Shown one piece after another: positions 1-64,000 of a stretch of DNA of 64,000 nucleotides (position 1 is the first letter of the stretch; each line of letters opens with the position of its first letter). The notes beneath the pieces are model-generated. The model had not been told where the DNA came from, searched no databases, and saw only the letters and a program-made list of their open reading frames with translations. Source of the DNA: Candidatus Sulfurimonas baltica (GTDB lineage Bacteria; Campylobacterota; Campylobacteria; Campylobacterales; Sulfurimonadaceae); NCBI RefSeq assembly GCF_015265455.1, contig NZ_CP054492.1:558001-622000 (forward strand), in the 5' to 3' direction. Both the position numbers and the translations under genes were made by a program.

Positions 1-104
1 CAACCTTCTTTTGCTGCACGGTTTCCAAGCTCATGATGAAACTCGTTAAACATTGGCAGTTGCAACTCTTTACACAAATATTCTATCTTCTCATTTAGTT
101 CCAT
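1..104 (-). CDS. istB: IstB-like ATP-binding transposition helper protein, N-terminal fragment cut by window edge
   Basis: On the minus strand an ATG at 104-102 opens a frame reading MELNEKIEYLCKELQLPMF and onward, the usual N-terminus of IstB-family ATPases that assist IS21 transposition. A strong Shine-Dalgarno GGAGGT lies just upstream of the ATG. The start overlaps the end of istA by about 10 bases, as in translationally coupled IS21 istAB pairs. Only about 34 codons are present, so the Walker motifs expected further on cannot be checked. The identification rests on the start sequence and on its position behind istA. Confidence 0.75.
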   Translation of the reverse strand, partial: MELNEKIEYLCKELQLPMFNEFHHELGNRAAKEG

Positions 105-1201
105 AAAGCACCTCCAACTGCATAAGCAGGAATAAGCATATAAGCCATAACAGGGATAAACTCATCATAGCTTTGTAAATCACGATTTGGAATATGAATG
201 GTAATTCTATTGGATGTTTGGCTATTTTTTGATACACTTTGTGCTGTAGCTTTTATTGGGTGGATACCGTGATAAGGCTTCGGTAGAGGTAGCAAATGCA
301 ATTGCTCTTCTGCCAACATATCAAATGGCTTATGCATAGTTGTTTGATGTATTCTAGAGTTAGCTGTGAAATCCAGCCAATCCATAACTTCCGCATTTGC
401 ATTCTCCAAGGTCATTTTATAACCCATCATAGAGAGTCTAGTTTTAAACATGTTGTGAAAACTGTATCTCAAATAGTGATTAAATCTCTCAACCTTGCCC
501 TTAGTTTGAGCACGATATGGCTTACAAACTTTAAGTTGCATTCCGCAATGTTTCTCTGCAAAGTCTCGAAACTGCTCATTAAATTTATGCTTACCAAATC
601 CATAAGCATTTCTTTTAATAATTACTGTCTTCATGTTGTCATATAGACCTTCTTGTGGAACTCCACCGAAGTAACTAAATGCGTTCATATGACATTTTAT
701 TAGGGTTTCTACTTTTTCATCAGATACATACTCAACATATGACGCTCGAGAATAGCCCATTGTTGCCACAAATGCAGACAAGCCTTCTTTTGGAAATTCT
801 ACCCAGTCAACTTGCATCTGTTTACCAGGGTCTGTCTCAAACCTAACTAGCGGTTCTTCATCTTTTACTTTTTGGCGGAGCTCATGACGAAGCACAACAT
901 CATTCATCCAGCGAAGTGAACCTCTATAGCCTAATTTCTGAATCTCTTGATAAATTGACGATGAAGGAATAGAAACACCTAGTTTATGTGCCTCTTCTAG
1001 CATTCTGGCAATATTTGGAAGGTATGGATCAACTGTTGTTTCAACTGCATCTCGTTTAATGACTGGAACATAGCCTTCAGGCATCTTTGCATATTTAGCA
1101 ACTGTATCTCTGTTAATGCCTAGTTTACGAGCTATGGCACTTTTACTAAGTCCATCTTTGAGCATTTTATGAATCATTTTTACTTCACCTTTTTTAAGCA
1201 T
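95..1201 (-). CDS. istA: IS21-family transposase IstA
   Basis: This 368-residue protein is a DDE transposase of the IS21 type. The N-terminus has a helix-turn-helix (about residues 15-40, ISKSAIARKLGI-like) for terminus recognition. An integrase core follows, with the first acidic residue in the QMQVDWVEF segment (about 130), the second in GLYDNMKTVI (about 190) and the glutamate in the KGKVERFNHYLR segment (about 240). It is intact but somewhat shorter than many IstA proteins, with the C-terminus ending where istB begins. Its upstream side is the inferred left end of the element at about 1325. Low risk of misassignment. Confidence 0.93.
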   Translation of the reverse strand: MLKKGEVKMIHKMLKDGLSKSAIARKLGINRDTVAKYAKMPEGYVPVIKRDAVETTVDPYLPNIARMLEEAHKLGVSIPSSSIYQEIQKLGYRGSLRWMNDVVLRHELRQKVKDEEPLVRFETDPGKQMQVDWVEFPKEGLSAFVATMGYSRASYVEYVSDEKVETLIKCHMNAFSYFGGVPQEGLYDNMKTVIIKRNAYGFGKHKFNEQFRDFAEKHCGMQLKVCKPYRAQTKGKVERFNHYLRYSFHNMFKTRLSMMGYKMTLENANAEVMDWLDFTANSRIHQTTMHKPFDMLAEEQLHLLPLPKPYHGIHPIKATAQSVSKNSQTSNRITIHIPNRDLQSYDEFIPVMAYMLIPAYAVGGALWN

Positions 1202-1282
1202 TCATCTCCTTCCAAATTTTTGAAAAAAGACTTTAACAAAATTAATTTGTTTCTTTAAGCTTTTGGTTGTAAAAACTACTTT

Positions 1283-3097
1283 TTAGCAGCTTTCCGTACT
1301 GCCTATTTTAACTCCGCCGATGACAATAGTTCCAGAAGGGCTGTCCCCTACATTGATTTCATTAATAATGGTTGTAATCATTTGTGAAACTTGCTCTACA
1401 TTTTCTTCTGATTTATCATCTGTATGAAATAGGTTAATAGTGGGTGATAAGTCTTTTTTTAAAATTGGGTCGATTAAAACTAATCTTTCTTTATCGACAA
1501 GTCTAGTTACACTATGAGCCAAATCACCGTGAATATCTAAAAGTATAACACTACAATCATCTCTTAGAATGTCCCTGTAAATCATAGTTTTGAGAAGCTC
1601 ACTCTTACCACTTCCAGTTTTTCCAGTGACATATGAGTGTTTATATCTCTCTTCAGTAGGAATTATCTTCTCGAAGCTATCATCAAATGGATCAAGGATT
1701 GGATTCTGACTATTGTAAGATAAAGCTAGTTCCATTAACTCAGGGTCTTTTAGCCAATTTTTAAAAAGCTCATTATCGGTTTTATAGTCTTTATCTTTAA
1801 AGCTTACGGTGTCGTTTAGGCTAATTTTATTAGAATGATGAATAGCTCTTTGATTTAATACATCTTGCTGACTAAGGTCAAGGTAGTTATATTGATTACT
1901 ATAGCTTTTAACTTTAGATAAATCCAAAGATGCTAATTGTTGTGAGAAGTCTGTTAAGTTCTTGGCTATGTTGTTAACAAGCGAAATTCTATCTGGTTGG
2001 TTTAGTTTACAATTGATATTTTCGATAGAGTCTACAAAAAACACTTTTGACTGGCTAAGGAAATCATTTAAAAAAGGATGTGGTTGGTCTAGGGTAAAAA
2101 TAACCTGGCATAGAAAAGGAGTTACACCATTTTTGTCATATACTATAATTCCTTCTAGTAAGTCTTTCAGTTTTTTTTGATGCTTCTTATCTTCTGGAAT
2201 ATGATTAATATGTATAAAAAGCTTATTTTGAAGGATAGCACCAACTGGTTGACTTTCTAGCATTTCATCTGTGATTGTTATACAGTGCTCAAATCCAAAA
2301 ATTTGTTGAATAATTCCATTGTAAAAAATCTCTTCTGAAACATCTTTGTTACCAATAAGTACTAAGGTGCTTCGTACTCTTCTTAATGTTTTAAAAAAGT
2401 AAGTCAGCCATTCTTCAATATATTCAGAATTATCGTTTATAGTCAATACATGCAAAAATAGTTTTATAAAATACTTATTGATAAGTTCAATACTATACTC
2501 TTTTTCATTCAGTAGTACGCTGTCAAAACTAAACCGATATATTTTCTCTAGTTCCTGTTTGGTAATTTTTTGTATTTGAGTGTTAAGTCTTTGTTCTAAA
2601 TAATGAGTATAGGTAAAAAGGTTAAAAGAATAACTACTATTTTTTATTTCATCGTATATGTCAAAAACTAAAATAGGTTCAATTTTTGATTTTATAATAT
2701 GTAAAGGTAAGTGAATTTTATGGGGTTGATCTCTTTTATTTTCTACTAAATTATTTGTATCTTTGTATATTTTTACTTCTCTTGAAAGAACATGAAAGAG
2801 TTCTATCTCAATGTTACTCATATCTTCAATCTTGCTGATAAAATTTTCACCATTATGTATGAAGTAAATATTGTTAGAGTCTTTCGTTAAGGAGTTTGAT
2901 TGGTTTTTAGAGATTTCATCTATTAACCAATGGCACTCTTGAATTATGTAGTCATACTCATTCAGCATATCTTGTTTTATTGTTTGTCGCATATTCTTTT
3001 CTATTGCATAATCTGATAATGTTCTAAAAGTATTATTAAAAGATTGTTGTAAAGGTTGCTGTAGGTCTATTGGTATTTGTTGTTGATTATCATGCAT
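1283..3097 (-). pseudogene. HerA/TraG-like P-loop ATPase (conjugation type), 3'-truncated by the IS21 element
   Basis: The 604-residue frame has about 470 residues with no motif I recognise, then a P-loop ATPase core: Walker A TGKTGSGKS at about 490 and a Walker B-like VILLDIHGD about 35 residues on. The D(I/P)HGD signature is typical of HerA and of VirD4/TraG-like DNA-pumping ATPases in integrative or conjugative elements. The frame breaks off shortly after this core, without the C-terminal half of the RecA fold. The last 13 or so residues are encoded by the IS21 terminus, so the gene is broken. The start has AAGGAA five bases upstream. It is probably the remnant of an integrated mobile element; no relaxase or other transfer gene is present here. 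Confidence 0.75.
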
Positions 3098-3145
3098 GTA
3101 TTTCCTTGTTCTATGAAGACTGTAGATTATATTTTATTGTATAAT

Positions 3146-3157
3146 GGGAGCACTGCA
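3146..3157. repeat. IS5-type element inverted repeat, transposase-distal end
   Basis: GGGAGCACTGCA pairs with the end at 4634-4645 (10/12 identical after reverse complement, including a shared CACTGCA core). The flanking ATAAT at 3141-3145 is half of the putative target duplication. Confidence 0.75.
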
Positions 3158-3283
3158 TAACAACAAGAAGTTCATTTGCATCTAATTTTGCAAATATTTA
3201 AAAAAATACACTTTCGTATATTCCAAATTGATAATATATTCCATTAATATTATGGATATTTGAGATATTTACTTCTATCTCTT

Positions 3284-4537
3284 TCATCTATTAACACTCT
3301 TTCTCATGTTCATCTGTCTATATGCCAATAATCTTAGGTTAGCTGCTATACAAGCGATGGTAAAATTCATATTGTTTCTAACCAAACCTATAAATCTTGT
3401 AGTATGTCCTTTCATTTGAACTTTCAAATCTGCGAATCTATGTTCAACTTTTGCTCTTATCTTGTGTTTTGGTTTCTCATCTTCTCGCTGGATTTTTCTC
3501 TCATCACTGCTCATTTTCTGCTTCTCTTTAAGACATATCATATTCTCAATATCTTTTGATTGCAGAAGCTCATCTATCTCTTTGGACTTATAGGCTTTAT
3601 CGGCATAACAAGCTTTTACATTTGGAATTGATTCTATAAATGGTTCAAGCACATCTATATCTGAAGTGTTAGCAAATGTAGTCATTGTTTTTAGAATCAC
3701 TCCGCTCTCTTCATCTGATGCAATATGAGTTTTATATCCTTGTGTATATTGTTTTTTTGAGGATTGGTAACCTATTCTTATATCTGTATCTATTTTATTC
3801 TTATGCTCATAGCTATCTTTCTCATTTTCAATAATCTCTTGAGAAATTTTTACATCTTTAGTATCTATATCTTGAAGTGTGTCCAGTTGAGCGTTTTTCA
3901 TTGTTTTTGAATTGTATTCTTTAGCGTTTAACAATTTTTCTATTTTCTTTTTTGAAGGTGTTCTTGATTTTAGCTCTTCATTTATTTGAATGTCTAGTTT
4001 GCTATTATCAGTTTCTACTTTTAATTTATCTTCACTTTTTTGCTCTTTAGTTTTATTGTTGATTTGAGTGTTTTCACTTTTGATAAGAGAAGCATCTACT
4101 AATACTGATTTACCCTCTTTGGCGATAAAGTTATTATCTTCTAGTTGTTTGTTGACTGCATTAAAAAGCTTATCATATAGTTTATTTGCAAGTAGTGAGT
4201 TTCTAAATCTACAAATTGTAGATTCGTCTGGTACGGTATCTTCTAAACTAAGTCCAACAAACCTTATAAACAATAAATTGACATAAAGTGCATCTTCCAT
4301 TGATTGATCACTGAGGTTGTAGTATTTTTGCACGAGGAGTATTCTAAACATTAACACATTGTCATAAGCAGGCGAGCCAGTAGCATTCTTTCCGCCTCTA
4401 CCATTTTTATTTAGTATTGGTCTTAGTTTCTCAAAGTTTATTATTGAATCTAACTCTTTAAGAAACGAATTTACCTTATGGAGTCTTGATGTTATTGCTA
4501 TATCTGAAAATGTGTTGTTTGTATCTTTAAATGCCAT
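3284..4537 (-). CDS. IS5-family transposase
   Basis: This 417-residue DDE transposase has the two-part layout of IS5 enzymes. An N-terminal DUF772-like region (about residues 30-120, including NVLMFRILLVQKYYNLSD and DESTICRFRN) is followed by the catalytic fold. The first aspartate lies in VLVDASLIK (about 147), the second in ACYADKAYKS (about 312), and the glutamate in the KVEHRFADLK segment (about 370). Between the first two acidic residues is a lysine-rich, low-complexity insert. The frame is intact and starts at an ATG inside the left-hand inverted repeat of its own element, about 100 bp from the end. Confidence 0.93.
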   Translation of the reverse strand: MAFKDTNNTFSDIAITSRLHKVNSFLKELDSIINFEKLRPILNKNGRGGKNATGSPAYDNVLMFRILLVQKYYNLSDQSMEDALYVNLLFIRFVGLSLEDTVPDESTICRFRNSLLANKLYDKLFNAVNKQLEDNNFIAKEGKSVLVDASLIKSENTQINNKTKEQKSEDKLKVETDNSKLDIQINEELKSRTPSKKKIEKLLNAKEYNSKTMKNAQLDTLQDIDTKDVKISQEIIENEKDSYEHKNKIDTDIRIGYQSSKKQYTQGYKTHIASDEESGVILKTMTTFANTSDIDVLEPFIESIPNVKACYADKAYKSKEIDELLQSKDIENMICLKEKQKMSSDERKIQREDEKPKHKIRAKVEHRFADLKVQMKGHTTRFIGLVRNNMNFTIACIAANLRLLAYRQMNMRKSVNR

Positions 4538-4633
4538 GTCTCTACCTTGTTTATAGCAGATATTTTAGCCAAAAAGTGCTGTTAAAGTGCTTGTTTTAGG
4601 GAGTTTTCCTTGATGTTCTGGGGTTATTTACTG

Positions 4634-4645
4634 TGCAGTGGTCTC
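4634..4645. repeat. IS5-type element inverted repeat, transposase-proximal end
   Basis: TGCAGTGGTCTC is the partner of the 3146-3157 repeat. ATAAT follows directly at 4646-4650, matching the repeat outside the other end. Confidence 0.75.
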
Positions 4646-4807
4646 ATAATAGCATAACAAAACAATGTTCTAAAAGTTCTTTAAAATAGATGCAAGCATT
4701 CTTATCTTTTGCTTCATATGAAGTCAAAATTTAAATGATATTTGTATTATGAAAACTTGATTTTTTTTTGCAGATTTTTGCAAAAATGTGCAGATTTAGA
4801 GCGAAAT

Positions 4808-4833
4808 GTAGTAAAATTTTGTAGTAAAATTTT
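4808..4833. repeat. Short tandem repeat (13 bp x 2) in the gap between the IS5 element and the DUF445 gene
   Basis: GTAGTAAAATTTT occurs twice in direct succession. The surrounding 4651-4850 stretch is AT-rich, also contains two copies of GCAGATTT (around 4783 and 4800), and shows no reading frame I would support. Confidence 0.5.
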
Positions 4834-4844
4834 AAAGATTTATT

Positions 4845-4865
4845 TTTAAAACCCTATAAATAGGG
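4845..4865 (-). terminator. Probable intrinsic terminator of the DUF445 gene
   Basis: On the minus strand, directly after the stop codon at 4866, the RNA can form CCCTA-TTTA-TAGGG followed by TTTT. The stem is only 5 bp but is placed exactly where a terminator is expected, and only one gene ends here. Confidence 0.5.
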
Positions 4866-5576
4866 CTACAAGAGGAATGAACTAACTAATCCAATAAGTC
4901 CACCAAACACTCCACCCCACACAACAAGCCATGAGAGATGTTCATGTATAAGTTTTTGAACCATCTCTTTAACCATTATAGGAGTTAACTCGTCCAACCT
5001 TGCATCTATTACATCTTCGATAGAGCTAATCATATCACTGCTTAAAGATGAGTTTTGCATATGATTCTGCAGAGTATTGTTAAACGCCTCACTTTTTACG
5101 ATTTTAATAACTGCACTTTTCATTTTTAAAGAAAATGGTTCACGCAGACCTTCAAGTGCACTCTCTCCACCAAACATGCCAAGCATTCCACCAAAAGATG
5201 ACTCCATAACTGTTTTGCTAAGAGCGTCAAATGCAGGGCTAAAGTCTGTCTCTTCAATGATTGGAGCCAACTCTATTTTTTTCTCTTCACTTTTAAAGAA
5301 GTTATCTAACTGCTCTTGAGTAAAAAATTGACTCATCATAAGGTTTTTTATAGACTCTTTAAAAGCTTCAAATCTTGCTGGAATTACTCCTGAACCATAA
5401 AGCAGCGGCACCCTCTCAAATAACATATGAATAGCTAATTGATTTGTAAGCGCACCAGAAAGAGCGAAAAGACCTGTATATAATAGATATGAACTGTATT
5501 CACTCTCTAATATAAATGATAAAACCACCAATAGTGCGGCTATAATGTTTGTTGTAAAACTTTTGTTTAATTTCAA
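4866..5576 (-). CDS. DUF445 family membrane protein
   Basis: This 236-residue protein belongs to the DUF445 (YheB-like) family of unknown function. Two membrane segments near the N-terminus (about residues 10-45) flank the family signature GALTNQLAIHMLFERVP, followed by YGSGVIPARFEAFKES, both very characteristic. The middle is a soluble helical region, and a last hydrophobic segment (WGGVFGGLIGLVSSFLL) closes the chain. It is transcribed alone, divergently from the 5655 gene, and ends at a small hairpin with a T-run. The biochemical role of the family is not established. Confidence 0.85.
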   Translation of the reverse strand: MKLNKSFTTNIIAALLVVLSFILESEYSSYLLYTGLFALSGALTNQLAIHMLFERVPLLYGSGVIPARFEAFKESIKNLMMSQFFTQEQLDNFFKSEEKKIELAPIIEETDFSPAFDALSKTVMESSFGGMLGMFGGESALEGLREPFSLKMKSAVIKIVKSEAFNNTLQNHMQNSSLSSDMISSIEDVIDARLDELTPIMVKEMVQKLIHEHLSWLVVWGGVFGGLIGLVSSFLL

Positions 5577-5619
5577 AATGCATCTCCAATGTAAAAGCGA
5601 AATTATACTAAAAAGATTC

Positions 5620-5630
5620 TATAATATAAT
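5620..5630 (+). promoter_or_regulatory. Candidate -10 element for the 5655 gene and RND pump
   Basis: TATAAT occurs at 5620-5625 and again, overlapping by one base, at 5625-5630, about 25-30 bp before the ATG at 5655. No clear -35 is visible, as is usual for promoters in this phylum. Assigned from motif and spacing only. Confidence 0.45.
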
Positions 5631-5654
5631 AAATAAATTTAAAAGAGAAGTACA

Positions 5655-6128
5655 ATGAATAAAGAGAGCTATGAACTTTTTAAAAGTGGACAAATACAAA
5701 CTATTTTAGACACTTTAAGTAGTGAACTCATAACAAGAAATGAGTCTCCGTTTTGGAGAGATAAAGTTATACCATTTAGTGAGGCAATCTTAAGTGTTTT
5801 AATACCTTTGAGAGAATCAAATATGCTTTTTAACCCTGAAGGTAAAGCTCAGCTTGAGCTTACTCCAGATCTTTTTTTAGAGTGGAGCAATTTCGTAAGC
5901 TTAAAAACATTAGCATTTACAATTCAAAAATCAAATGAAGCAAATGAGCTGCTTAGAACTAAGCTGGACAAAGCTACATGTAAAGAATATAAAAATATAG
6001 ATTTAAAAAAACTAGGTGATTACTTAGCAAGATACACAGTTAATCTCGAAGATGAAAATTTAGACTTTCCAATAGCAAACTATAATTTGCACCAAGGTGT
6101 AAGTAACGTTATCAAGTCACTTCTCTAG
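5655..6128 (+). CDS. Hypothetical protein upstream of the RND pump
   Basis: I do not recognise this 157-residue protein. It is predicted to be soluble and mostly helical, without a signal peptide, membrane segment or cysteine motif; one cysteine lies at about residue 117. The start is an ATG preceded by AAAGAGAAG. It ends 10 bp before the RND permease start, so the two are probably co-transcribed from the TATAAT at about 5620. A regulatory or assembly role for the pump is possible from context only. Confidence 0.75.
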   Translation: MNKESYELFKSGQIQTILDTLSSELITRNESPFWRDKVIPFSEAILSVLIPLRESNMLFNPEGKAQLELTPDLFLEWSNFVSLKTLAFTIQKSNEANELLRTKLDKATCKEYKNIDLKKLGDYLARYTVNLEDENLDFPIANYNLHQGVSNVIKSLL

Positions 6129-6138
6129 GTATTTATAA

Positions 6139-9100
6139 ATGAATAAGATTATAGAGTATTTTATTAACAATAGTCGTCTAAACTATATGTTGCTAGTCTT
6201 TTTATTATATTTAGGAGTTAATGCTTATATTAATATTCCTAAAGAGATGTTTCCAACTGTTGAGCTAGATAAAATATCAGTCTCTGGAAGTTATGCTGGC
6301 AGTAGTGCTACAAACATGGACAAAATGGCAGTTCGTGACATTGAAGATGCACTTAGTAATATTAACGGTATAGATAAAACAGAGACTACTATTATACCTG
6401 GGGCATTCTCAATTATTTTAACACTAAATGAAAATAGTGATAAAATAAATGTACTCAATAAAGTGCAAGACTCAATCGCCTCATCTAAGCAGTACCTTCC
6501 ATCTGATATGGTTGATCCGATTGCAGTACTTTTAGATAAGCACAGATCTCTTATTAGGCTTTCAATCTCATCCAAAAAACATACTCAAGGTGAGTTGACA
6601 ATTATTGCACAAGAGGTAAAATCAAAAATTTCAAGAATACAAAATATTAGTGATGTATCAATTAGGGGCGACTCTGATGAAGAGGTTTTAATTCAAATTG
6701 ACTCTCAGGCGATTTCTACGTACAAGTTAAATCACTCGAGCGTGCTAAGCGCTATCTCTCAACTCTCATACATCTTCCCAATTGGAAACATAGAGGAGAG
6801 GGGTAGATTTGTATATGTTTCAACTGTAAATGGAAAAGCAAACGTAGAGGAGTGGAAGGACTCTATACTTGCAATTGGAGATAAAAATATAAAACTTGGC
6901 GATATCGCTGAAGTTAAAATACACTATCCTCAAACAAATACGCTCTCAACTTTTAATAATATACCTACTCTCTCGCTTGTTATATCTAAAGGTGATCAGG
7001 GAAATGCAATAGAGATGTCTAAGCAAATGTATAGCTTTGTTGAAAAGTTAAGAGTAAGCTATGACGGTGTTATTTTTAATCTGTACCAAGATAGCTCCAA
7101 ACCGGTAGAAGACCGATTAAATACTGTTATATCAAACTTAATGTTTGGTCTAATTTTGGTTTTTTTATCAATGTATATTTTGATTAATCTTCGTATAGCG
7201 TTTATAGTGGCATTAGGTATCCCATTCTCTTTTATTATAGGACTGCTATTTATATATTATCTTGGGTACTCTATAAACATAGTATCACTACTTGGAGCAC
7301 TGATAGTTATTGGTATAGTTGTAGATGATGCTATTGTTGTAAGTGAAAATATTCAACGTCATATTGATGATGACATGGAGATAAAAGAGGCTGTACTTTT
7401 GGGTGTAAAAGAGATGATGTTGCCTGTATCTCTTGCTACTATAACTACCGCGGCTGCATTTTTACCAATGTTTATGCTTACCGGAGAAATTGCACTGTTT
7501 TTGATTTTAGTTCCAATAGTGGTTGTTATGATATTGGTTGGCTCGCTAATAGAGAGTTTTTTCTTTTTGCCTCTTCATGCCAAAGAGATTTTGAAAAAAA
7601 GCAATAATTTAATTGATTGGAAACCTCTGCAAAACTCTTATGCAAAGACACTTCATTTTTTTATAACCTATAAAAAAACATTTGTCCTGCTGTTTTTAGT
7701 AATTATTCCCATACTAACAGTATTCACTGCCAAATCAATGAAATTTCAGTTTTTCCCAAATTTTGATGGTAACTACCTCTATATATCTGGAAAATTAGAT
7801 ATTAATACTCCAATAGCTGACACGTTTGAGATTGCAAAAGAGATAGAAGCAAAAATGATGGAGCATTCAGAAGAGTTCTCTCTAAAGTCTATCACCGCTT
7901 CAAGCGGATTTAGACGAAGCCTTTCAGGTGAAACTGAACGTAATAATAATGTTTTTTTCATTACAATGGAGCTCTATGACAGGGCTGAAACAAACTTTAT
8001 AAATCGATACATAAACCCTGTTCTTAATTTTACTTTTGATTTTAATAATCCCGAGAGGATTAGAGAGAAAAAAACGTTTGAACTCTCACCTCGAGCAAAA
8101 GAGATTATTATGCCCTATAAAGAGAAGTATAATATGGTTGAATTAGGGGTGATGGAGAGCAAACCAGGTTTAATTAGAAGTGATATTCAAATAAACTTAT
8201 CTGGAAGTGATGATAAAACCCTAGATGCTGCCATTAAAAGATTAGAAGCAGAGTTGTCAAACATAGAAGGCATCTTGAATTTTAGTGATAATATCCGCTA
8301 TGGAAAAATGGAGTACAAGATTAAAATAAACCCTTACGGCGAGAGATTGGGACTTAGCGAAGCATCAATTGCGAAAATATTAAGCGGTTATTTTTTAGAG
8401 AGACGTCAATCTACCACATTTAATAAAAATGGAATTATGGAGATAAAAACTGAGGATATAGACAAAGACAAGGTTAAAACCTTAGTAGATTTTGATATAC
8501 CGATATCTGATGGGCGATATGTCAAATTAACAGATGTAGCAGATATTTTAAAAATAAGAGACTATGAAAAGATTGATAAACTAAATGGAAATGTAGTGAA
8601 AACAATGTTTGCCAATATAGACAAGCGAAAAATCACACCCCAAGAGGTGCTTAATAAACTTGAAGCTGTTCTGGATGAGATTTCAAACTCTGGAGTGGAG
8701 GTAAATCTTCTTGGTGAAAAAGAGAAATCAAAACAGTTAAAAGAGGATATGAAAAAAGCCATTGTGTTAGCTGTATTTCTAATTCTATTGTCTCTTCTCT
8801 TGATATTTTCAAAAATAAAATATGCTCTGATGGTCATGAGTGTAATTCCTCTTTCAGTATTGGGTGCTTTGCTCGGTCATAAGCTTTTGGGGATTAACCT
8901 GACTATGCCGTCAATAATAGGTATTTTAGGACTAGCTGGTGTTGTAATAAATGATGGTATTATTATGTTAGATTTTTTACATGGAACACATAACTCAGAA
9001 CAGTTTTTTAAACGTGCAAAATTAAGATTAAGACCAATCTTAATCACCACCATCACTACGTTTTTAGGTTTGTTTACGCTTATATTTTATGCAACGGGAC

Positions 9101-9246
9101 AGGCAGTGATTTTGCAGCCTATAGCAATCTCAATTGGCTTTGGTTTGATTTGGGGGACAGTTTTGAACTTACTTTATTTACCAACGCTTTATGCTATGGT
9201 AAATGGTATTAATCCAATAACTGAGTTAAACAAAGATAAGGTATAA
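6139..9246 (+). CDS. RND superfamily efflux transporter permease
   Basis: This 1035-residue inner-membrane proton antiporter has the usual two-fold RND layout: TM1 (about 14-30), a large periplasmic loop, six clustered helices (about 330-480), then a second copy (about 520-1020). TM4 carries the proton-relay signature GIVVDDAIVVSEN, and the second half has the matching GVVINDGIIML. Both support an AcrB/HAE-type pump rather than a metal-specific CusA type, but substrate cannot be read from sequence. No membrane-fusion adaptor or outer-membrane channel gene is adjacent; the only apparent operon partner is the unknown 157-residue protein. A partner adaptor would have to be elsewhere in the genome. 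Confidence 0.92.
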   Translation: MNKIIEYFINNSRLNYMLLVFLLYLGVNAYINIPKEMFPTVELDKISVSGSYAGSSATNMDKMAVRDIEDALSNINGIDKTETTIIPGAFSIILTLNENSDKINVLNKVQDSIASSKQYLPSDMVDPIAVLLDKHRSLIRLSISSKKHTQGELTIIAQEVKSKISRIQNISDVSIRGDSDEEVLIQIDSQAISTYKLNHSSVLSAISQLSYIFPIGNIEERGRFVYVSTVNGKANVEEWKDSILAIGDKNIKLGDIAEVKIHYPQTNTLSTFNNIPTLSLVISKGDQGNAIEMSKQMYSFVEKLRVSYDGVIFNLYQDSSKPVEDRLNTVISNLMFGLILVFLSMYILINLRIAFIVALGIPFSFIIGLLFIYYLGYSINIVSLLGALIVIGIVVDDAIVVSENIQRHIDDDMEIKEAVLLGVKEMMLPVSLATITTAAAFLPMFMLTGEIALFLILVPIVVVMILVGSLIESFFFLPLHAKEILKKSNNLIDWKPLQNSYAKTLHFFITYKKTFVLLFLVIIPILTVFTAKSMKFQFFPNFDGNYLYISGKLDINTPIADTFEIAKEIEAKMMEHSEEFSLKSITASSGFRRSLSGETERNNNVFFITMELYDRAETNFINRYINPVLNFTFDFNNPERIREKKTFELSPRAKEIIMPYKEKYNMVELGVMESKPGLIRSDIQINLSGSDDKTLDAAIKRLEAELSNIEGILNFSDNIRYGKMEYKIKINPYGERLGLSEASIAKILSGYFLERRQSTTFNKNGIMEIKTEDIDKDKVKTLVDFDIPISDGRYVKLTDVADILKIRDYEKIDKLNGNVVKTMFANIDKRKITPQEVLNKLEAVLDEISNSGVEVNLLGEKEKSKQLKEDMKKAIVLAVFLILLSLLLIFSKIKYALMVMSVIPLSVLGALLGHKLLGINLTMPSIIGILGLAGVVINDGIIMLDFLHGTHNSEQFFKRAKLRLRPILITTITTFLGLFTLIFYATGQAVILQPIAISIGFGLIWGTVLNLLYLPTLYAMVNGINPITELNKDKV

Positions 9247-9267
9247 AGCTCCCCATAGGAGAGATAC

Positions 9268-9304
9268 AAAAAGAGTGATAGTTACTAAAATAACTATCAC
9301 TCTT
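9268..9304 (-). terminator. Strong intrinsic terminator of the rhodanese gene
   Basis: A perfect 14-bp stem (9271-9284 with 9291-9304, loop of six bases) is followed on the minus strand by TTTTTG. It lies about 50 bp beyond the rhodanese stop codon. It also lies about 25 bp after the RND stop on the other strand, where the hairpin has no T-run, so it may weakly serve both convergent genes. Confidence 0.85.
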
Positions 9305-9354
9305 GTGGTAAAGTAAAAAAGAAATTTAAAAAATTCCATACAAATCGCATAAAA

Positions 9355-9747
9355 CTATTTGTATGGAAGTATTGGAAGGCGCACATATTTTGCGTAAGAT
9401 ATTCCATTTGTTAGATTTATAACATCATAGTTCATTTTTCTAGAAAGAAAGTCAGCTAAAACTTTTGTTCTGCTCCCTGTTCTGCAGATAATAGCAAAAG
9501 TTTTTTTTGTATCAACCGCTTTGTTTAGTTTCTCTAAAAAAACTTTAAGATCATAATTTCCTTTTTCATCAAAAAGCATAATCGGAATAGAGCGCTTGAG
9601 CAACCCTGTCTCTTTCCACTCCCCCGGTGTTCTGATATCAACAATAGGTATGCTTGAGTCAACAAGCTGTTGGGAAGGATTTTCATTTGTTACGGTAGCT
9701 AAGAGCGATGCCGATAGAAGTAAAAGTGACAAGAATGTTTTTTTCAA
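9355..9747 (-). CDS. Exported rhodanese-like sulfurtransferase domain protein
   Basis: This 130-residue protein starts with a typical signal peptide (MKK, then a hydrophobic run to about residue 17), so it is expected in the periplasm. A single rhodanese domain follows, with the VDIRTPGEW segment (about 36-44) and the active-site loop CRTGSRT, whose cysteine (about residue 89) would carry the persulfide. The length matches single-domain, PspE-like periplasmic rhodaneses. It is transcribed alone and ends at a strong terminator. In a sulfur-metabolising organism a role in periplasmic sulfur transfer is reasonable, but that is inference. Confidence 0.88.
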   Translation of the reverse strand: MKKTFLSLLLLSASLLATVTNENPSQQLVDSSIPIVDIRTPGEWKETGLLKRSIPIMLFDEKGNYDLKVFLEKLNKAVDTKKTFAIICRTGSRTKVLADFLSRKMNYDVINLTNGISYAKYVRLPILPYK

Positions 9748-9777
9748 TATTTTCTCCGTGTAAGTTTGAATTTAATG

Positions 9778-9783
9778 TATAAT
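9778..9783 (+). promoter_or_regulatory. Candidate -10 element for the 9813 gene
   Basis: TATAAT lies 30 bp before the ATG at 9813, followed by TAGGTT as a weak ribosome site. No obvious -35 was found. Confidence 0.4.
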
Positions 9784-9812
9784 TATATCTATAAATAAAT
9801 AATAGGTTAAAA

Positions 9813-10181
9813 ATGGCATCTGAAAAAGCAGTAGATAACGCACAAAGACTTCGGTATATAAGAGCGCTTGAGAGGTTTCACAAAAGCATACTCTCTTATT
9901 TAATGAATACTCCGGAGCTTTCAAATGCAGGGTATGCTAAGAAGATTGAAAATTCTTTAAAAGTTTTGCAAAGAGTCGATGAAATCGCACTCTATAAGGG
10001 TGACTTGCAAGATTTGCAGAAGTTAGTTAAAAAAATTATAAGTTATAAGGAATCTGATAAAAATATAGAAGATATCAAAACTGATATTTTATATAGTTCA
10101 AATCAGCTTGAAAAAAACAAGAATGCAAGAAGATATAAAAAAGATAAACACTCCGAATCAAAGTATGATGATTGGGAGTAG
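9813..10181 (+). CDS. Small charged hypothetical protein
   Basis: I do not recognise this 122-residue protein. It is soluble, rich in lysine and glutamate, predicted to be largely alpha-helical, and has a low-complexity basic/acidic tail ending KYDDWE. It lacks signal peptide, cysteines and known motifs. The upstream TATAAT and a normal ATG support it as a real gene. It is convergent with the chemoreceptor gene, whose stop lies only 5 bp away. It could be a small adaptor or DNA-binding protein; nothing in the sequence decides this. Confidence 0.7.
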   Translation: MASEKAVDNAQRLRYIRALERFHKSILSYLMNTPELSNAGYAKKIENSLKVLQRVDEIALYKGDLQDLQKLVKKIISYKESDKNIEDIKTDILYSSNQLEKNKNARRYKKDKHSESKYDDWE

Positions 10182-10186
10182 GAGAG

Positions 10187-12085
10187 TTACCTTGACTCTT
10201 CTAGCATTTTATCTAGGAAAGTAAATAGCTCATTGGAAGATTTTTCCATCATTTCAAAGTTATTTATTATATCCTCGGAATTTGCGATTGTATTCTTCTG
10301 AGCATCCCCTTTTATATATGTTAGATTTTTATTTGCATAATCGTGAACAATCGAGTGAGGTGTTGCTATTTTAGAGTAAGAGGAAGTATTTGAAAATCTA
10401 CTTTTCCCCTTGTTGTCGTACCATTTGCCAAATCTACACTCATGAGATGTGCTTGGAGTTAAAATTTCTTTTAATGAAAGAAGAGAGTTGTAAGCACGTG
10501 ATTTATATAAAATGTGATCTAGTTTTGCAAGTACTACAAATATACTACTCTCCATTTTATATGAAAAATCAACAATTTTTTTAGAACTTTCACTTAAATC
10601 AATAAGAGTCTCTTCGAATCCGGTGATTTTTTTCGTTGACCCTTCTACTGTGATTTTCATATTGTCAGAACTTGTTTGAATGTCGTTCATATCCTGTTGC
10701 AGGGATTTTATAGATACTGAAATCTCCCCGGTTGCCTTATGTGTTCTCTCTGCAAGTTTTCGCACTTCATCAGCTACAACAGCAAATCCTCTGCCGTGCT
10801 CACCCGCTCTTGCTGCTTCAATAGCTGCATTTAGAGCAAGAAGGTTTGTCTGGTCCGCAATATCTGTGATAAGCTCAATCACCGATGTTATTTCATTTGT
10901 CTGATGTGCTATCTCCATAATGCTATGGTTGTTAATATTTACCTGCTCGCTTAACTGGCTAAGTTCATTTGTTATTTCTGATATATCATTGCGTGTTCCA
11001 TTGGCTAATTTTGCAGCCTCTTGAGTAGCAGAGGTGATAATTTCAAGTTCATTGATGTTTTCACTTAGGTTAGATGTGATTATGGAGAGTGATTCGGTTA
11101 CCTGCACGCTTTTAACACTGATTTTAGATTTAAAAACATCCCTTTGAGCACTTTCGTATTGGGACCTCATAAACTCAATGCTAGTCGCAACACTCTCAAT
11201 GGCTTTTACAAATTCACCACCCATTCCAGCCGATGAGATTTTATGTGAAAAATTACCTTTTGATGCATCGGTAATTGTCCTGTTTATCTCATTGATTAAG
11301 TCTTGTGTATGAGCTATAAGGTTTGTTACTTCCTTGCCCATAACACCAAGTTCTGTTTCTTCATTTGTATTCGTTGCTTTGTGAGAAAAGTCGCCTTTTG
11401 CTACATAACCGATTAAAGAGGTGAAATCTTTTATACCGTCTGTGATTGATTTTCTAATTAAAGTTGATAATATTAAAACAATTGAGCCAACAATAGAGCC
11501 TAGTGCAAAAACAAAATATTTAAAAAAAGTAATTAAGCCGCTAATTTCAATCGACTCACTATTTAATTCAGCTGTTTTAAGTTTTTTAAGCTTTTCAAAT
11601 GATTCTCTTGATTCATTTGCATAATGTGTTAAGTTGTTTTTATATTTGGCATATATAGCATCTTTATTATTGTTGATGTCATCTACAGATAAAGATTTTA
11701 ACAGTTTCATGGAGTTATCCAAAAAAAGCATTGTTGTTTTTTTTGCTTCACTTGTCATAGACAATGTTTTGTCTTCAGTAATAAGCTTTTCTAGCTCAAC
11801 AAAGTCAGTTCTTATATTCTCAATTGTGTCAGTAATTTTAGAAATATTTTTAGCATAGTCACCACCTAACATTATATCTCTGTTTTTTCTGCTTACGTAG
11901 TTTAAGTTTTTTTCTATGTTAAGGGTTAGTAGTTTTTCAGCCATAGTTGCATCTTTAAGATGATCGTATTTTATCTCAACATACTGCAGAGCAAAAAAAA
12001 CAAAAATAGTAGCTCCAAAAATAGTTACTGATACAAGAGTTACAAAGTAAAGCATTTGTTTTTGAATACTTGTTTTGCTAAACAT
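10187..12085 (-). CDS. Methyl-accepting chemotaxis protein with C-terminal CZB (zinc-binding) domain
   Basis: This 632-residue chemoreceptor has TM1 at about 12-30, a helical periplasmic sensor of four-helix-bundle type (about 35-185), TM2 (about 190-210) and a HAMP-like region. The cytoplasmic signalling bundle follows, with the conserved tip [20 protein letters not shown] and [18 protein letters not shown]. The C-terminal about 110 residues look like a CZB domain: [10 protein letters not shown] with downstream HSIVHDY supplies the Cys and His residues that bind zinc in that family, which in known cases sense hypochlorous acid or zinc through the cysteine. No CheR-tethering pentapeptide is seen. 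It is transcribed alone. The periplasmic ligand is unknown. Confidence 0.92.
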
Positions 12086-12160
12086 AAAAATCCTTTATTT
12101 TAAAATACGATATTACATTAAAAATAGTATATTTTCCATTAAACTAATTAAAATTGCCAT

Positions 12161-12487
12161 TTAAATATACATAAGTTGAGAAAGAAGTATTACTATGACA
12201 ACAAGCGTAAATGGAAAAAAATGACTCTTGAATACCCAAGGGTTTATATTGAAAAGTTTTTGATTAATTCCTCTAATACCGAGCCAAGAGCCAAGAAAAG
12301 CTTTGATACTAAGCAGTATTTGAAAATATGTCATTGTGTTATCTTCAATCTTACCAAAAACTTTAGTTATCATGTACAAACCGCTAGCCACTGCAATCAT
12401 TAAAGCGTAAGGAACAACTTTCCTGACGTTTATCATAATAGCTTCTCTGGCTTTGGCATACTCTTCGTTTGTTAAAGTTTGCTTCAT
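12161..12487 (-). CDS. Small integral membrane protein (CopD/DUF2269-like), N-terminus probably longer
   Basis: From the ATG at 12487 the frame gives 108 residues with three hydrophobic helices and the segments KVVPYALMIAVASGLYM and SIKAFLGSWLGIRG. These resemble small four-helix membrane proteins often annotated CopD-like or DUF2269. The open frame continues upstream of this ATG for a clear first transmembrane helix (LIHTIHIFSVFIYGGF, then LFIDILF), without a stop but also without ATG, GTG, TTG or CTG. An AAGGA sits six bases before an ATA at 12577-12575. The true product is therefore probably about 138 residues with a non-standard start. Function is unknown; haem or copper handling is only suggested by the family name. 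Confidence 0.6.
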   Translation of the reverse strand: MKQTLTNEEYAKAREAIMINVRKVVPYALMIAVASGLYMITKVFGKIEDNTMTYFQILLSIKAFLGSWLGIRGINQKLFNINPWVFKSHFFPFTLVVIVILLSQLMYI

Positions 12488-12667
12488 CTTAGATATAAAG
12501 AGAATGTCAATAAATAAGAAGCCACCATATATAAATACTGAAAAAATATGGATTGTGTGAATTAGTGTATATGTTATGATATATCCTTGTTTTTGGAGAA
12601 TTTTAACATAAGTTATATTTTTTTTAAAGTAGAATGTTTTTATAAATTTATTATACGAAGGAAATAT

Positions 12668-14023
12668 ATGTCAATAGCAGAAGAGGATATTAAAAAATTT
12701 GAAAGAGCAGATTGTGAGCAAGATAGAGTTTTTTATCAAGCGATGGAAGAAGTTATCTGTTCTATCTCTCCATTACTAGAGTCAGATGAAAGATATACAA
12801 GACATGCTATTTTAGAGCGACTTGTTGTTCCAGATAGGATAATAAAATTTAAAGTAGTATGGATGGATGACAACCAAAATATTCAAGTAAACACTGGTTA
12901 CAGAGTTCAGTTTAATAATTCATTAGGGCCATACAAAGGTGGTTTGCGTTTCCATCCAACTGTAAATGAGGGAATTTTAAAGTTTTTAGGATTTGAACAA
13001 ATTCTTAAAAATGCTCTTACTGGTTTACCTATTGGTGGAGGTAAGGGTGGAAGTGATTTTGACCCTAAAGGTAAAAGTGATTTTGAAGTTATGAAATTTT
13101 GTTCAGCTTTTATGACAGAACTTCATAAATATATAGGACCAAGAATTGATATTCCAGCCGGAGATATTGGAGTTGGTGCTAGAGAGATAGGTTACCTTTT
13201 TGGCGAATACAAGAAGATTACATCATCTTATGAAGGTGTTCTAACTGGTAAACCTTTTATGTTTGGTGGATCACTTATGAGACCAGAAGCTACAGGTTAT
13301 GGGGCAGTTTATTTTACTGAAACAATGTTAGACATGGAAGGTAAAGAGAGTCTAGAAGGAAAAATTTGTACAATCAGTGGGGCTGGAAATGTAGCACTTC
13401 ATGCAATTGAAAAGCTTCAACAGATTGGAGCGATTCCAGTTACATGTACAGACTCAAAAGGGACGATTTACGACCCTAGAGGTGTCGACTTATGTCTTCT
13501 AAAAGAGTTGAAATTAGAAAAAAGAGCCTCTTTAGAGGAATATGTTGTAGCGCATCCAGAGGCTAAATATATACCAGTTTCTGAGTACCCAAAAGGTGGA
13601 CATGCTGTTTGGGATATACCATGTTATGCAGCATTTCCTTGCGCAACACAAAATGAACTGACTGAGATAGATGCTCAGAACCTGATATCAAATGGATGTA
13701 TTAGTGTAACAGAGGGTGCAAATATGCCATCTACACCGGATGCCATAGATGCTTTTTTGGCTCACAAAATATGCTTTGCACCGGCAAAAGCAGCTAATGC
13801 AGGCGGTGTTGCAGTTAGTGAGTTTGAGATGGCTCAAAATGCTTCAATGTCAAAATGGTCTTTTGAAAAAGTTGATAATAAACTAAAAGAGACAATGCAG
13901 CAGATATGTAAAAGAGTGGCTCTGACAGCAAAAGATTATGGAGTTGAGGGTAACTACGTTGATGGAGCGAATATTGCAGGATTTAAAAGAGTTGCTGATG
14001 CTATGATTGCTGAGGGAATATAA
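12668..14023 (+). CDS. gdhA: Glutamate dehydrogenase (NADP-specific type)
   Basis: This 451-residue enzyme interconverts 2-oxoglutarate plus ammonia and glutamate, linking carbon and nitrogen metabolism in the cytoplasm. It shows the family blocks GYRVQFNNSLGPYKGGLRFH and TGLPIGGGKGGSDFDPKGK, which contain the substrate-binding and catalytic lysines, followed by DIPAGDIGVGAREIGYLFG. The coenzyme domain has CTISGAGNVALHAIEKL. Length and blocks fit the hexameric bacterial NADP type. The ATG at 12668 is chosen because AAGGA lies six bases upstream; the open frame extends further but the extra residues have no family counterpart. Confidence 0.95.
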   Translation: MSIAEEDIKKFERADCEQDRVFYQAMEEVICSISPLLESDERYTRHAILERLVVPDRIIKFKVVWMDDNQNIQVNTGYRVQFNNSLGPYKGGLRFHPTVNEGILKFLGFEQILKNALTGLPIGGGKGGSDFDPKGKSDFEVMKFCSAFMTELHKYIGPRIDIPAGDIGVGAREIGYLFGEYKKITSSYEGVLTGKPFMFGGSLMRPEATGYGAVYFTETMLDMEGKESLEGKICTISGAGNVALHAIEKLQQIGAIPVTCTDSKGTIYDPRGVDLCLLKELKLEKRASLEEYVVAHPEAKYIPVSEYPKGGHAVWDIPCYAAFPCATQNELTEIDAQNLISNGCISVTEGANMPSTPDAIDAFLAHKICFAPAKAANAGGVAVSEFEMAQNASMSKWSFEKVDNKLKETMQQICKRVALTAKDYGVEGNYVDGANIAGFKRVADAMIAEGI

Positions 14024-14034
14024 TAGAAATTCTT

Positions 14035-15189
14035 ATGAATAGTTATTTAATCCCTCTTGGACTCAGTGTTACGAAAATAGCTATAATTATTGGGCTATTT
14101 TTATTGGTATATTTTATTCGTAAAGTTGTTTTTGATTTAATTCAAAATAGTATTTTTAAAATTAAATCACTAAAGAGTTCATCGGAAGATATTTTGAAAA
14201 GTATTAGAAAATTATCTGAAATAATGATAATTTTGATTAATGTTGAACTTGCAATTTATGTTTATAATGACTATATACCTATAGAGTCTTTAGGGGTATA
14301 CTTTAATGTCATGTATGCATTTTTAGTTACATTTATTGTTTATAGAGTTGTAAATACAGTCGCAGATATTAAGCTTAAAAAGATTGCGGCACAACAGAGA
14401 AAAATAAAAAATGAAGTAATAAATGTAGGCATTAGAGTTCTAAATGTACTTATTTGGATTATAGGATTTTTAGTTATGCTACGCCTATTTGGCGTAGAGT
14501 TAACAGCAGTTATATCTGGACTTGGTATTGGGGGTTTGGCAATAGCACTAGCATCAAAAGACTCTCTTGCAAACTTTTTTGGAACCCTTTCTATTTTGTT
14601 TAGTGATGTGTTTTCTCAGGGTGATTGGATTGAGGTTGATGGCAAAGAGGGAACAGTTGTAGAGATTGGTTTGCGTGTTACAAAACTTAGAACTTTTGAT
14701 AATGCTTTAATAGCTATACCAAACGCGGTAGTAGCAAATAAAGATGTAAAAAATTGGAATAAACGCTCACTAGGAAGACGCATAAAAATGAGTTTAGGAA
14801 TCAAGTATGACTCCAAACCTCAAAATATTAAAAATGCACTTTCAGATATTTACAATATGTTAGACAAACATCCAGGAATTGCAACGCAAAACACAAAGTT
14901 CGACCACAGTTTGAATGAGAGTAAAAAGCCAAGAATAGTTCGTTCTAAAGATGATGAACAAGGCGTTAAGAAAACACTGTTAGTATATCTAGATGAATTT
15001 TCTGACTCAAGTATAAATATTCTGGTTTACTCATTTTCAAAGACTGTAATTTGGGCTGAATGGCTAGAAGTAAAACAGGACGTTATGTTTAAAATAATGG
15101 AAATTTTTGAGAAAAATTCAATAGAATTTGCTTTTCCATCGATGTCACTTTATCATGAAAGTGGGTTAGATTTATTGGGCAAAAAATAA
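14035..15189 (+). CDS. MscS-family mechanosensitive ion channel
   Basis: This 384-residue inner-membrane channel should release solutes under osmotic downshift. Four hydrophobic helices precede the pore helix, which has the small-residue pattern GLGIGGLAIALASKDSLANF (about 161-180). The beta domain follows with FSQGDWIEVDGKEGTVVEIGLRVT and the vestibule motif IPNAVVANKDVKNW. This length matches MscS homologues with an extra N-terminal helix rather than MscK giants. It begins 12 bp after gdhA and may be read from the same transcript. Subfamily beyond MscS is not assigned. Confidence 0.93.
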   Translation: MNSYLIPLGLSVTKIAIIIGLFLLVYFIRKVVFDLIQNSIFKIKSLKSSSEDILKSIRKLSEIMIILINVELAIYVYNDYIPIESLGVYFNVMYAFLVTFIVYRVVNTVADIKLKKIAAQQRKIKNEVINVGIRVLNVLIWIIGFLVMLRLFGVELTAVISGLGIGGLAIALASKDSLANFFGTLSILFSDVFSQGDWIEVDGKEGTVVEIGLRVTKLRTFDNALIAIPNAVVANKDVKNWNKRSLGRRIKMSLGIKYDSKPQNIKNALSDIYNMLDKHPGIATQNTKFDHSLNESKKPRIVRSKDDEQGVKKTLLVYLDEFSDSSINILVYSFSKTVIWAEWLEVKQDVMFKIMEIFEKNSIEFAFPSMSLYHESGLDLLGKK

Positions 15190-15259
15190 ATCTAACCATA
15201 TATTCAGATTCTTTTGATAAAATCAACTCTTAAAAAATCAATATAAAGAACTTAAAATT

Positions 15260-15874
15260 ATGCAAAATACAAAAGCCAGAACAAATATTTACGCATTGCT
15301 TTCTCGTGTACTGCTTCAAGAACTAGATACTGAAATGCTTAAAACAATTAAAAATGACGAAAATATTTTAGATTTTTTCCCAACATTAAAAGAGTGGAAG
15401 CCATTTCAAGAGATACAAGCAAGTAAACTTTTAGAAGAGTATTTAAACCCTGACTTTGTTAATCTCTCTGTTTTACATCTTATTCCTTATGAAACTTTTT
15501 ACACTAGAGAAGACCAAAAGATTGAAACAGGCGGAGCCAACCCGGTTACAGATATTTACAGCGCTTATGATTTTATGGTTGATTACGAAGTCTCTCGCAC
15601 TATTTCGGCAGATCATATTGGTGTTGAATTGGAGTTTATGCATCATTTGGTTGAAGCTGAGTTAAAAGCTTTGGAAGAAAATGATAGTGTTGCTGTTCTT
15701 GAACTCAAAGAGGTTCAGAGAGAATTTTTAAACAAACACCTTCTTCAGTGGGCACCTTTGTACCTGATAAATATGAAGTTTGAAGCACGAACACCTCTTT
15801 ATTATGATGCTGCTGAGATGGCTTTAGAATTTTTACTAAGTGATAATGAATATTTATCAAAAGAGTTAAGTTAG
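15260..15874 (+). CDS. TorD/DmsD-type molybdoenzyme maturation chaperone
   Basis: This 204-residue all-helical protein looks like the TorD family of chaperones that bind twin-arginine leaders and aid molybdenum-cofactor loading of enzymes such as formate dehydrogenase or nitrate reductase. The supporting features are an N-terminal RTNIYALLSRVLL helix, LEEYLNPDF, the HLIPYETFYTRED segment at the position of the family Y-x-x-x-F motif, and a C-terminal half with EFMHHLVEAE. It begins a tight four-gene run with a ferredoxin, an AroE-like protein and an unknown protein. No molybdoenzyme is in the window, so its client is unknown; formate dehydrogenase is a common partner of such pairs in this phylum. 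Confidence 0.75.
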   Translation: MQNTKARTNIYALLSRVLLQELDTEMLKTIKNDENILDFFPTLKEWKPFQEIQASKLLEEYLNPDFVNLSVLHLIPYETFYTREDQKIETGGANPVTDIYSAYDFMVDYEVSRTISADHIGVELEFMHHLVEAELKALEENDSVAVLELKEVQREFLNKHLLQWAPLYLINMKFEARTPLYYDAAEMALEFLLSDNEYLSKELS

Positions 15875-15877
15875 AAG

Positions 15878-16984
15878 ATGATACAACTAAGTGCAGGTCT
15901 TTGTGTTCGCTCATTATCAAAAGATAGTGAGTGTAATAGATGTGAAACAATATGCCCAACAGGAGCAATAGTTGTAGCTGATAATCCACTGCCAAGTATC
16001 AATTTTTCTGCTTGTGTTGCATGTGGCGCATGTGACGCGGTTTGCCCAAATGAAGCACTCTCTTTAGATAATTTTAGTGCAACAGATTTTTTCTTTAAAT
16101 TTATTGAAGATGATGACAATTTAATATCTTGCAAAAAGAATGTTCCATGTATAGCAGCTCTAAATATTGAAAATATTATCTCAATGGCGGTACTTAAAAA
16201 AGAGATAGTTTTTGACATGGGTCACTGCGATGGTTGTGAGATAGCTCATAAATGCAAACCTCAAATAGAAAAAAACCATGAAGAGGCATCTTATATCTTA
16301 GAAGCTATGGAGAATCCGGCGTTTATTAGAGTTGAAGATGTTAAGTATGAAAAAGCTGATTCCAAGCAAGGTGAAACAAGCGACAGAAGAGATTTCTTAA
16401 AAAATATAAATTTAAAAGCTGTGGCAAAAACAAAACATGCATTTGAAAAAGAGATAAAAAAAGCAACAGATGAATTGGTTGAACATACTCTGCAAAAGAG
16501 TGATATAGCCCTTTTAAAACAAAAACGAATACCAGACAGAAGAAAACTGTTTTTTACAGCTATAAAAAGAGTAGAAAAGCCATCCCAGTTTCATATAATT
16601 GAAACAGATGAGATTACATTCACATCAATGAAACTGCTTGATAGTGAAAAATGTACTGCATGTCAAATGTGCTACAGAGTCTGTCCAACCGGTGCTTTAA
16701 CATCTGATGTTAAAAATTCTAAAATAGATTTTGATCCATTTCTTTGTATTAAATGCCATATCTGTCATGATGTATGTGAGCCGGATGCTATAACCCTTTC
16801 ACCCTCATATAATGTAAAAGAGTTTTTTGAACCTGCTGTGCAAAACCTCATTAAGTTTAATGTAAGAAGATGTAATGAGTGTAATGTTATATTTAGTACA
16901 AACACGGCAGATAAGTTATGCTACAGATGTAAAGCGGAAGATGAAGAGGCTCGCGAACTTTGGGGTATAACCGATGATATGTAA
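15878..16984 (+). CDS. Multi-cluster 4Fe-4S ferredoxin-type protein
   Basis: This 368-residue cytoplasmic protein has two pairs of cysteine clusters. The N-terminal pair is CNRCETICP and CVACGACDAVCP (about residues 20-56). A CDGCEIAHKCKP motif lies at about 118-129. The C-terminal pair is CTACQMCYRVCP and CIKCHICHDVC (about 258-300), followed by a CNEC...CYRC ribbon near the end that may bind zinc. It probably moves electrons for, or helps assemble, a redox enzyme. It starts 3 bp after the TorD-like gene and is followed by the AroE-like gene 15 bp on. Whether it is a stable subunit or a maturation factor is unknown. Confidence 0.85.
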   Translation: MIQLSAGLCVRSLSKDSECNRCETICPTGAIVVADNPLPSINFSACVACGACDAVCPNEALSLDNFSATDFFFKFIEDDDNLISCKKNVPCIAALNIENIISMAVLKKEIVFDMGHCDGCEIAHKCKPQIEKNHEEASYILEAMENPAFIRVEDVKYEKADSKQGETSDRRDFLKNINLKAVAKTKHAFEKEIKKATDELVEHTLQKSDIALLKQKRIPDRRKLFFTAIKRVEKPSQFHIIETDEITFTSMKLLDSEKCTACQMCYRVCPTGALTSDVKNSKIDFDPFLCIKCHICHDVCEPDAITLSPSYNVKEFFEPAVQNLIKFNVRRCNECNVIFSTNTADKLCYRCKAEDEEARELWGITDDM

Positions 16985-16999
16985 TATAGGATATTTAAA

Positions 17000-17797
17000 A
17001 TGATGAACGATGGTAATGAGATTTCTCATCATACAAAGCTTTACGGTTTTATAGGAGAGTTTGCAGGGCAGAGCAGTGTGTCCGCAAAACTAAACAAAAT
17101 ATTTAAAGCCAAGAGTAAAGATGCGATGATGATTCCTATGAACATCAGAGAAGATGATTTTTATTTTACAGTTTCTAATATGAAAAAGTCACATGTAAAT
17201 GGTGCTTTTATTTCAACTGAGTATGTCACTAATGTAGTCGAACTTTTGGATGAAAGCTCAGAGATAGTAAAGCACTCCGGCATGTGTGATATATTAATCC
17301 GTGATGGTGAAAAACTCATTGGAGATATTTTAAGTATAGAAGCCTTAAGAGAGTTTTTAAAAAAAAGAGGTGCTGAAAAAGTTGCGCTTATTGGAATAAA
17401 TCACTATGCAAAAGCTTTTGCTTTTAATGCACAAGAGTTTGAAGTTAGTTATTTTAACGATGATTTAGAGTCCTTGATGAGTTTTACAACCGATATGAAA
17501 GTGGTTGATGCTGATATCAACCGGATAGCTGATAGGATGGATGTGGACTTTTCAAGTTATGATGCAGTTATTGACTTTTCAGATATCCAAAGTTTTAACA
17601 TGGTTAATAATCTAAGTGCAACAAATATTGATTTGAAACTAAAAAAGCAGTTTTCAGCCCTTAAAACAAGAGCCCATGAACTAGAAGCTAGCTATATTGG
17701 TTTTGATGAGTTGTGTGATGAATTTAGTGAGGCTGTTTTTGAATATTTTAAAGAAAAAAAACATCTTGATTATGATAAATCAGACATGAGATTTTAA
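17000..17797 (+). CDS. Shikimate-dehydrogenase-like (AroE fold) protein lacking the catalytic residues
   Basis: This 265-residue protein follows AroE throughout its length. The N-terminal domain has KLYGFIGEFAGQSSVSAKLN, like the AroE start that carries the shikimate-binding serines, then GAFISTEYVTNVVELLD at the position of the GxNVTxPxK block. LIGDILSIEALREFL matches the GDNTDG block, and VALIGINHYAKAFAF matches the NADP-binding loop. The catalytic lysine and the NTD asparagine/aspartate are absent, and the nucleotide loop lacks its glycines. It is therefore unlikely to reduce dehydroshikimate. It lies inside the TorD/ferredoxin cluster, so a structural or maturation role is more likely. 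The AroE relation is read by eye and needs a profile search. Confidence 0.6.
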   Translation: MMNDGNEISHHTKLYGFIGEFAGQSSVSAKLNKIFKAKSKDAMMIPMNIREDDFYFTVSNMKKSHVNGAFISTEYVTNVVELLDESSEIVKHSGMCDILIRDGEKLIGDILSIEALREFLKKRGAEKVALIGINHYAKAFAFNAQEFEVSYFNDDLESLMSFTTDMKVVDADINRIADRMDVDFSSYDAVIDFSDIQSFNMVNNLSATNIDLKLKKQFSALKTRAHELEASYIGFDELCDEFSEAVFEYFKEKKHLDYDKSDMRF

Positions 17798-17814
17798 AAA
17801 AAAGGAAAATAATA

Positions 17815-18324
17815 ATGAATACAAATGATTTTAGTGATTTAAGAGCAGAGTTTGATAAGTTTGTAAAAGAGAGTTGTATAACAGACCCAGCAAAGGGTGG
17901 TGAGCCTGAGGACAGAGATTCTGGTGACAAAGTAGATGATGAACCAGTACCTCAGTTTGTTGATGCTCTAACATCTAAGCTTTTATCCCCTGCCGTTAGT
18001 GGAGTATATTTATCTAGGCTTGATATAAAAAGAGTTGCTGAGGCTATTGATGAGTCTATACCAATTAAAGAGCGTATTAAAATGGTTAGAGCTCTGTTTA
18101 GACACACGACAAAACAGCAGTATCTTAAAGATGCTTTTGCTGAAATTGATAAACATATTAATGGCCGTATTTTAATATATACTGAGCTGAGCGAGGCCTT
18201 TCCGGCGTCAAAATCTATATTTGACGAACACACAAATAAAGCTAAAAAAACTATGAGAATGTTCAACCAGATAATAGAAGACTTTGAGGAGATAGAAGCG
18301 ACGGACGACCCTATGTTTGTTTAA
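17815..18324 (+). CDS. Hypothetical protein at the end of the TorD/ferredoxin cluster
   Basis: I do not recognise this 169-residue protein. It is soluble and acidic. An N-terminal disordered stretch (about 25-45, rich in Asp, Glu, Gly and Pro) is followed by a helical domain with VYLSRLDIKRVAEAIDESIP and KERIKMVRALFRH. The start has an AAAGGAAAA ribosome site eight bases before the ATG. It begins 17 bp after the AroE-like gene, so it probably shares the transcript. A helical adaptor or chaperone would fit the context, but nothing proves it. Confidence 0.7.
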   Translation: MNTNDFSDLRAEFDKFVKESCITDPAKGGEPEDRDSGDKVDDEPVPQFVDALTSKLLSPAVSGVYLSRLDIKRVAEAIDESIPIKERIKMVRALFRHTTKQQYLKDAFAEIDKHINGRILIYTELSEAFPASKSIFDEHTNKAKKTMRMFNQIIEDFEEIEATDDPMFV

Positions 18325-18330
18325 AAATCA

Positions 18331-18586
18331 AAATAGCGACGCATTTGCTGCGTTGCTTCAGTCGTCAGATACTTAAGTATCCTTCCTTCATCAGCCCTTG
18401 CAAATGCATCACTCTTTTAATTTTAAATTTTTGAATACTTAGGCAACTAGACCCTGAATTAAATTCAGGGTGACGTAGGTATCGTGATTGCGAAGATGTG
18501 TTGTCATTGCGAAGAGTGTCGTCATTGCGAAGAGTGTCGTCATTCCAAACTTGATTTGGAATCTCATTTATTTTTATAGAGTTCAA
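18331..18586. repeat. Intergenic cluster of palindromic repeats (copy A of a dispersed modular element)
   Basis: Several palindromes sit in this gap: a GCGACGCA...TGCGTTGC pair (about 18334-18355), GATACTTAAGTATC (18368-18381), CCCTGAATT-A-AATTCAGGG (18452-18470), and ATTCCAAA-CTTGA-TTTGGAAT (18542-18562). Between the last two are two tandem copies of GTCATTGCGAAGAGTGTC (18503-18538) and a degenerate third. The last two palindromes recur at about 39390-39510, 42425-42523 and 45318-45338. No credible gene lies here. Confidence 0.8.
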
Positions 18587-18610
18587 TTGTCTCTACATGT
18601 AGAACTAAAG

Positions 18611-19117
18611 TTACAGTATATTCTGAAGCTCTAGCCATCCCTGCCAAATAACAGCACTTAAAATACCTGCTACAAAACCGGCGACTATATCATCACCCAT
18701 AACACCGATACCACCTTTAGCTTCACGGTCTATTCTGCCTATAATAGATGGTTTTACTATATCAAAATATCTGAAAAGCAAAAATGATAGTAGACTCTGT
18801 ACTAAAAAACCATTTTGTAAATCACTTACTTCGTTTAATCCAATACTGATTGCAGGCGCAACACTTAGTGCAAACCACATCCCAGCTAATTCATCTATTA
18901 CAATACGTTTATCGTCGTGTATTGCACTTTTAGCTTCGTATTTGTTTATCTCTTTTATTGCGATTATACTGATAAGAACAGTAGCCAGAAACAGAGTTTG
19001 TGCACTAAAGTAGATAAGTATAAGCATTCCTATAGGTAATGCCACTAAAGTTCCAACAGTTCCTGGGGCTTTTGGAGCAAGCCCGCTATATCCTAAAGTT
19101 ATAAAAAACCAATTCAT
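18611..19117 (-). CDS. pgpA: Phosphatidylglycerophosphatase A
   Basis: This 168-residue inner-membrane enzyme dephosphorylates phosphatidylglycerol phosphate in phospholipid synthesis. The PgpA signatures are present: GLAPKAPGTVGTLVALP near the N-terminus, DDKRIVIDELAGMW in the middle, and RYFDIVKPSIIGRIDR followed by GIGVMGDDIVAGFVAG near the end, which hold the conserved acidic residues. Three or four hydrophobic helices are visible. It is the last gene of a minus-strand run ispDF, regulator, sat, pgpA and starts 7 bp after sat. Confidence 0.93.
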   Translation of the reverse strand: MNWFFITLGYSGLAPKAPGTVGTLVALPIGMLILIYFSAQTLFLATVLISIIAIKEINKYEAKSAIHDDKRIVIDELAGMWFALSVAPAISIGLNEVSDLQNGFLVQSLLSFLLFRYFDIVKPSIIGRIDREAKGGIGVMGDDIVAGFVAGILSAVIWQGWLELQNIL

Positions 19118-19124
19118 ATTTATC

Positions 19125-20315
19125 CTATGTAAGCGAGGTTGTTTGATAGAGTTTCATCAGCTCTAAATAAAAATCTTTTTCGGTGTGCTCTTCCAAAAGA
19201 CCAGCAACCGGAAGTAGGGCATAGTATAGTTTCTCTAAGTTTTTAAATCTGTTTGGGAACAATCTTGAGAGGATAAATGCTGAAATCTCTTTTCTAATAA
19301 GTATTGTAGGCGGTAAAATACCAAGTTCTAAAAGTTCTAAAATTGAGTCAGCATGATAAGATATCTGATGATGCTGTCCGTGAGGACATGTGTTTTTGCT
19401 AACAAGAGTCGTACATTTATCACAATAAACATACTCACTTGCAACTGTGATTTCAATATCAATACCAATAACTTTATCAATTATTGACTTGTTGGAATTA
19501 CAGTCTGAAAACATACCAAGTCCAGCATGGTTTCTGCCTATTGTAAGTCTATCACAGCCGTAGTTTTTTGCTACAATAGCATCAATTATTATCTCATTAT
19601 AGCCGGCAAATATATAACTATTTTCTAGAGCAACTATAACAACATGGTTTTTAGTTAAAAAATTATTGATAAAAAACTCTAAAGACTCTTTTCTGATATC
19701 ATAACTTAAATTTGACTCATTATATGGTTTTAGTAAAAATATAACAAGCAAGTCAGTATTGTCCAATGCTTGTCTAATAAGTCTTTCATGGGCACGGTGA
19801 AGAGGATTTGCCGCCATTACAAGGGCTGTTGTATGTTTAGCCTCTATCTGCTTTTTAGCTTTTTCAATAATTTGTTTGTTTTTGTTCCTTGATTTGTTAG
19901 CTAGTTGATACTCACCGCTTACTGCCAAAGAGCCTAGTCTTTTTATTGTAGCCATTACTCCGGGATGTTTAATGTCATCAGTTCCATATATATGTTTTAT
20001 TCTATCACTTGGATCAACATAAAACACTTCATCAACTATCAAAGTAGCAAAAAGTTTGTCATCAAAAAGAATGTCTATCTCTTCACCTGCATGTAGTGAT
20101 TTTAAGACCTCTTCATTTATTTTTCCAGAAGGGGCAAGTATAAAAGGAAAAGGAAAGGACTTTCCATCTATAAGACACGTTCTTAGAACTTCTTTGCACT
20201 CAGAAGCGTTCATTAAAGATGTAGCTGGAGAGAGTAGCCCATCTTTTAAAAGTTCTAGCGCGGAGGCTGCTTCACTATCTATTAGAAGAGTTTTATTTTT
20301 TCTTAATGATGTCAT
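19125..20315 (-). CDS. sat: Sulfate adenylyltransferase (ATP sulfurylase), divergent
   Basis: This 396-residue protein has the homo-oligomeric ATP sulfurylase layout: a PUA-like N-terminal domain, YGTDDIKHPGVMATIKRLG, the HxxH nucleotide motif in NPLHRAHE (about 171-178), GRNHAGLGMF, and VYCDKC...CPHG. The enzyme makes or consumes APS from sulfate and ATP. Two normally conserved blocks are altered: QTRNP reads MAANP, losing the sulfate-binding arginine, and ISGTxxR reads ISYHADS. Activity is therefore uncertain. It overlaps the end of the upstream regulator gene by 23 bp and precedes pgpA, so it is not in a dissimilatory or assimilatory sulfate cluster. Confidence 0.8.
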   Translation of the reverse strand: MTSLRKNKTLLIDSEAASALELLKDGLLSPATSLMNASECKEVLRTCLIDGKSFPFPFILAPSGKINEEVLKSLHAGEEIDILFDDKLFATLIVDEVFYVDPSDRIKHIYGTDDIKHPGVMATIKRLGSLAVSGEYQLANKSRNKNKQIIEKAKKQIEAKHTTALVMAANPLHRAHERLIRQALDNTDLLVIFLLKPYNESNLSYDIRKESLEFFINNFLTKNHVVIVALENSYIFAGYNEIIIDAIVAKNYGCDRLTIGRNHAGLGMFSDCNSNKSIIDKVIGIDIEITVASEYVYCDKCTTLVSKNTCPHGQHHQISYHADSILELLELGILPPTILIRKEISAFILSRLFPNRFKNLEKLYYALLPVAGLLEEHTEKDFYLELMKLYQTTSLT

Positions 20316-21180
20316 ATTTTTTTCTTTTTTCCCATAAACTTTTACGACTTATACCTAGTTTTTTTGACAATTCAGTATCTGGAAATTTATGCTGATTGTT
20401 TAAAACAATAAACTTAACATACTCTTCAATAGGCAGTATTTCACCTTGATCGAAAATATTGTTTTCACTCTTTATCTCTAGAACTTTTAAATCTTCATCC
20501 TCTATTTTGTCTGTGGAGGATATTATTATCTTTTTACCTTCAATAAGTTTGTAAAAAGCTTTTCTATCACTCTTCTTTATAGCTTGAAAATCTATTACGT
20601 ATGTTAAGGTATTCTCTGTAATTGATTCAATTTCATCCATGGCTTTTGGATCAGTTAGAGTTATAAAGTGCATTGGTAGACTTTTATATTTTGAATACTT
20701 AAATGCAAAAGAGTCTGCAATTTTTTGGTAGGATGAAGATACGAAAAGAGGAAGCTCTAGGTTGTCAAATTTATACTCTTCATTTAATGTCAAGAAAGAG
20801 TGAGTTAAATACTTTTCATATGACTTATTTTCTTTTTTTAACTTTTCATAGTCTTGATAGTGATTTATCTTTCTAATTAACTCTTCAATCATAAATGGTT
20901 TTAAAATATAATCTTTTGCTCCAGCTGACAGGGGTTTAGAAACCGTGTCGTTGCTGATATAGGAAACCATTAAAATAATAATGGAGTTCTTAAATGTTTC
21001 AATAACTGGGTTGAAGTCTTGACCATTGATGTTTGTAGAGAGTAAAACAACATCATAGTTATTACTTTTAATTGCATCTCTTGTTGATGTGCACATTTCA
21101 CACACATGCCCAAGCTCACTTAATTTTGTTGCGATACTTTGTGCTAAATAAACTTCGTTCTCTATTATTAGTATTTTCAT
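20293..21180 (-). CDS. Response-regulator-like protein with Fis-type HTH; phosphoacceptor aspartate missing
   Basis: This 295-residue protein has an N-terminal receiver fold (about 1-115): an acidic pair in IIENEVYLA, the conserved lysine in YILKPF, but LLSTNING where the phosphoacceptor aspartate (LLDxNxP) should be. The middle (about 125-240) has the length of part of an NtrC AAA+ domain but no Walker or GAFTGA motifs. The C-terminus has a Fis-like helix-turn-helix (DTELSKKLGISRKSLWEKRKKY). It looks like a degenerate NtrC-type regulator that cannot drive sigma-54 and may not be phosphorylated. It is 3 bp downstream of ispDF and overlaps sat. No histidine kinase is adjacent. Confidence 0.75.
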   Translation of the reverse strand: MKILIIENEVYLAQSIATKLSELGHVCEMCTSTRDAIKSNNYDVVLLSTNINGQDFNPVIETFKNSIIILMVSYISNDTVSKPLSAGAKDYILKPFMIEELIRKINHYQDYEKLKKENKSYEKYLTHSFLTLNEEYKFDNLELPLFVSSSYQKIADSFAFKYSKYKSLPMHFITLTDPKAMDEIESITENTLTYVIDFQAIKKSDRKAFYKLIEGKKIIISSTDKIEDEDLKVLEIKSENNIFDQGEILPIEEYVKFIVLNNQHKFPDTELSKKLGISRKSLWEKRKKYDIIKKK

Positions 21181-21183
21181 TCT

Positions 21184-22305
21184 TTAAATTTTTGTCCAAT
21201 CAAAATATTTTAAATTTGCATTTGCTATAGCTCCAACACCTTCGCCTCTGCCTATAAAGCCAAGCTTTTCAGTTGTTGTCGCCTTTATATTTACTCTACT
21301 TGGTTCTATATTCAATATAGAGCTAAGTATTTTTCTCATAGCCAGTTTGTAATTGCCAATCTTAGGTTTTTCAGCAGCTATTGTTAAATCTACGTTTACA
21401 ATAACAAAACCAAAATTATATATCTTAGCAACAACTCTTTTTAATAACTCTTTAGAATCAATACCTTTATACATCTCATCGCTGTCTGGAAACATCATAC
21501 CAATATCTCCCATCCCAGCGGCGCCCAAGAGAGCATCTATAAGCGCATGAATTGCCACATCTCCATCACTATGAGCTTTGAACCCATACTCGGAGTCTAT
21601 CTTTACGCCGCCTAGATACATGTTCCCTTTATTGTCGAAAGCATGAACATCAAAGCCAGTCCCACTTAGAGTGTCCTCTGATGGCGCTGCAAGACAACTT
21701 AGCTCTTTTAGGTCTTGAAGATGAGTTAGCTTATGGGCATTAACATCACCGAGGATAAACTCTCTAGAGCCGCCATTCGCAACTATAGCGCTACTCTCAT
21801 CTGTAAACTCCTGTGGCTGTTTAAGTGCATTTTTAAGAGCTGAAGTAAGTGAAAGCTGCGGAGTCTGTACTCTTTTAACTTTATCTCTGTCTATAGTTTT
21901 ATCTTCATAAACTATAGTGTCATTAACTGGAAGATAAGGGACTATGCAGTCACTATCGCCAATGTGAGATATAATTTGTTCCAAAAACTCTTTACTGATG
22001 CATGACCTTGCTATATCGCTGACAAGAACATATTCTGTTGTAACTTCGCAAAGAGAATTTTGTAGAGACTCTCCTCTGGTTGATCCACCCTCTACAAATG
22101 TAAAGTCTGAGTAGTTCTTCATAAACTCAATATCTTCTTTTGAAGAAGTTATGATTATTTTGTCAAACTGTTTAGTATCTTCACACTTATCAGCTACAAA
22201 TTGCCACAAAGGTTTATGGTCAACTCTAAGCCATTGCTTTTTAACATCAAGTTCAAAGCGTGTAGAACTACCAGCTGCAAGTAATATAAGCGTTAAGTTG
22301 GGCAA
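21184..22305 (-). CDS. ispDF: Bifunctional IspD/IspF (MEP isoprenoid pathway)
   Basis: This 373-residue fusion carries two steps of the methylerythritol phosphate pathway. IspD (about 1-205) is the cytidylyltransferase, with LILLAAGSSTRFELDVKKQW and VSDIARSCIS. IspF (about 215-373) makes the cyclic diphosphate, with GTGFDVHAF, LGGVKIDSEYGFKAHSDGDV (metal-binding Asp and His), GMMFPDSD and ATTTEKLGFIGRGEG. The fusion is the normal form in Campylobacterota and alphaproteobacteria. It is the first gene of the minus-strand run and is divergent from thiC, with 191 bp between. Confidence 0.95.
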   Translation of the reverse strand: MPNLTLILLAAGSSTRFELDVKKQWLRVDHKPLWQFVADKCEDTKQFDKIIITSSKEDIEFMKNYSDFTFVEGGSTRGESLQNSLCEVTTEYVLVSDIARSCISKEFLEQIISHIGDSDCIVPYLPVNDTIVYEDKTIDRDKVKRVQTPQLSLTSALKNALKQPQEFTDESSAIVANGGSREFILGDVNAHKLTHLQDLKELSCLAAPSEDTLSGTGFDVHAFDNKGNMYLGGVKIDSEYGFKAHSDGDVAIHALIDALLGAAGMGDIGMMFPDSDEMYKGIDSKELLKRVVAKIYNFGFVIVNVDLTIAAEKPKIGNYKLAMRKILSSILNIEPSRVNIKATTTEKLGFIGRGEGVGAIANANLKYFDWTKI

Positions 22306-23897
<1,592 letters not shown>

Positions 23898-23988
23898 AAA
23901 AATTAATTAATTTAAATGGGACTATTTTTGTCTTATTTAGATGTGCTATAGTTCTAAAATTATGAAATAAATTAAAGGAAAAAATATA

Positions 23989-25095
23989 ATGACTAGTGAA
24001 ATTGTGAATTCAGCACTATCAAAAGTTTTGTATCCAGGGTTTACCAAGGATATTGTAACTTTTGGTTTTGTTAATAGTATTGAGATAAACGGAAATGACG
24101 TAAGTTTTACAGTAGATATAACATCAAGCGCTCCAGAAGTTGCAAACCAGATAAAAGACGATGCAACAGAGGAGCTTAAAGCAGTAGGTGCAGGAAATAT
24201 TACTATAAATATTAAATCTCCAAAAATGCCTGAAGCGCCAAAGCCAAAAAGTAAAAATTTAGCTCCACATATTAAAAACTTCTTAATGGTTAGTTCTGGA
24301 AAGGGCGGCGTTGGAAAATCTACTACATCTGTAAATATTGCTATTGCTCTTGCAGCACAAGGTAAAAAAGTGGGTATCTTAGATGCTGATATATACGGGC
24401 CAAATATTCCTCGTATGTTAGGGGTTTCAAATATTAAACCAGAAGTTACAGGAAACAAAGTTCTTCCTATTAAGGCCTACGGGATTGAGATGATGTCTAT
24501 GGGATCACTTATGGAAGATGGCCAGTCATTAATGTGGCGTGGTGCTATGATTATGAAAGCAATAGAGCAATTCTTAAGAGATATTCTTTGGAGTGAGCTT
24601 GATGTGCTAGTTATTGATATGCCTCCTGGAACTGGTGATGCACAACTTACTTTAGCTCAAAGTGTGCCAGTAACAGCCGGTCTTACCGTAACAACGCCTC
24701 AGTCTGTTTCTCTTGATGACTCTCGTCGTTCATTAGACATGTTTAGAAAATTAAATATCCCTATAGCAGGAATTATTGAAAATATGAGTGGCTTTATAGC
24801 TCCAGATACTGGTGTTGAGTATGATATCTTTGGCAAAGGAACTTCTGGGCCAATGGCTGAAGAGTTTAATACTAAGATTATTGCAGAGATTCCAATTGAG
24901 CCTAGTATTAGAACTGGTGGAGATGAAGGTAAACCAATTACTTTTGTCAATCCAACTTCAGAGAGTGCAAAACGTTATATGGCTGCCGCTGAGTCTATTT
25001 GGGCTACTATTGAAGCTGTTAATGCAAATGGTGGTGCTAGCAACGAGAGCGTTCAGCCGACTACACCTCCTGGTGTATCTGCTTGTAGTATGTAA
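23989..25095 (+). CDS. mrp: Mrp/ApbC-type iron-sulfur cluster carrier ATPase
   Basis: This 368-residue cytoplasmic P-loop protein carries and transfers Fe-S clusters. It has an N-terminal MIP18/DUF59-type domain (about 1-85), a proline-rich linker, then the deviant Walker A SSGKGGVGKSTTSVN (about 102-116), DADIYGPNIPRMLG, and VIDMPPGTGDAQLTLAQ. The CxxC seen in many carriers is not evident; only one cysteine occurs near the C-terminus. The start has TTAAAGGAAA upstream. It ends at a strong terminator. Being next to thiC, a 4Fe-4S enzyme, fits the classic ApbC link to thiamine synthesis. Confidence 0.93.
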   Translation: MTSEIVNSALSKVLYPGFTKDIVTFGFVNSIEINGNDVSFTVDITSSAPEVANQIKDDATEELKAVGAGNITINIKSPKMPEAPKPKSKNLAPHIKNFLMVSSGKGGVGKSTTSVNIAIALAAQGKKVGILDADIYGPNIPRMLGVSNIKPEVTGNKVLPIKAYGIEMMSMGSLMEDGQSLMWRGAMIMKAIEQFLRDILWSELDVLVIDMPPGTGDAQLTLAQSVPVTAGLTVTTPQSVSLDDSRRSLDMFRKLNIPIAGIIENMSGFIAPDTGVEYDIFGKGTSGPMAEEFNTKIIAEIPIEPSIRTGGDEGKPITFVNPTSESAKRYMAAAESIWATIEAVNANGGASNESVQPTTPPGVSACSM

Positions 25096-25117
25096 AAAAT
25101 AAATAAGCACAGAGACT

Positions 25118-25148
25118 AAAGGAAGTGAATAAGTTCACTTCCTTTTTT
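25118..25148 (+). terminator. Intrinsic terminator after mrp
   Basis: A perfect 12-bp stem (25118-25129 with 25134-25145, loop TAAG) runs into a six-T tail. It lies 23 bp after the mrp stop codon and is a textbook Rho-independent terminator. Confidence 0.92.
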
Positions 25149-25180
25149 AACGTTCGTCTTGTTCTACCCTTGACTTAATT

Positions 25181-27064
25181 TTAATAAAACTTCTCGTCAT
25201 TCTCATTCATCTCATTCATTTCATCTTGGTATTCAACTATTTTGTTTCGGCCTGTATTTTTTGCTTTATATAAAGCTATATCAGCAAACTTAATACATTT
25301 CCATATAGTGTCACCGTCAGTAGGCAGCTTAGCAATACCAATACTTATAGTTTTCTTTAGCTTTTCGTTATTTACGTCAAATGATAGGGCAGAAAAATTT
25401 GAGTGTATTTTCTCAGCAACAGCCAATGTGCCTTCCGCAGTGGAATTTTGAAGCATTACCACAAACTCTTCACCACCATAACGTATAGCTAAATCTGCCT
25501 CGCGAATAGACTCTTTTAATACTTTTGAAAGAGCGACAATTACCATATCTCCTACATCGTGTCCATACTCATCATTAACCATTTTGAAGAAGTCAATATC
25601 AATCATCATAACACTGTATGTATGTTGGTTTCTTTCAGCCTGACTCATAAGCTTATCTATAAACTCTTCTAAAAATCTTCTGTTATATAGTCCAGTCATT
25701 CCATCACGAAGAGATGTGTCTCTTAGTTTTTCCATTAAGATTTGACTCTCTATAACAGGCTTAGCAGCTTCAAGATAGTGTTTAATACTTGATACGTGAG
25801 TTTTCATCTTTTCTACTTCATCTATATTGTCTGATGTCATTGAAACTACAAGTGAGATATCATGGTTAATAGTAAAAGGTATACAAACATAGTGAATATT
25901 GCTATTTACACATGCCTGACAAAGGTTTGGAAACTCTGTAGATATTGTTACACTATTTGTTCTGAATGCTCTACATACTGATGAGTCATTATTTTTTCTG
26001 TTAAAGCAAATGCTCTCATCACCCTCTGTTGTAAATACTAAACATCTCTCTGATGTTACATTATTTATTTCGAAAAATGCAAAATGCCCTACATGATATT
26101 TTAGTTTTATAATATCAACAAGCCTTGTATATACATCTTCTTTTGATGCATCAAGCTCAATAGTCTTTTTAAATTTATAAATATCTGATAGCTCGTTTAT
26201 GATAGTCTTAGCTTCATGAAGTGGATCACCGCTTGATATGCTGCCGCTTGAAACACTCCCTTGAGGTATAAAGGTTGCAAGGTTGTATTTAATATTTCCA
26301 AAAGTTTCTTGCATCTTACCAAAGAGTGAATTCATCCTATCTACAATATTTTTTGCATCACCACCTATGCTCGTGGTAAAATTATGTGTAAAATCTCCGC
26401 TGTATGCTTTTTTAATTCCTGCTTGGAGATTTGTAAAAAGTTTTGTATAAGGTGTTACATAGTGTCTAATTAAAAATAGTGCTATTGTTAAAAATATCAA
26501 ATTAATTGCAAATATTTTTAACATAGTTAGAAGACCGCTTGTTCTTAAATCACTAACATCGAACTCCATACTAATTGCACCAAGGGTGTCGCCAAACTTA
26601 ACTTCATGACAGTTAAGACAGTTGTCCTGAACACCAGTGCTAGTTGCATTATAAGGGATAGTTACTCTTAGAGTAATCTGATCGGTATGTTCTATGATTT
26701 TTCGTACCATTTTACCGGTTCTTAAAACTTCTTTATCTATATCATCTCTAATAGTTTCATTGACAAATCCACTGCCATACTGCTTCTTTACATTCTCGCT
26801 TCTAAGTAGCCATAATGATTTGATCTTATCATTATTTGATATTTGGTCTAAGAAATACTGTCTTTGAGGCATTATCCCATTTACCATGTGAGCCGTAAGC
26901 CCATCTCTAACAATATTTGCAGTCAAGTTCGACTTCTCAATTGCACCCTTAAGGCTATAGCTTCTAAAGTTTAGTGCTACATTGATAATTGTCGCTGTCA
27001 TTAGAGCAAGTAGCATAAGAGCTACTATTATAAGAAGTTTAGTCTTTGCGGTCATATAAATCAC
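25181..27064 (-). CDS. Membrane diguanylate cyclase with periplasmic haem-c-type CxxCH motif
   Basis: This 627-residue signalling protein has TM1 (about 10-27), a periplasmic sensor (about 30-175) of the DUF3365/Tll0287-like type with DNCLNCHEV, a c-type haem attachment site, then TM2 (about 180-200) and a HAMP-like region. A GAF-like middle domain (about 305-430) contains a cysteine-rich patch (CFNRKN, VCRAF, LCQAC). The C-terminal GGDEF domain has DGMTGLYNRRFLEEF and the intact active site YGGEEF, so it should make cyclic di-GMP. Redox state or a gas ligand at the haem is a likely input. An RxxD inhibitory site is not obvious. Transcribed alone. Confidence 0.9.
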   Translation of the reverse strand: MIYMTAKTKLLIIVALMLLALMTATIINVALNFRSYSLKGAIEKSNLTANIVRDGLTAHMVNGIMPQRQYFLDQISNNDKIKSLWLLRSENVKKQYGSGFVNETIRDDIDKEVLRTGKMVRKIIEHTDQITLRVTIPYNATSTGVQDNCLNCHEVKFGDTLGAISMEFDVSDLRTSGLLTMLKIFAINLIFLTIALFLIRHYVTPYTKLFTNLQAGIKKAYSGDFTHNFTTSIGGDAKNIVDRMNSLFGKMQETFGNIKYNLATFIPQGSVSSGSISSGDPLHEAKTIINELSDIYKFKKTIELDASKEDVYTRLVDIIKLKYHVGHFAFFEINNVTSERCLVFTTEGDESICFNRKNNDSSVCRAFRTNSVTISTEFPNLCQACVNSNIHYVCIPFTINHDISLVVSMTSDNIDEVEKMKTHVSSIKHYLEAAKPVIESQILMEKLRDTSLRDGMTGLYNRRFLEEFIDKLMSQAERNQHTYSVMMIDIDFFKMVNDEYGHDVGDMVIVALSKVLKESIREADLAIRYGGEEFVVMLQNSTAEGTLAVAEKIHSNFSALSFDVNNEKLKKTISIGIAKLPTDGDTIWKCIKFADIALYKAKNTGRNKIVEYQDEMNEMNENDEKFY

Positions 27065-27131
27065 TTTTAGTAGAGTTTATTTTTTATATACTACCTAAGT
27101 GTATATAAATTTAATATGAAATTTTAATTAT

Positions 27132-28946
27132 TTATTCAACTGTAACACTTTTTGCTAAATTTCTTGGCATATCAACATCATTTCCAAGTCGTATAGATAT
27201 CTCAAGTGAGAGAAGTTGTACAACTATCATCATCTCAAAAAACTCCAACATATAGTCTTTACATGTAGAGATTTTAATGAAATCATCAGCTTTATCAAAC
27301 TCTTTCGAGCTTATAGCACAAATAGTAGAGTCTCTTGCACTAAGCTCCTCTACGTTACTTTTAGATTTTTCATAGTGAAGATGCTCTGGAAGCAGGGCAA
27401 TTGTAAATAGTTCTGGATCTGCTAGTGCTATTGGACCATGTTTCATCTCTCCAGAAGGATAACCCTCTGCGTGAAGATATGAAATCTCTTTAAGTTTGAG
27501 CGCACCCTCAAGGGCAAGAGGAAAAAATACGTCTCTGCCAATAAAGAAAAAGCCATGACCATGAAGATATCTTTTAGATAATCTTTTTATTCGCTCATGC
27601 ATATCATCTGTAACTTTAAGATGTGAAGGGACCTCTCTTAAAAGTTTTATCTGCCTTGATATCTCTTGTGTACTAAGAGAGTTTTTTAATTTTGCTATGT
27701 GCAGAGTTAACATCCAAAAGACAGTTACCTGAGTGGCAAAAGCTTTTGTAGAGGCAACACCTTTTTCTATTCCTGCTCTTGTTAATATAGTTGCATCTGC
27801 CAGCCTTACCATTGATGAGTTGTCAACATTGCAGATAACTAAAGTTTTTAGACCAGCTTTTTTTGCCATTTTAAGAGTCTCTAAAGTGTCAGCTGTCTCT
27901 CCACTTTGAGAAATTACAACAAAGAGAGTATCTTTAGTCATTATTGGCTCTCTATATCTAAACTCGCTCGCTATCTCTAGTGAAGTTTTTATTTTTGCAT
28001 AACGTTCAAAAAGGTACGATGCAGTCATTGCGGCATGGTATGAAGTTCCGCATGCACAAAGTTTTATCTCATTTATACCGTCAAAAAGGTTTTTATCAAT
28101 CTCATCAAATATAACCTCCTCATCGCTTAACCTTCCCATTAATGTGTCTGAAACTACACTTGTTTGTTCGTAAATCTCTTTTTCCATAAAAAATCGAAAA
28201 CCATCTTTTTGAGCTGATAATTTATTTTGTGAAAGTATAGAAAATATTGGTTCTCTCTTTGCTCCGTCTTTGTCAAAAATAGCAATCTCATCACATGATA
28301 CATACCCGTAATCACCATCTTCAAAGTAGTTTACCTCTGTACAGTGACCAATAAGAGGGGTGTCAGAAGAGGCGAAATATTTTTCATTCTCACTATTTTT
28401 TCCAACCAGCATAGGTGAGCCATGTTTTGCATAAAATATTGTATTTGGCTCAGATTTTGTCACAAGTAAAATAGCGTAAGCACCACTTAACTCGTTTATA
28501 GTTTTGGAAAAAGCTTCAAAAGCACTCTTTGATGATTTTAGATTTTTTTCAAATTGATGAACTATCACTTCTGTATCTGTTTGGCTTAAAAACTTTACAC
28601 CACTGCTTATAAGCTCTTTTTTTAGCTCAGCATAGTTCTCTATGATTCCATTGTGGACTACATAAGAGCTATCCCCAAGGTGTGGATGCGCATTTATCTC
28701 TGTTGGTTTTCCGTGAGTTGCCCATCTAGTATGGCCAATTCCCGCGGCAAGACCTTTTGTAGAGTAATTTTTAGTTTTTTCTTCCAGGTTTACTAGTTTT
28801 CCAACAGCTTTAAAGTTGGAAAAGTTTCCGTTTTCAAGAACTGCTATTCCAGCTGAATCATAACCGCGATACTCCAGCTCTTTAAGACCATCTAGTAAAA
28901 TTTCTTTTGTGTTCTTTTCCCCTAAGTATCCTACGATTCCACACAT
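27132..28946 (-). CDS. glmS: Glucosamine-fructose-6-phosphate aminotransferase
   Basis: This 604-residue enzyme makes glucosamine-6-phosphate from fructose-6-phosphate and glutamine, the entry to UDP-GlcNAc for peptidoglycan and the amino sugars of the locus downstream. The N-terminal glutaminase starts MCGIVGYLG, with Cys2 as nucleophile, and has GIGHTRWATHGKP. Two SIS domains follow (CGTSYHAAMTASYLFE, SQSGETADTLE), and the C-terminus ends PRNLAKSVTVE as usual. It starts one base before the end of glnD, so the two form an operon. No glmS ribozyme is expected or seen. Confidence 0.96.
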   Translation of the reverse strand: MCGIVGYLGEKNTKEILLDGLKELEYRGYDSAGIAVLENGNFSNFKAVGKLVNLEEKTKNYSTKGLAAGIGHTRWATHGKPTEINAHPHLGDSSYVVHNGIIENYAELKKELISSGVKFLSQTDTEVIVHQFEKNLKSSKSAFEAFSKTINELSGAYAILLVTKSEPNTIFYAKHGSPMLVGKNSENEKYFASSDTPLIGHCTEVNYFEDGDYGYVSCDEIAIFDKDGAKREPIFSILSQNKLSAQKDGFRFFMEKEIYEQTSVVSDTLMGRLSDEEVIFDEIDKNLFDGINEIKLCACGTSYHAAMTASYLFERYAKIKTSLEIASEFRYREPIMTKDTLFVVISQSGETADTLETLKMAKKAGLKTLVICNVDNSSMVRLADATILTRAGIEKGVASTKAFATQVTVFWMLTLHIAKLKNSLSTQEISRQIKLLREVPSHLKVTDDMHERIKRLSKRYLHGHGFFFIGRDVFFPLALEGALKLKEISYLHAEGYPSGEMKHGPIALADPELFTIALLPEHLHYEKSKSNVEELSARDSTICAISSKEFDKADDFIKISTCKDYMLEFFEMMIVVQLLSLEISIRLGNDVDMPRNLAKSVTVE

Positions 28947-31457
28947 TTAATTGCCTTTTGTTAATAATTGATAAATTTTTTCGACATTATTGCATATTTC
29001 GTTTTGTTTTTCCATTAAGAAGCTATCTCTAACCCTGTGCTTAGTGCTGTGAATTTTTGCTGTTACAATATTTATATGCAGCTGTTCAAAGCAGTTCATT
29101 ATATATGCTAACAGCCCTCTTTGGTTTTGTGTGTTTACAGCGAGTTCTGCATGTGTGAGTGAGTGCTCACAATCGATATTAATCTCATCTTTAGATATAT
29201 TTACATTTTTCAACTCTACATGTAGATTCATATCAAAAGCATTTTTAACAATCTCTTCTAGTTCAATCGCTTCATTTCCGCTAACGTTATGGATAAACTC
29301 TATTTTGAAATATTTAACTCCGTCAAAGAGTGTGAAAATCTCCATAGAGGCAACGTCAAGATGGCTTAAAGTTGCTAAGAGGTAACCAATGTTAAGCGGT
29401 ATTTTTCTATATATCTCTATGCTTAGGGATGTATTTGTATGTATTGAGTAGGCATATTCTTTGGTATTGTTTGCTTTTATGGCAATTTTAATTATGTCCA
29501 GTGGAGTGTGTTTAAAAAAGAAAAGATTAGATTCAACACGAAGCAGCTTATTTTGCAGAGGCTTTGGCAACTCTAAAAACTCTTGAACTTTTTGGACACG
29601 TTTTTCTATATTCATTCTTTTAGTTGCATCTGTTATTCTGCCGACATTTTGCGCTACTTCTAGGGCACTATTGTATAAATCACGAAGAAGTTTTGAGCTG
29701 AAGTTGTTGTAAACATCTACACCTACTCCGTTAATATCCGCATATGTTAATACATAGAGAAGTTTTAAATTTTTAACATCCTGAATATTTGACATAAATT
29801 TATATAGAACTTTTTCATTGTGAATATTTTGTTTAAAAGCAACACTGCTCATGGTTACATGTTGCTTCACCAATGTTATTGCTCTCTCAATAAGTTCATC
29901 TTTTATTTTTACTTTTTTCATAAAAGGGACTATAAGTTTTGCTCCAACTTCACTATGGTCTTGTTTTCTTCCTTTTCCTGTATCGTGAAAAAGGGTTACT
30001 ATTTTCACAAGCAGTTTTTCGTCATCGCTAAGCTCATCATATAGACTCTGAATAAAAGGCTCTCTAATGCTTTCTAATGCCTGAACACATTTAAGGGAAT
30101 GTATGTCTACTGGATACTGATGGTATCCGTCAAACTGCGGCAAGTGAAGAACTTTTTTAAAGTTTAAAAATAGGTGGTGAAGTATTCCCGCATCATAAAA
30201 CAATTTTAAAAAACAGTACATGTGCTGTTTTTTAAAAAGTTCTTTTAATAGTGAATAGGTCTTTGAATTCAGCGGATGAGATATTTTTGTATAAGTGAGT
30301 TGGTTTAAAAATCCGGCATCAAAGTGGTAGAACTTATCCGGAAGTGATACTAAAATTTCCAAAAGAGAGTTGATAGGTTGTATTTTTAAGTGATATGAAG
30401 CATAGATTCTGTCGTCAAGTGCGTATATACCCATGCTAATGCGGTTTTTTCTAAATTTTGCCACTAATGAGATGTCGGTGATAAAAACACGAACCATTTT
30501 TTTAACAAAGATTTGAGTAAAGTTACTGATTCTCCATTGCGCCTCAAGAACTTTTGTTGCCATTTTCTGCTGGTTGTTAAATCCAAGCATACGACTCACT
30601 TGAGGAATGTGTTCCAACAAAAGCCTGTCCTCCTGTTTTTTGGCAATAAGATGCAGGGCACTCCTTACTCTAAAAAGTAGCTCCAGTGCAATTCTGTAAT
30701 CTCTGTACTCATCTTCGGAATAGACAACTCCGGTTAAATCTTTTAAGCTTGTTACCCCATATATAGTCTGCGCAACCCAAAAAATAAGGTTTGCGTCGCG
30801 GAGTCCGCCTACACTCTCTTTTATGTTCGGCTGCATAGAGTTTGGATATTTTTTGCGTCTTATTTGCGCCTCTTCAATCTTTGCCAGTATAAAACCTTTT
30901 TGGTTATGAAGCCTGATTCTGTTAAGTTCTTTTGTCGTTGCATGCCAGGCAAAGTTTGAACCTGTTACAAATCTGGCTTCCATAAGCGAGGTTCTGATTG
31001 TAACATCTTCATTGCTGGCTCTAAAGAGATCGCCGATTTCGTGAACTCTATGCCCTAGTTTTAGTCCCGAATCGAGCGCTAGATAAAAAAGTTTTTCTAT
31101 AATGAGTTCGCTGTTAAATCCATCAACTTTCTCATAAACGATAAGCAAATCAATATCGCTATGGACGCATAACTGCTCTCTTCCGTAGCTTCCCAGGGCA
31201 ACGATGGCTATAGGGATTGAGCTTCGCATAGGTATATAGTTTCCAAATACCCTTCTTAAAACTGTTTTATACATTAAAGAGAGAATAGAATCCAGTTTTT
31301 TTGAATGGCGAACTAAAAAATCTTTCCCTTGACTCTTTTCAAATAGCCCACTCAAAGATGTTTTATATTCATTTATGTAGGATTTAAAAAGTTTTGAAAG
31401 CTCAAAATCACTGCCGTTTTTTTCTATAATATCTTCAATCTGTAGCACTATGTCCAA
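28947..31457 (-). CDS. glnD: Bifunctional PII uridylyltransferase / uridylyl-removing enzyme
   Basis: This 836-residue nitrogen sensor modifies PII protein according to glutamine level. The nucleotidyltransferase domain has GSYGREQLCVHSDIDLL (about 88-105), the HD hydrolase domain has TLFHDTGKGRKQDHSEVG (about 470-490), and the C-terminal about 170 residues form two ACT-type domains for glutamine sensing. All four GlnD parts are present at near-normal length. It is upstream of and contiguous with glmS, a glutamine-consuming enzyme, a sensible though not universal pairing. The PII gene itself is not in the window. Confidence 0.92.
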   Translation of the reverse strand: MDIVLQIEDIIEKNGSDFELSKLFKSYINEYKTSLSGLFEKSQGKDFLVRHSKKLDSILSLMYKTVLRRVFGNYIPMRSSIPIAIVALGSYGREQLCVHSDIDLLIVYEKVDGFNSELIIEKLFYLALDSGLKLGHRVHEIGDLFRASNEDVTIRTSLMEARFVTGSNFAWHATTKELNRIRLHNQKGFILAKIEEAQIRRKKYPNSMQPNIKESVGGLRDANLIFWVAQTIYGVTSLKDLTGVVYSEDEYRDYRIALELLFRVRSALHLIAKKQEDRLLLEHIPQVSRMLGFNNQQKMATKVLEAQWRISNFTQIFVKKMVRVFITDISLVAKFRKNRISMGIYALDDRIYASYHLKIQPINSLLEILVSLPDKFYHFDAGFLNQLTYTKISHPLNSKTYSLLKELFKKQHMYCFLKLFYDAGILHHLFLNFKKVLHLPQFDGYHQYPVDIHSLKCVQALESIREPFIQSLYDELSDDEKLLVKIVTLFHDTGKGRKQDHSEVGAKLIVPFMKKVKIKDELIERAITLVKQHVTMSSVAFKQNIHNEKVLYKFMSNIQDVKNLKLLYVLTYADINGVGVDVYNNFSSKLLRDLYNSALEVAQNVGRITDATKRMNIEKRVQKVQEFLELPKPLQNKLLRVESNLFFFKHTPLDIIKIAIKANNTKEYAYSIHTNTSLSIEIYRKIPLNIGYLLATLSHLDVASMEIFTLFDGVKYFKIEFIHNVSGNEAIELEEIVKNAFDMNLHVELKNVNISKDEINIDCEHSLTHAELAVNTQNQRGLLAYIMNCFEQLHINIVTAKIHSTKHRVRDSFLMEKQNEICNNVEKIYQLLTKGN

Positions 31458-31507
31458 ATGTGGTATCCTAATTTTTTTACTATTATAATCAAATTCAATT
31501 AATTTGA

Positions 31508-31513
31508 TATAAT
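31508..31513 (+). promoter_or_regulatory. Candidate -10 element for the lsrG-lsrK-metK run
   Basis: TATAAT in a TTGATATAATC context lies 46 bp before the ATG at 31554, in the only sizeable gap before a long run of close plus-strand genes. AAGGA at 31541-31545 is the ribosome site. No confident -35 was seen. Confidence 0.5.
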
Positions 31514-31553
31514 CTCTGCGATTAAATATTAGACAAAATTAAGGAACACTATT

Positions 31554-31841
31554 ATGAGTATAACAAAAAGAGTAACTTTTATTGCAAAAGAGGGGAGTGA
31601 AGCTAAAATGAAAGAGCTTTTAACAGCTATGGTAGCACCATCGAAGGTAGAGGATGGATGTATCTTTTATGACATTTTTGTATATGAAAATAACCCAAGA
31701 AAATTTATGGCTGTAGAGAGCTGGAGAGATGAAAAAGCTCTGGACGGACATAAAGCAACAGAACATTATGCTGTTTACAAAAGCAGTTATGAGCCATATT
31801 GTGAAAAAAAATACAGTGACGAATTAGAAATTTTAGGCTAA
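31554..31841 (+). CDS. lsrG: LsrG-like antibiotic-biosynthesis-monooxygenase (ABM) family protein
   Basis: This 95-residue protein has the ABM fold pattern: an N-terminal strand KRVTFIAKEGSEAKMKELL, DGCIFYDIFVYENNPRKFM, and ESWRDEKALDGHKATEHY with the conserved Trp and His. ABM proteins include YgiN-type quinol monooxygenases and LsrG, which isomerises phospho-AI-2. The LsrG reading is favoured because the next gene, four bases downstream, is a close LsrK match. On sequence alone YgiN is equally possible. The start follows AAGGA with eight-base spacing. Confidence 0.7.
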   Translation: MSITKRVTFIAKEGSEAKMKELLTAMVAPSKVEDGCIFYDIFVYENNPRKFMAVESWRDEKALDGHKATEHYAVYKSSYEPYCEKKYSDELEILG

Positions 31842-31845
31842 TAAT

Positions 31846-33408
31846 TTGAGCTACTTAATGGCCATAGATGCCGGGACCGGAAGCATAAGGGCGGTAATAT
31901 TTGATACCAAAGGGAACCAGATAAGTTCCGCTCAAAAAGAGTGGAGCCATTTAGAAGAACCAAATGTGCCAAACAGTATGAGTTTTGATTTTGATAAAAA
32001 CTGGCTCCTTACATGTAGCTGCATAAAAGAGTCGCTAGCCGGTGCAAATTTAAACGGCGATGATATTCTGGCTCTTAGTGCAACGAGCATGCGTGAGGGG
32101 ATTGTCCTTTATGATAAAGAGGGCAGAGAGTTGTGGGCTGTCGCAAATGTTGACGCAAGGGCTGACAAAGAGGTTCGGTATCTAAAAGAGAATTTCGCAG
32201 GAATTGAAGAGGAGTTTTACCAAAAGTCGGGACAAACCTTTGCTTTGGGTGCGCTTCCACGAATTATGTGGCTTAAGAACAATCGACCTGAAGTTTACGA
32301 AAAAGTTGCAAATATCTCAATGATTGGTGATTGGATTTTGGCTCGTTTAAGCGGAGTGATTGCGACTGATCCAAGTAACGGCGGAACTACAGGGATATTC
32401 TCTTTAAAAAATCGAGACTGGGTACCTGAGATGGCTAAAATGGTTGGAATTAAAGATGATATATTTCCTAAAACTTTGGAAGTCGGAACTCTTATGGGAA
32501 GTGTTACAAAAGAGGCTTCACATGTAACAGGATTATCAACCGACACAAAAGTAGTTATGGGTGGTGGCGATGTACAGCTTGGCTCTGCCGGATTAGGTGT
32601 TGTCGAACTTTGGCAGGTGGCAATTTTAGGCGGTTCGTTCTGGCAGCAGGTTGTAAATATAAAGAGTGATACTAAAGTACCCGATGATATGAGCATAAGA
32701 GTAAATCCACATGTTATCCCTAACCAGTCCCAAGCCGAAGGGATTACATTTTTCAGCGGTTTGGTAATGAGATGGTTTAGAGATGCTTTTTGTGATATGG
32801 AAAAACTTGAGGCGAAAGAGCAAGGTTTGGATGTATACACTATTTTAGAGCAAAAGGCCAAAGATGTTCCAGTAGGCTCGTACGGAATTTTACCTATTTT
32901 CTCAGATAGTATGAAGTATGGGAAGTGGTATCACGCAGCTCCTAGTTTTTTAAACCTTACTCTTGACCCTGAAGTTTGCAACCGCGCATCAATGTTCAGA
33001 AGTTTGCAAGAAAACGCTGCTATAGTCTCAAGCATAAATCTTGACAAGATTAGAGAGTTTACAAACATAACAATCGACGAAATAGTTTTTGCCGGCGGTG
33101 CAAGCAAAGGGGAACTCTGGTCTCAAATAGTTGCAGATGTAACTGGATGCAGAGTTAAGATTCCACGTGTCACAGAAGCAACAGCTTTAGGTGCAGCGAT
33201 GGCTGCGGGAGTCGGTGCAGGAGTATATGAAAGTATAGCCAGTGCGGCAAAAAAATTGGTTGTGTGGGACAAAGTTTACGAGCCGAATATGGCAAATAAA
33301 AAAGTGTATGATGATATAAAATTTAAATGGCAAACTGCATATGAAGCACAATTAAAGTTGGTTGATGATAATATCACGTCTTCAATGTGGAGAGCACCTG
33401 GTTTGTAG
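31846..33408 (+). CDS. lsrK: Autoinducer-2 kinase LsrK (FGGY sugar kinase family)
   Basis: This 520-residue kinase would phosphorylate the quorum-sensing signal AI-2 (DPD) in the cytoplasm, trapping and inactivating it. It matches my memory of enteric LsrK from end to end: LMAIDAGTGSIRAVIFD at the start, SMREGIVLYDKEGRELWAVA, DARADKEVRYLKE, GGGDVQLGSAGLGV, RVNPHVIP, MRWFRDAFC, KYGKWYHAAPSFLNL, and TSSMWRAPGL at the end. The start is a TTG four bases after the LsrG-like stop, consistent with coupled translation. The Lsr transporter, LsrR and LsrF are absent here, and metK follows directly. Confidence 0.9.
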   Translation: MSYLMAIDAGTGSIRAVIFDTKGNQISSAQKEWSHLEEPNVPNSMSFDFDKNWLLTCSCIKESLAGANLNGDDILALSATSMREGIVLYDKEGRELWAVANVDARADKEVRYLKENFAGIEEEFYQKSGQTFALGALPRIMWLKNNRPEVYEKVANISMIGDWILARLSGVIATDPSNGGTTGIFSLKNRDWVPEMAKMVGIKDDIFPKTLEVGTLMGSVTKEASHVTGLSTDTKVVMGGGDVQLGSAGLGVVELWQVAILGGSFWQQVVNIKSDTKVPDDMSIRVNPHVIPNQSQAEGITFFSGLVMRWFRDAFCDMEKLEAKEQGLDVYTILEQKAKDVPVGSYGILPIFSDSMKYGKWYHAAPSFLNLTLDPEVCNRASMFRSLQENAAIVSSINLDKIREFTNITIDEIVFAGGASKGELWSQIVADVTGCRVKIPRVTEATALGAAMAAGVGAGVYESIASAAKKLVVWDKVYEPNMANKKVYDDIKFKWQTAYEAQLKLVDDNITSSMWRAPGL

Positions 33409-33435
33409 CCAAAATTAAAAGGTGTTTTCTGAACT

Positions 33436-33461
33436 AGTCTATCTGGATATTCAGATGGACT
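33436..33461 (+). other. Hairpin in the lsrK-metK gap
   Basis: AGTCTATCTG (33436-33445) can pair with CAGATGGACT (33452-33461), giving ten pairs with one U-G, around the loop GATATT. No T-run follows, so it is not a normal terminator. It ends 21 bp before the metK ATG and could affect RNA stability or metK translation. Confidence 0.5.
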
Positions 33462-33482
33462 GATAATAATTCAAGGAATAAA

Positions 33483-34682
33483 ATGTATTTATTTACAAGT
33501 GAAGTAGTTAGCCCTGGGCATCCGGATAAAGTAGCAGATATAATTGCAGATAGTATAGTTGATAAGCTAATTATTGGTGATCCAAAGTCAAGAGTAGCAT
33601 CGGAAGTATTTGTTGCAGGTAAGCATGTAATTATCGGTGGTGAAGTTACATCAAAGACTAAAGTTTCTATTGAGGATTATAAAAAAATCGCAATAGATGC
33701 TCTTATAAAAATTGGTTATGACGGAAATAAAAACTTTACTCATAAAGAGTGTCTGTATCCTGAAGATGTAGATGTGCAGGTGCTTTTAAATCGTCAAAGC
33801 CCGGATATCAATCAAGGTGTAGACCAAGAAGATGGCGAGACTGGTGCCGGCGATCAGGGTATTATGTTTGGTTACGCCGATATTGAGACAAATAACTTTA
33901 TGCCAAGTGCGATTACTTACGCAAGAATGCTGATGGAAAAAGTTTATCACTACGCTTTAGCTCATCCACACAAACTAGGCGTTGATATTAAAACTCAGGT
34001 GACGATGGATTACGGGATAAAAGCAAACTTTGAAGAGTGTGAACCAAAAAAGATTCATACAATCGTAGTTTCAGCTCCATGTGTCTCTACTATGAATATT
34101 GAGACTGTACGTGAGCTTATCTTAGACCTAATTATTGACACTGGCTTGCCTAAAAATCTTTTTAATCCTCATGATTGTATTATTCACATCAACCCAACAG
34201 GAAAGTATGTTTCTCACTCTCCGCTTCACGATAGCGGTTTAACTGGTAGAAAGCTGATAGTTGATAGTTTTGGCGGATATGCACCAATCGGCGGAGGGGC
34301 ACAAAGCTCAAAAGATTACACAAAGGTTGACAGAAGCGGACTTTATGCAGGGCGTTATATCGCTAAACATATTGTTGCAGCGGGTTTAGCTAAAAAAGCT
34401 ATAGTGCAGTTATCTTATGCGATTGGTGTTGCAAAACCGACTTCTGTTGCAGTCGATACATGTGGAACGGTTATAGACGGACTTGACGATGATAAATTAT
34501 CTGCTTTTGTTCAGGACAACTTCTCTTTGACTCCAAATTGGATTACAAAGAAGTTTGCTCTTGACAAGCCAAGCGAAGAGACTTTTCTTTATGCAGATGT
34601 TGCAGCTCGCGGACAAGTTGGTCAAAGTGATTACCCATGGGAAAAACTTGACGAACTTGAAAAATTCGAGGCTCTAAAATAA
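33483..34682 (+). CDS. metK: S-adenosylmethionine synthetase
   Basis: This 399-residue enzyme makes SAM from methionine and ATP. It has the N-terminal SEVVSPGHPDKVADIIAD with the catalytic histidine and lysine, GAGDQGIMFGYA, the PTGKYVSHSPLHDSGLTGRK region, and GGGAQSSKDYTKVDRSGLY with the phosphate-binding loop. Length is normal. The start follows a CAAGGA ribosome site. It lies between AI-2 degradation genes and the radical SAM enzyme mqnE; SAM is both the ultimate source of AI-2 and the MqnE cofactor. Confidence 0.96.
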   Translation: MYLFTSEVVSPGHPDKVADIIADSIVDKLIIGDPKSRVASEVFVAGKHVIIGGEVTSKTKVSIEDYKKIAIDALIKIGYDGNKNFTHKECLYPEDVDVQVLLNRQSPDINQGVDQEDGETGAGDQGIMFGYADIETNNFMPSAITYARMLMEKVYHYALAHPHKLGVDIKTQVTMDYGIKANFEECEPKKIHTIVVSAPCVSTMNIETVRELILDLIIDTGLPKNLFNPHDCIIHINPTGKYVSHSPLHDSGLTGRKLIVDSFGGYAPIGGGAQSSKDYTKVDRSGLYAGRYIAKHIVAAGLAKKAIVQLSYAIGVAKPTSVAVDTCGTVIDGLDDDKLSAFVQDNFSLTPNWITKKFALDKPSEETFLYADVAARGQVGQSDYPWEKLDELEKFEALK

Positions 34683-34699
34683 ATTAAACATAGCTCAAG

Positions 34700-35317
34700 G
34701 TGTCAATTTTGCAGTACACAGTATTTTTGGATATTATTGGCACAATAGCTTTTGCTCTCTCTGGTTATATATTAGCAGCAAAAGCGAAGTATGACATTTT
34801 AGGGATTCTAGTAATTGCATTTATCACCGCTTTTGGCGGTGGAGTTGTTAGAGATTTGCTAGTTGACAGAATGCCATATATATTTCACAAGACATATCCG
34901 ATTACGATTGTAGTTATTACGATTATTGCTGCATATATATTTAAACTGCATAAAAACACTACGCTGACACACAATTTTGTTTTTATAATTAGTGACAGCA
35001 TAGGACTTAGTATATTTGCTTTTACCGGTGCCATAGTTGCTTTGGAGTCTGGTTTTAATTTAGCAGGTATAATGTTTTTGTCTTTTTTAACTGCTGTCGG
35101 CGGCGGTATTATCAGAGACATGATTATGAACAAGGTCCCTTTTGTTTTAAAAAACGATTTTTATGGAACAGTCGCTTTTATCTTGGGTTTTTTAGTCTGG
35201 TTACTCTCAACCTTAAACCTGCTAAATTCACTCTCTACGATAATACTTTTGATTTTTGGAGTCATTATGAGATTGATGGCAATAAAATTTAAGTGGAAAC
35301 TCCCTAAACTAATATGA
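34700..35317 (+). CDS. TRIC-type / UPF0126 (YicG-like) membrane protein
   Basis: This roughly 205-residue inner-membrane protein has two repeats of a three-helix unit plus a seventh helix, the layout of prokaryotic TRIC cation channels. Both repeats show the glycine-rich signature: ITAFGGGVVRDLL and LTAVGGGIIRDMI. The start is ambiguous: GTG at 34700, or TTG at 34709, which has AAGG eight bases upstream and gives MQYTVFLDIIG; I favour the latter. It overlaps mqnE by four bases. The physiological ion is not known from sequence. Confidence 0.88.
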   Translation: MSILQYTVFLDIIGTIAFALSGYILAAKAKYDILGILVIAFITAFGGGVVRDLLVDRMPYIFHKTYPITIVVITIIAAYIFKLHKNTTLTHNFVFIISDSIGLSIFAFTGAIVALESGFNLAGIMFLSFLTAVGGGIIRDMIMNKVPFVLKNDFYGTVAFILGFLVWLLSTLNLLNSLSTIILLIFGVIMRLMAIKFKWKLPKLI

Positions 35318-36393
35318 AAAAAGGCAATAAATTGAATATTAAAGAAAAAGTTTTAGCAAGAAAGCGAATAGATTTTGATGAAGCTTTAGCGCTTTATGAG
35401 ATGGATCTTTTTGAAATCGGTGAACTCGCAGATAAAATTAGACAAGAGAAACACGGTAAAAAGACATACTTTAATATAAACCGCCATATAAACCCTACAA
35501 ATGTATGTGCCGATGTTTGCAAGTTTTGCGCTTACAGTGCGACAAGAAAAAATCCAAATCAGTACACTATGAGTCATGATGAGATAATGGATGTTGTTAA
35601 AGATATTGACTCACGCGGCGCCAAAGAGGTTCATATAGTCTCAGCCCACAACCCCAACACAGGTTTAGATTGGTACTTGGAAATTTTTAAAAAGATTAAA
35701 ACCGCTTATCCGCATCTACATGTAAAGGCATTGACTGCTGCTGAGGTTGATTTTTTATCCCGTGAGTATGGTAAAAGTTATGATGAGATTATAGACCTTA
35801 TGGTTGAGAATGGTGTGGACTCTATGCCAGGAGGCGGTGCTGAGATTTTTGATGAGAAGGTTCGTGAGTATATCTGTAAAGGTAAGGTTACTTCGCAGCA
35901 GTGGCTGGACATACATGAAAAGTGGCATGGACGTGGTAAAAAGAGTAATGTTACTATGCTTTTTGGACATGTAGAGAGCAGAGCAAATCGCATAGACCAT
36001 ATGATGAGAATACGAGAGCTTCAGGATAAGACAGGCGGTTTTAACTGCTTTATTCCACTTGTGTATCAGACTGAAAACAACTACTTAAAAGTTGATAAAT
36101 TTATAACAGCAAATGAAATTTTAAAGACCATGGCTATTAGCCGTATAGTTTTGGATAATGTACCACATCTTAAAGCATACTGGGTTACATCAACTGTAAA
36201 TTTAGCCTTGGTTGCCCAAGAGTTCGGAGCAAATGATCTCGACGGTACAATAGAAAAAGAGTCTATAAACTCCGCTGCCGGAGCTGCAAGTGCAAATGGC
36301 GTTAAGCTTGAGGATTTTACCGCACTTATTAAAAACAGCGGTTTTATACCAGTTGAGAGAGACAGCGTTTACAATGAAATAAAAGCTTGGTAG
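35314..36393 (+). CDS. mqnE: Aminofutalosine synthase MqnE
   Basis: This 359-residue radical SAM enzyme joins a carboxyvinyl-oxybenzoate to SAM's adenosyl part, the second step of the futalosine route to menaquinone. The cluster-binding motif is CADVCKFCAY (about residues 66-75), preceded by NINRHINPTN. Also present are SAHNPNTGLDWYLE, VDSMPGGGAEIFDEKVRE and KSNVTMLFGHVES, all typical of MqnE rather than MqnC. Its start overlaps the stop of the TRIC-like gene (ATGA). A TTG slightly downstream is an alternative start. Confidence 0.92.
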   Translation: MKKGNKLNIKEKVLARKRIDFDEALALYEMDLFEIGELADKIRQEKHGKKTYFNINRHINPTNVCADVCKFCAYSATRKNPNQYTMSHDEIMDVVKDIDSRGAKEVHIVSAHNPNTGLDWYLEIFKKIKTAYPHLHVKALTAAEVDFLSREYGKSYDEIIDLMVENGVDSMPGGGAEIFDEKVREYICKGKVTSQQWLDIHEKWHGRGKKSNVTMLFGHVESRANRIDHMMRIRELQDKTGGFNCFIPLVYQTENNYLKVDKFITANEILKTMAISRIVLDNVPHLKAYWVTSTVNLALVAQEFGANDLDGTIEKESINSAAGAASANGVKLEDFTALIKNSGFIPVERDSVYNEIKAW

Positions 36394-36402
36394 CGGTAGA
36401 TT

Positions 36403-37221
36403 ATGGATATATCGGTTGTAATTCCAACTTATAACCGATATGAAGTTCTTCAAAGGGCTTTAGCTTCCGTTTACTCCCAAACTCATAAGCCAAAAGAGGT
36501 CATTGTTATAGATGATGGCTCTAATGATGAAACCTCACAAATCAAAAAATTGTTTCCACAAGTCAAATATATTTACCAAAAAAACACAGGTGTTTCAAGT
36601 GCAAGAAATTTGGGGATAAAAAACTCTACATGTAACTGGATTACATTTTTAGATTCCGACGATGAGTGGCATAAAGATAAATTAGCTCTACATGTGGAGT
36701 TCCATAAAAATAATAGAGATATTTTAATGAGTTACACGGACGAGAAGTGGATTAGAGACGGAATTGAAGTAAAAATACCTAAAAAGTTTCATAAGTTTGG
36801 CGGAGATATATTTGAAAAGTGTTTGTCTCACTGCATAATAGCCCCATCAGCTGCCATGATGCATATTGACTTGATAAACAGAGTTGGACTATTTGATGAG
36901 AGTTTAGAGGTTTGTGAAGATTATGAGATGTGGCTTAGAGTTACATGTAGAGATAAAGTTGGCTTGATAGATGAAAAACTCATTACCAAATATGGCAGAA
37001 GCGATGACCAGCTAAGTGTGAAGTTTTGGGGAATGGACAGATTTAGGGTGCAAGCTCTGGAGAAACTTTTGAGCTTGGAGTTACATTTAGAGCAAAAAAA
37101 CCTGCTAAGAGAAACTTTAGTAAAAAAATATAGCGTACTCCTAAAAGGGGCTATAAAATATGATAAAATGTTGGACATTGAAGAGTATAAAATTAAAATA
37201 GAGAGATACAGATTTGAATAA
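36403..37221 (+). CDS. Family 2 glycosyltransferase
   Basis: This 272-residue cytoplasmic GT-A enzyme starts ISVVIPTYNRYEVLQRALAS, has VIDDGSNDET (nucleotide binding) and the metal-binding FLDSDDEWHKDK, followed by acceptor-side residues CEDYEMWLR. It overlaps the next gene, pglB, by eight bases. That linkage suggests it adds a sugar to the lipid-linked glycan PglB transfers, though donor and acceptor cannot be read. It starts 10 bp after mqnE. Confidence 0.9.
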   Translation: MDISVVIPTYNRYEVLQRALASVYSQTHKPKEVIVIDDGSNDETSQIKKLFPQVKYIYQKNTGVSSARNLGIKNSTCNWITFLDSDDEWHKDKLALHVEFHKNNRDILMSYTDEKWIRDGIEVKIPKKFHKFGGDIFEKCLSHCIIAPSAAMMHIDLINRVGLFDESLEVCEDYEMWLRVTCRDKVGLIDEKLITKYGRSDDQLSVKFWGMDRFRVQALEKLLSLELHLEQKNLLRETLVKKYSVLLKGAIKYDKMLDIEEYKIKIERYRFE

Positions 37222-39343
37222 ATTAACGCAAGAGACAAAATTAACACTAGTTTATATACTAGTAGCATTCGCTTTTTCAGTAGCAATGCGGATGATTTGG
37301 ATGTATCAGTTTAACGGTTATGAGCCTTTTATGTTTAATGGGCAGTTTATGATAAACACAAATGATGGCTATTTTTATGCAGAGGGTGCGAGAGATATCC
37401 TCAGCGGAATAACTCAGGACAACGACCTCTCTCCTGTTGCTTCTGCCGGCTCACAGCTTACCGCATTTTTTGCTTATATTTTACCTTTTTCTTTTGAGAC
37501 TGTAATCCTTTTTATGCCGGTTTTTTTAAGCTCGCTTGTAGTCGTTCCAATAGTGCTGATTGCCAGAGGTTTAAACAATTTAGAGATGGGCTTGGTAGCT
37601 GCACTTTTAGCATCTATTGCCTGGAGTTACTATAACCGAACTTTGATTGGGTACTACGATACAGATATGTTAAACATTGTACTCCCTATGTTTTTGCTCT
37701 GGTCTATTATATGGGCTGTTAAAACAAACAAAGATATTTATCTTATTATAACGGCTCTGGATATCATGGTGTACAGATGGTGGTATCCTCAAAGTTATGC
37801 TTTAGAGTTTTCATTTTTTGGATTAATACTTTTTTATACCCTTGTTTGGGATAGAAAAAATCTTTACAACTATAAACTCTTGGCAATAATGATGTTTGCT
37901 ATGATTGGTTTAGATGGCTTTATAAGATTTCCTTTAGTTTTAGTTGTATATTACATGTTTAAACAAGAGAGATACCAAAAATATATCTACCATGTTTTCG
38001 CTCTCTCGGTGGTTGCATTTTTTGCAACTGGAGGGTTTGACCCAATCTGGAACCAGTTAAAAGGGTATGTTTTTAAAGATGCCGTAATCGTAGGAAAAGA
38101 TGGTCTTAAACTTCATTTTTACTCAGTTATGCAGACTGTTAGAGAAGCGGGACAGATCCCTTTTGAGACATTTGCAAACCGCATAAGCGGGCACAGTGTC
38201 ACATTTGTACTCTCGGTTATTGGTTATATATATTTGGCATATAGATATAAGATTATGCTGCTAGCTCTTCCTATGATAGGACTAGGTTTTCTGGCTAGTG
38301 TCGGTGGTCTAAGATTTACCATCTATGCAGTTCCTGTTTTAGCCTTTGGTATAGCTTTTTTAATCACAGAAATTGCACGCTTAATGCCAACCAAGAAGCT
38401 AAAAGTCTTAAGCACAGTAGCTTTTACTTTAATGATTTTGTATCCAAACTACAAACATATAGAAGCTTACAGAGTACCTACTGTTTTTAATGCAGAGGAA
38501 GTTAGTGTTTTAGACAAATTAAAAACAGTTGCCGACAGAGAAGATTATGTAGTCTCTTGGTGGGATTATGGATATCCGCTAAGATACTACAGTGATGTAA
38601 AAACACTTGTAGATGGTGGAAAGCACAGTGGAAGTGTAAATTTCCCGGTAAGTTTTATACTTACTAATCCTCAGGATGTTTCAGCAAAAATGGCTAGACT
38701 CGATGTTGAGTATACAGAAAAAACCTTTAAGTTTAGAGAAGAGAATAAAGAGCGTATAAAAAATAAAGAAGTTAAAGTTTTCTCAAATATAGAGCAGATG
38801 ACAACAGATTATGGTTTTAAAGATACAAATGACTTTTTACTCTCAATGCAAACAGATATGAAGCTTCCAGATAAAACAAGAGATATATATCTTTATTTAC
38901 CGTTTAGAATGTTAGAGATTTACCCAACAGTAAATATGTTCTCAAATATGAACTTGATGAGCGGAGAGATGAAACAGCCGCCACTGTTTTTTGTAAGTAA
39001 AAATTTTAAACAAAATCAAAATATAATTGACTTGGGCAGAGGTGTTTTGCTTGACTTACAAGGGCAAAGTTTAAATATTGGAAATAATAAAATGCCAATA
39101 AAAAGATTTGTAAAAACAGCTTACGATAAAGATATGAAACTGCAAAAAGAGGTGAGTATCTCAAACTTTATGGCAAATATAAGTGTTGTTTTTATGTCAA
39201 ACTACAACACTTTTTTAGTCCTTGATGAGCAGACGTACAACTCACTCTATATTCAACTGATGGTGCTTGAGGAATATGATAAAACACTATTTGAGCAAAT
39301 TTTAGCAACTCCTCAAGCAAAGGTATATAAACTTAAGATATAA
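37214..39343 (+). CDS. pglB: PglB/STT3-type oligosaccharyltransferase for N-glycosylation
   Basis: This 709-residue membrane enzyme transfers lipid-linked glycans to asparagine in exported proteins. About 11-13 helices fill the first 430 residues. The catalytic metal ligands appear as NTNDGYFYAEGARD (about 48-61) and YYDTDMLNIVLPMF (about 145). The periplasmic domain carries WWDYGYPLRYYSD (about 450), the sequon-serine-binding WWDYG block that defines the family. Length equals the Campylobacter enzyme. The start is a TTG overlapping the end of the glycosyltransferase gene. No other pgl genes are adjacent; the flippase PglK and most pgl glycosyltransferases must be elsewhere or replaced. Confidence 0.95.
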   Translation: MNKLTQETKLTLVYILVAFAFSVAMRMIWMYQFNGYEPFMFNGQFMINTNDGYFYAEGARDILSGITQDNDLSPVASAGSQLTAFFAYILPFSFETVILFMPVFLSSLVVVPIVLIARGLNNLEMGLVAALLASIAWSYYNRTLIGYYDTDMLNIVLPMFLLWSIIWAVKTNKDIYLIITALDIMVYRWWYPQSYALEFSFFGLILFYTLVWDRKNLYNYKLLAIMMFAMIGLDGFIRFPLVLVVYYMFKQERYQKYIYHVFALSVVAFFATGGFDPIWNQLKGYVFKDAVIVGKDGLKLHFYSVMQTVREAGQIPFETFANRISGHSVTFVLSVIGYIYLAYRYKIMLLALPMIGLGFLASVGGLRFTIYAVPVLAFGIAFLITEIARLMPTKKLKVLSTVAFTLMILYPNYKHIEAYRVPTVFNAEEVSVLDKLKTVADREDYVVSWWDYGYPLRYYSDVKTLVDGGKHSGSVNFPVSFILTNPQDVSAKMARLDVEYTEKTFKFREENKERIKNKEVKVFSNIEQMTTDYGFKDTNDFLLSMQTDMKLPDKTRDIYLYLPFRMLEIYPTVNMFSNMNLMSGEMKQPPLFFVSKNFKQNQNIIDLGRGVLLDLQGQSLNIGNNKMPIKRFVKTAYDKDMKLQKEVSISNFMANISVVFMSNYNTFLVLDEQTYNSLYIQLMVLEEYDKTLFEQILATPQAKVYKLKI

Positions 39344-39379
39344 TAATAAAAAAAATTATAATTAAACCATCTGTTTAGA

Positions 39380-39515
39380 GAATAGGCTAGATTCCAAATC
39401 AAGTTTGGAATGACGAGCTTTTTGTTTGAAGTGACGAGTTTTTGTTTGGAATGACGAGCTTTTTGTTTGAAGTGACGTCCCCTTCGTCACCCTGAACTTG
39501 ATTCAGGGTCTAATT
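39380..39515. repeat. Intergenic palindromic repeat element (copy B, inverted relative to copy A)
   Basis: ATTCCAAA-TCAAG-TTTGGAAT (39391-39411) and CCCTGAA-CTTGA-TTCAGGG (39490-39508) flank a spacer in which GAATGACGAGCTTTTTGTTT and GAAGTGACGAG-like units alternate as near-perfect tandem copies. It fills most of the 211-bp gap before galU. Module order and orientation are reversed compared with 18452-18562. Confidence 0.8.
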
Positions 39516-39554
39516 GAGTAATTATTCATAGTTTTAATATATTAAGGTTAATAA

Positions 39555-40394
39555 ATGTCAAAAAATAATACCAAGATTAGAAAGTGCCTTTTTCCTGCAG
39601 CCGGCTACGGGACAAGATTCCTCCCAGCAACAAAAGCGATACCTAAAGAGATGCTCCCCGTACTTACAAAACCACTTTTGCAGTATGGAGTAGAAGAGGC
39701 GATTACTGCAGGTATAGAGACTATGGCAATTGTAACAGGACGCGGAAAACGTGCTATAGAGGATCATTTTGATATATCTTACGAGCTTGAACATCAGATA
39801 AAGGGTACATCTAAAGAGCACTATCTAACAGAGATAAGAAAAGTGATAACAAATTGTACTTTTTCATACACTAGACAGATTGAGATGAAGGGTCTAGGTC
39901 ATGCAATCCTTAGCGGAGAGACTCTTATCGGAGATGAGCCGTTTGCAGTAATACTCGCAGATGATTTATGTGACAATGAGGGCGAGTCAGTTCTTTTACA
40001 AATGACAAAACTATATGAAAAGTATAAGTGCTCTATAGTTGCAGTAGAAGAGATTCCTATGAACGAGACAAATAAATACGGCGTTATAGCCGGAGACCCA
40101 CTAGAAGAGTCTATTTTGAGAGTTACAAATATGGTTGAGAAGCCAGACCCAAAAGATGCCCCATCCAACTTGGCTATTATTGGCAGATATATTTTAACAC
40201 CTGATATTTTTGACATCATTAGAGATACAAAACCTGGAAAAGGTGGAGAGATACAGATAACCGATGCACTTTTAACACAGGCAAAAGAGGGAAGAGTAAT
40301 AGCGTACAAGTTTAAAGGGACAAGATTTGATTGTGGTTCTGTAGACGGTTTTGTTGAAGCAACAAACTATTTTTACGACAAAAGCAAATCATAA
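39555..40394 (+). CDS. galU: UTP-glucose-1-phosphate uridylyltransferase
   Basis: This 279-residue enzyme makes UDP-glucose, the precursor of UDP-glucuronate and other sugars used downstream. It shows the nucleotidyltransferase start CLFPAAGYGTRFLPATKAIPKEMLPV, then LQYGVEEAI, the metal-binding VILADDLCD, and VEKPDPKDAPSNLAIIGRYI. Length is normal. It begins a plus-strand set galU, ligE, pgi, separated by only a few bases. It follows repeat copy B, so it probably has its own promoter near 39530, which I cannot place exactly. Confidence 0.94.
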   Translation: MSKNNTKIRKCLFPAAGYGTRFLPATKAIPKEMLPVLTKPLLQYGVEEAITAGIETMAIVTGRGKRAIEDHFDISYELEHQIKGTSKEHYLTEIRKVITNCTFSYTRQIEMKGLGHAILSGETLIGDEPFAVILADDLCDNEGESVLLQMTKLYEKYKCSIVAVEEIPMNETNKYGVIAGDPLEESILRVTNMVEKPDPKDAPSNLAIIGRYILTPDIFDIIRDTKPGKGGEIQITDALLTQAKEGRVIAYKFKGTRFDCGSVDGFVEATNYFYDKSKS

Positions 40395-40398
40395 AAAT

Positions 40399-41193
40399 AT
40401 GAAACTTATTTTACTTATTTTTTTATTTTCATCTCTGTTCGCATCAAAGCCAGAGATATTTCTTTTAAATAAATATAGTGAAGATATAAATGTGACATCG
40501 TGGTATATGAGCGAGAAACTTGACGGTGTAAGAGCCTACTGGGACGGAAATAGATTAATATCCAGATCAGGCAAAATTTTTTCGGCTCCGGCATTTTTTA
40601 CAAAAGAGTTTCCAAAACACAAACTAGACGGAGAGCTTTGGAGCAAAAGAGGCGATTTTTCAAATATCTCGTCCATCGTAAATCAGCAAAAGCCTCATAG
40701 CGGTTGGAAAAATTTAACTTACAATGTTTTTGAAGTCCCAGATATGCAAGGAGATTTTTTACAGAGGTTAGCGACAGTTAAAAGTAAAACAAAATATTTA
40801 AAGACTATAAAACAAATTAGAGTAAAAGACAAGAAACATTTAAAGGAGTTTTTAAAATCTGTTGAAGAAAAAGGTGGAGAGGGTGTGGTAGTTCGCAATG
40901 GAGAGCTTTCATACTATACAGGAAGAGACAACAACGCTTTAAAGGTTAAAAGTTATATAGATGAAGAGTGCGAAGTTATCGGCTATAAAAAAGGGCAAGG
41001 AAAATACGAGAATCAGACTGGCTCAATCTCCTGTAAGATGAAAAATACGCAGGTTATAAATATTGGGAGCGGTTTTAACGATTACCAAAGAGCAAACCCT
41101 CCAAAAATAGGTGCTATAATAACATTTAAGTATTACGGCTTAACATCAAATGGCAGGCCCAGGTTTCCTGTTTTTTTATATACTAGAGAGTAA
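40399..41193 (+). CDS. Exported minimal ATP-dependent DNA ligase (LigE type)
   Basis: From the ATG at 40399 the protein has 264 residues and begins MKLILLIFLFSSLFAS, a clear signal peptide, so it is likely periplasmic. The adenylation domain has EKLDGVRAYW, whose lysine accepts AMP, then SRSGK, GGEGVVVRN and ALKVKSY; an OB-fold domain follows. There is no extra DNA-binding domain, as in the LigE group of Haemophilus, Neisseria and Campylobacter, which are proposed to act on incoming DNA during competence or on extracellular DNA. It begins 4 bp after galU. The longer frame from 40351 overlaps galU and hides the signal peptide, so I reject that start. Confidence 0.88.
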   Translation: MKLILLIFLFSSLFASKPEIFLLNKYSEDINVTSWYMSEKLDGVRAYWDGNRLISRSGKIFSAPAFFTKEFPKHKLDGELWSKRGDFSNISSIVNQQKPHSGWKNLTYNVFEVPDMQGDFLQRLATVKSKTKYLKTIKQIRVKDKKHLKEFLKSVEEKGGEGVVVRNGELSYYTGRDNNALKVKSYIDEECEVIGYKKGQGKYENQTGSISCKMKNTQVINIGSGFNDYQRANPPKIGAIITFKYYGLTSNGRPRFPVFLYTRE

Positions 41194-41202
41194 AGGAAGA
41201 TT

Positions 41203-42408
41203 ATGAAATATCAAAACAATTTTAACCCAACTATATCGGACGAAGATGTTTTTTCCGAGATTGTAAAAGAGAAAGAGCATATTGGTTACTATAATTTGGT
41301 TCATCAAGACACTACTGCTTTTAAAGATTATGCTTCTAGTGTTAAGCAATCAAATGTAGTTGTGATAGGGATAGGGGGAAGTACTCTTGGGACATATGCA
41401 ATATATAAGTTTTTAAAATATTCAAAAAAACTTAGTAAAAATCTCTACTTTTTAGAGACGACAGACCCTATAGATATCAAGTCTAAACTAGAGGCGATAA
41501 ACCTAAATGACACTCTTTTTGTTGTTATTTCAAAATCAGGAACAACTGTTGAGACGGTTTCGATATTCAAGTATATACATTCACTTGTAAAAATTGACAA
41601 AAACAACACTTTGGTTATAACCGAGTTTGATTCAAAGTTAAATCAGTATGCAAAAGCTAATGATATGAAAACTTTTGAAATTCCAAAAAATGTTGGTGGA
41701 AGATTCTCTGTTTTTAGCGCAGTAGGGTTATTGCCATTGGCAATTGTAGGTATAGATATAGATGAACTTTTGGGCGGTGCAAAAGAGGTATATGATTCAT
41801 TTTTCTCAAAGAGTGTAGATTATGACGGAGTGATGAAAAAAGCAAGATTATTTGTAGAGTATAAAAATAGTTTTAACATAAATGTGGTCTTCTCATACTC
41901 CTCTAGACTCGAGGGTTTTAACAAGTGGTATATTCAGCTTTGGGGTGAGAGTTTGGGTAAAGTAGATATAAACAGCACTAGACAGGGGTTAACTCCAGTG
42001 GGGATTATCGGGCCAATAGACCAGCACTCTTTTTTACAGCTTATAATAGAGGGAAGACGTGATAAAACTGTTACAGTGATAAAAGTAGATGATTTTCATA
42101 GCGATTTGAAAATACCACATGTAAAGTTGGAAGGTCTTGGAGAATTAGACTATTTAGACAATATAGAGTTCTCTTCACTTATAAATAAGCAAGCAGATGC
42201 TACAATTGCATCAATTAACAATTTAAATGATATTCCGTGTGATGTAATAACAATAGACACTGTAAATGAGAGAAGCATAGCTAGCCTGATGTACGAGTAT
42301 GAACTACTGACATCAGTATGTGCAAAGCTTATGTATATAAACGCTTATGACCAACCAGGTGTTGAATCAGGGAAGATTATTTTAAAAGATAAGTTGAAAA
42401 AGAGATAA
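41203..42408 (+). CDS. pgi: Glucose-6-phosphate isomerase (short type)
   Basis: This 401-residue enzyme interconverts glucose- and fructose-6-phosphate. It has VVIGIGGSTLGTYAIYKFL, the phosphate-binding VISKSGTTVETVS, NVGGRFSVFSAVGLLPLA, WGESLGKVD and DQHSFLQLIIEG. At about 400 residues it is the short form common in this phylum rather than the 550-residue enteric form. It supplies sugar phosphates for the polysaccharide genes around it. It begins 9 bp after the ligase gene, with an AAAGGAAG ribosome site. Confidence 0.92.
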   Translation: MKYQNNFNPTISDEDVFSEIVKEKEHIGYYNLVHQDTTAFKDYASSVKQSNVVVIGIGGSTLGTYAIYKFLKYSKKLSKNLYFLETTDPIDIKSKLEAINLNDTLFVVISKSGTTVETVSIFKYIHSLVKIDKNNTLVITEFDSKLNQYAKANDMKTFEIPKNVGGRFSVFSAVGLLPLAIVGIDIDELLGGAKEVYDSFFSKSVDYDGVMKKARLFVEYKNSFNINVVFSYSSRLEGFNKWYIQLWGESLGKVDINSTRQGLTPVGIIGPIDQHSFLQLIIEGRRDKTVTVIKVDDFHSDLKIPHVKLEGLGELDYLDNIEFSSLINKQADATIASINNLNDIPCDVITIDTVNERSIASLMYEYELLTSVCAKLMYINAYDQPGVESGKIILKDKLKKR

Positions 42409-42417
42409 CAATTACTC

Positions 42418-42528
42418 AACTAGATCCTGAATCAAGTTCAGGGTGACGGAGAGCTCATTCGATAAGACGGAAACTTAGTCATGGTAATACGGGGAAATCG
42501 TCATTCCGAACTTGATTTGGAATCTTAT
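42418..42528. repeat. Intergenic palindromic repeat element (copy C)
   Basis: TCCTGAA-TCAAG-TTCAGGG (42425-42443) and ATTCCGAA-CTTGA-TTTGGAAT (42503-42523) are separated by about 60 bp containing AGTCATGG and TCGTCATT. The layout is the same as copy A but with a single, non-tandem spacer. It fills the pgi-ugd gap. Confidence 0.8.
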
Positions 42529-42554
42529 ATAAATGCAAAAATGGATAACGAATA

Positions 42555-43724
42555 ATGAAAATAGCAATAGCAGGAACAGGATATGTTGGACTATCAAATG
42601 GTGTGCTTTTATCGCAGCATAATGAAGTAGTCGCACTAGACATTATCTCAGAAAAAATAGCTATGCTAAATAGCAGAACTTCGCCAATAGAAGATGAAGA
42701 TATTAGCGAATATCTGAAAAATAGAGATTTAAACTTTAGGGCAACTCTGGATAAAAATGAAGCTTATGAAGGTGCAGATTTCGTCATTATTGCCACTCCT
42801 ACAGACTATGATCCTCAAACAAACTACTTTAACACAAAACTAGTGGAGATAGTGATAAAAGATGTGATGGAGATAAATCCAAATGCTACGATGATTATAA
42901 AATCAACAGTACCAGTTGGATATACAAAATCAATAAGTGAGAGATTAAACTCAAAAAATATTATCTTCTCGCCAGAGTTTTTAAGAGAGGGAAAAGCACT
43001 TCATGATAATCTTTACCCATCAAGAATTATTGTAGGTGAAAAAAGCCAAAGAGGAGAAATTTTTGCAAATCTTTTAGCGCAAGGTGCTATAAAAGAGAAC
43101 ATAGATATTCTTTTGACTGACTCTACTGAGGCAGAGGCTGTAAAACTTTTTTCAAACACTTATCTCGCTATGAGAGTAGCATATTTTAATGAGCTTGACT
43201 CTTACGCGCAGACACATGATTTAAACACAAAAGACATTATAAATGGTGTTGGCCTAGACCCGCGTATAGGCAACCACTACAACAATCCATCGTTTGGTTA
43301 TGGCGGATACTGCTTACCAAAAGACACAAAACAGTTAAGAGCAAATTATAAAGATGTACCTAGTAATATAATAGGGGCAATAGTAGACTCCAACTCTACA
43401 AGAAAAGATTTTATAGCAGATAGCATCATTGCTAAAAAGCCTAAAGTGGTAGGTGTTTACAGACTTATTATGAAAAGTGGAAGTGACAACTTCAGAGCCT
43501 CATCTATCCAGGGCATAATGAAGAGAATCAAAGCAAAAGGGATAGAGATAGTCGTCTATGAGCCTGTGTTAGAAGAGGATGAGTTTTTTCACTCAAAAGT
43601 TATAAAAAATTTAGATGAGTTTAAAAAAATCTCAGATGTTATAGTGGCAAACAGGCTCTCTGATGATATAAAAGATGTAGAAGCAAAGGTCTATACAAGA
43701 GATCTGTTTGGCAGTGATAGCTAG
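42555..43724 (+). CDS. ugd: UDP-glucose 6-dehydrogenase
   Basis: This 389-residue enzyme oxidises UDP-glucose to UDP-glucuronate. It has the NAD-binding start [41 protein letters not shown], and the catalytic cysteine in [15 protein letters not shown] (about 256). These features are those of the short enteric/Klebsiella Ugd group and distinguish it from the WecC-type enzyme at 47321. It follows repeat copy C and precedes the AlbA_2-domain gene by 15 bp. The product would feed the epimerase at 45116. Confidence 0.93.
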
Positions 43725-43739
43725 AGTGGAATATACTAG

Positions 43740-45119
43740 ATGATACATTCACTTGATGATTTAAAATCAACTATAGCTGATGGAGAAGGACTCAATATAG
43801 AGTTTAAGCAATCATTTGACAAAGAAGCCATAGAGACAATCACAGCATTTTCAAATACCAAAGGTGGAAAGTTACTTATTGGGGTAAAAGATAGTGGAGT
43901 TATTTGTGGAGTGGATATTGGAAATGAAACGATACAAAACTACATAAATCAGGTAAAAAACTCCACTGAGCCATCTTTGATAGTAGATATAGAACAAATC
44001 ACTATTGATAATAAAACTATTTTAATGATACAAGTTGATGAATTTCCTATCAAGCCATTAAGTTTTAAAGGTAAATATTTTAAAAGGGTTCAAAATAGCA
44101 ATCATCAAATGAATTTAACAGAAATATCAAATATGCACATCCAATCACTTCAACTCTCATGGGATTCGTATGAAGCAAACGATACATATTTTGAAGATTT
44201 AGACATGGCTAAAATTGAAAAATTCTTAACAAAAGTAAATGCAAGTGGTAGATTTAGACTCAGTGGCGATATGTTTGAGAGCCTTCAAAAACTTAATCTT
44301 CTAAAAGGGAATAAACCAACTAATGCAGCAAAATTACTTTTTGCTAAAGAGCAAAATTTGTATAACATACATATAGGAAGATTTAAAACACCTTCTATGA
44401 TACTTGATGATAAGATGCTACGACTTACACTTTTTGAAGCAGTGGAAGAGACTATGTATTATCTTCTTTCTCATATCAAAGTTGCTTTTGAGTTTACAGG
44501 GGAGATAGAACGAACCGAAATATTTGAGTACCCTAAAAATGCCCTTAGAGAACTAGTACTCAATGCCATAGTGCATCGAGATTATACAAGTCCTATAGAT
44601 ATACAAATCAAAATATTTGATAACTCTATCACTTTTTTTAATCCTGGTAAACTCTATGGAGATATGACTATAGAGAAGTTAGCGACTAATAATTATCAAT
44701 CACAAACAAGAAATAAGCTCATGGCAGAAGCTTTTTATCTTACAAATGATATAGAAAAATATGGAAGTGGCTATATACGAATCAGAGATGAAATATCATC
44801 TTATCCTACTATGAAGCTAGAGTATGAAGAGATGGGGAATGGCTATTTGGTGACATTAAGCTATGCAGAGCAAAAGACTACCCAAAAGACTACCCAAAAG
44901 ACTACCCAAAAGACTACCCAAAAGACTACAAGAGAGCAAATAATAGATTTGTTACAAACTGACAATAAAATGACAAGAGAAGATATGGCCATACAAATAG
45001 GAGTCTCTTCAAATGCGATAAAACAACATCTGTCAAAATTACAAAAAGAAGGTCTGCTATCTAGAGTTGGCGGCAGAAAAGATGGATCTTGGCAAATCAA
45101 TGATGGAGAACAAAAATGA
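43740..45119 (+). CDS. AlbA_2/Schlafen-domain putative transcriptional regulator with HATPase-like and winged-helix domains
   Basis: This 459-residue protein has an N-terminal AlbA_2 domain (about 10-125; GLNIEFKQSFD, TAFSNTKGGKLLIGV, YFKRVQNSNHQM). A middle region (about 230-370) has ELVLNAIVHRDYTS and FNPGKLYG, the RecG-like ATP-binding C-terminal type. Five tandem KTTQ-like units (about 378-397) follow, then a winged helix (REDMAIQIGVSSNAIKQHLSKL, about 415-436). It is often annotated as ATP-dependent helicase-like, but has no helicase motifs. It sits between ugd and an epimerase and overlaps the latter by four bases, so it looks like a late insertion into the sugar locus or a local regulator. 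Confidence 0.85.
   Translation: MIHSLDDLKSTIADGEGLNIEFKQSFDKEAIETITAFSNTKGGKLLIGVKDSGVICGVDIGNETIQNYINQVKNSTEPSLIVDIEQITIDNKTILMIQVDEFPIKPLSFKGKYFKRVQNSNHQMNLTEISNMHIQSLQLSWDSYEANDTYFEDLDMAKIEKFLTKVNASGRFRLSGDMFESLQKLNLLKGNKPTNAAKLLFAKEQNLYNIHIGRFKTPSMILDDKMLRLTLFEAVEETMYYLLSHIKVAFEFTGEIERTEIFEYPKNALRELVLNAIVHRDYTSPIDIQIKIFDNSITFFNPGKLYGDMTIEKLATNNYQSQTRNKLMAEAFYLTNDIEKYGSGYIRIRDEISSYPTMKLEYEEMGNGYLVTLSYAEQKTTQKTTQKTTQKTTQKTTREQIIDLLQTDNKMTREDMAIQIGVSSNAIKQHLSKLQKEGLLSRVGGRKDGSWQINDGEQK
44871..44930 (+). repeat. In-frame 12-bp minisatellite encoding KTTQ units
   Basis: CAAAAGACTACC is repeated five times without interruption; the fifth copy ends CTACA. Each unit adds four residues (QKTT) to a linker in the AlbA_2-domain protein. 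Since the unit is a multiple of three, copy-number change would alter linker length, not frame. Confidence 0.95.
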
Positions 45120-46180
45120 AGATACTTGTAACAGGAACAGCAGGTTTTATCGGCTTTCATCTTGCGAAAAAACTTCTTGAGAGAGGTGATGAAGTAGTTG
45201 GACTTGACAATATAAATGATTACTATGATGTAAATCTAAAATATGCAAGATTGGCTGAACTCGGAATATCTCGTCATTTAGTAGAAGAAAGTTGTAATTC
45301 CGTAGAAGAAAGTCGTCATTCCGTGCTTGACACGGAATCTAATAACAACTTAATCCAAAGCTCAAAATACAAAAACCATAAATTCATAAAAGCAAATCTA
45401 GAAGAGAGCGAAACAATAAACAAATTATTTGAAACAGAAAAATTCGACGCAGTTTGTAATCTAGCCGCACAAGCAGGTGTAAGATACTCCATAGAAAACC
45501 CACATGCCTATATACAAAGTAATGTAGTAGGCTTTTTAAATATACTTGAAGCGTGCAGAAACTACAATGTAAAAAATTTAGCATATGCAAGTAGCTCATC
45601 TGTATATGGACTCAACAAGTCACAGCCATTTAAAACAACAGATATGACAGATACACCAATATCGTTATATGCAGCTACTAAAAAATCAAATGAGCTAATG
45701 GCACACACTTATTCTCATCTTTATGACATCCAAACTACAGGACTAAGATTTTTTACTGTTTATGGACCATGGGGCAGACCAGACATGGCACCTATGCTTT
45801 TTACGGATGCTATTTTAAACAATAAACCTATTAAAGTATTTAACAACGGAGAAATGAGCCGTGACTTTACTTACGTAGATGACATAGTAGATGGAATCAT
45901 AAAAGTGATTGATAACCCAGCAAAAAACTATAATATTTACAACATAGGCAACAATGCACCACTAAGCCTTATGGAGTTTATAGAAACACTAGAGAACTCA
46001 CTTGGCAAAAAAGCAGAAAAAAACTTTATGCCTATGCAAGATGGTGATGTAGTATCAACTTATGCAGATGTAAGTGGACTTATAGATGATTTTGGTTACA
46101 AACCTAATACAGATTTAGCTGATGGGATTGGTAAGTTTGTTAAGTGGTATAAAGAGTTTTATATGAATGGAAATATATAA
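45116..46180 (+). CDS. UDP-glucuronate 4-epimerase-like NAD-dependent SDR, carrying an in-frame repeat insertion
   Basis: This 354-residue extended SDR starts ILVTGTAGFIGFHLAKKL, has CNLAAQAGVRYSIENPHAYI, ASSSSVYGLNKSQPF, the catalytic YAATKK, and GLRFFTVYGPWGRPDMA, the pattern of CapI-type UDP-glucuronate 4-epimerases that make UDP-galacturonate. Next to ugd this makes biochemical sense. Residues about 52-78 are atypical for the family: they are encoded by a copy of the dispersed palindromic repeat and its spacer. The rest aligns normally on both sides, so the insertion probably forms a surface loop. It overlaps the AlbA_2 gene by four bases and ends 3 bp before wecB. Confidence 0.88.
   Translation: MKILVTGTAGFIGFHLAKKLLERGDEVVGLDNINDYYDVNLKYARLAELGISRHLVEESCNSVEESRHSVLDTESNNNLIQSSKYKNHKFIKANLEESETINKLFETEKFDAVCNLAAQAGVRYSIENPHAYIQSNVVGFLNILEACRNYNVKNLAYASSSSVYGLNKSQPFKTTDMTDTPISLYAATKKSNELMAHTYSHLYDIQTTGLRFFTVYGPWGRPDMAPMLFTDAILNNKPIKVFNNGEMSRDFTYVDDIVDGIIKVIDNPAKNYNIYNIGNNAPLSLMEFIETLENSLGKKAEKNFMPMQDGDVVSTYADVSGLIDDFGYKPNTDLADGIGKFVKWYKEFYMNGNI
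45271..45340 (+). repeat. Palindromic repeat element inside the epimerase coding sequence (copy D)
   Basis: ATTCCGTG-CTTGA-CACGGAAT (45318-45338) has the same stem-CTTGA-stem form as the intergenic copies and is preceded by CGTC. Upstream are two copies of GTAGAAGAAAGT in a roughly 21-bp period, mirroring the tandem spacers of copies A and B. The segment is read through in frame as part of the epimerase. Confidence 0.8.
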
Positions 46181-46183
46181 TTA

Positions 46184-47320
46184 ATGAAAAAAATACTATT
46201 AGTCTTTGGTACTAGACCAGAAGCTATAAAAATGGCTCCGCTTGTAAAAGAGTTTCAAAAACATGTCAGTGACTTTGAAACAAAAGTGTGTGTAACGGCA
46301 CAACATAGAGAGATGCTTGATCAAGTTCTTGATATGTTTGAGATAGTTCCTGATTATGATTTAAATCTTATGAAGCAAGGACAAGATTTATACGATATCA
46401 CATCGAATGTTCTTTTGGGTATGAAAGATGTACTGAGTGATTTTCAACCTGATGTTGTTTTAGTACATGGTGATACCACAACAACAAGCGCAACTTCATT
46501 AGCTGCATTTTATCAGAAGATAAAAGTTGGGCATGTGGAAGCAGGTCTGAGAACTCATGATATCTACAGTCCTTGGCCAGAAGAAGCAAATAGACAAATA
46601 ACAGGGGTATTAGCTAGATATCATTTTGCTCCAACAACTACTTCTAGAGATAATTTGTTGAGAGAAAATAAAAATGAAGCAGATATTTTAGTAACGGGAA
46701 ATACTGTTATTGACGCACTTTTTTTAGCGCTTGATAAGATAGAAAATAATTTTGAGTTAAAAAATAATATAATAGAATCCATAAATACTCAGTATAAAAT
46801 AGATGATACTAAAAAACTTATTTTAGTAACTGGACATAGAAGAGAAAATTTTGGACAAGGTTTTATCAATATTTGTCAAGCTCTAAAAACTCTTGCACTT
46901 AATAATCCAGATATTGATATAGTTTACCCAGTACATTTAAATCCAAATGTTCAAAAACCGGTAAAAGAGTTACTCTCACGAGTGTCAAATGTACACCTTA
47001 TTGAACCACTCCAATATGAAACCTTTTTATATCTTATGAGTAAGTCTTACTGTATAATTACGGACAGCGGTGGAGTACAAGAAGAAGCTCCTAGTTTAGG
47101 TAAGCCTGTCCTTGTAATGAGAGATACAACAGAGAGGCCAGAAGCGCTAGAAGCTGGAACGGTGAAGCTTGTGGGTACAAATACAGAAATAATTATAAAA
47201 GAGGCTCAAAAGTTGCTGGATGACAAGCAAGAGTATGAAAAAATGAGTAAAGCACATAACCCTTATGGCGATGGCAAGGCTTGTGAAAAAATTATCAATT
47301 TTATAAGGAAACTCAACTAA
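46184..47320 (+). CDS. wecB: UDP-N-acetylglucosamine 2-epimerase (non-hydrolysing)
   Basis: This 378-residue GT-B fold enzyme interconverts UDP-GlcNAc and UDP-ManNAc. It has [67 protein letters not shown] and [17 protein letters not shown], all standard. WecC starts on the base after its stop codon, so the pair makes UDP-ManNAcA. An alternative, WbpI-like role, epimerising a diacetamido-glucuronate, is possible because WbpB/D/E homologues lie downstream; sequence alone does not separate these. Confidence 0.92.
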
Positions 47321-48517
47321 ATGAATAAAAAGAAAATATGTGTAGTAGGCTTAGGTTATATTGGCTTGCCAACTTCTGCATTACTTGCAAATAGAGGGTA
47401 TGAGGTGCATGGCGTAGATGTGGTTCAAAGTACTGTAGATACTATTAATCAAGGAAAGATTCATATAGTTGAACCTGAACTAGATACTTTTGTGCATGCA
47501 GCAGTAAATAGCGGAAAATTAAAAGCTGATACGAAACCTACACATGCAGATATCTTTGTGATAGCTGTGCCAACACCTTTTCATGATGGATATGTACCAA
47601 ATATCGACTATGTACTATCTGCTACAAAATCAATAGCACCTTATCTGCAAGATGGAAATATGGTAATCTTAGAGTCTACCTCTCCTGTTGGAACTACAGA
47701 CAAAATTGAAGAAGTATTAAAAGAAAATGGCATAGATACTTCTAAACTTTATGTAGCTCATTGTCCAGAAAGAGTATTGCCAGGTCATATAATGCGAGAG
47801 CTTGTAGAAAATGACCGCATAGTTGGCGGAACTACACCAGAAGCTACAAAACTAACTGCAGAATTTTACAGAGAGTTTGTAGAGGGTGAAGTCCTAGAAA
47901 CAGATGCAAAAACAGCTGAAATGGCAAAACTAACTGAAAACTCTTTTAGAGATACAAACATAGCCTTTGCAAATGAGCTTAGTATGCTTTGTGATAAATT
48001 TGCTATAAATGTTTGGGAGCTTATTGCTTTAGCAAACAGACATCCAAGAGTAAACATCCTTAGCCCAGGTGCTGGAGTAGGTGGGCATTGTATAGCAGTT
48101 GATCCATGGTTTATCGTGCATGCTGGCGGAGAAGCAGCAAAGATGATACGAACAGCTAGAGAAGTAAATAACTACAAAACAGAATGGGCAATAGAAAAGA
48201 TTAAAAATGTAGCCCTAAAGTTTGAAGCTGAAAAAGGAAGAAAAGCGAAAGTAGCTTGTATGGGACTAGCTTTTAAACCTGATATAGATGACCTCAGAGA
48301 ATCTCCAGCACTTTATATAGTCAGAAAATTAAAAGAAGATGGTGTGGATGTGCTAGCAGTAGAACCAAATATACAAAACCATGAAGAGTTTGAGATAGTG
48401 CAGTATAAAAAAGCGTTAGAAATAGCTGACATAGTAACTTTTTTAGTTGCTCATAAAGAGTTTAAAAGGGTAACAGTAGATACGAATTTAGATTTTTGTG
48501 GAGTATTAAATAAATGA
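47321..48517 (+). CDS. wecC: UDP-N-acetyl-D-mannosamine dehydrogenase
   Basis: This 398-residue NAD-dependent enzyme oxidises UDP-ManNAc to UDP-ManNAcA. It closely follows the E. coli WecC pattern: CVVGLGYIGLPTSALLANRG, GKIHIVEPELD, AVPTPFHDG, ESTSPVGTT, CPERVLPG, NRHPRVNILSPGAGVGGHCI with the catalytic cysteine, and AVDPWFIVHAG. It is the only visible candidate for oxidising a HexNAc nucleotide in the window. It overlaps the bi-domain oxidoreductase by four bases. Confidence 0.92.
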   Translation: MNKKKICVVGLGYIGLPTSALLANRGYEVHGVDVVQSTVDTINQGKIHIVEPELDTFVHAAVNSGKLKADTKPTHADIFVIAVPTPFHDGYVPNIDYVLSATKSIAPYLQDGNMVILESTSPVGTTDKIEEVLKENGIDTSKLYVAHCPERVLPGHIMRELVENDRIVGGTTPEATKLTAEFYREFVEGEVLETDAKTAEMAKLTENSFRDTNIAFANELSMLCDKFAINVWELIALANRHPRVNILSPGAGVGGHCIAVDPWFIVHAGGEAAKMIRTAREVNNYKTEWAIEKIKNVALKFEAEKGRKAKVACMGLAFKPDIDDLRESPALYIVRKLKEDGVDVLAVEPNIQNHEEFEIVQYKKALEIADIVTFLVAHKEFKRVTVDTNLDFCGVLNK

Positions 48518-50646
48518 TTCAAGCAATAGTAAAAAAAGGTAAAGTTTTAGGTGAAGAAATTTCCGCTCCAAATGTATCAAAAGGCTCACTACTTATAAAA
48601 GTAGTAAATAGCTGTATTTCGGCTGGTACTGAGATGAGTGGTGTACAAGGTAGTGGTAAATCACTTATAAAAAGAGCATTAGAACAACCAGCGAATGTGA
48701 AAAAAGTTATAGATATGGTTAAATCTGATGGTATATCAAAAACTTATGCAATAGTTAAAGATAAGCTTGACAGCGGCAGTCCTACAGGATACTCAATAAG
48801 TGGAGTTGTAATTGCAGTAGGAGAAGGTGTAACTAACTTGAAAGTTGGAGATAGTGTTGCAGCTGCTGGAGCTGGTCTTGCAAACCATGCGGAGTATGTA
48901 GATGTACCACAGAATCTTGTAATGAAAATTCCAAAAGGTATGAGTTTTGAAGATTCTTCAACTGTAACACTTGGTGGTATAGCTATGCAAGGTGTTCGTC
49001 GAAGTGATATGAAACTTGGAGAGATGTGTGTAGTTGTAGGTGCTGGGATACTAGGTCTTCTTGCGGTGCAGATGCTAAGACTTTCAGGTGTGAGAGTAGC
49101 TGTAACTGACTTTGATGATAGACGACTTGAGATTGCAAAAGAGTATGGAGCGGAACTTATCATAAATCCATCAAGAGATGATGTGGTCCAGACTATCACA
49201 AACTGGAGTGATGGACACGGTGCTGATGCAGTTCTTTTTACAGCAGCAACTGGAAGTAGTGAGCCACTTTCTCAAAGTTTTCATATGTGTAAGAAAAAAG
49301 GAAAAGTTATCTTAGTTGGCGTTGTAGGTATGGAGATAAAAAGAGAAGATATGTATGCTAAAGAGCTTGACTTCCTTATCTCTACCTCTTATGGTCCAGG
49401 AAGATATGATAAAAACTATGAAGAGAAAGGTCTTGATTATCCATATAGCTATGTAAGATGGACTGAAAATAGAAATATGACAGAATATCTACGACTTGTG
49501 CATACAGGAGCTATAAAGCTTGATAAACTTATCGATGCAAACTATACAATAGAAAAAGTAACAGAAGCTTTTGAATCACTTCAAGCTCCTGGAGCTAAAC
49601 CTCTTATGGTATTACTTGATTATGGTATGGCAGATTTGGCACAACTTGAAAATTATCTCAATCATGATAGAAAAGTAGTGTTAAACAACAATCCACTTCA
49701 AAAAAATATCATCAATGTAGCACTTATAGGTGCAGGTGGATTTGCTACAGGTATGCACTTACCAAACATCGCAAAATTATCAAATAAATACAAACTTCAT
49801 GCAGTGATGAACAGAACTGGTCACAAAGCAAAAGCAGTAGCAGAGCAATATAAAGCAAACTATGCAACGACAAATTATGAAGATATACTAAATGACAAAG
49901 ATGTGGATTTGGTGCTTATATCTACAAGACATGACAGTCATGCAGAGTTATCACTTAGAGCTTTACAAGCTGGGAAAAATGTATTTGTAGAAAAACCACT
50001 CGCTACAAATCAAGAAGACTTAGATAGTATCAAAGCTTTTTATGAAAGCGACACACCAAACAAACCTGTACTTTTTACAGGATTTAACAGAAGATTTAGC
50101 AAATATACTACTGAAATCAAAAAGCATACAGACAAACGAATCAATCCTATGATGATAAGATACCGCATGAATGCAGGGTTTATCCCACTTGACCACTGGG
50201 TGCATGAAGATGGTGGACGAATGGTAGGTGAAGCTTGTCATATCATAGACCTTATGACAAGTCTTACAAATAGTAAGATAGAGAGTATCTCTGTAGAGTC
50301 ACTCACTCCAAAAACAGACAACTACAGCAGTAGTGACAATAAATCTATCACTCTAAAGTATGCTGATGGCTCAGTAGCAAGTATAGAGTACTTTGCAAAT
50401 GGAAGCAAGGAGTTAGCAAAAGAGTTTATGGAAGTACATTTTGATGGAAAAAGTATCCTTATGGATGACTATGAAACACTTACAGGATGTAGTGTAAAAG
50501 TTGCTGAAATCAAAGATGAGATAAGCCAAAAAGGTCAATTAGAAGAGTTAGAAGTACTTTATGAGACTATCAAAGGTAACAAAAAAGAATGGCCAATAGA
50601 GCTGTGGGATATGATACAAACTACTGAGACTACATTGATTATATGA
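48514..50646 (+). CDS. Bi-domain oxidoreductase: zinc-type MDR dehydrogenase fused to Gfo/Idh/MocA dehydrogenase
   Basis: This 710-residue fusion has an N-terminal medium-chain dehydrogenase-like half (about 1-370; SPTGYSISGVVIAVGEGV, VVVGAGILGLLAVQML with the NAD(P) loop) and a C-terminal Gfo/Idh/MocA half (about 390-710; VALIGAGGFATGMHLPNIAK, FVEKPLATNQEDLDSIKAF, MVGEACHIIDLM). The usual structural zinc cysteines of MDR enzymes are not evident. Such fusions occur in polysaccharide loci, often with heparinase II/III proteins, as here (62047). Substrates are unknown; a two-step oxidation and reduction of a nucleotide or glycan sugar is plausible. Confidence 0.87.
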   Translation: MIQAIVKKGKVLGEEISAPNVSKGSLLIKVVNSCISAGTEMSGVQGSGKSLIKRALEQPANVKKVIDMVKSDGISKTYAIVKDKLDSGSPTGYSISGVVIAVGEGVTNLKVGDSVAAAGAGLANHAEYVDVPQNLVMKIPKGMSFEDSSTVTLGGIAMQGVRRSDMKLGEMCVVVGAGILGLLAVQMLRLSGVRVAVTDFDDRRLEIAKEYGAELIINPSRDDVVQTITNWSDGHGADAVLFTAATGSSEPLSQSFHMCKKKGKVILVGVVGMEIKREDMYAKELDFLISTSYGPGRYDKNYEEKGLDYPYSYVRWTENRNMTEYLRLVHTGAIKLDKLIDANYTIEKVTEAFESLQAPGAKPLMVLLDYGMADLAQLENYLNHDRKVVLNNNPLQKNIINVALIGAGGFATGMHLPNIAKLSNKYKLHAVMNRTGHKAKAVAEQYKANYATTNYEDILNDKDVDLVLISTRHDSHAELSLRALQAGKNVFVEKPLATNQEDLDSIKAFYESDTPNKPVLFTGFNRRFSKYTTEIKKHTDKRINPMMIRYRMNAGFIPLDHWVHEDGGRMVGEACHIIDLMTSLTNSKIESISVESLTPKTDNYSSSDNKSITLKYADGSVASIEYFANGSKELAKEFMEVHFDGKSILMDDYETLTGCSVKVAEIKDEISQKGQLEELEVLYETIKGNKKEWPIELWDMIQTTETTLII

Positions 50647-50894
50647 AAAAACTCATCAAAAATAACAAGTATTTAGAAAATATCGCCAGAAAGATATATT
50701 CTTTTATTCCATACGATAAGAGAAAACTTGATAAATATTTTTATGAGTTTACTACATTACTTAAAGAAAGTGAAAAAAAATCTCTTGAGGAAGTAAAAGC
50801 GTATCAATTCAAAAAGTTAAAAGAGATGGTTGATATCGCTTATTATCATACGGGTTTTTATAAAAAATATATACATGGAGAGCTTTATAAATGA
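50643..50894 (+). pseudogene. N-terminal remnant of a CapK/phenylacetate-CoA-ligase-like protein
   Basis: The 83-residue frame reads like the start of CapK-type AMP-forming ligase-family proteins of polysaccharide loci (KAYQFKKLKEMVDIAYYHTGFYKKY), which normally run to about 430 residues. It stops after this N-terminal helix region; the start of the next glycosyltransferase overlaps its stop by four bases. The adenylation domain is absent downstream, so it is probably a deletion remnant still translated. It overlaps the upstream gene by four bases. A genuine small protein cannot be excluded. Confidence 0.6.
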
Positions 50895-51967
50895 AATACA
50901 TATTTAAAAAAGATACTATTTATCACTTTGGATATTTGGCAGGAATCCCTTATTTTAATTCAACTATATTAAACGAACACGGAGTTAAAAGCATTAGCAT
51001 CGCACCATATATATTTGACAATCTTGGAGAAGAAGGAAAAGTCTCAAAAAGAAATCTACCCACAAATAAATCTATATACAATACAGAAGATAATAAAATT
51101 ATTAAAATTTTAAAAGTGTTTTTTTGCATACTTAAAATAATTCCAAAAGCAAAATTAATACATTTTTATGGCAATAGTCTTTTGCCAATGAATATTGATT
51201 TATTTATATTTAAGATATTTCGCATTCCAATGATTATAACTTGGGGTGGAACTGATATTAGAGTCATTTCAATAGCTAGAAAAAATAATCCGTATTTTTA
51301 TTTAGAAAATAATTTAGATTATGATTTAAAAAAAATAAAACTAATAAAAAGAATATCAAATTATGTAGACTATGTGGCAACTGACCCAGAACTTGCTTTG
51401 TATTGTGAGCCTTATTTTAAGAACATATTTATTAATAAGCAACCATGCTCATATTATTTAAATAAAGAAAATGTTTTTTTATTTAGTAAAAATAAAAAAG
51501 ACATTAAATTCTTGCATATTCCTACCAGAGAAAATTTGAAAGGGACTCAGTACTTTGTTGAAGCGTTAGAAAAATTGAAAAATGAAGGCTATTTATTTGA
51601 TTTTGAACTTTTGAAACCAGAATTATCTCAAATTGAGATGAAGCAAAAAATATTTGAGTGCGACATTTATTTAGATGAATTAAGATGTGGTTCATATGGA
51701 ATGACCGCTGTTGAAGCAATTGGATTAGGCAAGCCGACATTAACTTTTATTAGAGAAGATCTCATAAGCAGATTTCCTAAAGAATTACCTTTTGTAAATT
51801 CAAATCCAGATAATGTATATGATAATATTAAATGGTTGCTAGACAATAAAGAAAAAATAGAAGAAATTTCTATTGCGAGTAGAGAATATGCAGTGAAATA
51901 TCACTCGAATGATGCAATTTACAATGAGTTACTAAAATTTTATACAGAAATGGGAGTAAATTTTTGA
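50891..51967 (+). CDS. GT-B-fold glycosyltransferase (family 1/4-like), paralogue of the 60937 gene
   Basis: This 358-residue protein begins IYHFGYLAGIPYF and ends with a donor-binding half carrying DIYLDELRCGSYGMTAVEAIGLGKPTL-like sequence with the conserved EA-x7-GKP pattern. A segment FRIPMIITWGGTDIRV lies midway. It shares collinear segments along its whole length with the enzyme at 60937, clearly by duplication or a common source. Its DNA is more AT-rich than its neighbours. It overlaps the capK remnant and wzx by four bases each. Donor and acceptor sugars are unknown. Confidence 0.82.
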   Translation: MKYIFKKDTIYHFGYLAGIPYFNSTILNEHGVKSISIAPYIFDNLGEEGKVSKRNLPTNKSIYNTEDNKIIKILKVFFCILKIIPKAKLIHFYGNSLLPMNIDLFIFKIFRIPMIITWGGTDIRVISIARKNNPYFYLENNLDYDLKKIKLIKRISNYVDYVATDPELALYCEPYFKNIFINKQPCSYYLNKENVFLFSKNKKDIKFLHIPTRENLKGTQYFVEALEKLKNEGYLFDFELLKPELSQIEMKQKIFECDIYLDELRCGSYGMTAVEAIGLGKPTLTFIREDLISRFPKELPFVNSNPDNVYDNIKWLLDNKEKIEEISIASREYAVKYHSNDAIYNELLKFYTEMGVNF

Positions 51968-53241
51968 TTAAAAAAATCTTATCAGACAGCTTCTTATATA
52001 CTTTAGCAAATCTACTTACCAAAGGTATTGGATTTATAATGATACCTATCTATACGGCATACTTCTCTACTGGAGAGTATGGTGTTATAGATTTACTTAT
52101 TGTTACTGGTTCAATTTTATCTATTATTATAGGATTAGAAATACATCAAGCAGTTGCTAGATTTTTCCCAGAAGCTGACTCTGAACAGGATAAAAAAATA
52201 GTGGTATCTACTGCTCTTTGGAGTATCACTATTTTTTATTTTTTATTTTTATTTTTATCACTTCCTTTTATGGCTCAAATATCATCATTTGCTTTTAATA
52301 CATTAGAATACAAAGATATTTTATTTGTAGCATTTTTATCATTTGGATTTAATTTTATTTATTATTTTTTTAGTAGTCAGTTAAAATGGCAATTAAAGTC
52401 TAAACAAAATGTCATTGTTAGTTTTGTTTATAGTTTGATTACAGCGATACTCACTTATGTGATGCTCAAGTTTTTTGATGGCGGCATCTCTTCCGTTTTT
52501 ATAGCTCAGATTGTAGCAGCAATGGTCGGTATATTTTTGTCTTATTTGTACTCGAAAGAGTATTATGGTTTTATTTTAAATTTTGATAAGCTCAAAGAAC
52601 TTGTAAAGTTTTCAATGCCACTCATATTTTCCACACTGATTGTGTATGCGATGCTTTATGTTGATAGAGTTATGATAAATAGCTATCTTTCCATGGAAGA
52701 TGTTGGCCTTTATGGTATAGCATTTAGATTTGCATCAGTTACCACACTTTTAACAGTAGGGATACAAACAGCACTCACCCCTCTCATTTATAATAACTAC
52801 AAAAATGGTGATACTCCAATTTCAATAGCTAAACTTTTTCATTATTTTATACTATTTGGTGTATTTTTTGTTGGATTTTTATTTATATTTTCAAAAGAGA
52901 TTATTTTACTTTTTGCAAATGAAAATTATATAGATGCACATAGTGCTATTCCTTGGCTAGCTATTTCTATTATTTTTTCTGGAGTGATAAATTTTGTACC
53001 AGGCATATTTATCGCAAAAAAGACAAACTATATCTTATATATCAATATTTTTGCATTTACATTAAACTTGGGGGTGAATACCATTCTTATTCCAAATTAC
53101 GGTATTTTAGGTGCTGCGTATGCTACAGCTTTTAGCAGTTTGGTATATTTTTTAGTATACTATTTTATAGGACAAAAGTATTATTACATCCCATTTATAT
53201 GGACAAATTTAAATTTTAACAAAAAGGAAAAAACAGTATGA
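51964..53241 (+). CDS. wzx: Wzx-type oligosaccharide flippase
   Basis: This 425-residue inner-membrane protein has 11-12 predicted helices and the N-terminal pattern SFLYTLANLLTKGIGFIMIPIYTAYFSTGEYG of the polysaccharide-transport branch of the MOP superfamily. It would move the lipid-linked repeat unit across the membrane, implying a Wzx/Wzy-dependent route, although no Wzy polymerase is visible before the window ends. It starts with TTG, overlaps the preceding gene by four bases and the WbpE-like gene by four bases. Confidence 0.88.
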   Translation: MIKKILSDSFLYTLANLLTKGIGFIMIPIYTAYFSTGEYGVIDLLIVTGSILSIIIGLEIHQAVARFFPEADSEQDKKIVVSTALWSITIFYFLFLFLSLPFMAQISSFAFNTLEYKDILFVAFLSFGFNFIYYFFSSQLKWQLKSKQNVIVSFVYSLITAILTYVMLKFFDGGISSVFIAQIVAAMVGIFLSYLYSKEYYGFILNFDKLKELVKFSMPLIFSTLIVYAMLYVDRVMINSYLSMEDVGLYGIAFRFASVTTLLTVGIQTALTPLIYNNYKNGDTPISIAKLFHYFILFGVFFVGFLFIFSKEIILLFANENYIDAHSAIPWLAISIIFSGVINFVPGIFIAKKTNYILYINIFAFTLNLGVNTILIPNYGILGAAYATAFSSLVYFLVYYFIGQKYYYIPFIWTNLNFNKKEKTV

Positions 53242-54323
53242 AGATAAATTTTATAGACCTGCAAGGTCAATATCAAAAGTATAAAGTAGAGATAGACAAA
53301 GAGATGCACGAAGTGCTTGATACTTCAGGATATATTATGGGTCCAAAAGTTGTAAAACTTGAAGAAAACTTAGCAAATTTTGTAGGTTGTAAACATGCAA
53401 TAGCTTGTAGCAGTGGGACAGATGCTTTACTTTTGGCATTGATGGCATTAGATATAAAAGCAGGCGATGAAGTTATTACAACACCATTTACATTTATAGC
53501 AACTGCAGAAATGATTGCTTTTGTTGGTGCTACACCAGTGTTTGTTGATATTGATGAAAAAACTTACAATATAGACACATCTAAAATTGAAGCAGTAATT
53601 ACTCCTAAAACAAAAGCAATTATGCCTGTATCTCTTTTTGGACAAATTGCAGATATGGATACGATAAATGCTATTGCAAAAAAACATAATCTAAAAGTAA
53701 TAGAAGATGCAGCTCAAAGTTTTGGTGCTACTTATAAAGGAAAAAAATCTTGTAATTTATCTGATATTGGAACAACTTCATTTTTCCCTGCAAAACCACT
53801 AGGATGTTATGGAGATGGTGGTGCAATTTTTACAAATGATGATGAACTTGCGTCTAAAATGAGAATAATACTAAATCATGGACAAACACAAAGATATGTA
53901 CATAGTTATGTAGGTATAAATGGAAGACTTGATGCGATACAAGCAGGTGTTTTAAATGTTAAATTAAAATATTTTGATAAAGAAATATCAGCAAGACAAA
54001 AAGTAGCAAAGAAATATAATGAAAATTTAAAGGACATATTAATTCCTTTTATTGAGGAAGAAAATTTATCAGTATGGGCTCAATATTGTATCAGAGTAAA
54101 AGATAGAGACGGCATGTTAAAAAAATGTGCTGACAAAGGCGTACCAACAGGTGTTTATTATCCTATTCCTTTACATTTACAAGAAGTCTTTCAATATTTG
54201 GGTTATAAAAATGGTGATTTCCCCATAACTGAAAAAGTTTCATTAGATATTATGGCACTTCCCATGTCTGCCTTTTTAACAAAAGAAGAACAAGATTTTA
54301 TTATAGAGGCAATAAATGAATAA
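53238..54323 (+). CDS. wbpE: WbpE-like PLP aminotransferase (DegT/DnrJ/EryC1/StrS family)
   Basis: This 361-residue enzyme would aminate the 3-oxo intermediate of a UDP-GlcNAcA derivative at C3. It follows Pseudomonas WbpE closely: MKINFIDLQGQYQKYK, CSSGTDALLLALMAL, VISLFGQ-type block (PVSLFGQIADMDTI), VIEDAAQSFGATYKGKKSCN, and the PLP lysine in TSFFPAKPLGCYGDGGAIF (about 185). The neighbouring acetyltransferase and Gfo/Idh gene complete the WbpB-D-E set. Overlaps the acetyltransferase by eight bases. Confidence 0.88.
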   Translation: MKINFIDLQGQYQKYKVEIDKEMHEVLDTSGYIMGPKVVKLEENLANFVGCKHAIACSSGTDALLLALMALDIKAGDEVITTPFTFIATAEMIAFVGATPVFVDIDEKTYNIDTSKIEAVITPKTKAIMPVSLFGQIADMDTINAIAKKHNLKVIEDAAQSFGATYKGKKSCNLSDIGTTSFFPAKPLGCYGDGGAIFTNDDELASKMRIILNHGQTQRYVHSYVGINGRLDAIQAGVLNVKLKYFDKEISARQKVAKKYNENLKDILIPFIEEENLSVWAQYCIRVKDRDGMLKKCADKGVPTGVYYPIPLHLQEVFQYLGYKNGDFPITEKVSLDIMALPMSAFLTKEEQDFIIEAINE

Positions 54324-54822
54324 CATATATATACATCCAACATCTAATGTTTCATCTGATGCTAAAATAGGTGAAGGTACAAAAATTTGGATAAACTCTC
54401 AAATAAGAGAAAAAAGTGAGATAGGAACTAATTGCATTATATCAAAAGATACATACATAGATACACATGTAAAAATTGGAAACAACTGTAAAATTCAAAA
54501 TAGTGTATCAGTTTATCATGGAGTTACTATAGAAGATGATGTATTTGTAGGACCAAATGCATGTTTTACTAACGATAAAGTTCCTAGGGCTTTTGATTCA
54601 GAATGGGAAATAACGCCAACTTTTGTTAAAAAAGGCGTAAGTATAGGAGCAAATTCTACTATAGTATGTGGAATTACATTGGGAGAATATTGTATGGTAG
54701 CAGCGGGAAGTGTAGTTACTAAAGATGTTGCGCCATATAGTTTAGTGATGGGAAATCCTGCAAAGCATTATCGGTATGTAGACAAAATGGGGAATAAGAT
54801 AGTAGGAAAGCCAAATGAATAA
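54316..54822 (+). CDS. wbpD: WbpD-like N-acetyltransferase (left-handed beta-helix)
   Basis: This 168-residue protein consists of hexapeptide repeats ([IV]GxxxxI type; IGEGTKIWINSQI, IGNNCKIQNSVSVYHGVTI) and the family segments VFVGPNACFTND and ANSTIVCGITLGEYCMVAAGSVVTKDV. It would acetylate the C3 amino group made by the WbpE-like enzyme. Length and repeat layout match WbpD. Overlaps both neighbours. Confidence 0.85.
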   Translation: MNNIYIHPTSNVSSDAKIGEGTKIWINSQIREKSEIGTNCIISKDTYIDTHVKIGNNCKIQNSVSVYHGVTIEDDVFVGPNACFTNDKVPRAFDSEWEITPTFVKKGVSIGANSTIVCGITLGEYCMVAAGSVVTKDVAPYSLVMGNPAKHYRYVDKMGNKIVGKPNE

Positions 54823-55768
54823 TAAAATAATTAAAATAGGACTTCTCGGAGTTGGTAAAATGGGACAAAATCATCTTCGAAATTTACTAATGATGAAAGA
54901 AGTAGAAATTGGATTTATATACGATTTTGATAAAGATACATGTGAAAAATTATCGGCTCAATTTGGTGTAAAATCAAGTCAAAACTTAGATGAAGATTTA
55001 CAAAAAATTGATGGTGTTATTATAGTAACACCTACATTTACACATACAGATTATATAAAACAAGTTTCAAAATATGTAAAAAATATCTTTGTAGAAAAAC
55101 CACTTACTGACACACTTGAATCTAGTAAAGAAATTGTAAAACTTGCGAAAGATTTAAATTTGAATATTCAAGTAGGTTTTATAGAAAGATATAATTCAGC
55201 AGTAGTAGCACTTGAAAGAGTAATAAAAAATAGCAATCATATTATAAATATAGATTTTTCAAGAACAAATAAAGTAAGTAGTCGTATTACTGATGTAGAT
55301 GTTATTATTGACCTTATGATACATGATATAGATTTAGCTCTTAGTATAAATGGAAAACCTAAAAAAGTTCAAGCACATGGGTATGTCAAAGATGGAATGG
55401 CTGAATATGCACGAGCTATTATAACTCACGAAAATGGAAGTTTTTCAAATGTAGTAGCAAGTAGAATTACAGAAAAAAGAATAAGACACATCAGTGCTAC
55501 ATGTGACGATATGTATATTGATTGTAACTTACTTAGTAAAGAGGTATTTGTAAATAAACAATCAATAGAACAATATCTTGATAATGTATCTATCTCTTCA
55601 AAATCTGAAACAGTAGATGTAAGACCTCAAGAAGGATTACTTTTGGAGCTTATGGATTTTGTAAAAATTTGTCAAGGCGAAACTGTAAAAGTTCCAAATG
55701 AAGATGATGGACTTTTAGCTATTGAAGTAGCAAGTGAAATACAAAGACAAATAATGGAAGCTAAATAA
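54815..55768 (+). CDS. WbpB-like Gfo/Idh/MocA oxidoreductase
   Basis: This 317-residue NAD-dependent dehydrogenase has IGLLGVGKMGQNHLRNLL, VIIVTPTFTHTDYIKQ, FVEKPLTDTLESSKEIV and DLMIHDIDLALSING. In the WbpB/E/D set this family member oxidises C3 of UDP-GlcNAcA to provide the 3-keto substrate for the aminotransferase. Position beside the WbpE- and WbpD-like genes is the main reason for the WbpB reading; the family alone is broad. It overlaps its upstream neighbour by eight bases and its downstream one by one. Confidence 0.82.
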   Translation: MNNKIIKIGLLGVGKMGQNHLRNLLMMKEVEIGFIYDFDKDTCEKLSAQFGVKSSQNLDEDLQKIDGVIIVTPTFTHTDYIKQVSKYVKNIFVEKPLTDTLESSKEIVKLAKDLNLNIQVGFIERYNSAVVALERVIKNSNHIINIDFSRTNKVSSRITDVDVIIDLMIHDIDLALSINGKPKKVQAHGYVKDGMAEYARAIITHENGSFSNVVASRITEKRIRHISATCDDMYIDCNLLSKEVFVNKQSIEQYLDNVSISSKSETVDVRPQEGLLLELMDFVKICQGETVKVPNEDDGLLAIEVASEIQRQIMEAK

Positions 55769-56724
55769 TGCGACAAAATATAAAAAATAGTATCATTTTA
55801 GTTACAGGTGGAGCAGGATTTATAGGTAGTCATCTTGTAGATAGACTTATAATAGAAGGTGCAAAAGAAGTTATAGTTATAGATAATATGTTTTTAGGTA
55901 GTGAAGATAATCTAAAAGATGCTATCTCAAAAGGTGCAATACTTTACAAAGATGATATTGAAATCACAAGTTCATTAGATTATATTTTTGAAAAGCATAA
56001 TATTGACATCGTTTTTAATTGTGCAACTAAAGCACTAAATTACTCTTTTGTAAATCCTAAAAATGCATTTGATACAAATGTAAACGGTGTATTAAATATA
56101 CTTGAACACCAAAGAAAAGGTGATTTTAAAACATTGGTTCATTTTTCTACATCTGAAGTTTATGGTACGGCTGTATATGAACCTATGGATGAAAAACATC
56201 CTATCAACCCAACTACAACTTATGCAGCAGGTAAAGCAGCAGCAGATATAGCCATAAATAGTTGGGTAAATATGTTTGATTTGGATGCATTTGTAGTAAG
56301 ACCATTTAATAACTACGGACCAAGACAAAACCATAAAGGTTACATGGCGGGGATCATACCTATTACAGCTTTTAGAATACTAAACGATATCAATCCCGAG
56401 ATACATGGAACAGGACTACAAAGTAGAGATTTTATATATGTACTAGACACAGTTGATGCTATCATCAAGCTTTATTCAAAGATGGAAAAAGGCGATAGTG
56501 TAAATATCTCAACGGATGGTCAGTTTTCTATGAAAGACATAATCTCAAAGATAGTAAAGATTATGGACTATAAAGGTGAAGTTTTAAATAAACCAGCTCG
56601 TGGCGCAGATGTAGAGACGCACAATGCAAGTAATGAAAAAGTAAAATCGATGATAGACTATCAGCTTACTTCATTTGAAGATGGACTTACAAAAACAATT
56701 AAATGGTATCAGGAAAATATATAA
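55768..56724 (+). CDS. Extended SDR nucleotide-sugar epimerase/dehydratase
   Basis: This 318-residue enzyme has the NAD-binding start ILVTGGAGFIGSHLVDRLI, the catalytic serine/threonine block HFSTSEVYGTAVYEPMDEKH, YAAGKAAADIA with the active-site Tyr and Lys, and RPFNNYGPRQN. It falls among NDP-sugar 4-epimerases or 4,6-dehydratases. It opens the second module (SDR, aminotransferase, acyltransferase), which suggests it generates the keto substrate for the perosamine-synthase-like enzyme that follows. That assignment is inference. Confidence 0.8.
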   Translation: MRQNIKNSIILVTGGAGFIGSHLVDRLIIEGAKEVIVIDNMFLGSEDNLKDAISKGAILYKDDIEITSSLDYIFEKHNIDIVFNCATKALNYSFVNPKNAFDTNVNGVLNILEHQRKGDFKTLVHFSTSEVYGTAVYEPMDEKHPINPTTTYAAGKAAADIAINSWVNMFDLDAFVVRPFNNYGPRQNHKGYMAGIIPITAFRILNDINPEIHGTGLQSRDFIYVLDTVDAIIKLYSKMEKGDSVNISTDGQFSMKDIISKIVKIMDYKGEVLNKPARGADVETHNASNEKVKSMIDYQLTSFEDGLTKTIKWYQENI

Positions 56725-57803
56725 TGATAAAACTAATAAAACCGTATATCACATTTGAAGAAGTTCAAGATGAATTTAAAGAGATTTTTGAAAGTGGTTG
56801 GTTTACTAAAGGCAAATTTGTAGAAGCATTTCGTGAAGAAATTAAATCTTACACAGGTGCTAAACATGCTTATTTAACAACATCAGCTACCACAGCACTT
56901 ACTATGTCATTAAAAGCACTGGATATTAAAGCTGGTGATGAAGTGATTGTGTCTGATTTTTCATTTCCAGCGACTGCAAATGTTGTTGAAGATTTAGGTG
57001 CTATTCCTATCTTCGCAGATGTATCGCTTGATACTTTTAATATGTTACCAGAACAACTAGAAAGTAAAATCACATCAAAAACAAAAGCCGTAATTTTTGT
57101 AGATGCTTTAGGAAGCCCTATTGGAATACACGAGATTAAAAAGATTTGTCAAAAGCATAATATTCCGCTCATCGAAGATGGCGCATGTGCTATTGGTAGT
57201 AGTGAGTTTGGCGTTAGATGTGGAAATATAGCAGACATAACATGTTTTAGTTTCCATCCAAGAAAACTTCTTACAACTGGTGAAGGTGGAGCTATAACAT
57301 TTAATGATGATAAATTTGTTGATTTTTTTGATATTAAGTTAAATCATGGTGCAAAAGTAGAAAATGGCAAATTTGATTTTGTGGATTATGGATATAACTA
57401 CAGAGTTCCAGAACTTCAATGTGTGATGGGCATAAAACAACTCAAAAAGCTAGATGATATAGTTAGTTCAAGAAATATCATAAGAGATGAATATATAAAA
57501 TCACTTGAGCCATTAGGATTTCAAGTACAAAAAGTATCTGATGATATTGTTTATAATGTTCAGTCATTAGTCTTTAAAGTTCCAGTAAATACATCTCGTG
57601 ATGATTTAGTGAAATACTTAAAAGAAAATGGTGTCGAGACTACTATAGGAACATACTGCCTAAGTGGTACAACATACTATAAAAACAAATATAATAGCGT
57701 ACAACCAGATGCGAAGTTTTTAGAAGAAAATACCATTACATTTCCTTGTTATGATGGTGTTGACATTGAGTATATTTTAGATAAAGTTAAAGATTATAAA
57801 TGA
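56724..57803 (+). CDS. Perosamine-synthase-like PLP aminotransferase (DegT family)
   Basis: This 359-residue sugar aminotransferase has TTSATTALTMSLKALDIKAGDEV, IPLIEDGACAIGS, and the PLP lysine in FSFHPRKLLTTGEGG (about 180), the pattern of enzymes that aminate C4 of keto-deoxy sugars. The ATG at 56724 is preferred over 56703 because it has AGGAAAA upstream, overlaps the preceding stop by one base, and gives the family N-terminus MIKLIKPYITFEE. It overlaps the acyltransferase gene by four bases. It is not a close copy of the WbpE-like enzyme at 53238. Confidence 0.82.
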   Translation: MIKLIKPYITFEEVQDEFKEIFESGWFTKGKFVEAFREEIKSYTGAKHAYLTTSATTALTMSLKALDIKAGDEVIVSDFSFPATANVVEDLGAIPIFADVSLDTFNMLPEQLESKITSKTKAVIFVDALGSPIGIHEIKKICQKHNIPLIEDGACAIGSSEFGVRCGNIADITCFSFHPRKLLTTGEGGAITFNDDKFVDFFDIKLNHGAKVENGKFDFVDYGYNYRVPELQCVMGIKQLKKLDDIVSSRNIIRDEYIKSLEPLGFQVQKVSDDIVYNVQSLVFKVPVNTSRDDLVKYLKENGVETTIGTYCLSGTTYYKNKYNSVQPDAKFLEENTITFPCYDGVDIEYILDKVKDYK

Positions 57804-58381
57804 ATTTATTTGATTTAGAAACTCCCCCTGCTTTACGAGAGCAAATTTTAAAATATTTTGCAAGTTCTACAATGACAGATGTCGAAAGAGCAAGATTGTT
57901 TGGATTACCAGAAAATTGTAGAATGAGAGAGGGCGCAAAAATTATTTCACCTGAAAATTTAAAAATTGGAAAAAATGTTTGGATAGGTGAGAATGCTATC
58001 TTAGATGCATCTGGTGGATTAGAAATTGGGGACAATACTCAAATAGGGTTGGGTGTTTATATTTGGAGTCATGATAGTTATAAATCTGCAATAATGGGAA
58101 TAAACACGAAGGAAAATAAAAAAGGCATTATTAGAAAAAAGACAACTATTGGCAAAAACTGCTTTATTGGTGGTCCTTCTGTCATTATGCCAGGTGTAAG
58201 TATACACGATAAGTGTGTAATATCTCCAATGAGTGTGGTATATGAAGATTTACCAGATAAAACTATCTACCAGCCTTATAAAACATTTTTTGATTTAAGA
58301 AATGAAGTCCAAAAGAAAGATTTAATTATTAAAGAAATGCAAAATGATTTAGAATTGATAAAACGAAATTTAGGAATCTGA
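57800..58381 (+). CDS. Hexapeptide-repeat acyltransferase with C-terminal coiled coil
   Basis: This 193-residue enzyme has left-handed beta-helix repeats (about 48-155; IGKNVWIGENAIL, IGDNTQIGLGVYIWSH, IGKNCFIGGPSVIMPGVSI). The motif IWSHDSY is typical of sugar O- or N-acetyltransferases of the WbbJ/maltose type. The last about 35 residues are a charged helix that could form a coiled coil. As third gene of the second sugar module it probably acetylates the new amino group or a hydroxyl. It is 5 bp from the amidotransferase start. Confidence 0.8.
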   Translation: MNLFDLETPPALREQILKYFASSTMTDVERARLFGLPENCRMREGAKIISPENLKIGKNVWIGENAILDASGGLEIGDNTQIGLGVYIWSHDSYKSAIMGINTKENKKGIIRKKTTIGKNCFIGGPSVIMPGVSIHDKCVISPMSVVYEDLPDKTIYQPYKTFFDLRNEVQKKDLIIKEMQNDLELIKRNLGI

Positions 58382-58386
58382 GAAAA

Positions 58387-59559
58387 ATGTCTAAAAATAT
58401 TAAAACAAAACTTAAAATATGTTCACGGTGTATTTACGATGAAAGAGTTCCTTCTATTAAATTTGATAGCAATGGTGTTTGTAATTACTGTCATCAGCTT
58501 GAAAAATTAAAAGAAGATTATGGAACTGGTTCAGAAAAAGGCAATGAAAAGTTTGCAAAAATAATTGAGCAGATAAAAAAAGATGGTAAGGGCAAAAAAT
58601 ACGATTGTATCATAGGTGTAAGCGGTGGTACAGATTCATCTTATATGCTATATCTCACAAAAAAATGGGGACTTAGACCACTTGCAGTTCATTATGACAA
58701 TACTTGGAATAGTGCCATTGCCACAGAAAATATACGAAAGGTTTTAACCGCGCTTGATATTGACCTTTATACACATGTAATCGACAATAAAGAATCAGAT
58801 GATATATTTAGATCTTTTTTTTATGCTGATGTAGCAGGATTAGATGCAGCCACAGATTTAGCACTTGCCGAGGTAATGTATAGAGCTGCTTGGGAATATA
58901 AAGTGAAATATGTACTTGAAGGACATTCATTTATTGCAGAAGGAATTACACCAATGGGTAGTAATTATTTTGACGGTAAATTTATACAATCAATTCATAA
59001 AATGTTTGGTAGATTACCTATGAAAACATACCCCCTTATGACATTAACTCGATTTTTATTTTGGACTATTTTTGCAAGAATTCAAAAAATAAGACCATTT
59101 TGGTATATAGACTATAGTAAAGAAGAAGCAAGAGCTTTTTTAGAAAAAGAGTATGATTGGATATATTACGGCGGGCATCATTTAGAAAATAGAATTACAT
59201 CTTATGCACATAGTATATACTTACCACAAAAATTCAATATGGACTTAAGAAACAATACTCTGGCTGCTCTTGTACGAAATGGGAAGATGAATAGAGAAGA
59301 AGCTTGGAAAGAGTATAACGAACCCCCTCATATAGAAAAAGATTTGGTGGAGTATTTTAAAAAAAGACTTGAACTTAGTGATGAAGAGTATGAAACTATA
59401 ATGAAAAGAAAACCAAAGTCTTGGACGGAGTACCCAACTTACAAAAAGAGATTTGAATTACTTAGACCACTTTTTAAAGTTTTGGCACAAGCAAACCTAG
59501 TACCTATGAGTTTTTATCTTAAATATTGTTTCCCAATGAATAAGGATACTCAAAAATGA
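58387..59559 (+). CDS. N-acetyl sugar amidotransferase (WbpG/PseA type)
   Basis: This 390-residue PP-loop ATPase converts a sugar N-acetyl group to an acetamidino group using ammonia from its HisH-like partner. The N-terminus has CSRCIYDERVPS and CNYCHQLE, a four-cysteine zinc site, then the PP-loop IGVSGGTDSSYMLYLTKKWG (about 78-97), and ALAEVMYRAAWEYKVKYVLEGHS. Length and motifs match WbpG of Pseudomonas O-antigen and PseA of Campylobacter flagellar glycosylation. It overlaps the HisH-like gene by four bases; the trio hisH-hisF-wbpG is diagnostic of amidinated sugars. Confidence 0.92.
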   Translation: MSKNIKTKLKICSRCIYDERVPSIKFDSNGVCNYCHQLEKLKEDYGTGSEKGNEKFAKIIEQIKKDGKGKKYDCIIGVSGGTDSSYMLYLTKKWGLRPLAVHYDNTWNSAIATENIRKVLTALDIDLYTHVIDNKESDDIFRSFFYADVAGLDAATDLALAEVMYRAAWEYKVKYVLEGHSFIAEGITPMGSNYFDGKFIQSIHKMFGRLPMKTYPLMTLTRFLFWTIFARIQKIRPFWYIDYSKEEARAFLEKEYDWIYYGGHHLENRITSYAHSIYLPQKFNMDLRNNTLAALVRNGKMNREEAWKEYNEPPHIEKDLVEYFKKRLELSDEEYETIMKRKPKSWTEYPTYKKRFELLRPLFKVLAQANLVPMSFYLKYCFPMNKDTQK

Positions 59560-60173
59560 TAACAATAATAGATTATGGTATGGGAAATTTAGGCTCTATA
59601 AAAAATATGTTTAAATACATAGGAGTAGAAGCAACAATTGAAAGTGATGTAGATAAAATAAAAAATGCTTCAAAGATACTATTACCAGGTGTTGGCTCAT
59701 TTGATACTGCTATGAAAAAGATAAATGAGAGTGATTTAAAAGAAGTGTTAAATGAAAAAGCCATAAAAGAACAAGTTCCAGTGTTAGGTATTTGTCTCGG
59801 GATGCAACTTTTGACAAACTTAAGCGAAGAAGGTACATTGAGTGGACTAGGATGGATACCTGCAAAAACGGTGAGTTTTAAAGGTAGAATAGATAAAAAA
59901 TATAGAGTTCCACATATGGGGTGGAATATAGTAAATAAATCAAATGAAAGTTTATTAACTGCTGGATTTGAAGAATTTGATGAGACAAGATTTTATTTTG
60001 TACATTCGTATTATGTAAAAGTTGCAGATGTAAAGAACTCCATTTTAACAACAGACTATGGTATAAAATTTGATAGTGCTATACAAAAAGACAATATCAT
60101 GGGTGCGCAGTTTCACCCTGAAAAAAGTCATAAGTTTGGTATGAAACTTTTTGAAAACTTTGCAAGGATATAA
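59556..60173 (+). CDS. HisH-like glutamine amidotransferase of the sugar amidination system
   Basis: This 205-residue class I glutaminase has ILLPGVGSFDTAM, the nucleophile cysteine in GICLGMQLL (about 80) and the His-Glu pair in QFHPEKSHKFG. It would release ammonia from glutamine and pass it through the HisF-like partner to the WbpG-type enzyme. No other histidine genes are nearby, so this is the surface-sugar paralogue (HisH2/WbuY) rather than the histidine enzyme. It overlaps the HisF-like gene by one base. Confidence 0.9.
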   Translation: MITIIDYGMGNLGSIKNMFKYIGVEATIESDVDKIKNASKILLPGVGSFDTAMKKINESDLKEVLNEKAIKEQVPVLGICLGMQLLTNLSEEGTLSGLGWIPAKTVSFKGRIDKKYRVPHMGWNIVNKSNESLLTAGFEEFDETRFYFVHSYYVKVADVKNSILTTDYGIKFDSAIQKDNIMGAQFHPEKSHKFGMKLFENFARI

Positions 60174-60937
60174 TGATGCTAAGAACTAGAATAATCCCAT
60201 GCTTGCTGCTTAAAAATGAAAGTCTTGTAAAAACAGTGAAATTTAAAGAATATAACTATGTAGGTGATCCAGTAAATACGGTTAGAATATTTAATGAACT
60301 TGAAGTAGATGAGCTAATGTTTCTGGATATTTTTGCGTCAAAAGAGAATAGAAGTATTAATTTTAAAATACTTCAAGATATAGCAAATGAGTGTTTTATG
60401 CCACTTAGTTATGGTGGAAATATAACAAGTTTAGAAGATGCTAAGAGAATTTTTGAAATTGGATTTGAAAAGGTTGTGATTAATTCAAATGCTTTTGATA
60501 ACTTAAAATTGATTGAAGAGATAGCTAAATACTTTGGAAATCAAAGTGTTGTTGGCTCTATAGATATTAAAAAAAGTTTTTTTGGTAGTCAGAAAATTTA
60601 CTCTCATCATGGAAAGAAAAAACAAAATGTTGAGATAGTTGATTGGGCAAAACAGCTTGAGAATGCTGGAGTCGGTGAACTGCTTATTACTTCTATAGAT
60701 AAAGAAGGAAGCTGGGATGGATATGATATCGAGCTCATCAAAAGTGTAACAGAAAATGTTCAAGTGCCAGTTATAGCAAATGGCGGATGTGGTCAAATAG
60801 AACATATAGGTGAAGTTGTAAAACAAGCAAATGCTTCAGCATGTGCAGTTGGTAGTATGGTTGTATATCAGAAAAAAGGGATGGGTGTGCTTGTAAACTT
60901 TCCTGATAGGAAAAAGTTGGAAGAGGCACTTAAATAA
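60173..60937 (+). CDS. HisF-like TIM-barrel partner of the sugar amidination system (WbuZ type)
   Basis: This 254-residue barrel follows HisF but the first catalytic aspartate is gone: the usual IPCLDVxxG reads IPCLLLKNESLVKT. The second aspartate is kept in VVGSIDIKK. This loss is normal for WbuZ/HisF2 proteins, which act as an ammonia tunnel with HisH-like glutaminase and do not make imidazole glycerol phosphate. Other blocks are LMFLDIFASKENRS and VIANGGCGQIEH. It abuts the glycosyltransferase at 60937 by a one-base overlap. Confidence 0.9.
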   Translation: MMLRTRIIPCLLLKNESLVKTVKFKEYNYVGDPVNTVRIFNELEVDELMFLDIFASKENRSINFKILQDIANECFMPLSYGGNITSLEDAKRIFEIGFEKVVINSNAFDNLKLIEEIAKYFGNQSVVGSIDIKKSFFGSQKIYSHHGKKKQNVEIVDWAKQLENAGVGELLITSIDKEGSWDGYDIELIKSVTENVQVPVIANGGCGQIEHIGEVVKQANASACAVGSMVVYQKKGMGVLVNFPDRKKLEEALK

Positions 60938-62001
60938 TGAAAACAATATATCATTTTGGGAGTCTTGCAGGATGGCCTTATACTTTAGCAAAAGGCTTTA
61001 GAGATAAAGGATATGACTCTATAAATGTATTACCATCAAATAATGATGCTGGTGGTGTAACGAAAAGTAGAAAAGATAAAAAATCAAATAGGCAACTTCC
61101 TTATGATAAGGTAATTTATAACATAAATGATTCAAAGATTAAAAAGCTATTGAAAAGTTTTTTATTTGTTTTTGAAGTTATGAAAAAAGGAAGTGTAATC
61201 CACTATCATGGAGGTTCTATTTTACCAAGAGATTTAGATACTTATGTATTCAAATTATTTAAAATTCCAATGGTAAAAAGTTGGGGTGGTGGTGATGCTA
61301 GGATTATAAGTGAAGCTGCTAATTTAAACCCATATTTTTACAGATACGAAGAGCCACTAAAAGATAAAAGAATAAGAGCTATGCTAAAGCGATTGTCTGA
61401 AAATGGAGTAAAAATAGCTACTGATCCAGAGATGGCAACTTATTCAAGACCATATTTTGAAGAAATTTATACATTTAGAGCTCCGATGAGTTTTGATACT
61501 ATTAAATGTATATATCCAGATGTAAATAATAAAAAACCTGTATTTTTACATATACCTACGCATCAGTTTGTAAAAGGAACTGTTCATATAAAAAATGCAT
61601 TTACAAAGCTTGAAAAGGAAGGTTTAGAGTTTGAATTTAAATTTTTAGAACCAAACTTAACACAAGAACAAGTAAGAGATGAGATCTCAAAATGTGATGT
61701 ATATGTAGACGAACTTAGAGTTGGAAGTTATGGTGTAACTGCGATGGAAGCTTTAGCTTCTGGAAAACCAACAATGACTTTTATTAGAGAAGATTTAGTG
61801 GATAAATTTCCATCTGAACTACCTTTTGTAAATACTAATCCAGATACCATATACAATAATTTAAAAGATTTAATAATAAATCCTGACAAAAGATATGAGA
61901 TAGGTAAAAAAAGTCGTGAATATGTAGAAAATTATCATGATGTTGATGTTGTAGTTGATGATATGATAAAGCTTTATAGAGAACTAGGAGCTAAGATTTG
62001 A
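60937..62001 (+). CDS. GT-B-fold glycosyltransferase, paralogue of the 50891 gene
   Basis: This 354-residue protein begins IYHFGSLAGWPYTLAKGF and shares with the 50891 enzyme VKSWGGGDARIISEA against ITWGGTDIRVISIA, NPYFY, ATDPEMATY, DELRVGSYGVTAMEAL, TFIREDLVDKFPSELPFVN and more, along its full length. The conserved E-x7-GKP donor-binding segment is present. It probably adds one sugar of the repeat unit. It is followed, after about 45 bp, by the heparinase-like gene, the largest gap in this part of the locus. Confidence 0.83.
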   Translation: MKTIYHFGSLAGWPYTLAKGFRDKGYDSINVLPSNNDAGGVTKSRKDKKSNRQLPYDKVIYNINDSKIKKLLKSFLFVFEVMKKGSVIHYHGGSILPRDLDTYVFKLFKIPMVKSWGGGDARIISEAANLNPYFYRYEEPLKDKRIRAMLKRLSENGVKIATDPEMATYSRPYFEEIYTFRAPMSFDTIKCIYPDVNNKKPVFLHIPTHQFVKGTVHIKNAFTKLEKEGLEFEFKFLEPNLTQEQVRDEISKCDVYVDELRVGSYGVTAMEALASGKPTMTFIREDLVDKFPSELPFVNTNPDTIYNNLKDLIINPDKRYEIGKKSREYVENYHDVDVVVDDMIKLYRELGAKI

Positions 62002-62046
62002 AAGTTAAGTCTATAAACTCATGCATCAATATTTATAGGGTTGATA

Positions 62047-64000
62047 GTGACTAAATTAAACCACTACATCAAAAAAATATTATCTATGTCAGCACAAGAA
62101 TTGGTAAAAAAAGTTGTAAATAAGATAAATACAAAAGTAAAAGATAGTATCCAAAAATCAAAAGATTTAAATGGGAACACTCACATAGGTTCTGATGTAC
62201 ACCTTATACAAACTAGCTATATAGATGTAAAAGAGTTAGACACTTCAAATATAGATATAAAAGTAGCTATATATTTGTCACAGATGTATTGTGAACATAA
62301 ATTTGATTTGCTTGGAAGTGGTTGGGTTGAAAATAGCTATGCTTCAGTGGCTCTTGGTGTTGAAGGCTATACGTATGATATGAACATGCCTGCTCCAAAA
62401 AGCATTAGTGCTGAGTATGAGCCAATAGACTGGCAAAAAGACTATAAAAGTGGCTATAGATGGAATGAAACTACTTGGTATAAAGATCAGAAAATCGGAC
62501 ATAAACTAGGAAGTGATATAAAAGTGCCGTGGGAATTAGCAAGGTTTCAGCACTTGCCACAACTTGCCATTTTTTCTATAGTTGATGAGAGTTTAAAAGA
62601 ACAAAATATCAAAGAGTTTAAATATCAAATATTAGATTTCATAGTAAACAATCCTCCTCGCATGGGAGTAAATTGGGCATGTACTATGGATGTGGGAATA
62701 AGAGTTGCCAATATGCTTGTTGCATACGATATGTTTATGCAACTTGATTGTTTTGGGGTTTTAGATGATGAGTTTAAACAAACTTTCGCAAATAGTATTT
62801 ATGGGCATGGCTTACATATTGTTGACAATTTAGAGTATAGTGAATTTGGAAGAAGCAATCATTATTTGAGTGACATATCTGGCTTATTATTTGTTTCAGC
62901 ATACATGGAATCTAATGATGAGATAAATCAATGGTTAGCTTTTAGTATTCAAGAAGTAATTAATGAAATGGACTATGAGTTTTATGAAGATGGTGGAAAC
63001 TTTGAGAGTTCTACTAGCTATCATAGACTTAGTGGCGAACTTATGGTTTATTGTACTGCTTTGATATTGGGACTCAAAGAAGAAAAAGTAAAAGCATTGC
63101 AAAACTATAGCATCAAAGGGTGGAAAGTCAAACCGAAGCTGTTGCCATTAGATAAACAAGAATTCAAAATTAATAATTCTATATCCAAAATTGAATTACA
63201 ACAGTGGTACATCGATAGACTTTATAAAATAGGTAGATTTACTGTAGATATTACAAAGCAAAATGGAGATATACCACAGTTTGGAGATAATGATAGCGGT
63301 AGATTTTTTAGATTTAGTCCAAATGGAAAGTTTTTGACAAACAAAGAGGCAGTAGATAAATATCTTAATCTAAAAGGCTATGTAGAAAATGATGAACTTT
63401 TTTGGGATGAAAATATTTTAAACCATAGTACTTTTGTAAGTTGTTTTGGTGGAGCTTATGAAGATGCCATCTTTAACAATGATATGGCATTTGAAAAAAG
63501 TTTTATTAATGCTATAGCTGAACAAAAATTTGAACAAAAAGATATACCTTATAAAAATATTAAAAAAAATAGTTATAGTTTAGATGGTTTGAATCATGAA
63601 AATACTATAATTCATAATTCAAAATTAAATATTATAAATTCAAAATTAATAACTTACCCAGATAGTGGGATATTTATTTTTAAGGCAGATGATTTTTATT
63701 TGGCAGTTTGTGTTACCCCACTAGGACAAAAAAATAGCGGTGGTCATACACATAATGATAAATTAGGATATGAACTTTGGCTAGATGGAAAAGACATAGT
63801 AAAAGACCCAGGGACTTATCTCTATACACCTCTATCACATAGAAGAAATGAGTTTAGAAGTATAATAGCTCATAATGTGCCAATTGTAGAAAATATCGAG
63901 CAGAATAGTTGGAACCAGGGAAATATAGGACTTTTTTGCTTATTTAACGAATCAAAATGTTTTGTGAAAAATTTCGGAAGTAATTTTATAGAACTTGTTT
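62047..64000 (+). CDS. Heparinase II/III family protein, 3' end beyond the window
   Basis: An open frame from the GTG at 62047 (AGGG six bases upstream) runs to the window end, giving about 651 residues so far. The first about 400 residues form the helical toroid type (RFQHLPQLAIFSI, GVNWACTMDVGIRVANML, SNHYLSDISGLLF). The C-terminal part begins the beta-sheet heparinase II/III domain, with the catalytic-type NSGGHTHNDKLGYELWLDG and DPGTYLYTP. No signal peptide is visible. Family members cleave or edit uronate-containing glycans; in surface-polysaccharide loci they are thought to process the polymer. It pairs with the bi-domain oxidoreductase at 48514. Confidence 0.88.
   Translation, partial: MTKLNHYIKKILSMSAQELVKKVVNKINTKVKDSIQKSKDLNGNTHIGSDVHLIQTSYIDVKELDTSNIDIKVAIYLSQMYCEHKFDLLGSGWVENSYASVALGVEGYTYDMNMPAPKSISAEYEPIDWQKDYKSGYRWNETTWYKDQKIGHKLGSDIKVPWELARFQHLPQLAIFSIVDESLKEQNIKEFKYQILDFIVNNPPRMGVNWACTMDVGIRVANMLVAYDMFMQLDCFGVLDDEFKQTFANSIYGHGLHIVDNLEYSEFGRSNHYLSDISGLLFVSAYMESNDEINQWLAFSIQEVINEMDYEFYEDGGNFESSTSYHRLSGELMVYCTALILGLKEEKVKALQNYSIKGWKVKPKLLPLDKQEFKINNSISKIELQQWYIDRLYKIGRFTVDITKQNGDIPQFGDNDSGRFFRFSPNGKFLTNKEAVDKYLNLKGYVENDELFWDENILNHSTFVSCFGGAYEDAIFNNDMAFEKSFINAIAEQKFEQKDIPYKNIKKNSYSLDGLNHENTIIHNSKLNIINSKLITYPDSGIFIFKADDFYLAVCVTPLGQKNSGGHTHNDKLGYELWLDGKDIVKDPGTYLYTPLSHRRNEFRSIIAHNVPIVENIEQNSWNQGNIGLFCLFNESKCFVKNFGSNFIELV

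Follow-up and report, generated by a model that had tools for sequence, protein, structure and literature searches.

The four-gene block described here very probably matures a Psr-like molybdoenzyme, the enzyme built around the subunit MoA, and one of its products is a pseudoenzyme derived from shikimate dehydrogenase (AroE). The block lies in the window, i.e., the whole stretch of 64,000 nucleotides that was analysed (bases 558001-622000 of its only contig, 2.74 Mb long), from a genome whose closest relatives are named Sulfurimonas. Its genes would form the accessory half of a seven-gene system, in which MoB, MoC and MoA are the structural half.

All four open reading frames placed within 15260-18324 by the first-pass annotation were found there, on the + strand, as are all the features of the block given below. 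They encode a TorD/NarJ-family chaperone of 204 aa (TorD, 15260..15874; PF02613, E 3.1e-17, 63.3 bits, which passes the cut-off of 22.2), a polyferredoxin of 368 aa (Fer, 15878..16984; Fer4 families, E 9e-18), the AroE-fold pseudoenzyme of 265 aa (pAroE, 17000..17797), recognized by profile, fold and alignment, and a helical protein of 169 aa (Hel, 17815..18324), for which profile and structure searches returned no known family. Since the genes are co-directional and separated by gaps of only 3, 15 and 17 bases, they probably constitute a single operon. A search of one public collection with pAroE as query gave 62 loci in other genomes; Fer adjoins pAroE in 61 of these, Hel in 58 and TorD in 55, and the loci where a partner is missing are mostly contig ends. 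The gene is thus not common without its TorD and ferredoxin partners, pAroE without Fer being seen only at a contig end, and the presence of the partner genes in nearly all of the 62 loci indicates an association far beyond chance. One metagenome bin (JAMORO, isolate 4561-380 bin 045) holds two copies of the block (L058 and L061), with pAroE about 55-57% identical to that of the window across the matched part.

The AroE likeness of the protein at 17000-17797, previously proposed from the sequence, was returned by both profile and fold searches. pAroE matched TIGR00507 with an E value of 3.9e-9, but its 36 bits are below the 200-bit cut-off, and its profile matched AroE 2hk9 (E 1.2e-7). The AF2 model (pLDDT 92) has AroE structures as top PDB matches (Foldseek E 1e-15), and its comparison with 1p77 using VIA gave a Z score of 22.7 over 238 residues, with an rmsd of 3.2 and 16% identity, so that the two-domain fold of AroE is kept over the full length. 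Profile, fold and structure comparisons agree that pAroE descends from AroE and is not itself an AroE. The true AroE is separately encoded in the genome (G000:C1:831112-831888, 215 bits), and alignment with it confirmed, for the window copy, the losses that the first-pass annotation had listed and added that of the VNT motif: VPHK is replaced by TEYV, VNT by CDI, YNTD by GDIL, whereby the NTD motif and its aspartate are gone, and the glycine loop GAGGTA by GINHYA. No active-site lysine was recovered by this alignment; the column holds a valine in the window copy and is variable in other members.

Conservation in pAroE has instead shifted to new positions. The most conserved stretch is the motif DAMMIPMNIREDD (aa 41-53, 17120..17158), near-invariant in 28 sequences, with a core NI-x-x-[DE]-[DH] pattern that persists in distant members. 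Invariant in the same 28 sequences are Glu74 (17219..17221), at the position of the AroE proline that precedes the catalytic lysine, and Cys96-Asp97 (17285..17290), which replaces the VN of VNT. These new invariant residues stand in for residues of the AroE pocket, and the domain that carries them is the part of the protein retained in every lineage; both observations would fit a pAroE whose remodelled pocket (Glu74, Cys96, Asp97) still accommodates a small ligand, the protein acting not as a simple adaptor but as a maturation or quality-control sensor or as a ligand carrier. However, Cys96-Asp97 is not invariant in the most distant members, and the pair is lost in some that still have the block (L089, L105). 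We consider this reading unlikely.

The two halves of pAroE have had different fates. The N-terminal domain, formerly the shikimate-binding domain (17000..17329), is present in every family member, while the degenerate Rossmann domain with the C-terminal helix (17330..17797) is absent in many relatives; among 18 full-length members, mean pairwise identity is 60% for the former and 42% for the latter. pAroE is reduced to the N-domain (about 125-170 aa) in vent Sulfurimonas (L040-L064) and families f4, f8 and f13, and it is also short in genus g5 of family f1 (L100, L127), whose closest relatives have the full-length form. When mapped on a tree of 41 MoA sequences, short and full-length forms interleave, with at least four changes between them, counts that do not separate gain from loss, and a single clade of full-length pAroE was rejected (p 1.4e-6). 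Because pAroE descends from a two-domain AroE, the natural reading is that repeated deletions removed the Rossmann domain, and the conserved substrate-binding domain is what is left. It is very improbable that pAroE is still an oxidoreductase, with altered substrate and cofactor: the nucleotide domain was lost repeatedly, the lysine and the aspartate are gone, and the loop is missing from the window copy. What speaks for such an activity is the glycine-rich loop of some relatives (GAGATARA in L087, GAGKMAKA in L101, GAGSLAKS in L035) together with weak Shikimate_DH matches for L087 and L101; given that loop, NAD(P) binding may persist in some full-length relatives. The pAroE genes at L087:9596-10438 and L101:3413-4246 may represent intermediate stages on the way from AroE to the pseudoenzyme. 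Taking a role in MoA maturation as given, the likely reading is that pAroE acts as a non-catalytic adaptor, and not as a ligand sensor or an enzyme.

The client of the block is indicated by gene order in other genomes. At many pAroE loci a MoA of about 1090-1140 aa is encoded upstream of the block, and ahead of MoA are genes for an NrfD protein and an Fe-S subunit. The block lies directly 3' of MoB-MoC-MoA in L034, L035, L036-L064 and further Campylobacterota families, and the two halves are contiguous in most relatives outside the genus of the window. In this operon (MoBCA), MoB is an Fe-S subunit, MoC an NrfD protein and MoA a subunit with a Tat signal and Fe4S4 and Mo-bisPGD domains; the domains found were Molybdopterin, Fe4S4, Molydop_binding, Fer4_11 and NrfD (PF00384, PF04879, PF01568, PF13247, PF03916). 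MoBCA thus has the plan of the Psr-type molybdoenzymes (PsrABC), with A, B and C subunits comprising a Mo-bisPGD subunit, an Fe-S subunit and an NrfD anchor, but MoA is a remote relative of the characterized PsrA/PhsA, the match being confined to about 250 N-terminal residues. The PsrA-type enzymes of Sulfurimonas have been reviewed as polysulfide reductases (PMC4584964), their correspondence to MoA being putative, and psrA1B1CDE has been named in a Sulfurimonas isolate (PMC10045233); in the open-access literature searched on psrA1B1CDE and on Sulfurimonas TorD we found no description of the module. It is correct, as first noted, that no molybdoenzyme adjoins the block in the window; the partner is nevertheless encoded in trans in the same genome, where MoBCA was found at about 2.079-2.084 Mb, 1.5 Mb from the block, with a MoA of about 1138 aa (62% identity). 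The same genome encodes two similar 659-aa molybdoenzymes that have no Tat signal (L074:5847-7826, L075:5272-7251).

The distribution of the genes shows the same pairing. Among 298 Campylobacterota genomes, in which matches to pAroE and to canonical AroE were told apart by judgement, on the basis of the matched columns and the length of the frame, MoA is present in 52 and pAroE in 48: 47 have both, five MoA only, one pAroE only and 245 neither (Fisher p 7.5e-48, for genomes that share ancestry and counts that are not independent). Hel is found in 50 of the 52 MoA genomes. The single genome with pAroE only (G199) has the gene at a contig edge. As for those with MoA only, the locus stops at a contig edge in G047, and G279 does have a diverged short copy of pAroE (L095); the remaining three (G139, G250, G251) are one genus, in which MoA and Hel are kept, pAroE is undetectable and no gene lies between Fer and Hel at the two loci examined (L093, L094). 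This genus indicates that pAroE is not strictly essential. The link to molybdoenzyme maturation suggested by the first-pass annotation is thus supported by the TorD/Fer context, the synteny with MoBCA and the co-occurrence with MoA, whereas the partners it had named fail: the pattern for formate dehydrogenase (FDH) is the opposite of co-occurrence, and NapA, present in 250 of the 298 genomes, shows no link. That the block matures FDH or the periplasmic nitrate reductase is hardly credible, even though both enzymes are encoded in the genome of the window and the fdh operons of other bacteria come with TorD and fer4 genes (PMC4464133), since FDH occurs in 4 of 48 genomes with pAroE versus 195 of 298, NapA is widespread, and the FDH of this genome has a TorD and a 567-aa polyferredoxin of its own, without pAroE or Hel. 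The alpha subunit of this FDH (L072:4952-7783, - strand, genome about 1.639-1.642 Mb) appears as two ORFs split by an in-frame TGA, which probably encodes selenocysteine.

Returning to MoBCA as the client, the surroundings of the block suggest how the two halves came to be apart. In L035 and L088, which belong to different groups, a MoA-TorD-Fer-pAroE-Hel array adjoins pgpA and sat, the genes that also flank the window block downstream; the L035 contig ends at sat, and in L088 two more genes follow, resembling by their first residues the response regulator and ispDF of the window. With the whole system beside pgpA and sat in these genomes, the window block probably still occupies the original site, and it is the structural genes that were relocated. 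Other loci are split differently: in G037 only TorD and Hel adjoin MoBCA, and Fer-pAroE lies elsewhere, at the site of the window block, and L018 and L030 have Fer-pAroE without TorD or Hel. These loci indicate that Fer and pAroE are one unit, while TorD and Hel go with MoA.

A comparable set of genes is known from proteobacterial formate dehydrogenase operons, which carry TorD, fer4, DUF3305 and DUF3306 accessory genes (PMC4464133). We compared the block with two such loci (L112, L113). In both systems a TorD, a multi-cluster Fe-S protein and two small proteins are encoded beside a Tat-exported molybdoenzyme, and TorD and Fer are homologous to the alphaproteobacterial fdh-operon TorD and to fer4 (hhalign probabilities 92% and 99%); they differ in that the small proteins are pAroE and Hel, and the client is Psr-like and not FDH. 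No Pfam match to DUF3305 or DUF3306 was obtained in 28 and 33 members, and equating pAroE with DUF3305 or Hel with DUF3306 is unsupported (hhalign probability <1%, from two-sequence profiles that leave remote homology possible). By analogy, the block probably works like the fdh accessory set, with two components swapped and a different client. A catalytically dead AroE in molybdoenzyme maturation was not described in the open-access literature searched.

Fer was first described as a ferredoxin with four cysteine clusters. That part stands, sixteen cysteines accounting for four [4Fe-4S] sites; two further invariant quartets had been missed, and 24 cysteines in all are kept in 99-100% of the family. 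One quartet, C85/C91/C117/C120 (residues 85-120, 16130..16237), is 99-100% conserved and, judged from this conservation, is a possible fifth metal site. The other forms a CxxC-x12-CxxC knuckle, C332/C335/C348/C351 (residues 332-351, 16871..16930), is 100% conserved and is also predicted to bind metal.

For Hel, neither Pfam nor NCBIfam returned a family, and no PDB structure matched convincingly. Foldseek returned nothing under E 0.6 for its fold, and VIA-align found common helical arrangements only, with a best Z score of 8.6 over 60 residues. RhoGEF (best 1.2e-5) and other scattered Pfam families look like chance matches, and were dismissed as biologically senseless for a bacterial helical protein. 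A Hel paralogue of about 120 aa occurs in several genomes (L117:7069-7437, - strand; L115:6456-6812, + strand; L116, L118, L119, L120). Its gene is flanked on one side by that of an LRV/HEAT-repeat protein and on the other by that of an Mrp/ApbC Fe-S carrier NTPase, and these genes diverge from a rhodanese gene and an operon for type II DMSO-reductase alpha and beta subunits. The three proteins are possibly an undescribed accessory set, and this setting lends independent support to an assembly role for Hel.

Taking these observations together, the context speaks strongly for a role in maturation, and an adaptor role for pAroE is what we infer. MoBCA would be a Tat-exported, membrane-anchored Psr-like molybdoenzyme. 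As established TorD/NarJ biology suggests, TorD would hold apo-MoA and its Tat signal during insertion of Mo-bisPGD. In our own proposal, Fer would provide electrons or Fe-S clusters at the loading step. The N-domain of pAroE, with its NIREDD face and remodelled pocket, would work with Fer as a non-catalytic adaptor in the loading of MoA cofactors, and Hel would be an assembly factor specific to MoA. We regard this account of the block as the maturation half for MoBCA as likely overall, with the adaptor role of pAroE as its least certain step.

To our knowledge, the loading of Mo-bisPGD and Fe-S clusters past the TorD/NarJ step is poorly understood. pAroE and Hel are two candidate loading factors tied to one enzyme across several Campylobacterota families, MoA gives the module a defined client, and the losses of genes and domains and the splitting of operons seen in nature indicate which of the parts belong together. 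In pAroE, an enzyme of primary metabolism became a pseudoenzyme with a dispensable nucleotide-binding half. On balance, we lean slightly towards the broader view that the AroE substrate-binding domain was taken over as an assembly factor dedicated to a respiratory molybdoenzyme, that it acts as a pair with a polyferredoxin, the protein having been pared down to this domain several times independently, and that Hel is the first member of another, wider family of molybdoenzyme assembly factors.
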